This document shows positions 1 to 35,678 of a stretch of 35,678 nt of DNA, in pieces. Positions within the stretch are counted from its first letter, which is position 1, and each line of letters begins with the position of its first letter. The notes beneath the pieces are model-generated. The model ran no database searches. It was not told the origin of the DNA and saw only the letters and a program-made list of their open reading frames with translations. The DNA lies in assembly GCA_903920435.1 (NCBI GenBank), contig CAIXMB010000032.1, positions 1 through 35,678 on the forward strand, read 5' to 3'. Source of the stretch: an uncultured Actinomycetes bacterium (GTDB lineage: Bacteria; Actinomycetota; Actinomycetes; Actinomycetales; Microbacteriaceae). Made by a program: the position numbers and the translations under genes.

Positions 1-1959
<1,959 letters not shown>

Positions 1960-2039
1960 CAGATCCTCGTCGATCTCGCGGACTGCCAGGAACCGCGAAC
2001 TGTATGTACAGGTGAACCTCTTGATCCTAGAACCTCCCA

Positions 2040-2067
2040 TTGACCCCGGGGCGCCGTGCGATACACT
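2040..2067 (+). promoter_or_regulatory. Sigma-A type promoter of the 6C RNA
   Basis: TTGACC at 2040-2045 and TACACT at 2062-2067 are separated by 16 bp, close to the housekeeping -35/-10 pattern. Transcription would start near 2074-2076, just ahead of the two C-loop hairpins. It is the best two-box promoter I found in the window; most others here show only a -10. Confidence 0.6.
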
Positions 2068-2074
2068 GATTCCC

Positions 2075-2205
2075 GTCAAATGCAAATTTGGCTGGCCGTG
2101 CTCGTGATTCCCCCCAATCCCGCACGGCTGTGGCGGCGCCTGTTCCCCCCAATAGGCGCCGCCCCTCTCTGCTTAAAGCGCGGATCGCTTCGCGATCCGC
2201 TAGTC
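2075..2205 (+). ncRNA. 6C small RNA (actinobacterial, two C6-loop hairpins)
   Basis: Two hairpins each present exactly six cytosines in the loop, the hallmark of the 6C RNA family. Hairpin 1 pairs GCCGTGC (2095-2101) with GCACGGC (2122-2128), with an inner GATT/AATC stem around CCCCCC at 2110-2115. Hairpin 2 is a perfect 10-bp stem, 2132-2141 with 2154-2163, extended by three more pairs around CCCCCC at 2145-2150. A third stem (2180-2188 with 2192-2200, 9 bp, loop TTC) follows without a T tract and may end the RNA. Family knowledge: the mycobacterial 6C RNA (B11) also lies beside the Ssd/TadA locus and acts through its C-rich loops on G-rich mRNA sites. The 5' end is inferred from the promoter; the 3' end is uncertain. 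Confidence 0.88.
2180..2200 (+). terminator. Possible 3' stem-loop of the 6C RNA
   Basis: A perfect 9-bp stem (GCGGATCGC with GCGATCCGC) around a TTC loop. No run of T follows, so intrinsic termination is only a guess; it may instead be a stabilising 3' hairpin. Confidence 0.4.
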
Positions 2206-2254
2206 GTGGGTGGTTGGGACACATAGATTCGCTAGTCCTGGGTGGTTGCGACAC
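2194..2254 (+). repeat. Imperfect tandem duplication, 29-bp copies 32 bp apart
   Basis: Positions 2194-2222 and 2226-2254 match at 26 of 29 bases. Both contain the core GCTAGTC, then TGGGTGGTTG and GACAC. The first copy starts inside the 3' stem of the 6C RNA, so the duplication probably copied the RNA's tail. The rest of the gap, 2255-2368, shows nothing I can name. Confidence 0.7.
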
Positions 2255-2368
2255 CGCACCGACGTCGCGCCTCGGGGCTTTCGCGGGGCGGGCGCTCCTC
2301 CACAACGGCGCTCGGAGGGGCCGTCCACGGGTGGGCGTGCGCGGGGCCGCCGGCGCCCGCGACCTGCC

Positions 2369-2374
2369 TAATGT
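2369..2374 (+). promoter_or_regulatory. -10 box, leaderless start of the Tad ATPase gene
   Basis: TAATGT, then six bases, then the GTG at 2381. No Shine-Dalgarno sequence precedes the start, so transcription would begin at the start codon. Confidence 0.5.
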
Positions 2375-2380
2375 GGGCGG

Positions 2381-3358
2381 GTGGAATCCGTACCCTTCGT
2401 CGCGCGGCGGGCGGGGGCGCCCTCGGGGCGGGCCGTGCATCCGGAGTTCGGGGTGCTCGCCCGCCACCTCGTCGACCCCGACGTGACCGACGTGTTCGTG
2501 AACGGCGCGCACGAGGTGTGGGTCGACCGGGGTGCGGGGGCGCAGCGGCATCCGGAGCCCGGGCTCGACGAGGTCGCCGCCCGCGACCTCGCGGTGCGGC
2601 TCGTGGCGCTCGGCGGCCGCCACCTCGATGAGGCAGCGCCGTGCGTGGATGCCCGGCTGCACGACGGCATCCGGGTGCACGCCGTGCTGCCGCCCGTGTC
2701 GCCGCGGGGAACGCTGCTCTCGATCCGCGTTCCGCACGCGACGGTGCTGACCGTCGTCGACCTCGAGGCGGCGGGGTTCTTCGAGCTCGTGCCCGCGTCG
2801 TCGGTGACCGCGCTCGTCGCGGCCCGCGCCAACCTCCTCGTCACTGGCGCCGCGGGCAGCGGCAAGACGACGCTGCTCTCGGCCCTGCTGTCGACGGCAG
2901 ACCCCGGCGAGCGCATCGTCGCGATCGAGGATGTTGCCGAACTGCGGGTGCGGCACCCGCACTTCGTCTCCCTCGAGGCGCGCCAGGCCAACTTGGAGGG
3001 CGCGGGCGGCATCGGGCTCGCGCGGCTCGTGCGCGAGGCGCTGCGCATGCGGCCCGACCGTCTCGTGCTCGGCGAGTGCCGCGGCGAGGAGGTGCGCGAG
3101 CTGCTCGCCGCGCTCAACACGGGCCACGACGGGGGCGCGGGCACACTGCACGCGAACTCGCTCGACGACGTCCCCGCGCGCCTCGAGGCCCTCGGTGCAC
3201 TCGCGGGGCTCGGGCCGACCGCGGTCGCGCGCCAGGCCGTGAGCGCGATCGGTGCCGTGCTGCACCTCGAACGGCGGCGGGGGATGCGCCGGCTCGCCCA
3301 GCTCGGCGCGTTCGAGCTCGACTCCCGCGACCGGCTCGCGGTGCGGGCCGCAGCATGA
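2381..3358 (+). CDS. tadA: TadA/CpaF-family secretion ATPase
   Basis: A 325-residue hexameric ATPase of the type II/IV secretion superfamily, which powers Tad-type pilus assembly at the inner face of the membrane. Motifs in order: N-terminal VNGAHEVWVDR (about 40-50), the CVD.R....R.HAVLPP substrate-domain signature (88-106), Walker A GAAGSGKT at 156-163, the Asp box IEDVAEL at 182-188, Walker B-type RLVLGE at 227-232, and the His box TGHDGGAGTLHAN at 247-259. The GTG start is preceded by a leaderless-type -10. Its last four bases overlap the ATG of the next gene. Expected partners (a TadZ/Ssd-like gene upstream and Flp, TadE and TadF genes downstream) are absent, so what this ATPase drives is unclear. 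Confidence 0.9.
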   Translation: MESVPFVARRAGAPSGRAVHPEFGVLARHLVDPDVTDVFVNGAHEVWVDRGAGAQRHPEPGLDEVAARDLAVRLVALGGRHLDEAAPCVDARLHDGIRVHAVLPPVSPRGTLLSIRVPHATVLTVVDLEAAGFFELVPASSVTALVAARANLLVTGAAGSGKTTLLSALLSTADPGERIVAIEDVAELRVRHPHFVSLEARQANLEGAGGIGLARLVREALRMRPDRLVLGECRGEEVRELLAALNTGHDGGAGTLHANSLDDVPARLEALGALAGLGPTAVARQAVSAIGAVLHLERRRGMRRLAQLGAFELDSRDRLAVRAAA

Positions 3359-4236
3359 ACCGTCCGCCGACCCTCGCCGAGCCCGCCACCGTGGCGCAGC
3401 GCCTCGCCGTGCTGCTCGCCGCGGGAGTCCCACCCGCCTCGGCGTGGTCGTACGTCGCCGCGTCAACACCCTCGGAGGTCGCTGGTCGGGTGGCGGCGGG
3501 GGTCGGGATTGCGGACGCCATCGACGGTATCCCCGGCGTCACCGGCGACGCGTGGCGCGGCCTCGCCGCCGCGTGGTCGGTGGCGACCGAGGCTGGCGCG
3601 CCGCTCGCCCCCGCACTGCGGGACTACTCCGCGTCGTTGCGCGAGCTCGGCGAGGTGCAGCGCGACGCCCGGGTGGCGCTCGCCGGGCCGGTGGCGACGG
3701 CGCGCATGGTTCTCGCCCTTCCCGCCGTCGGCATCCTCTTCGGTCTCGCCCTCGGCTTCAACACCGTGGTGACGCTCGTGGCGACGCCCGTCGGGTGGGC
3801 GTGCCTCGCCGTGGGCGGTGGGCTGCTCGTCGCGGCCGCACGCTGGAACCGCAGCCTCGTGCGCGGTGCGACCCCCACTCTCGCCACGCCGGGCCTCGCG
3901 TGCGAGCTCATGGCCATCGCGATGACTGGCGGCGCGTCCCTCGACCGCGCGCGGGCCATCACCGACCGGGCGCGCGAGGCGTACGGCATCGGCGCGGAAG
4001 ACGTCGAGGGGGTGCTCGAGCTCTCCCGCCGTGCGGGTGTTCCGGCTGCCGAGCTCCTGCGCAGTGAGGCGCGGGAGGCGCGGGCGACCGCGCGTGCCGC
4101 GGCCCAGGAGCGCGCGGCGGCGCTCGCCGTGCGGCTCATGCTGCCGCTCGGACTGTGCGTGCTGCCCGCGTTCCTCGCGCTCGGTGTGCTGCCGCTCCTG
4201 CTGACCGTGGTCAGTTCGACGGTGGGAGGGTTCTAG
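3355..4236 (+). CDS. tadB: Type II secretion F-domain membrane protein (TadB/TadC-like)
   Basis: A 293-residue inner-membrane platform protein expected to work with the TadA ATPase. It has one F-type domain with hydrophobic segments at about 118-150 (VLALPAVGILFGLALGF onward, ending LAVGGGLLVAAA) and at the C terminus (LPLGLCVLPAFLALGVLPLLLT). The amphipathic region between them carries AIAMTGGASLDRA and GVPAAELLRSEA, typical of T2SSF proteins. It starts within the ATPase stop (ATGA overlap), so the two are translationally coupled. Only one F protein is present, whereas Tad systems usually have TadB and TadC. Its 3' end overlaps the convergent aminotransferase gene by 26 bp. Confidence 0.87.
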   Translation: MNRPPTLAEPATVAQRLAVLLAAGVPPASAWSYVAASTPSEVAGRVAAGVGIADAIDGIPGVTGDAWRGLAAAWSVATEAGAPLAPALRDYSASLRELGEVQRDARVALAGPVATARMVLALPAVGILFGLALGFNTVVTLVATPVGWACLAVGGGLLVAAARWNRSLVRGATPTLATPGLACELMAIAMTGGASLDRARAITDRAREAYGIGAEDVEGVLELSRRAGVPAAELLRSEAREARATARAAAQERAAALAVRLMLPLGLCVLPAFLALGVLPLLLTVVSSTVGGF

Positions 4237-5383
4237 CCAGCCGCTCGACCGCCTCGGTCAGCACCTCGGCGCCGCACGCCAGGTTGAGGCGCGCGAATCC
4301 GGTGCCCTGCACGCCGAAGCTCGGCCCCGGGTTGAGGGCGACGCCGGCCGCGAGGGCGCGCACACTCGGGTCGTCGCCCCAGTCGGCGCCCCGGAAGTCG
4401 AGCCAGGCCAGGTAGCTCGCGCTCGGCGGCGTGTAGCCCACCAGCGGGAGGTGCTGTGCGAGCAGGGACTGCAGGAGCGCGCTCGACTCGCCGATGGCTG
4501 CGAGCGCTCCGTCGAGCCAGTCCTCGCCGTGCTCGAAGGCGATCGCACTCGAGTGCACCCCGAGGATGCTCGTGCGGAACTGCACCTCCTCGGGGAGGGT
4601 CTCGAGGTGCCGGTTCATCCGGTCGCCGGCCGTCACCATGAGGGCGCATTTGACGCCCGCCAGGTTCCACGCCTTGCTCGCCGACGTGACCGCGACGCCG
4701 TGGTCGCGGGCGGACTCGGAGACGCTGAGGTACGGCGTGAACGCGACGCCCGGATGCACGAGCGGCCCGTGGATCTCGTCGCTGACGACGACCACGCCGT
4801 ACTTCTCGGCGAGGTCGGCGACCGCCCGCAGCTCGTCGTCGGTGTGCACGAGCCCCAGCGGGTTGTGCGGGTTGCACAGCAGGAAGGCCTTAGCCCCGGC
4901 GGCGAACGCGCGCTCGAGCCCGTCGAGGTCGAGGTGTGCGCCGCCCGATTCAGCGGCGAGCGGTACCTCGACGACCGTGCCGCCGGCCTCCGGCACGAGG
5001 TCGAAGATCGGCGGGTAGACCGGCGGGGTGATGACGACCGCGTCGCCGGGGGCGATGAGCACGCGCAGGGTCTCGACGATCGCGACGCTCACGTCGGTGG
5101 TCATGCGCACGGCCGTGGGCTCCACGGCCCAGCCCCAGCGCCGCGACGCGAAGCCCGAGAACGCCTCGCCGACGGGCAGCGGCGACGACGCGTATCCGGT
5201 GTCGTTGGCAAGCACGCGCTCGACGATGCCCTGCGCGATGACCGGCGCGAGCGGGTAGTCCATCTCGGCCACCCACAGGGGCAGGATGTGCGGCTCGTAG
5301 ACCGTCCACTTGGCACTCGTGCGGGTGCGCAGCACGGCGAGGGGCTCGGCGGTGACCTTTGTCATGACCCCAGCTTGCAGCAT
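4211..5383 (-). CDS. MalY/PatB-type PLP aminotransferase (cystathionine beta-lyase-like)
   Basis: A fold-type I PLP enzyme of the MalY/PatB group, which commonly cleaves cystathionine or cysteine conjugates (C-S lyase). The exact substrate cannot be told from sequence. Numbering from the inner ATG at 5365: LPLWVAEMDYP near 29-38, TPPVYPPI near 113-120, CNPHNPLG near 164-171, SDEIHG near 195-200, and SASKAWNLAG with the PLP lysine at 231. I chose the ATG at 5383 (390 aa) because TAGGTT lies 7 bp before it and no Shine-Dalgarno site serves either ATG. The start at 5365 (384 aa, MTKVTAEP...) is a real alternative. It is divergent from guaB3 and convergent with tadB. Confidence 0.9.
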   Translation of the reverse strand: MLQAGVMTKVTAEPLAVLRTRTSAKWTVYEPHILPLWVAEMDYPLAPVIAQGIVERVLANDTGYASSPLPVGEAFSGFASRRWGWAVEPTAVRMTTDVSVAIVETLRVLIAPGDAVVITPPVYPPIFDLVPEAGGTVVEVPLAAESGGAHLDLDGLERAFAAGAKAFLLCNPHNPLGLVHTDDELRAVADLAEKYGVVVVSDEIHGPLVHPGVAFTPYLSVSESARDHGVAVTSASKAWNLAGVKCALMVTAGDRMNRHLETLPEEVQFRTSILGVHSSAIAFEHGEDWLDGALAAIGESSALLQSLLAQHLPLVGYTPPSASYLAWLDFRGADWGDDPSVRALAAGVALNPGPSFGVQGTGFARLNLACGAEVLTEAVERLARTLPPSN

Positions 5384-5390
5384 CCGTGGC

Positions 5391-5396
5391 AACCTA
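5391..5396 (-). promoter_or_regulatory. -10 box for the MalY/PatB gene
   Basis: On the minus strand TAGGTT is followed by seven bases and the ATG at 5383. It shares two bases with the guaB3 -10 on the other strand. Confidence 0.5.
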
Positions 5397-5400
5397 GACT
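5395..5400 (+). promoter_or_regulatory. -10 box, leaderless start of guaB3
   Basis: TAGACT, then six bases, then GTG at 5407; no Shine-Dalgarno site. It overlaps the opposing -10 box, and the shared CTAG at 5394-5397 is palindromic. Confidence 0.6.
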
Positions 5401-5406
5401 TGACGG

Positions 5407-6528
5407 GTGAGTGACATCGAGATCGGCCGCGCCAAGCGTGCCCGCCGCGTGTACGCCTTCGACGACATCGCGATCGTGCCCTCACGGCGCACGCGCGACC
5501 CGCAGGACGTGTCGGTGAGCTGGACCATCGACGCCTACACCTTCGAGATCCCCGTGCTCGCGGCGCCCATGGACTCCGTGGTGAGCCCGACCACCGCCAT
5601 CGAGATGGGCAGGCTCGGCGGGCTGGGCGTGCTCGACCTCGAGGGTGTCTGGACGCGCTACGAGAACCCCGAGCCGCTGCTGCAGGAGATCCGCGATCTC
5701 CCCGAGGGTGCCGCAACCAAGCGCATGCAGGAGATCTACGCCGAGCCGATCAAGCCCGAGCTCGTCGCCGCGCGCCTCGCCGAGATCCGCGCGGCGGGCG
5801 TTCCCGTGGCCGGCGCGCTGAGCCCGCAGCGCACGCAGGAGCTCTACAAGACCGTCGTCGACGCTGGCGTCGACCTGTTCGTCATCCGCGGCACGACGGT
5901 GAGCGCCGAGCACGTCTCCAAGACCGTCGAGCCCCTCAACCTCAAGAAGTTCATCTACGAGCTCGACGTTCCCGTCATCGTGGGCGGTGCGGCGACGTAC
6001 ACGGCCGCGCTGCACCTCATGCGCACGGGCGCCGCTGGCGTGCTCGTGGGCTTCGGCGGCGGTGCCGCCTCGACGACGCGCGCGAGCCTGGGCATCCACG
6101 CCCCCATGGCGACAGCGGTGGCGGATGTCGCGGGCGCACGCCGCGACTACATGGACGAGTCGGGCGGCCGCTACGTGCACGTCATCGCCGACGGCGGTCT
6201 CGGAACCAGCGGCGACATCGTCAAGGCGATCTCGGTCGGCGCCGACGCGGTCATGCTCGGTAGCACACTCGCACGGGCGACGGATGCCCCGGGCGGAGGG
6301 TGGCACTGGGGTGCTGAGGCCCACCACTCCGAGCTGCCGCGGGGCAACCGCGTGCAGGTCGGATCGCTCGCCCCCCTCAAGGAGATCCTCTACGGACCGT
6401 CGACGGTTGCCGACGGCCGCGTGAACCTCATCGGCGCGCTGCGCCGGTCGATGGCGACCACCGGATACTCGGATCTCAAGGAGTTCCAGCGCGTCGAGGT
6501 CGTCGTCGCGCCGTACAACGCAGGCTAG
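5407..6528 (+). CDS. guaB3: GuaB3-family IMP dehydrogenase/GMP reductase-like protein
   Basis: A 373-residue TIM-barrel protein of the IMPDH/GMPR superfamily, acting in guanine nucleotide metabolism. GuaB3 members lack the CBS pair of IMPDH, and this one does too. Visible: FDDIAIVPSRRTRD near the N terminus, VLAAPMDSVVSP, GGLGVLDLEG, the phosphate-binding region VHVIADGGLGTSGD followed by GADAVMLGS, and a C-terminal SMATTGYSDLKEFQ. The loop holding the catalytic cysteine in IMPDH reads GFGGGAASTTR, and I find no cysteine anywhere in the protein, so classical thioimidate chemistry is not possible. Actinobacterial GuaB3 proteins as I recall them also lack that cysteine; their reaction is not settled. 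A GTG start and leaderless -10 precede it, and glpD follows 7 bp downstream. Confidence 0.93.
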   Translation: MSDIEIGRAKRARRVYAFDDIAIVPSRRTRDPQDVSVSWTIDAYTFEIPVLAAPMDSVVSPTTAIEMGRLGGLGVLDLEGVWTRYENPEPLLQEIRDLPEGAATKRMQEIYAEPIKPELVAARLAEIRAAGVPVAGALSPQRTQELYKTVVDAGVDLFVIRGTTVSAEHVSKTVEPLNLKKFIYELDVPVIVGGAATYTAALHLMRTGAAGVLVGFGGGAASTTRASLGIHAPMATAVADVAGARRDYMDESGGRYVHVIADGGLGTSGDIVKAISVGADAVMLGSTLARATDAPGGGWHWGAEAHHSELPRGNRVQVGSLAPLKEILYGPSTVADGRVNLIGALRRSMATTGYSDLKEFQRVEVVVAPYNAG

Positions 6529-6535
6529 GAGCCGC

Positions 6536-8260
6536 ATGCCCAAGGGGTCAGTCACCAGGTCGTCCAAGCTCGGGCCGGAGGAGCGGGCCGCGGCTCTCGA
6601 GGTGCTGGCGACCAAGGAGCTCGACATCCTCGTCGTGGGCGGCGGCATCGTGGGCACGGGCTCGGCCCTCGACGCGGCCACGCGCGGGCTGCGCGTCGGC
6701 ATGGTCGAGGCGCGGGACTGGGCGAGCGGCACCAGCAGTCGCTCGTCGAAACTGGTGCACGGCGGCATCCGCTACCTCGAGCAGCTCGACTTCCGGCTCG
6801 TGCGTGAGGCGCTCATCGAGCGCGGGCTCCTGCTGCAGCGCATCGCCCCGCACCTCGTGAAGCCCGTGCGGTTCCTGTACCCGCTCACCAAGCCGGTGTT
6901 CGAGCGCCTGTACATCGGCGCGGGAATGCTGCTCTACGACATCTTCAGCTACACGGGCGGGCGCCCGCCTGGGGTTCCCCACCACCGTCACCTCACCAAG
7001 CGCCAGATGCTGCGCGCCATGCCGAGCCTCAACCCCGACGCGTTCGTCGGCGGCCTCACCTACTACGACGCCCAGGTCGATGACGCGCGCTACGTCGCCA
7101 ACCTCGCTCGCACGGCGAGCTTCTACGGCGCCCACGTCGCGAGCCGGGTGCGCGTCGAGGGCTTCATCAAGGTCGGGCAGCGGGTCGTCGGCGTCACCGC
7201 GCACGACCTCGAGACCGGCAAGAAGTTCGAGATCCGCGCGCGCCAGGTCGTCAACGCCACGGGCGTGTGGACCGACGACACCCAGGCGATGGTGGGCGAG
7301 CGCGGCCAGTTCAAGGTCCGCGCGTCCAAGGGCGTGCACCTCGTCGTGCCGCGCGACCGCATCCACTCGAAGCTCGGCCTGCTGCTACGCACCGAGAAGA
7401 GCGTGCTCTTCGTCATCCCGTGGGACAGGCACTGGCTGATCGGCACCACCGACACCGACTGGAACCTCGACAAGGCGCACCCGGCCGCGACCGCCGCCGA
7501 CATCGACTACCTGCTCGAGCACGTCAATAAGGTGCTCGCCGTCCCCCTCTCGCGCGACGATGTCGAGGGCGTCTTCGCGGGGCTTCGCCCGCTGCTCGCG
7601 GGGGAGTCGGAGCAGACCTCCAAGCTCAGCCGCGAGCACATCGTCGCGCACACCGTCCCCGGCCTCGTGGTCGTCGCGGGCGGCAAGTGGACCACCTACC
7701 GCATCATGGCGCAGGACGCGATCGACGAGGCGGTCGCGGCTCTCGACGGCACCATCTCGAAGAGCATCACCGACGACATCGCGCTCCTGGGCGCGGAGGG
7801 CTACAAGGCGGCGTGGAACAAGCGCAGCAAGATGGCGCGGGCGTTCGGGGTGCACAAGGTGCGCATCGAGCACCTCCTGAACCGCTACGGCGTGCTGACC
7901 GACGAACTGCTCGACCTCATCCGCGAGCGTCCGGAGCTGCAGGAGCCGCTCCCCGGTGCTGACGACTACCTCGCCGCCGAGGTGGTCTACGCGGCGACGC
8001 ACGAGGGTGCGCTGCACCTGGAGGATGTGCTCGCGCGCCGCACGCGCATCTCGATCGAGGCGTGGGACCGCGGTGTCTCGGCGGCCCCGGTCGCCGCCGC
8101 CCTCATGGCCAAGGAACTCGGGTGGGATGCCGCGCGGACGAAGCTCGAGGTCGAGCGCTACCTGCAGCGCGTCGACGCCGAGCTCAAGAGCCAGTTGCAG
8201 CCGGATGACGCGTCGGCAGACCGCATCCGGCTCGAAGCGCCGGACGTGGTGACGAGCTAG
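6536..8260 (+). CDS. glpD: Glycerol-3-phosphate dehydrogenase/oxidase, FAD-dependent
   Basis: Oxidises sn-glycerol 3-phosphate to dihydroxyacetone phosphate and passes electrons through FAD to the quinone pool at the membrane. The 574 residues match GlpD length. The N-terminal FAD dinucleotide motif is VVGGGIVGTGSALDAATRG (about 34-52), followed by the signature SSRSSKLVHGGIRYLE, then TGVWTDD and IGTTDTDW in the mid-protein, and GGKWTTYR before the C-terminal DAO-C domain. The ATG at 6536 has a TAGGAG ribosome site in which TAG is the guaB3 stop codon, so the two genes form an operon. The 3' end overlaps the convergent small membrane gene by 4 bp. Confidence 0.96.
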   Translation: MPKGSVTRSSKLGPEERAAALEVLATKELDILVVGGGIVGTGSALDAATRGLRVGMVEARDWASGTSSRSSKLVHGGIRYLEQLDFRLVREALIERGLLLQRIAPHLVKPVRFLYPLTKPVFERLYIGAGMLLYDIFSYTGGRPPGVPHHRHLTKRQMLRAMPSLNPDAFVGGLTYYDAQVDDARYVANLARTASFYGAHVASRVRVEGFIKVGQRVVGVTAHDLETGKKFEIRARQVVNATGVWTDDTQAMVGERGQFKVRASKGVHLVVPRDRIHSKLGLLLRTEKSVLFVIPWDRHWLIGTTDTDWNLDKAHPAATAADIDYLLEHVNKVLAVPLSRDDVEGVFAGLRPLLAGESEQTSKLSREHIVAHTVPGLVVVAGGKWTTYRIMAQDAIDEAVAALDGTISKSITDDIALLGAEGYKAAWNKRSKMARAFGVHKVRIEHLLNRYGVLTDELLDLIRERPELQEPLPGADDYLAAEVVYAATHEGALHLEDVLARRTRISIEAWDRGVSAAPVAAALMAKELGWDAARTKLEVERYLQRVDAELKSQLQPDDASADRIRLEAPDVVTS

Positions 8261-8607
8261 ACCAGGTTGAGCACGGTGGTCGCGACGAACGACCCCGCCG
8301 TGAGGGCGCCGAACACGGAGCCGATCACGATGCCGGCGATCGCCCAGCCGCGCCGGCGGAGGTTGCCGTCGGCGGTCTCGCGCAGCCCTCGCACGCCGTA
8401 GCGGATCGCGGCGGCCGCGAGCGCGCCCACGACGAGGAACTTGATGCCGTCGAGCAGCAGCGCGGCCTGGGTGAGCCGTGACGCATCGACGAGGAACAGG
8501 AGCGCGGCGATCGACGCGGTGGCCAGGAGAGCGTTCGCGGCGATCGCGATGGCGCCCAGGTGCAGGCTTCGGGTAGATGCGACACTCGTCGGGTTACCGA
8601 GAGTCAT
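8257..8607 (-). CDS. Small membrane protein, unknown function
   Basis: A 116-residue protein with three or four hydrophobic segments (AIAIAANALLATASIAALLF, AALLLDGIKFLVVGALAAAA, AIAGIVIGSVFGALTAGSF), likely in the cytoplasmic membrane. I do not recognise a characterised family. An upstream ATG at 8616 would add MGV, but a -10 hexamer TAGTAT (8615-8620) overlaps that codon and lies 7 bp before the ATG at 8607, so I chose 8607. It lies downstream of gtrA on the same strand, 44 bp away, with its own promoter. Confidence 0.75.
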   Translation of the reverse strand: MTLGNPTSVASTRSLHLGAIAIAANALLATASIAALLFLVDASRLTQAALLLDGIKFLVVGALAAAAIRYGVRGLRETADGNLRRRGWAIAGIVIGSVFGALTAGSFVATTVLNLV

Positions 8608-8614
8608 GACCCCC

Positions 8615-8620
8615 ATACTA
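8615..8620 (-). promoter_or_regulatory. -10 box of the 8257-8607 gene
   Basis: On the minus strand TAGTAT, then seven bases (five of them G), then ATG at 8607. It decides the start codon of this gene. Confidence 0.5.
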
Positions 8621-8650
8621 GGGACCCCCGTTCGGGGCGCACCAGCCCTT

Positions 8651-9043
8651 TCAGCGACGGAATGAGAAAAACTTGTGTCCGAGGTAGCTCATGACCGTGG
8701 TCACGACGAGGGAGAGCGCCTGTGCGATCCACGACGGCCACCCGAGCAGCCCGACGAGCAGCCCCAGCAGGAGGGCGTTGACGACGAGCATCACCACGTA
8801 CACGCTTTCGAACCGGAGGAAGTCGGCGAGCATCCGTTCCCGTCCGGTCACGCCGAACGTCAGCCGCCGGTGCAGCACGAAGGCCACGAGGGTCGCGACG
8901 ACGTATGACAGCACGAGGCTCAGCAGGTAGCGCGCGTCGAGCGCCCACTCGAACAGCAGGAACAAGCCGTACGCGAATGCTGTATTGAAGGCTCCGACCG
9001 CGAGGAACCGCGCGCGCTCGTCGCGCAGGAGCCTCGTGATCAC
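8651..9043 (-). CDS. GtrA-family membrane protein
   Basis: A 130-residue, four-helix membrane protein of the GtrA family. Members are thought to flip or carry lipid-linked sugars during cell-surface polysaccharide modification. Visible: RFLAVGAFNTAFAYGLFLLF (helix 1), LLSLVLSYVVATLVAFVLHRRLTF (helix 2 with the typical basic turn), FESVYVVMLVVNALLLGLLVG (helix 3), and the C-terminal signature ALSLVVTTVMSYLGHKFFSFRR. The GTG start at 9043 has CACAGT six bases upstream, a weaker variant of the local -10 pattern. It is divergent from the khtTU genes. No glycosyltransferase partner lies in the window. Confidence 0.88.
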   Translation of the reverse strand: MITRLLRDERARFLAVGAFNTAFAYGLFLLFEWALDARYLLSLVLSYVVATLVAFVLHRRLTFGVTGRERMLADFLRFESVYVVMLVVNALLLGLLVGLLGWPSWIAQALSLVVTTVMSYLGHKFFSFRR

Positions 9044-9104
9044 TCGCCCACTGTGCCACGCCTGAGCCGTCAGCGAACGCCCTGAACCGCCGCGGTCGCG
9101 CGCT

Positions 9105-9110
9105 TAGACT
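9105..9110 (+). promoter_or_regulatory. -10 box, leaderless start of the khtT-like gene
   Basis: TAGACT, six bases, then ATG at 9117. It is identical to the guaB3 hexamer with the same spacing. Confidence 0.6.
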
Positions 9111-9116
9111 GGGTTC

Positions 9117-9644
9117 ATGGTTGATGTCAGGCGTGTGAAGCTCCCCGGCGTCGGTGTGCTGCACACCTTCGTGACCGATGACGGTGGCAAGGTCGGCGTC
9201 ATCACGCACCGCTCGGGCCACAGCGACCTCATCACCTTCGCCGACGCCGAGGGTGCGTCGGAGAAGAGCAAGGTCTCGCTGCGCCTCGACGAGGACGAGG
9301 CCCACACCCTCGCGGAGCTGCTCGGCGGCACCCGCATCACGGAGTCGCTCTCGGCCCTCGAGACCATTCCGGGCCTGTCGATCGACTGGTTCCCGGTGGG
9401 CTATGAAGACCACATCGCGGGCAAGAAGCTCGGCGAGCTGCCCGCCCGCGGCATCGTCGGCCTCACCGTCGTCGCCGTCGTGCGCGGCGAGTCCGCGAAC
9501 CCCGCCCCCGCCGATGACTTCACGGTATTCCCCGGTGACACGCTCGTCGTGGCCGGCTCCCCCGAGAAGGTGGCGAAGGCGTTCACGTTCTACCGCACGG
9601 GAGAGATGCACAAGGCGCCCGTCGACGCACCCCCCGGCGGGTAG
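9117..9644 (+). CDS. khtT: KhtT-like regulatory subunit of a cation/proton antiporter (RCK_C/TrkA-C domain)
   Basis: A 175-residue cytosolic protein. The N-terminal part (VDVRRVKLPGVGVLHTFVTDDG...) matches KhtT-type proteins, and the C-terminal half (about 85-160) is a TrkA-C/RCK_C ligand-binding domain: AGKKLGELPARGIVGLTVVAVVRG..., ending FTVFPGDTLVVAGSPEKVAKA. In Bacillus, KhtT gates the potassium/proton antiporter KhtU. Here the transporter gene begins 3 bp after this stop, which supports the same pairing. The nucleotide ligand is not predictable. Its leaderless promoter makes it the probable first gene of the operon that runs to guaA. Confidence 0.88.
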   Translation: MVDVRRVKLPGVGVLHTFVTDDGGKVGVITHRSGHSDLITFADAEGASEKSKVSLRLDEDEAHTLAELLGGTRITESLSALETIPGLSIDWFPVGYEDHIAGKKLGELPARGIVGLTVVAVVRGESANPAPADDFTVFPGDTLVVAGSPEKVAKAFTFYRTGEMHKAPVDAPPGG

Positions 9645-9647
9645 GCA

Positions 9648-11042
9648 GTGCACGTAGCCGAAGATCTCCTCATCCTGGGTGTCCTCTTCGTCATTGCGTA
9701 CGGCCTCGGCAGGCTCGGAAAGCTCATCGGCCTGCCCGCGATCCCCATCTACATGCTCGTGGGGCTCATCGCGAGCCCGCACACGACGCTCGTCCCGATC
9801 AGCTTCGAGGCCGCCGACGTCGAGCTCATCGCCGTGTTCGGCCTCATCATGCTGCTGTTCAGCCTGGGCCTCGAGTTCGATCAGGACGAGTTCTACGGCA
9901 ATGCGGGCAAGCTCTTCATCTCGGGCGGCACGCGCCTCGCGATAAACCTGGGCGTCGGCTTCGCGCTGGGACTCTGGATCGGCTGGGGCACGCGCGAGGC
10001 CCTCATCATCGCGGGCATGACCGCCGCCTCGTCGAGCGCGATCATCACGAAGCTGCTCATCGAGTTACGGCGCCTCGCCAACCGCGAGACCCCCACGATC
10101 CTGGGCATCATGGTGCTCGAGGACGTCTTCATCGCCATCTACCTCGCGATCGTCGGCGTCGTCCTCAGCGGCACGACGGATGTCTGGGCCATCGTCCTGC
10201 AACTGGCCATCTCGTTCACGTTCCTCATCGCGATGTTCGCGCTCGCGCGGTGGGGCGGGAAGGTCGTCTCGCGCCTCGTCAACACCCGGGATGACGAGCT
10301 CTTCACCATCCTGTTCTTCGGCCTCGCGGTCGCCTTCGGCGGCATCGGCGAGCTGCTCGGGGTCTCCGACGCCATCGGGGCCTTCCTCATCGGCCTCGTG
10401 CTCGGTGCCACCCGCTTCAAGGCCCGCATCGAGCAGTTCGCGCTGCCGCTGCGCGACGTGTTCGGCGCCTTCTTCTTCCTCAACTTCGGCCTTGCACTCG
10501 ACGTGTCGACCTTCGGCTCCGTGCTGTGGCCGGTGGTGGTCGCGGTCGTGCTCACCCTCGTCGTGAACACGCTCGGCGGCCAGCTCATCGCCTGGCAGAA
10601 CAAGCTCACCCAGGCCGAGGGCCTCAACGCGAGCGCCATGCTGCAGAACCGCGGGGAGTTCGCCCTCATCCTCGCGACCCTCGCCGTGGGCGCTGGCCTC
10701 GACTCGCGCCTCACGCCCTTCGCCGGCCTCTACGTACTGTCGATGGCGATCGTCGGGCCCATCCTCGCCGTCAACTCCGAGAAGATGGGCAGGGTGTTCT
10801 TCCGCAACCGCCGGGCGAAGATCGCCGAGGCGGGGCGCGAACGCCTGCGCGGCGCCGGCTCGATCAGCGCCGAGGAGATCGCCCTCGTCGAGGCGGCCAT
10901 GAGCGGCCAGGAGGTGCCCGAGTCCGCGATCCCCGACGACATCGTCGAGTCGTACCCGAGCGGGCCGATCGACCCGGTCGAGGAGCAGGCCGCCCAGCAG
11001 TCCGATGCGCAGTACGAGCGCAAGAGGGATCCGGAATATTGA
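9648..11042 (+). CDS. khtU: CPA2-family cation/proton antiporter (KhtU/KefB-like)
   Basis: A 464-residue membrane transporter of the Na+/H+ exchanger (CPA2) family with about 12-13 hydrophobic segments through residue 385. It has the CPA2 features LPAIPIYMLVGLIA, LMLLFSLGLEFDQDEF, GMTAASSSAIITKLL with the discontinuous-helix region, VLEDVFIAIYLAIVG with the conserved ED pair, and FFFLNFGLALD. A hydrophilic tail of about 80 residues replaces the RCK domain of Kef proteins; the separate KhtT-like subunit supplies that role. It is likely a K+ or Na+ efflux antiporter. The start is GTG 3 bp after khtT. Its last four bases overlap the TTG start of the SURF1 gene. Confidence 0.9.
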   Translation: MHVAEDLLILGVLFVIAYGLGRLGKLIGLPAIPIYMLVGLIASPHTTLVPISFEAADVELIAVFGLIMLLFSLGLEFDQDEFYGNAGKLFISGGTRLAINLGVGFALGLWIGWGTREALIIAGMTAASSSAIITKLLIELRRLANRETPTILGIMVLEDVFIAIYLAIVGVVLSGTTDVWAIVLQLAISFTFLIAMFALARWGGKVVSRLVNTRDDELFTILFFGLAVAFGGIGELLGVSDAIGAFLIGLVLGATRFKARIEQFALPLRDVFGAFFFLNFGLALDVSTFGSVLWPVVVAVVLTLVVNTLGGQLIAWQNKLTQAEGLNASAMLQNRGEFALILATLAVGAGLDSRLTPFAGLYVLSMAIVGPILAVNSEKMGRVFFRNRRAKIAEAGRERLRGAGSISAEEIALVEAAMSGQEVPESAIPDDIVESYPSGPIDPVEEQAAQQSDAQYERKRDPEY

Positions 11043-11809
11043 GCACCCGCACCCAGGGCCCCACGGTCTGGCAGGTCGCCCGTCGCCCGCGCTGGATCGC
11101 CGCGCTCATCCTCGCGCTCGCGATTGCGGGCGGGTTCGCCGCGCTCGGCCAGTGGCAGCTCGAGCGCAGCTTCGCGAACGCGGCACCGCGCGAGGAGCAG
11201 ACCGAGGTCGTCGTGCCGCTGAACGACGTCTCGCAGCCCCAGCACTTCGTTCCCGACTCGGCGACGGGCCAGCTCGTCACGGTCGACGCCACATTCGTCG
11301 CGGGCGACTACGTCGTGCTCTCCGATCGCATCAACGACGCTGGCCCCGGCTACTGGGTGGTCGGCCATGCCGTGACGGCGGGCGGCGCGAGCCTGGCCGT
11401 CGCGCTCGGCTGGGCACCGACGCCGGATGCCGCGGCGAACGCCATCCGCACCCTCGACTCGACCGCACCCGACGGAACGCTCACGGGGAGGTACCTGCCC
11501 ACCGAGTCCCCGGCCGAGAGTGACTTCGAGAAGGGGATCCGCAGCACCATGGCCGTCCCCGAGCTCATCAACCTGTGGGCGACGCCGCCCGACGGGGTCT
11601 ACGGCGGTTACCTGATCGCCGGTGACGCCCCCGCGGGGCTCGACCTCATCGACGCGCCTGCGCCCGACAGCGAGGTGAGCCTGAACCTCCTCAACGTCTT
11701 CTACGCGGTCGAGTGGGTGATCTTCGCGGGCTTCGCGATCTTCCTCTGGTACCGCCTCGTGAAGGACACCTGGGAGGCCGAGACGGCCGAGGAGCCGACC
11801 GTAGAATAG
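11039..11809 (+). CDS. SURF1 family cytochrome oxidase assembly protein
   Basis: A 256-residue membrane protein with one N-terminal helix (RWIAALILALAIAGGFAALG) followed by the SURF1 signature GQWQLERS, an extracytoplasmic domain, and a C-terminal helix (AVEWVIFAGFAIFLWYRLV). In actinobacteria SURF1 proteins help assemble haem-copper cytochrome c oxidase. The start is TTG within TTGA, overlapping the antiporter stop; AGAGGGA lies about 9 bp upstream. No ATG or GTG gives the conserved N terminus without losing the first helix. Neighbours do not include oxidase genes, but a SURF1 gene just upstream of DUF3817 and guaA fits this group as I know it. Confidence 0.86.
   Translation: MSTRTQGPTVWQVARRPRWIAALILALAIAGGFAALGQWQLERSFANAAPREEQTEVVVPLNDVSQPQHFVPDSATGQLVTVDATFVAGDYVVLSDRINDAGPGYWVVGHAVTAGGASLAVALGWAPTPDAAANAIRTLDSTAPDGTLTGRYLPTESPAESDFEKGIRSTMAVPELINLWATPPDGVYGGYLIAGDAPAGLDLIDAPAPDSEVSLNLLNVFYAVEWVIFAGFAIFLWYRLVKDTWEAETAEEPTVE
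11802..11807 (+). promoter_or_regulatory. -10 box before the DUF3817-guaA pair
   Basis: TAGAAT, six bases, then ATG at 11814. It lies inside the last codons of the SURF1 gene. This would give DUF3817 and guaA an internal leaderless promoter besides read-through. An AGAGG lies too close to the ATG to be a normal ribosome site. Confidence 0.5.
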
Positions 11810-11813
11810 AGGC

Positions 11814-12226
11814 ATGCCCATCGGACCCAAGCCCGAAGATGTCCCCAAGATTCGCCGTACGGTCTCGGTCTACAAGGTCTCGTCGATCATCACGGGAACG
11901 TTCCTGCTGCTGCTCGTGCTCATGATGGTGCTGCGCTACGGCTTCGGCGTCGACATCGAGTTCAACACCGCCTACGGCCTGCTCCTGACGCCCAAGGAGC
12001 TCATCACCGGCGTCAACCTCTCCACCGCGATCCTCATCGCGCACGGCTGGCTCTACGTGCTCTACCTCGGCACCGACTTCGTGCTCTGGCGCCAGATCCG
12101 CTGGTCGTTCGGCAAGTTCCTCTTCATCGCCCTCGGCGGCATCATCCCGCTGCTCTCCTTCTTCCTCGAGCGCCGCGTCCCACGCGAAGCGCTCGCCGCG
12201 ATCGCCCACCTCGAGAAGGTTGACGC

Positions 12227-12230
<4 letters not shown>
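11814..12230 (+). CDS. DUF3817 membrane protein
   Basis: A 138-residue membrane protein with three clear helices: [48 protein letters not shown] and [18 protein letters not shown]. The HGWLYVLYL and [14 protein letters not shown] regions match the DUF3817 family, found widely in actinobacteria and without a defined function. It overlaps guaA by an ATGA junction, so it is translated together with GMP synthase. I infer only that it is a conserved neighbour of guaA. Confidence 0.85.
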
Positions 12231-13813
<1,583 letters not shown>

Positions 13814-13837
13814 CCCCGCGTACGGCATGCTGGGGGA

Positions 13838-15595
13838 GTGACTGACTCCGGCTCGGCAGCGCTCAACTCGCTCGAGCGCCTGCGTGCGTCGCTCGCCGAC
13901 GCCGGCCTGAGCCTGCCGCTCGACGGTGCTGCGGGCCAACGGGATGCCGCGGCGGCGGCGGTGCGTCAGATCAACGACTACATCCGACCGCGGCTCGCCG
14001 ATCTCGACGCCCCGCTGCTCGCGGTGGTCGGGGGCTCGACGGGGTCGGGCAAATCGACGATCGTCAACGCGATCATCGGCACTCCGACCACGCGGGCGGG
14101 GGTCATCCGGCCCACTACGCGGCAGCCCATCCTGGTGCACGCGCCCGTCGACGCCGGCTGGTTCGCGACCGATCGCATCCTGCCCGGTCTCGCCCGCGTG
14201 CGCGGTCGCATCACCGAGCCCGGTACCCCGTCCTCCTCGGCCGGTGACGCCCCGGCCGCGGCCCGCATCAACGAGCTCATGCTGCTTGGCCACGACCGGG
14301 TGCCGGCCTCGCTCGCGATCATCGACGCGCCCGACATCGACTCCGTGGCCGACGAGAACCGGGCACTCGCGGCGCAACTGCTCGCCGCGGCCGACCTCTG
14401 GCTGTTCGTGACGACGGCCAACCGCTACGCCGATGCCGTGCCGTGGGCGCTCCTCGACGGCGCGGCGGCCCGGCACATCACCGTCGCCGTCGTGCTCAAC
14501 CGCGTTCCGCCCGGCGCCGCCGCCGAGGTGCTGCCCGACCTGCAGTCGATGCTCACCGCGCGCGGCCTGCCGGATGCCCCGGTGTTCGTGATCGAGGAGC
14601 AGGAGCTCGACGCACTCGGGATGCTGCCCGCGGCCGCCGTGGCGGGCCCGCGCGACTGGCTCACCTCGATCGCCGCGGACCGTGCGGAGCGCACGCGCAT
14701 CGCGGCCCGCACGCTTCGCGGCGCGATCGTCGACCTCGACATCAGGGTCGCGTCGATAGCGACGGCGCGCCAGCAGCAGCTCGACTGGGTCGAGGGCACG
14801 GGCAAGAGCGTCGCCCACGAGTACTCCAGCGCGGCCGACGCCGTGGACGACGCCACCCGCGACGGCGCCCTGCTGCGGGGTGAGGTGCTCGCCCGCTGGC
14901 AGGACTTCGTGGGCACATCGGACGTCTTCCGCAGCATCGAGCGCTGGTTCTCGCGCACCAGAGACGCCGCCACCGCGTGGATCATGGGCCGGCCCCAGCC
15001 GCTCGTCGACGTCGAGGTGCGCATCGAGCACGGCCTGCACGCGGTCATCGTCGACCAGGCCGGGCGCGCGGCGGCGGGGGTATGGGCGAACCTGCAGCGC
15101 ACCGAGGCCGGCCGCACCATCGCCCAGGCGCATCCGGAGCTCGGAACCGAGAGCAGCGGCTTCGGCGACCGGGCGGCGGAGATGATCCGCGACTGGCAGG
15201 GCTCGATCATGCGCCTCATCCAGGAGAACGCCGGTTCCAAGCGCATCAAGGCGCGGGTGCTCTCCGCCGGGCTGAACGTCGTGACGGTGGCGCTCATGAT
15301 CGTCGTCTTCGCCTCGACCGGCGGCCTGACGGGCGGCGAGATCGTGATCGCGGGCGGGTCTGCGGTGATCGGGCAGAAGCTCCTCGAGACGATCTTCGGC
15401 GAGGATGCGGTGCGCCGGCTCGCGGCGGAGGCGCGCAAGGATCTCACCGCACGGGTGCGCGTGCTGTTCGCGAGCGAGAGCGACCGGGTCTCCTCGGCGC
15501 TCGAGAGCGCCCGTTTCGGATCGTCGCCCGAATCACTGCGGCGGGAATCCGCTGCCCTTCTCGACGACGTGCGCCAGCTCGGGGGCGGCTCGTGA
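13838..15595 (+). CDS. Dynamin-like membrane GTPase, first of a pair
   Basis: A 585-residue protein with an N-terminal P-loop GTPase domain: GSTGSGKST at 66-74, switch-I-like RPTTRQP near 91-97, the G3-like DAPDIDSV at 163-170, and a degenerate G4 (LNRVP instead of N/TKxD). A long helical region follows, then hydrophobic segments near the C terminus (VLSAGLNVVTVALMIVVFAS, IVIAGGSAVIG) and an amphipathic tail. This domain plan suits bacterial dynamin-like proteins, which remodel membranes. Its GTG start has CATGCT six bases upstream, a weak -10. The stop overlaps the next GTPase gene (GTGA), so the two are co-translated. It could be labelled an ABC-type ATP-binding protein, but no ABC signature is present. 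Confidence 0.78.
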   Translation: MTDSGSAALNSLERLRASLADAGLSLPLDGAAGQRDAAAAAVRQINDYIRPRLADLDAPLLAVVGGSTGSGKSTIVNAIIGTPTTRAGVIRPTTRQPILVHAPVDAGWFATDRILPGLARVRGRITEPGTPSSSAGDAPAAARINELMLLGHDRVPASLAIIDAPDIDSVADENRALAAQLLAAADLWLFVTTANRYADAVPWALLDGAAARHITVAVVLNRVPPGAAAEVLPDLQSMLTARGLPDAPVFVIEEQELDALGMLPAAAVAGPRDWLTSIAADRAERTRIAARTLRGAIVDLDIRVASIATARQQQLDWVEGTGKSVAHEYSSAADAVDDATRDGALLRGEVLARWQDFVGTSDVFRSIERWFSRTRDAATAWIMGRPQPLVDVEVRIEHGLHAVIVDQAGRAAAGVWANLQRTEAGRTIAQAHPELGTESSGFGDRAAEMIRDWQGSIMRLIQENAGSKRIKARVLSAGLNVVTVALMIVVFASTGGLTGGEIVIAGGSAVIGQKLLETIFGEDAVRRLAAEARKDLTARVRVLFASESDRVSSALESARFGSSPESLRRESAALLDDVRQLGGGS

Positions 15596-17172
15596 AGCCG
15601 GCGACGCTCGATGCCAAGCTGACTGCCCTCCGCACCGTGCGGGAGACCGGGCAGGGCCGCCTCACCGACGCGCTCCTGCACGATCTCGACACGGTGCTCG
15701 CCCACGCCACCGAGCGCCGCCAGCGCTCGCCCGAGCACACGGTCGTGGGGGTGTTCGGTGCCACGGGCTCCGGCAAGTCGAGCCTCGTCAACGCCCTCGT
15801 GGGCAGCGATGTCGTGAAGACCCACGTGCGGCGGCCCACGACGAGCGAGGCACACTCGATCAGCTGGGATGCCGAGGGTGCCACCGACCTGCTCGACTGG
15901 CTGCGGGTGCGCGAGCGCACTGAACTGGATGCCCCGCTCGACCCCCGCGCGGGCAAGCTCCTGCTCCTCGACCTCCCCGACTTCGACTCGGTAGAGCGCG
16001 CGAACCGCGCCATCGCGGAGCGCCTCGCGGCCCAGGTCGACGCGCTCGTGTGGGTGGTCGACCCGCAGAAGTACGCGGACGAGGTGCTGCACGCCCAGTT
16101 CATCGCGCCGCACGCCAAGCACTCGGCGGTGACCCTCATCGTGCTCAACCAGATCGATCTGCTCCCTGCCGCCGAGGTGCCCGCGGTGGTCGAGTCGCTG
16201 CGCGCCATCGTCGCGCGTGACGGCATTGCCCAGGCACGGGTCATCCCGGTGAGTGCACGGACCGGCGACGGCATCCCCGCCCTGCGGGCGGCTCTCGGCG
16301 AGCTTGCGGCCGCCCGCAGCGCACGCGAGGCCAGGCTCGCCGCCGACGTCGCGACCGTTGCTGCGGCGATCCCCTCTGCCGGCACGGTCTCGCCGCCGGC
16401 GGGCCGCGCCACCGACTCGCTCATCTCCGCGCTCGCCACGGCTGCCGGAGCCGACATCGTCGCCGGCGCCGTCGGCCGCTCGTACCGCAAGCGAGCGGGG
16501 CAGGCCACGGGCTGGCCGCTCGTGTCGTGGCTGCTGCGGCTGCGGCCGGACCCCCTCGCCCGCCTGGGGCTCGGCCCCAGCCGCCGCGGCACCGACCCGG
16601 CGGTGCACCGCACGAGCATGCCCGCCCTCGACGCCGGTGCGAAGGCCCAGATCTCGCTCGGCGTGCGCGGCTACACGGATGCGGCCGCCGCGGGCCTCAC
16701 TGAGAGCTGGCGTACCGGCATGCGCGCGACCGCCGAACGCGCCATCACCGACCTGCCGGACCAGCTCGACCTCGCCATCGCCCGCACCCCGCTGCCCGCC
16801 AAGGGGTCGTGGTGGTGGGCGATCTTCGCGGTGCTGCAGTGGGTGTCGGTCCTGGCTGCGCTCGTGGGCATCGGGTGGCTGCTCGGCGCGGCGTTCCTGC
16901 CGCGTCTCGGGCTCCCCGCGTTCGAGGTGCCTGAGGTCGAGGGCTGGGCGGTGCCCACGCTGCTGATCGCGGGCGGTGTCGCCCTCGGCATCCTGCTCGG
17001 CCTGCTCGGTACCGCGATCGCCGCCGCTGCGGGTGCCGCCCGCCGCCGTCGCACGCGTCGGCGGCTGGTCGCGTCGGTGGGCGAGGTCGTCACACGGGTC
17101 GCCGTCGCGCCGATCCTCGCAGACCTCGACCGCGCCCGGGAGTACTCCGCGGCGCTCGCCATCGCGCGCTAG
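15592..17172 (+). CDS. Dynamin-like membrane GTPase, second of a pair
   Basis: A 526-residue partner of the preceding GTPase. It has a complete TRAFAC-type GTPase domain: P-loop GATGSGKSS at 56-64, RPTTS at 81-85, G3 DLPDFDSV at 127-134, VWVVDPQKYAD at 153-163, G4 NQID at 186-189 and a G5-like SAR. Two C-terminal transmembrane segments follow (IFAVLQWVSVLAALVGIGWLLG and LLIAGGVALGILLGLLG), then a basic stretch RRRRTRRR. Both proteins share the unusual G3 form DxPDxDSV. The GTG start at 15592 lies in the stop of the first gene. It ends immediately before the convergent vapC stop with no base between. Membrane remodelling or cell-envelope upkeep is inferred from dynamin pairs such as streptomycete DynA/DynB; this has not been tested here. 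Confidence 0.8.
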   Translation: MKPATLDAKLTALRTVRETGQGRLTDALLHDLDTVLAHATERRQRSPEHTVVGVFGATGSGKSSLVNALVGSDVVKTHVRRPTTSEAHSISWDAEGATDLLDWLRVRERTELDAPLDPRAGKLLLLDLPDFDSVERANRAIAERLAAQVDALVWVVDPQKYADEVLHAQFIAPHAKHSAVTLIVLNQIDLLPAAEVPAVVESLRAIVARDGIAQARVIPVSARTGDGIPALRAALGELAAARSAREARLAADVATVAAAIPSAGTVSPPAGRATDSLISALATAAGADIVAGAVGRSYRKRAGQATGWPLVSWLLRLRPDPLARLGLGPSRRGTDPAVHRTSMPALDAGAKAQISLGVRGYTDAAAAGLTESWRTGMRATAERAITDLPDQLDLAIARTPLPAKGSWWWAIFAVLQWVSVLAALVGIGWLLGAAFLPRLGLPAFEVPEVEGWAVPTLLIAGGVALGILLGLLGTAIAAAAGAARRRRTRRRLVASVGEVVTRVAVAPILADLDRAREYSAALAIAR

Positions 17173-17556
17173 TCAGCGCTGCACGATGTGGATCGAGGCG
17201 CCCTCGATCTCGAGGCCCGCCCAGCCCGTGTCGAGAGTGAGAGCGACCCCGCTCACGGCCTGAGCAAGTGCCAGGCACGAACGATCGCCCAACGACAGCC
17301 CCTTGTGCTTGGTGAGTAGCCAGAGATCGGCCGCAGCAAGGGCCATCTGATCGTCGAAGGGCACGACGCCCCATTCGGCCTGACCGATGAGTGTGTTGAC
17401 GGTGTGTGCAGCCACCCCGTTGTGCGCCGCCTTCTGCAGCACCTCGGCGAGATTGACCGTCGAGACGATCCCACCCGCGCTGCGTTCGACGACCTCCGAC
17501 GCACCGCGCTCACCGCCCAGAACGGCCAGAACCGCGGAGGCGTCGAGGACGATCAC
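17173..17556 (-). CDS. vapC: VapC-type PIN-domain toxin
   Basis: A 127-residue PIN-domain ribonuclease. The four acidic active-site residues are all visible: Asp5 (MIVLDASA), Glu38 (VNLAEVL), Asp91 (SLGDRSCLALA) and Asp109 (LTLDTGW). VapC toxins cleave tRNA or rRNA when released from their antitoxin; the target cannot be read from sequence. The GTG start overlaps the antitoxin stop (GTGA), the usual vapBC order. The gene looks intact. It abuts the GTPase gene tail to tail. Confidence 0.92.
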   Translation of the reverse strand: MIVLDASAVLAVLGGERGASEVVERSAGGIVSTVNLAEVLQKAAHNGVAAHTVNTLIGQAEWGVVPFDDQMALAAADLWLLTKHKGLSLGDRSCLALAQAVSGVALTLDTGWAGLEIEGASIHIVQR

Positions 17557-17825
17557 CCTTCAGCCTCACGAGCGGCCTCGGCGCGCCGCTCGGCGATGAG
17601 CTCCTCAGACATGAGGGGCGCGCCCTCGGGGCGGACCTCCGCGAACATGCGCTGCAGCTCGGCGATCGCCGCCTGCCGCGTGCTCATGACTACGCGCCCG
17701 CTCTCGATACCGAAAGTCAGGGTCACCCCGGGCTCGAGACCGAGCTCCTTCCGGATGCTCGCCGGGATCACGACGCGCCCTTCCGAACTCAGGACCGATG
17801 TCTCCCTGCGCTTCACTTCTACCAT
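17553..17825 (-). CDS. vapB: VapB-type antitoxin, AbrB/SpoVT fold
   Basis: A 90-residue protein with an N-terminal swapped-hairpin AbrB DNA-binding domain (VLSSEGRVVIPASIRKELGLEPGVTLTFGIESGRVVM) and a charged helical C terminus that would bind and neutralise VapC. A longer reading frame begins at 17858, but TAAACT at 17833-17838 on this strand sits 7 bp before the ATG at 17825, and the AbrB fold begins right after, so I chose 17825. AbrB-type antitoxins generally repress their own operon; no clear operator palindrome is visible. Confidence 0.9.
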   Translation of the reverse strand: MVEVKRRETSVLSSEGRVVIPASIRKELGLEPGVTLTFGIESGRVVMSTRQAAIAELQRMFAEVRPEGAPLMSEELIAERRAEAAREAEG

Positions 17826-17832
17826 GTCAGCC

Positions 17833-17838
17833 AGTTTA
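17833..17838 (-). promoter_or_regulatory. -10 box of vapBC
   Basis: On the minus strand TAAACT is followed by seven bases and the vapB ATG at 17825. It supports the short start. Confidence 0.5.
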
Positions 17839-17878
17839 TGGCAGGAAAGCCGAAACATGGCAGAGACGGGGCAAGAGA

Positions 17879-17904
17879 AGAGGCCGCCCCGAAGGGCGGC
17901 CTCT
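17879..17904 (-). terminator. Intrinsic terminator after the Bax-inhibitor-1 gene
   Basis: A perfect 11-bp G/C-rich stem (17879-17889 with 17894-17904) closed by a TTCG tetraloop on the minus strand, followed by TTCTCTTG. It lies 22 bp past the stop of the 17926-18726 gene and insulates vapBC from it. Confidence 0.75.
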
Positions 17905-17925
17905 GGTGCCGAGCAGATCGGGTCG

Positions 17926-18726
17926 TTACCGCCGCGCGATTGCGAGCATCCGCAGGATCTCGAGGTAGAGCCAGATGACGGTCGCCATGATGCCGAACGC
18001 GCCGGTCCAGCCGTAGCGGCGGGGTGCCTTGTTGTTCACACCGCGCTGGATGAAGTCGAAGTCGAGCACGAGCGAGTAGGCGGCCATCAGCACGACGAAG
18101 ACGCCGAGCACGACGCCGAGCGGGATGCCGAAGATCGTGAAGCTGCCCCGCAGGCCCCACGGGTCGCTGTTCGCGCCGGTCGCGATGAGGACGAGGTTGA
18201 CGAGCGAGAAGAGCCCGTAGCCGATCATCGCGATCAGGAAGACCTTGGTCGCGCGCTTCGACGCGCGGATCTTGCCGCTCGCGAAGAGTGCGAGAGTCAC
18301 GCCGATCACCACGAGCGTCGCGATGACCGCCTGCACGACGACCCCGTCGAACGCCGCCTCGTAGAACGACGAGATGCCGCCGACGAAGACGCCCTCGACT
18401 CCCGCGTAGGCGAGGATGAGCGCGGGAACGGGCTCGCGCTTGAACGAGTTGATCAGCCCGAGCACGAGGCCGACGATCGCGGCGCCGATCCAGAGGATGG
18501 GCATTCCGCTGATCCACCCGACTGCTGCACCGACGAGCAGGAGCGCGAAGGCGCCCACGGTCTTGGCGATGGTGTCCTCGACGGTCATCACCTCGCCCTC
18601 GGCGGGGGTCGACGCGCGGTTGTAGATCTCGTCGAGCTGCTGCGTCGAGACGGCCTGGGCCGCGACGACGCCGCCCTGCGCATTGGTCGCGAACGCGGGG
18701 TTGCGGCTGAATGCGAATTTCGCCAT
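17926..18726 (-). CDS. Bax inhibitor-1/YccA family membrane protein
   Basis: A 266-residue integral membrane protein with seven predicted helices from about residue 55 onward, ending WLYLEILRMLAIARR. The family signature region FDFIQRGVNNKAPRRYGWTGAFGIMATVIWLYLEIL is clear, along with an N-terminal cytosolic part containing NRASTPAEGEVMTVEDTIAKT, as in actinobacterial BI-1/YccA proteins. Bacterial members are linked to proton-sensitive calcium leak and membrane protease control, but the function here is unknown. AAAGG lies 9 bp before the ATG, so this gene has a normal leader. A strong terminator follows. Confidence 0.92.
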   Translation of the reverse strand: MAKFAFSRNPAFATNAQGGVVAAQAVSTQQLDEIYNRASTPAEGEVMTVEDTIAKTVGAFALLLVGAAVGWISGMPILWIGAAIVGLVLGLINSFKREPVPALILAYAGVEGVFVGGISSFYEAAFDGVVVQAVIATLVVIGVTLALFASGKIRASKRATKVFLIAMIGYGLFSLVNLVLIATGANSDPWGLRGSFTIFGIPLGVVLGVFVVLMAAYSLVLDFDFIQRGVNNKAPRRYGWTGAFGIMATVIWLYLEILRMLAIARR

Positions 18727-18760
18727 GGGGTTCTGCCTTTCGGTGGACGTTGTCTCAAAA

Positions 18761-19291
18761 CTACCGGGACTGGCTGGATGAGGGCAGGGGAATCCCGCGC
18801 GTTCGCTCAGGGCTTGCAGCGATCATCCGGGCCAACCAGGCCGAACCCACGAACACGGCGAGCGAGATCGCGAGCGCCGGCAGCATCGCCGAGTACTCGA
18901 TGAAGTACCGCGGCAGCAGGAAGCCGCTCGCGAGCGGGAAGAGAACGGTGATGTCGATGCGCGCCGGCCGGTGACGCACGAGCAGCCAGCACAGGTAGGG
19001 CACGACGAAGGTCCACATCGCGAGCGGGCCCGCGAGCAGGATCCAGACCTGGGCGGTCGCCGGTACCACCGCGACCATGCGGCGCCAGCCGCGCGCGGGC
19101 ATGATCGCCCACCCCGTCGCGTGCGCGATCGTGCCGATGAGCAGCAGCGGCAGGCTCCAGGTGTTCGAGCCCTGCAGCTGGATGCCCCCGCTGACGATCA
19201 GCACCAGGCCGATCACATACCGGTCGTCGTAGTGCCCCCACCGAAGCGGGAGAGCGCGAGTGGGCTCTGCCCATCTGCGCTCAGAGGCCAT
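18761..19291 (-). CDS. Predicted membrane protein, unknown
   Basis: A 176-residue protein with about five hydrophobic segments (YVIGLVLIVSGGIQL, LPLLLIGTIAHATGWAIM, VPATAQVWILLAGPLAMWTFVVPYLCWLLV, ITVLFPLASGFLLPRYFI, MLPALAISLAVFVGSAWLA). I do not recognise a characterised family. The ATG overlaps the end of the upstream zinc-ribbon gene by 11 bp, and TGAGG lies upstream at normal spacing, so the two form an operon. No catalytic motif is visible. Confidence 0.78.
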   Translation of the reverse strand: MASERRWAEPTRALPLRWGHYDDRYVIGLVLIVSGGIQLQGSNTWSLPLLLIGTIAHATGWAIMPARGWRRMVAVVPATAQVWILLAGPLAMWTFVVPYLCWLLVRHRPARIDITVLFPLASGFLLPRYFIEYSAMLPALAISLAVFVGSAWLARMIAASPERTRGIPLPSSSQSR

Positions 19292-19601
19292 TCGCGAACC
19301 TCAGGAAGAGGACTATCGCGACCGCGAGCCACACGTAGCCGAGCGCGGTCGCGACGAGCGCTATCGCGCGCCCGCGCTCGTGGGTCTGCTTGATCTGCGA
19401 GAGCGCGATGTGCCCGAAGGCGATGGCGGGGATGCCGCCGATGCAGGCGAGCACGAGCGCGATGATCGCGATGTGGTTGACCCGTGGCGCGGCCTCGGCG
19501 GCCGCCTCGTCGACGGCGGTGGGAGTGACCGCAGTGCCGCAGAACACGCAGAAGCGCCATTCGGGTCGGAGTTCACCCGAGCAGGTCGCGCACGTGGCCA
19601 T
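19281..19601 (-). CDS. Zinc-ribbon DUF4190 membrane protein
   Basis: A 106-residue protein with an N-terminal zinc ribbon (Cys4, Cys7, Cys18, Cys21: CATC and CVFC) followed by a DUF4190-type two-helix membrane domain (IAIIALVLACIGGIPAIAFGHIALSQI ... GRAIALVATALGYVWLAVAIVLFL). Such proteins are common in actinobacteria and of unknown role. TACGAT on this strand six bases before the ATG points to a leaderless mRNA. It is divergent from the glycerophosphodiesterase gene over a 41-bp gap. Confidence 0.85.
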   Translation of the reverse strand: MATCATCSGELRPEWRFCVFCGTAVTPTAVDEAAAEAAPRVNHIAIIALVLACIGGIPAIAFGHIALSQIKQTHERGRAIALVATALGYVWLAVAIVLFLRFANGL

Positions 19602-19607
19602 GAACGC

Positions 19608-19613
19608 ATCGTA
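19608..19613 (-). promoter_or_regulatory. -10 box of the zinc-ribbon DUF4190 gene
   Basis: On the minus strand TACGAT, six bases, then ATG at 19601. Confidence 0.5.
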
Positions 19614-19630
19614 CTGGCGCGGCGACCGCC

Positions 19631-19636
19631 TAGCCT
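19631..19636 (+). promoter_or_regulatory. -10 box, leaderless start of the GDPD gene
   Basis: TAGCCT, six bases, then GTG at 19643. With 19608-19613 it makes a compact divergent promoter pair. Confidence 0.55.
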
Positions 19637-19642
19637 TGTGGC

Positions 19643-20644
19643 GTGAGCCTGACAGCGCGTCCCCTCGTCATCGGTCATCGCGGCGCGAGCGGCTACCGCC
19701 CCGAGCACACCCGCGCCGCGTACGAGCTCGCCTTCGCCCTGGGCGCCGACGCGGTCGAGCCGGACATCGTCTCGACGAGGGACGGCGTTCTGGTGCTGCG
19801 GCACGAGAACGAGATCTCGGGCACGACGGATGTCGCGGGGCATCCGGAATTCGCGCACCTGCGCACCACCAAGGTCGTCGACGGCGTGACGCTCACCGGC
19901 TGGTTCACCGAGGACTTCACCTGGGCGCAGCTCGCGACCCTGCGCGCCCGGGAGCGGCTGCCCGCGATACGCACGGGGGGCGCGACCTTCGACGGCCGCT
20001 GGCCGATCCTGCGCCTGGCCGACCTGCTGGGCATCATCGACGAGCAGTCCGAGCGGCTCGGCCGCGCGCTCGTGATGGTCGCCGAGATCAAGCACGCCAC
20101 CTACTTCGCGTCGATCGGCCTGCCGCTCGACGAGCTGTTCGCCGCCGAGATCTCGCGCTGGGCGACGCGCGAGAACCTGATCGTCGAGTGCTTCGAGCAG
20201 ACCGTGCTCGGCCAGGTACGCGAGCGCGGCATCCCCGGCCGCTACGTCTACCTCGTCGAGAAGAGCGGCTCGCCCGCCGACCTGGTCGCGCGCTTCGGCC
20301 GCAAGGCGCTGCCGTACTCGGCGCACCTCACCCCCGCCGGCCTCGCGCGGCTCGGCGGGGAGGTCGACGGAGTGAGCGTGGACAAGGCGATGCTGCTGCG
20401 CACGGATGCCACGGCCGCCGTCACCGGAACCACCGACCTCGTCGACCGCCTGCACGCCGCCGGGCTCCTGGCTTTCACCTGGACGTTGCGCGCGGAGAAC
20501 CGCTTCCTCGCGCGGAACCTCCGGCGCGGCTCGTCGCTGCGCGACTTCGGCGACTGGCCGGCCGAGTTCGAGCTCATCCTGGGCACCGGGGTCGACGGCG
20601 TGTTCGCCGACCAGCCAGACCTGGTGCTCTCGCTGGTTGAGTAG
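19643..20644 (+). CDS. Glycerophosphodiester phosphodiesterase
   Basis: A 333-residue GDPD-family TIM-barrel enzyme that hydrolyses glycerophosphodiesters to glycerol 3-phosphate and an alcohol. Catalytic and metal residues are visible: His12-Arg13 in IGHRGASGYRPEHT, Glu39 and Asp41 in VEPDIV, His54 in LRHENEI, and VAEIKH later. I see no signal peptide, so it is probably cytosolic. Its product would feed GlpD, encoded 11 kb away. The final residues Leu-Val-Glu and the TAG stop lie within or beside the left arm of the 20635-20712 repeat, so the repeat fixes this C terminus. Confidence 0.93.
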   Translation: MSLTARPLVIGHRGASGYRPEHTRAAYELAFALGADAVEPDIVSTRDGVLVLRHENEISGTTDVAGHPEFAHLRTTKVVDGVTLTGWFTEDFTWAQLATLRARERLPAIRTGGATFDGRWPILRLADLLGIIDEQSERLGRALVMVAEIKHATYFASIGLPLDELFAAEISRWATRENLIVECFEQTVLGQVRERGIPGRYVYLVEKSGSPADLVARFGRKALPYSAHLTPAGLARLGGEVDGVSVDKAMLLRTDATAAVTGTTDLVDRLHAAGLLAFTWTLRAENRFLARNLRRGSSLRDFGDWPAEFELILGTGVDGVFADQPDLVLSLVE

Positions 20645-20712
20645 CGCGCTCTCGCGCGCGTATCGAAACCTCACCGACGGTTTCGATACGGCCGCGGGCG
20701 GCCTACTCAACC
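20635..20712. repeat. Three-armed (cloverleaf) inverted repeat, 78 bp
   Basis: An outer perfect 10-bp stem (GGTTGAGTAG 20635-20644 with CTACTCAACC 20703-20712) encloses three hairpins: CGCG/CGCG with loop CTCT (20645-20656), a perfect 12-bp stem CGTATCGAAACC/GGTTTCGATACG with an 8-base loop (20659-20690), and GCCG/CGGC with loop CGGG (20691-20702). From general knowledge, pieces such as GGTTTCGATACG and CTACTCAACC recur between genes in Microbacteriaceae, so this is probably a REP-like element. It may also terminate the GDPD transcript. It has no tRNA sequence features. Confidence 0.8.
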
Positions 20713-20737
20713 CGCAAAGACCGTCAGACCCGCACCG

Positions 20738-20743
20738 TAGAAT
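20738..20743 (+). promoter_or_regulatory. -10 box of pcrA
   Basis: TAGAAT, nine bases, then ATG at 20753. The spacing would give a leader of only two or three bases. No Shine-Dalgarno site is evident. Confidence 0.5.
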
Positions 20744-20752
20744 CGAGCAGCG

Positions 20753-23116
20753 ATGACCTACGTCCTTGAGCCCTTCGAACACACTGATCCTGCCCGTGGC
20801 GGGCGCATCGACGACTCGCTCCTCGAGGGGCTCAACCCGCAGCAGCGCGAGGCCGTGGAGTACCGCGGCCAGTCCCTCCTCATCGTCGCGGGTGCGGGCT
20901 CGGGCAAGACGAGCGTGCTCACCCGCCGAATCGCGGGTCTGTTGCAGACCCGCGAGGCGTGGCCGAGCCAGATCCTCGCGATCACCTTCACGAACAAGGC
21001 CGCGGCCGAGATGCGCGAGCGCGTGCGGTCGCTCGTGGGCGACGACGCCACCGACGGCATGTGGATCTCGACGTTCCACTCCGCGTGCACGCGCATCCTC
21101 CGCCGTCAGGCCGAGCATTTCGGCATGAAGCAGGCCTTCACGATCTACGACACCGCAGACCAGCGCGCGCTGCTCAAGCGCATCATCAAGGAGCTCGACG
21201 CCGACACCGTGGGCTTCACGCCGGGCGGGGTCTCCAGCCGCATCTCGAAGCTCAAGAACGAGCTCACCGACATCGAGGCGTTCGCGCGCTCGGTGAACAT
21301 GAACGACCCGAAGGAGTCGGGCTTCGTCGAGATCTTCCGGCGCTACACGGCGGCGCTGCGGCGCGCGAACGCCCTCGACTTCGACGACATCATCGCCGAG
21401 ACCGTGTACCTGTTCCGCGCGTTCCCCGACGTCGCGGCCCTCTACCAGCGCCGGTTCCGCCACGTGCTCGTGGACGAGTACCAGGACACCAACCACGCGC
21501 AGTACGCGCTCATCCGCGAGCTGGTGCGGCCCGTGCTGCGCGAGAACGTGCCGGCAGACACCCGGATGAAGCTCGACCCGACCGGCGGCATCCCCGCCGC
21601 GTCACTGACCGTCGTGGGCGACAGCGACCAGTCGATCTACGCGTTCCGCGGCGCCGACATCCGCAACATCACGGAGTTCGAGCGCGACTTCCCGAACTCC
21701 AAGGTCATCCTGCTCGAGCAGAACTACCGGTCGACTCAGAACATCCTCGACGCCGCGAACGCGGTCATCTCGAACAACTTCGACCGCAAGGCGAAGAACC
21801 TGTTCACGACGGTGGGCGCCGGCAGCAAGATCGTCGGCTACACCGGGTACTCCGGCCACGACGAGGCCCAGTTCGTCGCCGACGAGATCGACGTGCTGCG
21901 CAAGGGCGGCCTGAGCCTCAACGACATCGCGGTGTTCGTGCGCACCAACTCGCAGACCCGACCGCTCGAGGAGATCTTCATCCGGTCGGCGATCCCGTAC
22001 CGCATTCCCGGTGGCACGAAGTTCTATGAGCGGGCCGAGATCAAAGACGCGATGGCCTACCTCATCCAGGTCGCCAACCCGGATGACGACATGGCGCTGC
22101 GCCGCGTCATGAACGTGCCCAAGCGGGGCATCGGCCCCGCGACCGAGGCGGCCCTCCAGGCGCACGCCGATCGCATGGGCATGCCGCTGCGCGAGGCGCT
22201 CGTCGACGCCGGCCAGCTCGGCCTCGGCCCCAAGGTCACCGCGGCGATCGTCGAGCTCGGCGAACTGCTGAACGAGCTCACCGCCGTCGCCGGCACGGCC
22301 GCGCCGCACGACATCCTGACCGAGATCCTCACCAAGACCGGGTACTTCGCGTCGCTGAAGAACAGCGGGGATGCCCAGGACGAGGCTCGCGCCGAGAACC
22401 TCGAGGAGCTGGTCTCGCAGACCAAGGAGTTCCGCACCGTCACCCCCGACGGAACACTTATCGACTTCCTCACCAACGTCGCCCTGTTCGCGGCGACGGA
22501 CGAGATCGACGACGGCGACGGCACCGTCTCGATCATGACCCTCCACACGGCCAAGGGGCTCGAGTACGACTCGGTGTTCCTCACGGGCGTCGAGGAAGAC
22601 CTGCTGCCGCACCGAATGTCGTCGAACGAGCCCGGCGGTCTCGCCGAGGAGCGCCGCCTGTTCTACGTGGGCATCACCCGTGCGCGCAAGCGCCTGTACC
22701 TCTCGCTCGCCGCGTCGCGCGCGAGCTTCGGCGAGGTCAATGTTGCCATGCCCAGCCGCTACCTGCAGGAGATCCCGAACGAGCTCATCGAGTGGCGCCA
22801 GTCGGGCGGCAGCGGCGGCTTCCGCACCCAGGGCCAGCTGCGCCAGCGCGCCGCCCCCATGCGCGACAGCTACAACTCGCTCCCACCCGCGCCGCCGCGC
22901 GTCAAGACGGAGTGGACGAGCGCGGTCACGGGCCTGGTACGCGACAACGGCGACCTCACGCTCGAGGTGGGCGACCGCATCCGGCACACCGACTTCGGCG
23001 ACGGCAGCGTCACCGCCGTCACCGGCGAGGGTTCGAAGCGCGTGGCCGAAGTGCAGTTCGACGTCGCGGGGCGCAAGCGCCTGCTGATCAAGATCGCGCC
23101 CATTGAGAAGATCTGA
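20753..23116 (+). CDS. pcrA: ATP-dependent DNA helicase PcrA/UvrD1
   Basis: A 787-residue superfamily 1A 3'-5' helicase for repair and replication-fork maintenance. Visible motifs: Q motif LNPQQREAV (27-35), Walker A AGAGSGKTS at 46-54, motif Ia ITFTNKAAAEM, motif II LVDEYQDTN, motif III VVGDSDQSIYAFRGAD, motif IV LEQNYRST, motif V VSIMTLHTAKGLEYD and motif VI RRLFYVGITRARKRL. The C-terminal region (about 720-785) has the Tudor-like domain VGDRIRHTDFGDGSVTAV..., which in PcrA/UvrD contacts RNA polymerase. The position upstream of sucCD fits mycobacterial synteny. The stop is followed directly by an inverted repeat, 23117-23153. Confidence 0.97.
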   Translation: MTYVLEPFEHTDPARGGRIDDSLLEGLNPQQREAVEYRGQSLLIVAGAGSGKTSVLTRRIAGLLQTREAWPSQILAITFTNKAAAEMRERVRSLVGDDATDGMWISTFHSACTRILRRQAEHFGMKQAFTIYDTADQRALLKRIIKELDADTVGFTPGGVSSRISKLKNELTDIEAFARSVNMNDPKESGFVEIFRRYTAALRRANALDFDDIIAETVYLFRAFPDVAALYQRRFRHVLVDEYQDTNHAQYALIRELVRPVLRENVPADTRMKLDPTGGIPAASLTVVGDSDQSIYAFRGADIRNITEFERDFPNSKVILLEQNYRSTQNILDAANAVISNNFDRKAKNLFTTVGAGSKIVGYTGYSGHDEAQFVADEIDVLRKGGLSLNDIAVFVRTNSQTRPLEEIFIRSAIPYRIPGGTKFYERAEIKDAMAYLIQVANPDDDMALRRVMNVPKRGIGPATEAALQAHADRMGMPLREALVDAGQLGLGPKVTAAIVELGELLNELTAVAGTAAPHDILTEILTKTGYFASLKNSGDAQDEARAENLEELVSQTKEFRTVTPDGTLIDFLTNVALFAATDEIDDGDGTVSIMTLHTAKGLEYDSVFLTGVEEDLLPHRMSSNEPGGLAEERRLFYVGITRARKRLYLSLAASRASFGEVNVAMPSRYLQEIPNELIEWRQSGGSGGFRTQGQLRQRAAPMRDSYNSLPPAPPRVKTEWTSAVTGLVRDNGDLTLEVGDRIRHTDFGDGSVTAVTGEGSKRVAEVQFDVAGRKRLLIKIAPIEKI

Positions 23117-23153
23117 CCCTTCGAGAGCCTCAGGGAGCGCGCTCCTCGAAGGG
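23117..23153. repeat. REP-like inverted repeat after pcrA
   Basis: CCCTTCGAG (23117-23125) pairs with CTCGAAGGG (23145-23153), enclosing AGCCTCAGG and the palindrome GAGCGCGCTC. It begins at the base after the pcrA stop. The motif TTCGAGAGCCTCAGG is close to a repeat I know to be common in related genomes. It may terminate pcrA. It also overlaps the supposed 5' end of the broken RNB gene. Confidence 0.65.
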
Positions 23154-23393
23154 CCCGAGCGCGTCATAGTCCCCCGGCTCCGCAATCCGGATGCCCTCCT
23201 GGCCGACACCCTGCGGCAGATCCGGGAGGACCTGAACCTCCCCGAGTCGTTCCCGCCCGCCGTCGAGGCCGAGGCGAGGCAGGTCGTCGAGAGCGTCGAG
23301 CTCCCGGTAGCCGACGAGACGGCCATCGCGTTCGTGACCATCGACCCCGAGGGCGCCACCGACCTCGACCAGGCACTGCACCTCGAGCGCGTC

Positions 23394-23415
23394 ATTCGAG
23401 GGCCTCAGGAACCGC
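23394..23415 (+). repeat. REP-like half-element inside the RNB pseudogene
   Basis: This segment matches 23119-23140 at 18 of 22 bases (core TTCGAGGGCCTCAGG). It encodes part of VIRGPQEPHG, an extra loop between HLER and GYRVRYAIAD where related proteins, as I recall them, are shorter. Confidence 0.5.
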
Positions 23416-24559
23416 ACGGCTACCGCGTGCGCTACGCGATAGCGGATGTTCCCGCCTTCGTCGCTCCGGGTGGCGCGATCGATTCCGAGGCGCGCGAGCG
23501 GGGCCAGACGCTGTACGCGCCCGACGGACGCATCCCGTTGCACCCGACGGTGATCAGCGAGCACGCGGCATCCCTGCTGGAGGGCGAGGTGCGCGCCGCG
23601 TTCGTGTGGACCTTCGAGCTCGACGCGGCGGCGAACGTCATGACGACCGCGCTCGTGCGGGCGCGGGTGCGCTCGCGCCACCAGTACTCCTACGCCGAGG
23701 TGCAGGCCCAGCTCGACGCGGGCAACGCCTCCGTGAGCCTGCAGCTGCTGCGCGAGGTCGGGGTCAAGCGCTCGCTCCTGGAGCGGGAGCGCGGCGGGGC
23801 GTCGCTCAACCGCCCCGACGAGGAGGTCGAGTTCCGCGAGGGGGCGCTACGAGCTCGTGCGGCGCAGCCCACTGGCCGTGGAGGAGTGGAACGCGCAGCT
23901 CTCGCTCATGACGGGCATGGCGGCCGCGGCGACGATGCTCGACGGGGGAGTGGGGATCCTCCGCACGATGCCGGCGCCGTTCCCCGACACGCTCGAGCAC
24001 TTCCGCATGCAGGTGGGTGCGCTCGGCTGCCCGTGGCCGGCCGACCAGCCCTACGGCTAGTACCTGCGCGGTCTCGACCGCTCGACGCCGCAGGGCCTCG
24101 CCGCCATCCACGCGGCCGCGTCGCTGTTCCGCGGCGCCGGGTACACGGCGTTCGACGGCGCGCCCCCGGAGAACGCGACGCAGGCCGCGGTCGCCGCCCC
24201 CTACGCCCACGCGACGGCGCCGCTGCGCCGGCTGGTCGACAGGTTCGTGCTCGTGACGTGCGAGGCGCTCCTCGCCGGAGAGCCCGTGCCCGACTGGGTG
24301 CGCGAGGCGCTGCCGGCCCTGCCGAAGATCATGGGGCGCTCCGACGGAGTCGCGTCGCGGCTCGAGCACGCGTCGGTGGACGCGATCGAGGCAGCGCTGC
24401 TCTCCGCACGCGTGGGCGAGACGTTCGAGGCGGTCGTCATCTCGGCGAAGGAGTCGGGCGGCGTCATCCAGCTCACCGACCCGGTCGTGACGGCGACGGT
24501 CGAGGGCGCCGTGACGGCGGGGGAGTCGGTGCGCGCGACCCTGGTCACCGCCGACATCG

Positions 24560-25312
24560 TCAGCGGGACGACGCTGTTCCGCGTCTGAACGCCCGCAGGT
24601 ACCGGCGCATCGGTGCGTGCCGGATGAGCCGCGGTAGCCGCGGGTAGACGATCCGCAGCGCGCGCACGAGCCGTGCGTACCGGCGCTCGTCGAGCTCCAG
24701 CCCGTAGGCGGCGCGCAGGTCGGCGTCGAGGAGCCCGGCGGTGGCGAGCCGCACGGTGGGCATCAGTGCGCGCATCCACCACGGCACGTTCGACGGATGC
24801 AGCAGCGCATCCGCCACGCCGCGGGCCTCGTCACCCACCGCCAGGGCCGCCGAGCTCCAGTACTGCGCGAAGGCCGCCCGGCTCGCGGGCCAGCTCGCGC
24901 GCGGAACCCCGAGCGCCGTGCCCACCACGGCGTGGTCGTCGAGCAGTGACTCGCCGTCCTCGTCCGAGAGTGTGCCGTAGACGAGTTCGCGCACGCGCAT
25001 CGCCGTGTCGTAGAGGGTCGCGGCCACCCACAGCTGCAGGTCGGGGTCCGACGCGCCGGTGACCGGGGCGTGCGCCCGACCGACCGCCCGCGCCACGGTC
25101 CGCGCCTCGTCGGGAGTGCCGTACACCGTCACGTAGAGGTAGGTGAGGGTGCCGTGCAGCCGGTCGAGGGGCCGCTCCGCGAAGTCGCTGTGCCGGGCCA
25201 CGCCGTGCGCCACCCCGGGATGCGCGAGTTGCAGCAGGATGGCGCGGGCACCGCCGGCCAGCAGTACGGCGTCTGCCGAGACATCCGTGATGCGCAGCGC
25301 CATGCCCTCCAT
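24560..25312 (-). CDS. DUF2236 / MpaB-type oxygenase family protein
   Basis: A 250-residue protein of the DUF2236 family, whose characterised relatives include MpaB and latex-clearing haem oxygenases. The family core is visible: LLAGGARAILLQLAHPGVAHGVARHSDFAERPLDRLHGTLTYLYVTVYG near the N terminus, with conserved histidines, then VTGASDPDLQLWVAATLYDTAMRVRELVYG and a C-terminal basic stretch. The substrate is unknown. The start is ATG at 25312; ATG at 25303 is possible because GAGAAT lies 7 bp before it. It overlaps the tail of the RNB pseudogene by 29 bp in convergent orientation. Confidence 0.85.
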   Translation of the reverse strand: MEGMALRITDVSADAVLLAGGARAILLQLAHPGVAHGVARHSDFAERPLDRLHGTLTYLYVTVYGTPDEARTVARAVGRAHAPVTGASDPDLQLWVAATLYDTAMRVRELVYGTLSDEDGESLLDDHAVVGTALGVPRASWPASRAAFAQYWSSAALAVGDEARGVADALLHPSNVPWWMRALMPTVRLATAGLLDADLRAAYGLELDERRYARLVRALRIVYPRLPRLIRHAPMRRYLRAFRRGTASSR

Positions 25313-25356
25313 TCTCGCCCGCGCGCGCCGATCTCCCTCCGCGTACCGCCCCGCCG

Positions 25357-25446
25357 CGTATCAAATGACGGAGATCGAGTCTGACGGATGCCCGGCTCCC
25401 GCCCGCCCGCGCTCACCGCGGTGCGTGTCTCCGTCATTTCGCACGC
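25357..25446. repeat. Inverted repeat, AAATGACGGA family, copy 1
   Basis: AAATGACGGAGA (25363-25374) pairs perfectly with TCTCCGTCATTT (25428-25439), and GCGT/ACGC extend the arms after a 3-base mismatch. The interior has CGGATGCCCGG. A related element sits at 34749-34837 with the interior motif in the opposite orientation. It could be a REP/MITE-type element or a terminator for either flanking gene. Confidence 0.7.
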
Positions 25447-25493
25447 GAACGCGGTGGAGCGGGGAGGGCGCGAACGCGGTGGAGCGGGGAGGG
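25444..25493 (+). repeat. Exact tandem duplication, 25 bp x 2
   Basis: Positions 25444-25468 and 25469-25493 are identical (starting CGCGAACGCGGTGGAGCGGG). There are two copies with no spacer, so it is not a CRISPR. It looks like a recent slippage or duplication event in a noncoding gap. Confidence 0.85.
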
Positions 25494-25680
25494 AGCGCGT
25501 GGCGGCGGCGGCCGAAGAACGCGCACGCCAGGGTAGAACAAGGCACGGCCGGGCCCCGCGCCGAAAGATCGCCCGAAGTTAACCGGCCAGCGCCACGGCC
25601 CCGGACGAAGCCCCAACTTTGGGCGAGTAGAGTGCTTTGTGGTCAAAGTGTCTTGACGTCGAGCTATTTTGGAGAATCAC

Positions 25681-26844
25681 GTGGATCTTTTCGAGTACCA
25701 GGCCCGGGACCTTTTCGAGTCCTACGGAGTGCCTGTACTTGCCGGCATTGTTGCCGACACCCCGGCTGAGGCGAAGGCAGCGGCGGAGAAGATCGGCGGC
25801 ACCGTCGTCGTGAAGGCGCAGGTCAAGGCCGGCGGTCGCGGCAAGGCGGGCGGCGTCAAGGTCGTGCACAACGGCGACGACGCGGCGACAGCCGCCGAGG
25901 CGATACTGAAGCTCACCATCAAGGGGCTGCCGGTCAACCGCGTCATGATCGCGCAGGGCGCGAAGATCGCGCAGGAGTTCTACTTCTCCGTGCTGCTCGA
26001 CCGGGCCAACCGCTCGTACCTCTCGCTGTGCAGCGTCGAGGGCGGTATGGAGATCGAGGAGCTCGCGGTCGAGCGCCCCGAGGCCCTCGCGAAGATCGAG
26101 GTCGACCCCATCGCGGGCGTCGACCTCGCCAAGGCGACGGCGATCGCCAAGGCCGGCGGCTTCCCCGACGAGCTCGTCGACAAGGTGGCCCCCGTGCTCG
26201 TGAAGCTCTACGAGGTCTACAAGGGCGAGGACGCGACGCTCGTCGAGGTCAACCCGCTCGTGCTCACCGAAGACGGCCAGATCCTCGCGCTCGACGGCAA
26301 GGTCACGCTCGACGAGAACGCCGGCTTCCGCCACCCGAACCACGAGGCGCTCGAGGACAAGGCCGCGGCCGACCCGCTCGAGGCCAAGGCGAAGGCCAAC
26401 GACCTCAACTACGTGAAGCTCGACGGCGAGGTCGGCATCATCGGCAACGGCGCCGGGCTGGTCATGTCGACCCTCGACGTCGTCAGCTACGCCGGTGAGC
26501 GCCACGGCGGCGTGAAGCCCGCCAACTTCCTCGACATCGGCGGCGGCGCCTCGGCGACGGTCATGGCCAACGGCCTCGACGTCATCCTCGGCGACCCGCA
26601 GGTCAAGAGCGTCTTCGTGAACGTGTTCGGCGGCATCACTGCGTGCGACGCGGTGGCCAACGGCATCGTGCAGGCGCTCGAGATCCTGGGCGACTCCGCG
26701 ACGAAGCCGCTCGTCGTGCGCCTCGACGGCAACAAGGTCGAGGAGGGTCGCGCCATTCTGCGCGCGGCCAACAACCCGCTGGTCACGCTGGCGGACACCA
26801 TGGACGAAGGCGCCGACAAGGCCGCCGAGCTGGCTAACGCGTAA
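25681..26844 (+). CDS. sucC: Succinyl-CoA synthetase beta subunit (ADP-forming)
   Basis: The ATP-grasp subunit of the TCA-cycle enzyme that makes ATP from succinyl-CoA. The 387 residues match the family. Visible: [19 protein letters not shown] at the start, [18 protein letters not shown] in the ATP-grasp fold, and the C-terminal ligase domain with [20 protein letters not shown] and [14 protein letters not shown]...[15 protein letters not shown] chose GTG at 25681 because GGAG lies 6 bp upstream and the encoded protein then begins exactly at the family N terminus; an earlier TTG at 25669 is unlikely. sucD follows after 14 bp. Confidence 0.97.
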
Positions 26845-26858
26845 AGGGCTGTAGAACA

Positions 26859-27749
26859 ATGTCGATCTTCCTCAACAAGGACAACAAGGTCATCGTCCAG
26901 GGCATCACCGGCGGCGAGGGCACCAAGCACACCGCGCTCATGCTCAAGGCCGGCACTCAGGTCGTCGGCGGCGTCAACGCGCGCAAGGCCGGCACCACGG
27001 TCGAGCACGACGGCGGCGTCGTCCTGCCCGTCTTCGGCACGGTCGCGGACGCGATGAAGGAGACCGGGGCCGACACGTCGATCGTGTTCGTTCCGCCGGC
27101 CTTCGCCAAGGACGCGGTCGTCGAGGCCATCGAGGCCGGGATCCCGCTCGTCGTCGTCATCACCGAGGGCATCCCCGTGCAGGACTCCGCGGAGTTCTGG
27201 GCGCTCGCCAAGGCCAAGGGCGGCAAGACCCAGATCATCGGCCCGAACTGCCCCGGCATCATCACGCCGGGCGAGTCGCTCGTGGGCATCACCCCCGCGA
27301 CGATCACCGGCAAGGGCCCCATCGGCCTGGTCTCCAAGTCGGGCACCCTGACCTACCAGATGATGTACGAGCTGCGCGACCTGGGCTTCTCGACGGCCAT
27401 CGGCATCGGCGGCGACCCCATCATCGGCACCACCCACATCGACGCGCTGCGCGCCTTCCAGGACGACCCCGAGACCGAGGCGATCGTCATGATCGGCGAG
27501 ATCGGTGGAGACGCCGAGGAGCGCGCCGCCGACTTCATCCGTGAGTACGTGACCAAGCCCGTCGTGGGCTACGTCGCCGGCTTCACGGCGCCCGAGGGCA
27601 AGACCATGGGCCACGCGGGCGCGATCGTCTCCGCCGGCGCCGGCACCGCCCAGGGCAAGAAGGAGGCCCTCGAGGCCGCCGGGGTCAAGGTCGGCAAGAC
27701 GCCGAGCGAGACCGCGGCGCTCATGCGCGAGGTGCTCGCGGCCCGCTAG
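26859..27749 (+). CDS. sucD: Succinyl-CoA synthetase alpha subunit
   Basis: The 296-residue CoA-binding subunit that carries the phosphohistidine. Visible: the N-terminal CoA-binding region [31 protein letters not shown] near 127-139, and [14 protein letters not shown] with the active-site His252. It pairs with sucC upstream as one operon. Its TAG stop codon also forms the first three bases of the -10 hexamer that fits the next gene, so the operon boundary lies inside the stop codon. Confidence 0.98.
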
Positions 27750-27752
27750 CCT
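27747..27752 (+). promoter_or_regulatory. -10 box beginning at the sucD stop codon
   Basis: TAGCCT, whose TAG is the sucD stop, then six bases, then GTG at 27759. This indicates a leaderless promoter for the first lipoprotein hydrolase. Confidence 0.55.
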
Positions 27753-27758
27753 GCAGAG

Positions 27759-29285
27759 GTGAAACGTCGCCTGCCCCAGCTCGTCGTCGCCGCGGCGGCC
27801 ATCATGGCCGTGCTCGCCGGATGCCAGTTCTTCCCGTCCATCGACCCGATCGACGGCCCCGCCCCGACGGACGCCGACGGCTTCTACTCGCAGTCGGTGA
27901 CGTGGGGCCGGTGCGGCGACGGACTGCAGTGCACGACGATCAAGGCGCCGATCGACTGGGATTCCCCGGCCGATGGCGCGATCGACCTCGCGCTCATCAA
28001 GCACGTGGCGACGGGCACGAAGCAGGGCTCGATCCTGCTCAACCCGGGCGGCCCGGGTGGTTCGGGGTGGGACTACGTCTACTACTCCGGTGACCAGGTC
28101 GCCGGGGCATCCGTCGTCGATGCCTTCGACGTCGTCGGGTGGGACCCTCGCGGGGTCGGCCAGTCGACGGGCGTGAAGTGCTACACCGACGCCAAGGACA
28201 AGGACGAGCAGCTCTACGGCACCTTCGACAGCCCGTACGACACCCAGGGCTGGATCGACGAACTCACCGTCGACATGGAGGCGTACGCGAAGGCGTGCGA
28301 GGCGAACACGGGCGAGCTGCTCGGCAACCTCGACGCGGCGAGCAACGCCAAGGACATGGACATGATGCGGGCGCTGCTCGGCGACAAGAAGCTCAACTAC
28401 CTGGGCTACTCGTACGGCACCTACTTCGGGGCGGTGTACGCCGAACTGTTCCCGCAGAACGTCGGCCGGTTCGTGCTCGATGGCGCTGTCGACCCGCTGC
28501 AGAGCGACTTCGAGTCGCTCAAGTTCCAGATGGCGGGCTTCGACAGCGGGCTGCGCGCCTACATGCAGTCGTGCCTCGACAGCGGCGAGTGCCCGTTCAC
28601 GGGCGACGTCGACACCGCGCTCGGGCAGGTGCGCTCGGTGCTCGACACGGTTGACGACAAGGGGCTGGTGAACTTCGACGGCCGCGTACTCGACTCCGCG
28701 ACCCTCGCGACGGCGATCATCGAGAACCTGTACTCGGAGACCTACTGGACCGACCTCACGCAGATGTTCACCGAGCTGCAGCAGGGCGACCCGACGCTCA
28801 CCTTCACGAGCGCCGACTACTACAACCAGCGCGGCACGAACGGCAGCTACGACTCGAACGCCAATGACGTCTACATCGCCGCGACGTGCGCCGACGGCGA
28901 CTTCCGCACCGACGACGAGTCGACGCTCGACCGCATTGCGGAGATCGACGAGTTCGCGCCGATCCTCGGCAAGTACGCCACCTACGACGACTTCGCGGTG
29001 CTCGACACGGCCTGCACGCACTGGCCGTTCGGGCGCGGAGCCGACCTGCCCTCGACCTTCGAGGCGAAGGGCGCCGGCCCGATCCTCGTGATCGGCACCA
29101 CCAACGACCCGGCGACGCCGTACGCATCGTCGGTCTCGCTCGCCGACCAGCTCTCGAGCGGCGTGCTCATCACGCACACCGGCGAGGGCCACACCGTCTA
29201 CAACCAGGGTGTCGCGTGCGTCGACGATGTCGTCGACGCGTACTTCGTGAGCGGCACAGTGCCGGCCTCAGACCCGATGTGCTGA
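27759..29285 (+). CDS. Secreted lipoprotein alpha/beta hydrolase (tripeptidyl aminopeptidase-like), copy 1
   Basis: A 508-residue exported hydrolase of the streptomycete tripeptidyl aminopeptidase (TAP-like) group. A lipoprotein signal peptide ends in LAGC with Cys22 as the lipidation site, so it is probably anchored outside the membrane. The catalytic apparatus is visible: oxyanion region LNPGGPGGSG (94-103), VVGWDPRGVG (125-134), nucleophile Ser218 in GYSYG, the Asp in GTTNDPATP and the His in GEGHTVY, followed by the C-terminal TAP-like domain with two cysteines (VACVDD, DPMC). It probably trims peptides or esters at the cell surface. A paralogue follows, joined by a 15-bp relay ORF. Confidence 0.9.
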   Translation: MKRRLPQLVVAAAAIMAVLAGCQFFPSIDPIDGPAPTDADGFYSQSVTWGRCGDGLQCTTIKAPIDWDSPADGAIDLALIKHVATGTKQGSILLNPGGPGGSGWDYVYYSGDQVAGASVVDAFDVVGWDPRGVGQSTGVKCYTDAKDKDEQLYGTFDSPYDTQGWIDELTVDMEAYAKACEANTGELLGNLDAASNAKDMDMMRALLGDKKLNYLGYSYGTYFGAVYAELFPQNVGRFVLDGAVDPLQSDFESLKFQMAGFDSGLRAYMQSCLDSGECPFTGDVDTALGQVRSVLDTVDDKGLVNFDGRVLDSATLATAIIENLYSETYWTDLTQMFTELQQGDPTLTFTSADYYNQRGTNGSYDSNANDVYIAATCADGDFRTDDESTLDRIAEIDEFAPILGKYATYDDFAVLDTACTHWPFGRGADLPSTFEAKGAGPILVIGTTNDPATPYASSVSLADQLSSGVLITHTGEGHTVYNQGVACVDDVVDAYFVSGTVPASDPMC

Positions 29286-29299
29286 TGAGTACCGTGTGA
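29285..29299 (+). other. Four-codon relay ORF between the two hydrolase genes
   Basis: ATG AGT ACC GTG TGA. Its ATG overlaps the stop of the upstream gene (TGATG) and its TGA overlaps the ATG of the downstream gene (TGATG). It would let a ribosome terminate and reinitiate twice. There is no Shine-Dalgarno sequence in the junction. It is probably a coupling device and unlikely to yield a functional peptide. Confidence 0.4.
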
Positions 29300-30792
29300 T
29301 GCGCGTCGTCGGGCTCGCGATCGCGGGGGCACTGCTCCTCGCCGGATGCACGGCCGCGCCCGCCCCGTCGGTAGACACCGGTGCTCCCGCCGGGTTCGAG
29401 TCGATCTACGAGCAGCAGGCCTTCTGGAACGCGTGCGGCGACGGGTTCGACTGCACGACGGTGAGCGCGCCGGTCGACTGGTCCGACCCGGAGAGCGACC
29501 GCATCCAGCTCGCCGTCGTGCGGCAGGAGTCCACGAACACCACGAAGGGCACGCTGCTGACGAACCCGGGCGGGCCCGGCGGGTCCGGGTTCGACTTCGT
29601 CTCGTTCGGCTACGCGGTGAGCCCCGCGCTGCGCGCCGACTACGACGTGGTGGGGTGGGATCCCCGCGGCGTCGGCCGCTCGACGCGCGTGACCTGCTTC
29701 ACCGATCCGAAGCAGACCGACGAGCTGCTCTACGGCGCCTACGGCAGCCCGTACCCGTCGACGCAGTGGCTCGACGAGGCCACGACCCGCGAGCAGGGCT
29801 TCGCCGATGCGTGCGCGGCGAACTCGGGCGAGCTGCTGGCCCACATGGACACTGCGAGCAACGCGCGCGACATGGACCTCATCCGCGCCGTGCTCGCCTC
29901 GAAGAAGCTCAACTACGTCGGCTACTCGTACGGCACGTGGCTCGGCACCGTCTACGCCCAGCTCTTCCCGCAGCGCGTCGGGGCCATGGTGCTCGACGGC
30001 GGCTACGACCCCGCCCTGCCCGCCTTCGACCTGTTCCAGCAGCGCATGGTGGGCTTCGACCTCGCCTTCCGCTCGTGGATGCAGTCGTGCCTCGACAGCG
30101 ACGGATGCCCGTTCTCGGGCGACATCGCGGCGGCCCTCGGTGCCGCCACGACCCTCATCGCCTCCGCCGACCAGACCGCTCTCGTGGCCGACGACGGCCG
30201 CGTGCTGGACACCGCCACGCTCGCCACCGGCATCGGTGCGCTGCTCTACTCCACGAGCTACTGGAACGACCTGACCGCACTGCTGACCGCCTACGCGGCG
30301 GGCGACCCGGCTCCTGCCTTCGCGGCGGCGGACGGCGCGAACAACAGGTTCGCCGACGGCACCTACGGCAACACCGTCGAGGTCGCGTTCGCGGTCACGT
30401 GCCAGGACTACGACTTCGCCGCCGACACGACGGCGATCTCCGACCGGCTCGCGCAGATCGATGCGGCGGCGCCCATCCTCGGCACCTTCATGGCGCGCGA
30501 CGACTACGCCCAGCTCGCCACCGCGTGCCGGTCGTGGCCCGAGCCGCCCGCGCAGCTGCCCACGGCGTTCGACGGCGCGACGGTGCCCATCGTCGTCGTC
30601 GGCACGACGAACGACCCCGCGACCCCGTACGCGTGGTCGCAGGCACTCGCGTCGCAGCTCGGCAACGGCGTGCTCATCACGCGCAACGGAGACGGCCACA
30701 CGGGCTACAACAAGGGCAACGCGTGCGTCGACTCGGCGGTCGACGCGTACGTGCTCGAGGGCACGCTCCCGGCCTCCGACCCGAACTGCTGA
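29299..30792 (+). CDS. Secreted lipoprotein alpha/beta hydrolase (tripeptidyl aminopeptidase-like), copy 2
   Basis: A 497-residue paralogue of the preceding protein, with the same order of features: lipobox LAGC (Cys17), TNPGGPGGSG, VVGWDPRGVGRST, nucleophile in GYSYGTW, GTTNDPATPYAW, GDGHTGYNKG and the C-terminal cysteine pair (NACVDS, DPNC). The two proteins align along their whole length, so this is an old tandem duplication; they differ most in the segment after the nucleophile. A GTG three bases upstream (29296) is an alternative start. I prefer the ATG because it couples to the relay ORF stop. Confidence 0.9.
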   Translation: MRVVGLAIAGALLLAGCTAAPAPSVDTGAPAGFESIYEQQAFWNACGDGFDCTTVSAPVDWSDPESDRIQLAVVRQESTNTTKGTLLTNPGGPGGSGFDFVSFGYAVSPALRADYDVVGWDPRGVGRSTRVTCFTDPKQTDELLYGAYGSPYPSTQWLDEATTREQGFADACAANSGELLAHMDTASNARDMDLIRAVLASKKLNYVGYSYGTWLGTVYAQLFPQRVGAMVLDGGYDPALPAFDLFQQRMVGFDLAFRSWMQSCLDSDGCPFSGDIAAALGAATTLIASADQTALVADDGRVLDTATLATGIGALLYSTSYWNDLTALLTAYAAGDPAPAFAAADGANNRFADGTYGNTVEVAFAVTCQDYDFAADTTAISDRLAQIDAAAPILGTFMARDDYAQLATACRSWPEPPAQLPTAFDGATVPIVVVGTTNDPATPYAWSQALASQLGNGVLITRNGDGHTGYNKGNACVDSAVDAYVLEGTLPASDPNC

Positions 30793-30800
30793 GCGGCCTG

Positions 30801-30806
30801 TACCGT
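30801..30806 (+). promoter_or_regulatory. -10 box of the 30813 gene
   Basis: TACCGT, six bases, then ATG at 30813; no ribosome site. Confidence 0.45.
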
Positions 30807-30812
30807 AGCCGC

Positions 30813-31295
30813 ATGGGGTTGCTGCAGCGCGTTCGGGAGCGGCTCGTCACGCCCGACGCCGTCTACGGGCTCATCCTGTTCTCGGCCCTCATCGGCGCCG
30901 TCGACGATGACGACTCCGACGCCCTCGAGGTGCTCCTGGTGTCCGTCGCGTCGCTCGTGATCTTCTGGGGCGCGCACGTCTTCGCGGGCACGATCGCCGC
31001 CCACGGGGCAGACACGACCCTCGGCGCGGCGCTCCGCAGGTCGATCGGGCACTCGACCGGGATGCTCTACGCCGCGATCCTGCCGACCCTCGTGCTGCTG
31101 CTCGGCGTGTTCCACGTGCTCTCGGCCGACGACGCGGTCGGGCTCGCCCTGCTGGTCGCGACCATCGTGCTCGGGGTGCTGGGCTACAGCGCGTTCGCCC
31201 AGCGGCGGCGGCACGTCGTCATCCGGATCCTGGGCGGGCTCGGCACCGCCCTGTTCGGTGCGCTCATGATCATCCTCAACATCGTCGTGCACTGA
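30813..31295 (+). CDS. Small membrane protein, unknown
   Basis: A 160-residue protein with four hydrophobic segments (YGLILFSALIGAV, VLLVSVASLVIFWGAHVFAGTIA, GMLYAAILPTLVLLLGVFHVL, VGLALLVATIVLGVLGYSAFA) and a last helix at the C terminus. The acidic loop DDDDSD follows the first segment. I do not recognise a characterised family. The start was chosen from the leaderless -10. The next gene begins 6 bp after its stop and has no -10 of its own, so the two are probably co-transcribed. Confidence 0.78.
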   Translation: MGLLQRVRERLVTPDAVYGLILFSALIGAVDDDDSDALEVLLVSVASLVIFWGAHVFAGTIAAHGADTTLGAALRRSIGHSTGMLYAAILPTLVLLLGVFHVLSADDAVGLALLVATIVLGVLGYSAFAQRRRHVVIRILGGLGTALFGALMIILNIVVH

Positions 31296-31301
31296 CCCCG
31301 G

Positions 31302-32513
31302 ATGAACCGCCAGCTCACCATCCTCTTCGCGGCGTTCGAGGCGATCCTCGTAGCGGCGATCGGCGTCGCGATCCCGCTCGTGCCGCTCACGCTGCTGTGG
31401 GGAATCCAGTACGGGCTCGCCGTCGACTGGACCGTGTTCTGGCGTGCGGCAGTCGACATCTGGCTGCTCGGCCACGGTGCCGACATCACGCTCATGCTGG
31501 ATCCGACGAGCGCGGCCCTGCTCGGGCTGCCCGGCGCCGCCGCGCCCATCACCGTCACGATCGCTGCGCTGGGGTTCGCCCTGCTCACCGCGCTGCTGGG
31601 CATCCGTGCCGGCCGTCGCGTCGCGGAGACCGGCCACCGCCTGCTCGGCCTCATCGTCTCGCTCACGACGTTCGGCATCGTCTCGTTCGGGCTGGCGTTC
31701 TCGGCGCTCAACGACTTCGCCCGGCCGTCGCTGGTGCAGGGCACGCTGCTGCCCGCCGCAGTGTTCGCCGTCGGGGTGCTCATCGGCTTCCGCAGCACGC
31801 AGCTGCTGCGCGCGCAGGCCTCGACGACGCCCGTGCGCGACTGGCTCGGCGACCGCACGCTCACGACCCGCACGGTGCTCACGACCGCCGTGCGCGGGGG
31901 CGCCGCTGCGGCGGCCGGGGTGCTGCTCCTGGCCGCGGTGGTCACTGCGGGGGCGATCGCGTTCTCCTACGCGCGCATCATCAGCCTCTACGAGGCGCTG
32001 CACTCCGAGGTGCTCGGCGGGGTGGCGGTGACCCTCGGCGAGATCGCCTTCCTGCCCAACGCCGTGGTGTGGACGGCGAGCTGGCTCATCGGGCCCGGCT
32101 TCTCCCTCGGCACCGGGTCGACGGTCAGCCCGCTCGCGACACAGCTCGGGCCGGTGCCGGGGGTACCGCTGCTGGGGGCGCTGCCGCAGGGCCAGCTCGC
32201 GCTCGGGTTCCTGGGGCTCCTGGTGCCGGTGGTCGTGGGGTTCCTCGTCGGCGCCATCCTCGGGCCGCGTGCGCGCCGCGACCTGGAGCGGCGCGAGCTC
32301 GTCCTCGTGGCCCTGGGCATCGCCCTCGTCGGCGGCATCATCCTCGGCATGCTCGCGTGGCTCTCCGGCGGGGCCGCCGGGCCCGGCCGGCTCGTCGACG
32401 TCGGCCCGAACCCGTGGCTCGTCGGCGGGTGGGCCGCGTTCGAGCTGTTCGTCTCCTCGCTCATCGGGCTCTTCGCGAGCCTGCGCGGAATCGCCGCGGG
32501 ACGGCGCGGGTAG
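31302..32513 (+). CDS. DUF6350 polytopic membrane protein (PerM-like)
   Basis: A 403-residue membrane protein with about nine hydrophobic segments. Its position directly before purN-purH and its signature region (ALHSEVLGGVAVTLGEIAFLPNAVVWTASWLIGPGFSLGTGS, then LGPVPGVPLLGALP) match the DUF6350 family, which includes mycobacterial Rv0955/PerM, a protein linked to cell division under stress. Function here is inferred from that family only. Its TAG stop forms the start of the purN -10 hexamer. It shares no reading frame with its neighbours. Confidence 0.87.
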   Translation: MNRQLTILFAAFEAILVAAIGVAIPLVPLTLLWGIQYGLAVDWTVFWRAAVDIWLLGHGADITLMLDPTSAALLGLPGAAAPITVTIAALGFALLTALLGIRAGRRVAETGHRLLGLIVSLTTFGIVSFGLAFSALNDFARPSLVQGTLLPAAVFAVGVLIGFRSTQLLRAQASTTPVRDWLGDRTLTTRTVLTTAVRGGAAAAAGVLLLAAVVTAGAIAFSYARIISLYEALHSEVLGGVAVTLGEIAFLPNAVVWTASWLIGPGFSLGTGSTVSPLATQLGPVPGVPLLGALPQGQLALGFLGLLVPVVVGFLVGAILGPRARRDLERRELVLVALGIALVGGIILGMLAWLSGGAAGPGRLVDVGPNPWLVGGWAAFELFVSSLIGLFASLRGIAAGRRG

Positions 32514-32516
32514 GCT
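32511..32516 (+). promoter_or_regulatory. -10 box of purN, beginning at the upstream stop codon
   Basis: TAGGCT, whose TAG is the stop codon of the DUF6350 gene, then six bases, then GTG at 32523. Confidence 0.55.
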
Positions 32517-32522
32517 GTTCGC

Positions 32523-33110
32523 GTGCTCTCACTCGTGGTCCTGATCTCGGGCGGCGGGTCCAACCTCCGCGCCCTGCTCGACGCGTCGCAGGACGCGGAG
32601 TTCCCGGCGCGCGTCGTCGCCGTGGGGGCGGATCGCGACGCCGACGGCTTCGCGCACGCCGAGGAGTACGGCATCCCCACCTTCTCCGTCGCGATGTCGA
32701 ACTTCGCCGACCGTGACGCGTGGGCGGCGGAACTGCTCGCCCAGGTGCGGGCGTGGAACGCCGACCTCGTCGTCCTGAGCGGGTTCATGAAGCTGCTGCC
32801 CCCCGACTTCGTCGCCGCGCTCTCGCCCAACCTCATCAACACGCATCCGGCCTACCTGCCCGAGTTCCCGGGCGCGCACGGCGTGCGCGACGCCCTCGCG
32901 GCGGGAGTCACCGAGACGGGCGCGAGCGTCATCGTGGTCGACAACGGCGTCGACAGCGGTCCGATCATCGCCCAGGAGCGCATCCCGGTCGAGCCGGGTG
33001 ACACCGAGGCGAGCCTGCACGAGCGCATCAAGCCCGTCGAGCGCCGCCTGCTCATCCAGGCCATCCTCGACATCGCCAACTCAGCCATCGACCTCAAGGA
33101 GCTCACGTGA
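32523..33110 (+). CDS. purN: Phosphoribosylglycinamide formyltransferase
   Basis: Transfers a formyl group from 10-formyltetrahydrofolate to GAR, the third step of purine synthesis. The 195 residues contain the GAR phosphate loop ISGGGSNL (8-15) and the catalytic trio Asn106, His108 and Asp144 in [15 protein letters not shown] and NGVDSGPII, at the same numbers as in the E. coli enzyme. The GTG start has a leaderless promoter. The stop overlaps the purH GTG, so the two enzymes are made together. Confidence 0.97.
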
Positions 33111-34714
33111 GCGGCCCCACGCACGACGCAACCGACTACCGCGAGCGCGACGCCATCCCCATCAAGCGGGCACTGGTCTCGGTGAGTGACAAGACCGGCC
33201 TCGTCGAACTCGCGACCGCTCTCGTGGGCGCGGGAGTGGAGATCGTCTCCACGGGCTCGACGGCGAAGACGATCGCCGCCGCGGGCCTGCTCGTGACCGA
33301 GGTCGCGGCGGTCACCGGCTACCCCGAGTCGCTCGACGGCCGGGTGCGCACCCTGCACCCCGCCATCCACGCCGGCCTCCTCGCCGACCTGCGGCTCGAG
33401 TCGCACGAGGCCGAGCTCGCCGAGATGGGCATCGCGCCGTTCGAGCTGGTGATCTCCAACCTCTACCCGTTCGTGGCGACCGTGGCATCCGGCGCGCCCG
33501 TGCACGACGTCATCGAGCAGATCGACATCGGCGGCCCCGCGCTCGTGCGGGCCTCGGCGAAGAACCACGCGAACGTGGCGATCGTGACGAGCCCCGACAG
33601 CTACCCGCAGGTCGTCAAGGCGCTCACCCTCGGCGGCACGACCCTCGCGCAGCGGCAGCGGCTCGCGGGCGAGGCGTTCGCGCACACTGCGGCGTACGAC
33701 GCCGCGGTCGCGGCCTGGTTCGCCCAGAACGTGGGCATCAGGGCCGAGCATCCGGTGGTCGAGCCTGCCGAGACCCGCGACTACCGCGTCACCCTCAAGC
33801 AGACCCTCCGCTACGGCGAGAACTCGCACCAGACCGCCGCGCTCTACGTCGAGGCCGACGGTGCCGGCATCGCCCAGGCCACCCAGCTCGGCGGCAAGGA
33901 GATGTCGTACAACAACTACGTCGATGCCGACGCCGCCCTGCGCGCCGCATACGACTTCGACGAGCCCGCCGTGGCGATCATCAAGCATGCGAACCCGTGC
34001 GGCATCGCCGTGGCGCGCGGCTCGGGCGATGCGATCGCCTCCGCCCACGCCCGGGCGCACGCGTGCGACCCGGTGTCGGCCTACGGCGGCGTGATCGCGG
34101 CGAACCGCCCGATCTCGCGCGCCGCCGCGGAGTCGATCAAAGACATCTTCACCGAGGTGGTCGTCGCCCCCGGCTTCGACGACGACGCCCTGCCGATCCT
34201 GCAGGCGAAGAAGAACCTGCGTCTGCTCAAGCTGCCCGCCGGCTACCACCGCGCGGGGGAGGAGTTCCGCCAGATCTCGAGCGGCGCTCTCATCCAGTCG
34301 CCCGACACCTACGACGACTTCAGCTCGGATGCCTGGACCCTCGTCGCCGGACCCGAGGCCGACCCGGCCACGCGCGCCGACCTCGAGTTCGCCTGGCGAG
34401 CGGTGCGCGCCGTCAAGTCGAACGCGATCCTGCTCGCCCACGACGGCGCCTCGGTCGGTGTCGGCATGGGACAGGTGAACCGCGTCGACTCCTGCCAGCT
34501 TGCCGTCGCCCGTGCTGGCGACCGCGCCAAGGGCTCCGTTGCGGCGAGTGACGCGTTCTTCCCATTCGCCGACGGCCTCGAGATCCTGCTCGATGCGGGG
34601 GTCAAGGCCGTCGTGCAGCCCGGCGGCTCGATCCGCGACGAGGACGTCATCGCGGCGGCCAAGCTCGCGGGCGTCACGATGTACTTCACGGGCGAGCGCC
34701 ACTTCTTCCACTAG
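33107..34714 (+). CDS. purH: Bifunctional AICAR formyltransferase / IMP cyclohydrolase
   Basis: Carries out the last two steps of IMP synthesis. The 535 residues comprise an N-terminal MGS-like cyclohydrolase domain ([29 protein letters not shown]-type region, [22 protein letters not shown]) and the C-terminal formyltransferase ([61 protein letters not shown], ending [10 protein letters not shown]). The GTG start overlaps the purN stop, and AAGGAG lies about 5 bp upstream, so this gene uses a standard ribosome site, unlike the operon's first gene. Confidence 0.98.
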
Positions 34715-34748
34715 GGCGCCCGCCCTTCCGCCCCGGCCCCCTCCCACC

Positions 34749-34837
34749 CGTACCAAATGACGGACCCACGGGCATCCGGACTGCGTTTCCGGCGGATACC
34801 AGCCTCCTTCGGGGCCTGAAGTCCGTCATTTGGCACG
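34749..34837. repeat. Inverted repeat, AAATGACGGA family, copy 2
   Basis: The arm at 34749-34765 (CGTACCAAATGACGGAC) pairs with 34821-34837 (GTCCGTCATTTGGCACG), 16 of 17 positions, the exception being a G:T-type wobble. The interior, about 55 bp, has CGGGCATCCGG (inverted relative to copy 1) and a CCGGA/TCCGG hairpin. It lies 34 bp after purH and may end that transcript. Confidence 0.75.
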
Positions 34838-34892
34838 AGGGCGGGTGAGGGATGCCCGGCTCGCCCTCAGCCGGCTCAGAAGTTCGTCCCGA

Positions 34893-34898
34893 TAGGTT
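34893..34898 (+). promoter_or_regulatory. -10 box of the 34905 gene
   Basis: TAGGTT, six bases, then ATG at 34905; no Shine-Dalgarno site. Confidence 0.55.
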
Positions 34899-34904
34899 GA
34901 CCTC

Positions 34905-35678
34905 ATGACCCGCGCTCTCAGCCGCCCCCTGCCCCTCGGCCGCCGCCTCCTCGCCGCGATCCTGGCGGGCCTCGCGACCGCGATCGTGGCCCATGTCGCG
35001 ATCATCTTCGTCTTCTACGTGCTGCAGAGCTCAGGCCTGAGCATCGTCCCGGCCGTGAGCAACTACTTCGGCGGCAGCTCGATCGCCCTCTTCGTGCTGG
35101 CGACGATCGCGGCGGCCGCGGGTGCGTTCCGGCGCTGGTACGTCGCTATTCCCGTCGCCGTGCTCGTGGGGGTGCTCGCCGAGGCCGTGGGCATCGTGTT
35201 CATCATCCTCACGCAGGCCAGCTGGAACGAGCAGGCGCCCGGCTATGTCGCGCAGGCGCTCGGGACCAATCTGCTGTATGTCGTGCTCGCCATCGCCGCC
35301 ACGCTGTGCGTCGGCCGACGGGTCTGGCGCGCCGCGGCATCCGTGCCCGCCCGCCCCCGCGTGCTCGTGCGCGTGCCGTCGTCCCGGCTCGCCGAGGGGC
35401 AGGTCACGCACATCGACCGCGTCGAACTCGACGAGGACCTCGCCGACGCGCAGTGGGAGGCGTACGTCGCGACCCTGGAGGCCGAGGGCTTCGACACCGT
35501 GCCCGTCGACCCGAGCGACGACCACCCAGATTCGGTTTTCGTCGAAGACGCGATCGTCATCTTCGGCGGCACCGCGGTGATCACCAACCCCGGCGCCGAG
35601 AGCCGCAAGGGCGAGACGGATGCCCTGCGCCCCCTGGCCCGCCGCCTCGGCTTCACCGTGCGCGCCATCGAGGGTGCG
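34905..35678 (+). CDS. Membrane-anchored dimethylargininase-like protein (partial, runs off right end)
   Basis: The frame stays open for 258 codons to the window edge. Residues 1-145 form four hydrophobic segments (LLAAILAGLATAIVAHVAIIFVFYVL, SIALFVLATIAAAAGAF, AIPVAVLVGVLAEAVGIVFIIL, NLLYVVLAIAATLCVG). From about 150 it becomes a typical dimethylarginine dimethylaminohydrolase domain: VLVRVPSSRLAEGQVTHIDR, WEAYVATLEAEGFDTVPV, and the substrate-site signature DSVFVEDAIV, then TNPGAESRKGETDAL. The catalytic His and Cys would lie beyond the edge. Such hydrolases release citrulline from methylated or free arginine and are normally soluble, so the membrane part is unusual. A separate start for the soluble domain is not evident. 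Confidence 0.8.
   Translation, partial: MTRALSRPLPLGRRLLAAILAGLATAIVAHVAIIFVFYVLQSSGLSIVPAVSNYFGGSSIALFVLATIAAAAGAFRRWYVAIPVAVLVGVLAEAVGIVFIILTQASWNEQAPGYVAQALGTNLLYVVLAIAATLCVGRRVWRAAASVPARPRVLVRVPSSRLAEGQVTHIDRVELDEDLADAQWEAYVATLEAEGFDTVPVDPSDDHPDSVFVEDAIVIFGGTAVITNPGAESRKGETDALRPLARRLGFTVRAIEGA

Follow-up and report, generated by a model that had tools for sequence, protein, structure and literature searches.

A four-codon relay ORF between two paralogous hydrolase genes and the recurrence of in-frame double TGATG junctions within a genus

Two adjacent genes for paralogous alpha/beta hydrolases are linked by a four-codon open reading frame (ORF) whose start codon overlaps the stop of the first gene and whose stop overlaps the start of the second. 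We put the probability at close to one half (0.48) that this relay is a lineage-specific stepping-stone ORF that keeps the second gene coupled across a shifted start codon. The strict form of the arrangement, with TGATG at both junctions and the intervening codons in frame, recurs at unrelated gene borders within the genus, above out-of-frame controls. The relay at this border is found in none of the orthologous pairs.

The junction and its two hydrolase genes

The window analyzed is one whole contig of 35,678 nucleotides from a 3.16-Mb assembly of 204 contigs. The genes of interest, gene 1 and gene 2, lie downstream of sucC and sucD in one run of plus-strand genes, with a gap of 9 nt between sucD and gene 1. 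The features are as follows.

25669..26844, plus strand: sucC, succinate-CoA ligase beta (NCBIfam NF001913, 520 bits; Pfam ATP-grasp_2); start codon uncertain
26859..27749, plus strand: sucD, succinate-CoA ligase alpha (NCBIfam NF004230, 447.5 bits)
27759..29285, plus strand: gene 1, lipoprotein-type alpha/beta hydrolase, TAP-like (PF08386, 3.3e-24; PF00561, 2e-21)
29283..29287, plus strand: entry junction TGATG, gene 1 stop overlapping relay start (from sequence)
29285..29299, plus strand: relay ORF of four codons, ATG AGT ACC GTG TGA, encoding MSTV (from sequence)
29296..29298, plus strand: alternative in-frame GTG start of gene 2, within GTGTGATG (from sequence)
29297..29301, plus strand: exit junction TGATG, relay stop overlapping gene 2 start (from sequence)
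29299..30792, plus strand: gene 2, paralogous lipoprotein-type alpha/beta hydrolase, TAP-like (PF08386, 1.4e-26; PF00561, 4.7e-20)

The 19 bases at 29283-29301, read directly, are TGATG-AGTACCGTG-TGATG, exactly the layout that the original prediction had described for this border. Gene 1 starts at a GTG and stops at the TGA at 29283-29285, and the ATG of gene 2 occupies 29299-29301, from which the ORF runs to 30792. The distance between the genes is thus 13 nt, or 10 nt if gene 2 begins at GTG 29296, in which case the exit from the relay becomes a -4 overlap (GTGA) in place of a -1 overlap. It is only through the relay that gene 1 and gene 2 attain the 1- or 4-nt stop/start overlap that marks gene pairs coupled by termination-reinitiation (TeRe). 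The further assertion that TGATG is a known reinitiation signal also holds, in that both junctions are true -1 stop/start overlaps, a type experimentally documented in two reports (PMC6728339; PMC10666635). The 19-mer is present in a single copy in the 3.16-Mb genome.

Both proteins carry an Abhydrolase_1 core followed by a C-terminal TAP-like (Abhydrolase_4) domain, each above the Pfam gathering score, as in TAP-like/Hip1-type serine hydrolases, and they are 53% identical to one another. Their best relatives in the PDB are entries named Hip1, carboxylesterase A or 'Protease' (E values of 5.5e-76 for gene 1 and 1.4e-66 for gene 2), and the closest named relatives of gene 2 come from metagenome-assembled genomes labelled Leifsonia (77% identical), Rhodoglobus (75%) and Salinibacterium (65%); by these relatives, and the lineage of Rhodoglobus, the window belongs to an actinobacterium of the Microbacteriaceae. 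Near the N-terminus of each hydrolase is the motif LAGC, which we take to be lipobox-like. Shared domains, the level of identity and these N-termini are consistent with the description of the pair as paralogous lipoprotein hydrolases.

Gene 2 was also predicted to be reached without a Shine-Dalgarno site. The match is indeed weak (-2.2 kcal/mol, against a median of -4.3 kcal/mol for 823 called genes), but it is not absent, as a weak GAG lies 9 nt before ATG 29299, and 24% of the 823 genes have a site as weak or weaker. A scan for sigma-70-like promoters returned no site, yet only 0.3 would be expected, and so the result carries little weight on whether gene 2 has an independent transcript. In the one 121-nt stretch folded, the mRNA at the junction has no structure beyond chance (z of +1.40; 190 of 200 shuffled sequences fold at least as well).

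In-frame double junctions across the genus

A random 13-nt spacer yields a relay with a probability of about 0.007, and shuffling the spacer of the window yields one with a probability of 0.028. The pattern TGATG-N9-TGATG, which encodes ATG, three codons and TGA unless a stop intervenes, has 111 matches in 27 genomes of the genus. Among the 110 examined, eight (the window included) lie between coding ORFs, of which the upstream ends at the first TGA and the downstream starts at the second ATG. By Pfam, the other borders join isochorismatase and GntR proteins; an impB/mucB-family protein and a DNA polymerase III alpha-type protein; ROK and glucosamine-6-phosphate isomerase family proteins; DnaJ and MerR proteins; UPF0102 (yraN) and a Mg-chelatase-type protein (ComM); the exonuclease VII small subunit and DUF4245; and a protein without a Pfam match followed by an S4 protein. 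Several of the eight have another in-frame start, either a GTG or ATG in the codon just before or one farther upstream; the N-termini at the eight junctions are presumably normal for their families. The expected number of double-TGATG junctions per gap length across the 27 genomes is 0.075 using measured dinucleotide rates or 0.31 assuming 6% for each, a rough expectation based on some 86 TGA...ATG junctions for each gap length, as estimated from 534 gene pairs by a custom gene caller.

The out-of-frame control TGATG-N8-TGATG has 91 matches, and none of the 90 examined is a junction. Spacers of other lengths were scanned in 15 higher-GC genomes, with 30 loci scored for each: the in-frame patterns gave two junctions for N6 (33 matches) and three for N12 (32 matches), and the out-of-frame patterns none for N5 (40 matches) and one for N11 (34 matches). 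Pooled, 13 of 170 in-frame sites (N6, N9 and N12, window included) are junctions versus 1 of 150 out-of-frame sites (one-sided Fisher test, 0.0016; 0.0028 with the window removed), in a comparison whose control is imperfect, as the frame of the downstream gene is closed upstream in part of the N5, N8 and N11 sites and open in the test set. This open frame also means that a few of the ATGs at in-frame sites could be internal. The 13 junctions are relays of three, four or five codons at 12 different gene borders, yraN-comM appearing twice (L203 and L429). TGATG-N10-TGATG was tried as a further control and proved useless, since a shift of 15 nt preserves the codon phase and the pattern has hundreds of matches; among the matches listed, none of 32 sites at 30 scored loci is a junction. 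The other relays differ in sequence from that of the window, and so do not form an interspersed repeat of the MIRU type. An origin of relays by tandem duplication of the junction found no support: in nine double-TGATG relays, the spacers resemble the adjacent gene ends no more than swapped spacers do (P of 0.34 and 0.45).

A looser definition removes the excess. Three genomes (926 kb, 534 co-directional pairs), unselected for relays except for the inclusion of the window, were surveyed for short ORFs entered at -4, -1 or 0 to +3 and left at -4 or -1. Among the 178 pairs with gaps of 4-60 nt, seven have such a relay, compared with means of 6.75 (sd 1.96) for shuffled and 6.2 for swapped spacers. 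A start codon is found at the upstream stop in 19 of the 178 junctions (alternative starts of the next gene allowed): eight of these are relays, seven continue out of frame into the downstream gene and four close early. A frame rule is thus not strict, and is at best a tendency of the strict form. Because the wide class is not enriched, we confine the claim to two cases: the strict double-TGATG form, and junctions whose counterparts in relatives are directly coupled.

The yraN-comM border is of the latter kind, and was picked because relays had already been seen there in two genomes (four codons in G002, five in G023). The end of yraN and its spacing were confirmed by script in 26 of the 27 genomes; in G017, where the script picked another stop, the junction was read by eye. 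The genes are directly coupled in 21 genomes (11 TGATG, nine NTGA and one TGAATG) and spaced in six, and all six spaced junctions, four of them unseen beforehand, hold an in-frame relay. Those of G002 and G023 are -1 at both ends; G026 has six codons with a -1 entry and an ATGA exit, G019 four codons with the entry TGAGATG and a -1 exit, G005 four codons with a GTGA entry, and G006 twelve codons with an ATGA entry. The chance of a relay is 0.002-0.09 per spacer, as judged from random spacers of the same length. The best tree has five gains or losses of the relay, at least three of which are forced by well-supported branches. The sister genomes G023 and G026 (support 100/100) both have a relay, with different exit types and different letters in the 16-nt spacer, and the relays of G005 and G006 are entered at what is the comM start codon in relatives. 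In G002, a second possible comM start is located 6 nt further on.

The orthologous hydrolase junctions

A protein search over the 27 genomes, that of the window included, located such a tandem hydrolase pair in four (G000, G007, G020 and G016); the loci L032, L033 and L035, whose contigs match those of L003, L005 and L004, respectively, in length and in the place of the locus, were each counted once with them. The gene 1 copies of all four genomes group in one clade (100/100) and their gene 2 copies in a second (100/99), in a tree of 22 of the 23 rows (G207 left out) in which the gene 2 clade attaches at an open fork. With each gene in a clade of its own, the tree agrees with the pair having arisen once.

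Direct reading of the junctions revealed no relay in any of the three orthologous pairs found (G007, G016 and G020). G020 has a direct TGATG (-1), G007 has TGACCGTG, with a gap of +2 and a GTG start, and G016 has a 29-nt spacer containing a hairpin-like GTTACC-TTGCTCC-GGTAAC. The expectation that the 19 bases would be conserved among relatives therefore fails. Free drift of the junction had been named as an outcome that would refute the relay, and the sequence does drift; the spacing is nonetheless tight in two of the three relatives (-1 and +2), which indicates that close spacing is common for this pair. The pair does not need a relay, as G016 has a 29-nt spacer and none. In a draw of 398 genomes of the family, ten of them from the genus and not including G007, G016 or G020, the 19-mer occurs with at most two mismatches in four; the three matches other than the window lie at unrelated places, as neither gene 1 nor gene 2 has a homolog within 1.5 kb of them. 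Across the genomes searched, the relay at this border is lineage-specific. The spacers of the window and G016 have a short stretch in common, and the former may be an eroding remnant of an older, longer spacer; it may also reflect a start displaced from a former direct overlap of the kind seen in G020.

How the relay might work, and its relation to known systems

In the stepping-stone mechanism, gene 1 and gene 2 would be translated from one mRNA. Ribosomes ending gene 1 at 29283-29285 would reinitiate at the overlapping ATG 29285, read the four relay codons, stop at 29297-29299 and reinitiate once more at the overlapping ATG 29299, or at GTG 29296, of gene 2. The minigene would in this way exchange one 13-nt hop for two 1-nt overlaps, presumably to advantage, and the relay peptide itself need not matter. 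A relay would arise by a change at the gene 2 start, and spacers in which the intervening frame closes precisely on the new start would keep gene 2 coupled and tend to persist. Such better persistence would account for both the in-frame excess and the yraN-comM pattern. The stepping stone is favored at this border by how little else is visible to recruit ribosomes to gene 2, given its weak Shine-Dalgarno match and the lack of special structure. The relay mechanism originally proposed is thus plausible, with support at the level of the class from the recurrence of double TGATG and the six of six yraN-comM spacers, while the 19 bases are not conserved here.

Its main rival, which we hold to be possible if somewhat doubtful, is that the spacer arose by chance: ribosomes would reach gene 2 by one conventional short-range reinitiation across 10-13 nt, with the four-codon frame as a bystander, hardly translated or without net effect. 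The absence of the relay at the orthologs and the chance frequency of the wide class both fit this explanation, and so do published measurements. Gaps of 13-14 nt reduced reinitiation by 40-80% in three Escherichia coli pairs and left 40-60% in three Haloferax volcanii pairs (PMC10666635), and hence still permit 20-60% of it. A review cites other studies in which coupling was undiminished up to +25 nt (PMC12548453), in which case the relay would be needless. The same review describes phage tests in which ribosomes used the start closest to the stop, which would favor ATG 29285. A bystander is also at odds with the excess of strict in-frame double-TGATG junctions over both the out-of-frame controls and the composition estimate, and with the occurrence of relays in all six spaced yraN-comM junctions.

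A fixed expression ratio might follow from the relay, as originally proposed, but two reinitiation steps in series could equally lower the output of gene 2, and the minigene might be an attenuator, capturing reinitiating ribosomes and losing a part of them at the second termination or by drop-off of four-residue peptidyl-tRNA, so that gene 2 would be made at a level below gene 1. Drop-off of peptidyl-tRNA is familiar from minigenes. The double step itself and the nearest-start preference in the published tests (PMC12548453) speak for this explanation, which we nevertheless regard as unlikely, as it leaves unexplained why frame-closing double-TGATG spacers outnumber out-of-frame ones. We consider it more improbable still that gene 2 starts independently, from its own promoter, a leaderless mRNA or the weak GAG. 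The -2.2 kcal/mol duplex does exist and is matched or undercut in weakness by nearly a quarter of called genes, and the sigma-70 scan leaves room for other promoters; against this stand the 10-13-nt gap and the orthologs in G020 and G007, which hold gene 2 at -1 and +2.

Beyond the stepping stone at this border, we tentatively suggest that short relay ORFs might be a general, selected bacterial way to tolerate start-codon displacement at coupled borders, in which, whenever a spacer opened or shrank, the best-surviving spacers would close the frame on the new start and translationally coupled operons would carry scattered unannotated minigenes of 3-12 codons. Should relays be in use, a ribosome could go through several successive reinitiations after termination, a point relevant to the open question of scanning versus purely local reinitiation; tiny unannotated ORFs would then have a function within operons, and where coupled operons shift their start codons the changes would lean towards the frame rule. 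Natural test cases would be sister species of which one has a relay at a given junction and the other lacks it.

Several known systems share features with the relay. Engineered upstream 'nonsense' ORFs that boost translation likewise consist of a short ORF immediately before the target with an irrelevant peptide; they are synthetic and carry a strong internal ribosome site, whereas the window relay has a weak one at most (PMC13255528). The small ORF mgtQ, between mgtC and mgtB of Salmonella, is also intercistronic and affects downstream translation, although it is described as acting via mRNA stem-loops and ribosome-destabilizing codons rather than a double overlap (PMC8092293), and the one 121-nt stretch folded at the window junction gives no sign of such alternative structures, folding no better than shuffled sequences (z of +1.4). 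Ambiguous GUGUGA starts are corrected by immediate termination-reinitiation (PMC9841429), and the window has GTGTGATG at the gene 2 start, where a ribosome initiating at the first GTG would terminate immediately and might then begin again; in the GUGUGA systems, unlike here, the ribosome is not delivered by an upstream gene (PMC9841429). Mycobacterial MIRUs at gene starts also place a short ORF at the start codon, coupled to the gene downstream, at little cost to expression upon insertion, but they are described as mobile repeats with -4 coupling to the gene (PMC12548453), whereas the window has no repeat, a 13-nt spacer and -1 overlaps at both entry and exit. A search of the open-access literature, mostly of titles and the openings of abstracts, located no report of double stop/start relays between genes. 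In TeRe pairs, direct -1 (TGATG) or -4 (NTGA) overlaps couple translation (PMC6728339; PMC10666635; PMC12548453); the window shares with them the junction signal, which it has twice, a downstream gene poor in Shine-Dalgarno sequence and co-directional neighbors, and it differs in having two junctions in series, via a four-codon ORF, in place of one direct overlap. The best reading of the relay is as a variant of termination-reinitiation coupling whose closest counterparts are single TGATG overlaps and the coupling ORFs borne by MIRUs.

Further tandem hydrolase pairs

Elsewhere in the genome that carries the window, two further homologous hydrolases lie in tandem (G000:C163:51204-54286, within L090), and the matched parts of these two are separated by about 84 nt. 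Adjacent hydrolase pairs of this kind are present in many members of the genus. A tandem pair of these hydrolases also occurs outside the genus but within the same family (G067:C5:138722-141759, in L070); here the matched parts lie about 60 nt apart.

Flanking and orthologous junctions

At window 27749-27765, the GTG start of gene 1, the upstream hydrolase gene, follows sucD after 9 nt and has a nearly nil Shine-Dalgarno (SD) match of +1.0 kcal/mol, with 3% of genes being equally weak. The start may be wrongly called or, alternatively, gene 1 may be coupled to sucD. At the orthologous junction in G016 (L033, about 2918-2952), the hydrolase genes are separated by a 29-nt spacer containing an inverted repeat, GTTACC...GGTAAC, that might draw the stop and the start close to each other or serve some other role.

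Short ORFs at other gene borders

Two short ORFs, of eight codons in L079 (G007) and six codons in L502 (G017), are both entered and left through -4 (NTGA-type) overlaps, and each contains a GAGAGGAC-like SD stretch serving the next gene. As read from their sequences, these ORFs would be ribosome site and relay in one. A double-TGATG relay of five codons is found in L428 (G021), flanked by an SdhA-like gene on one side and an SdhB-like gene on the other.
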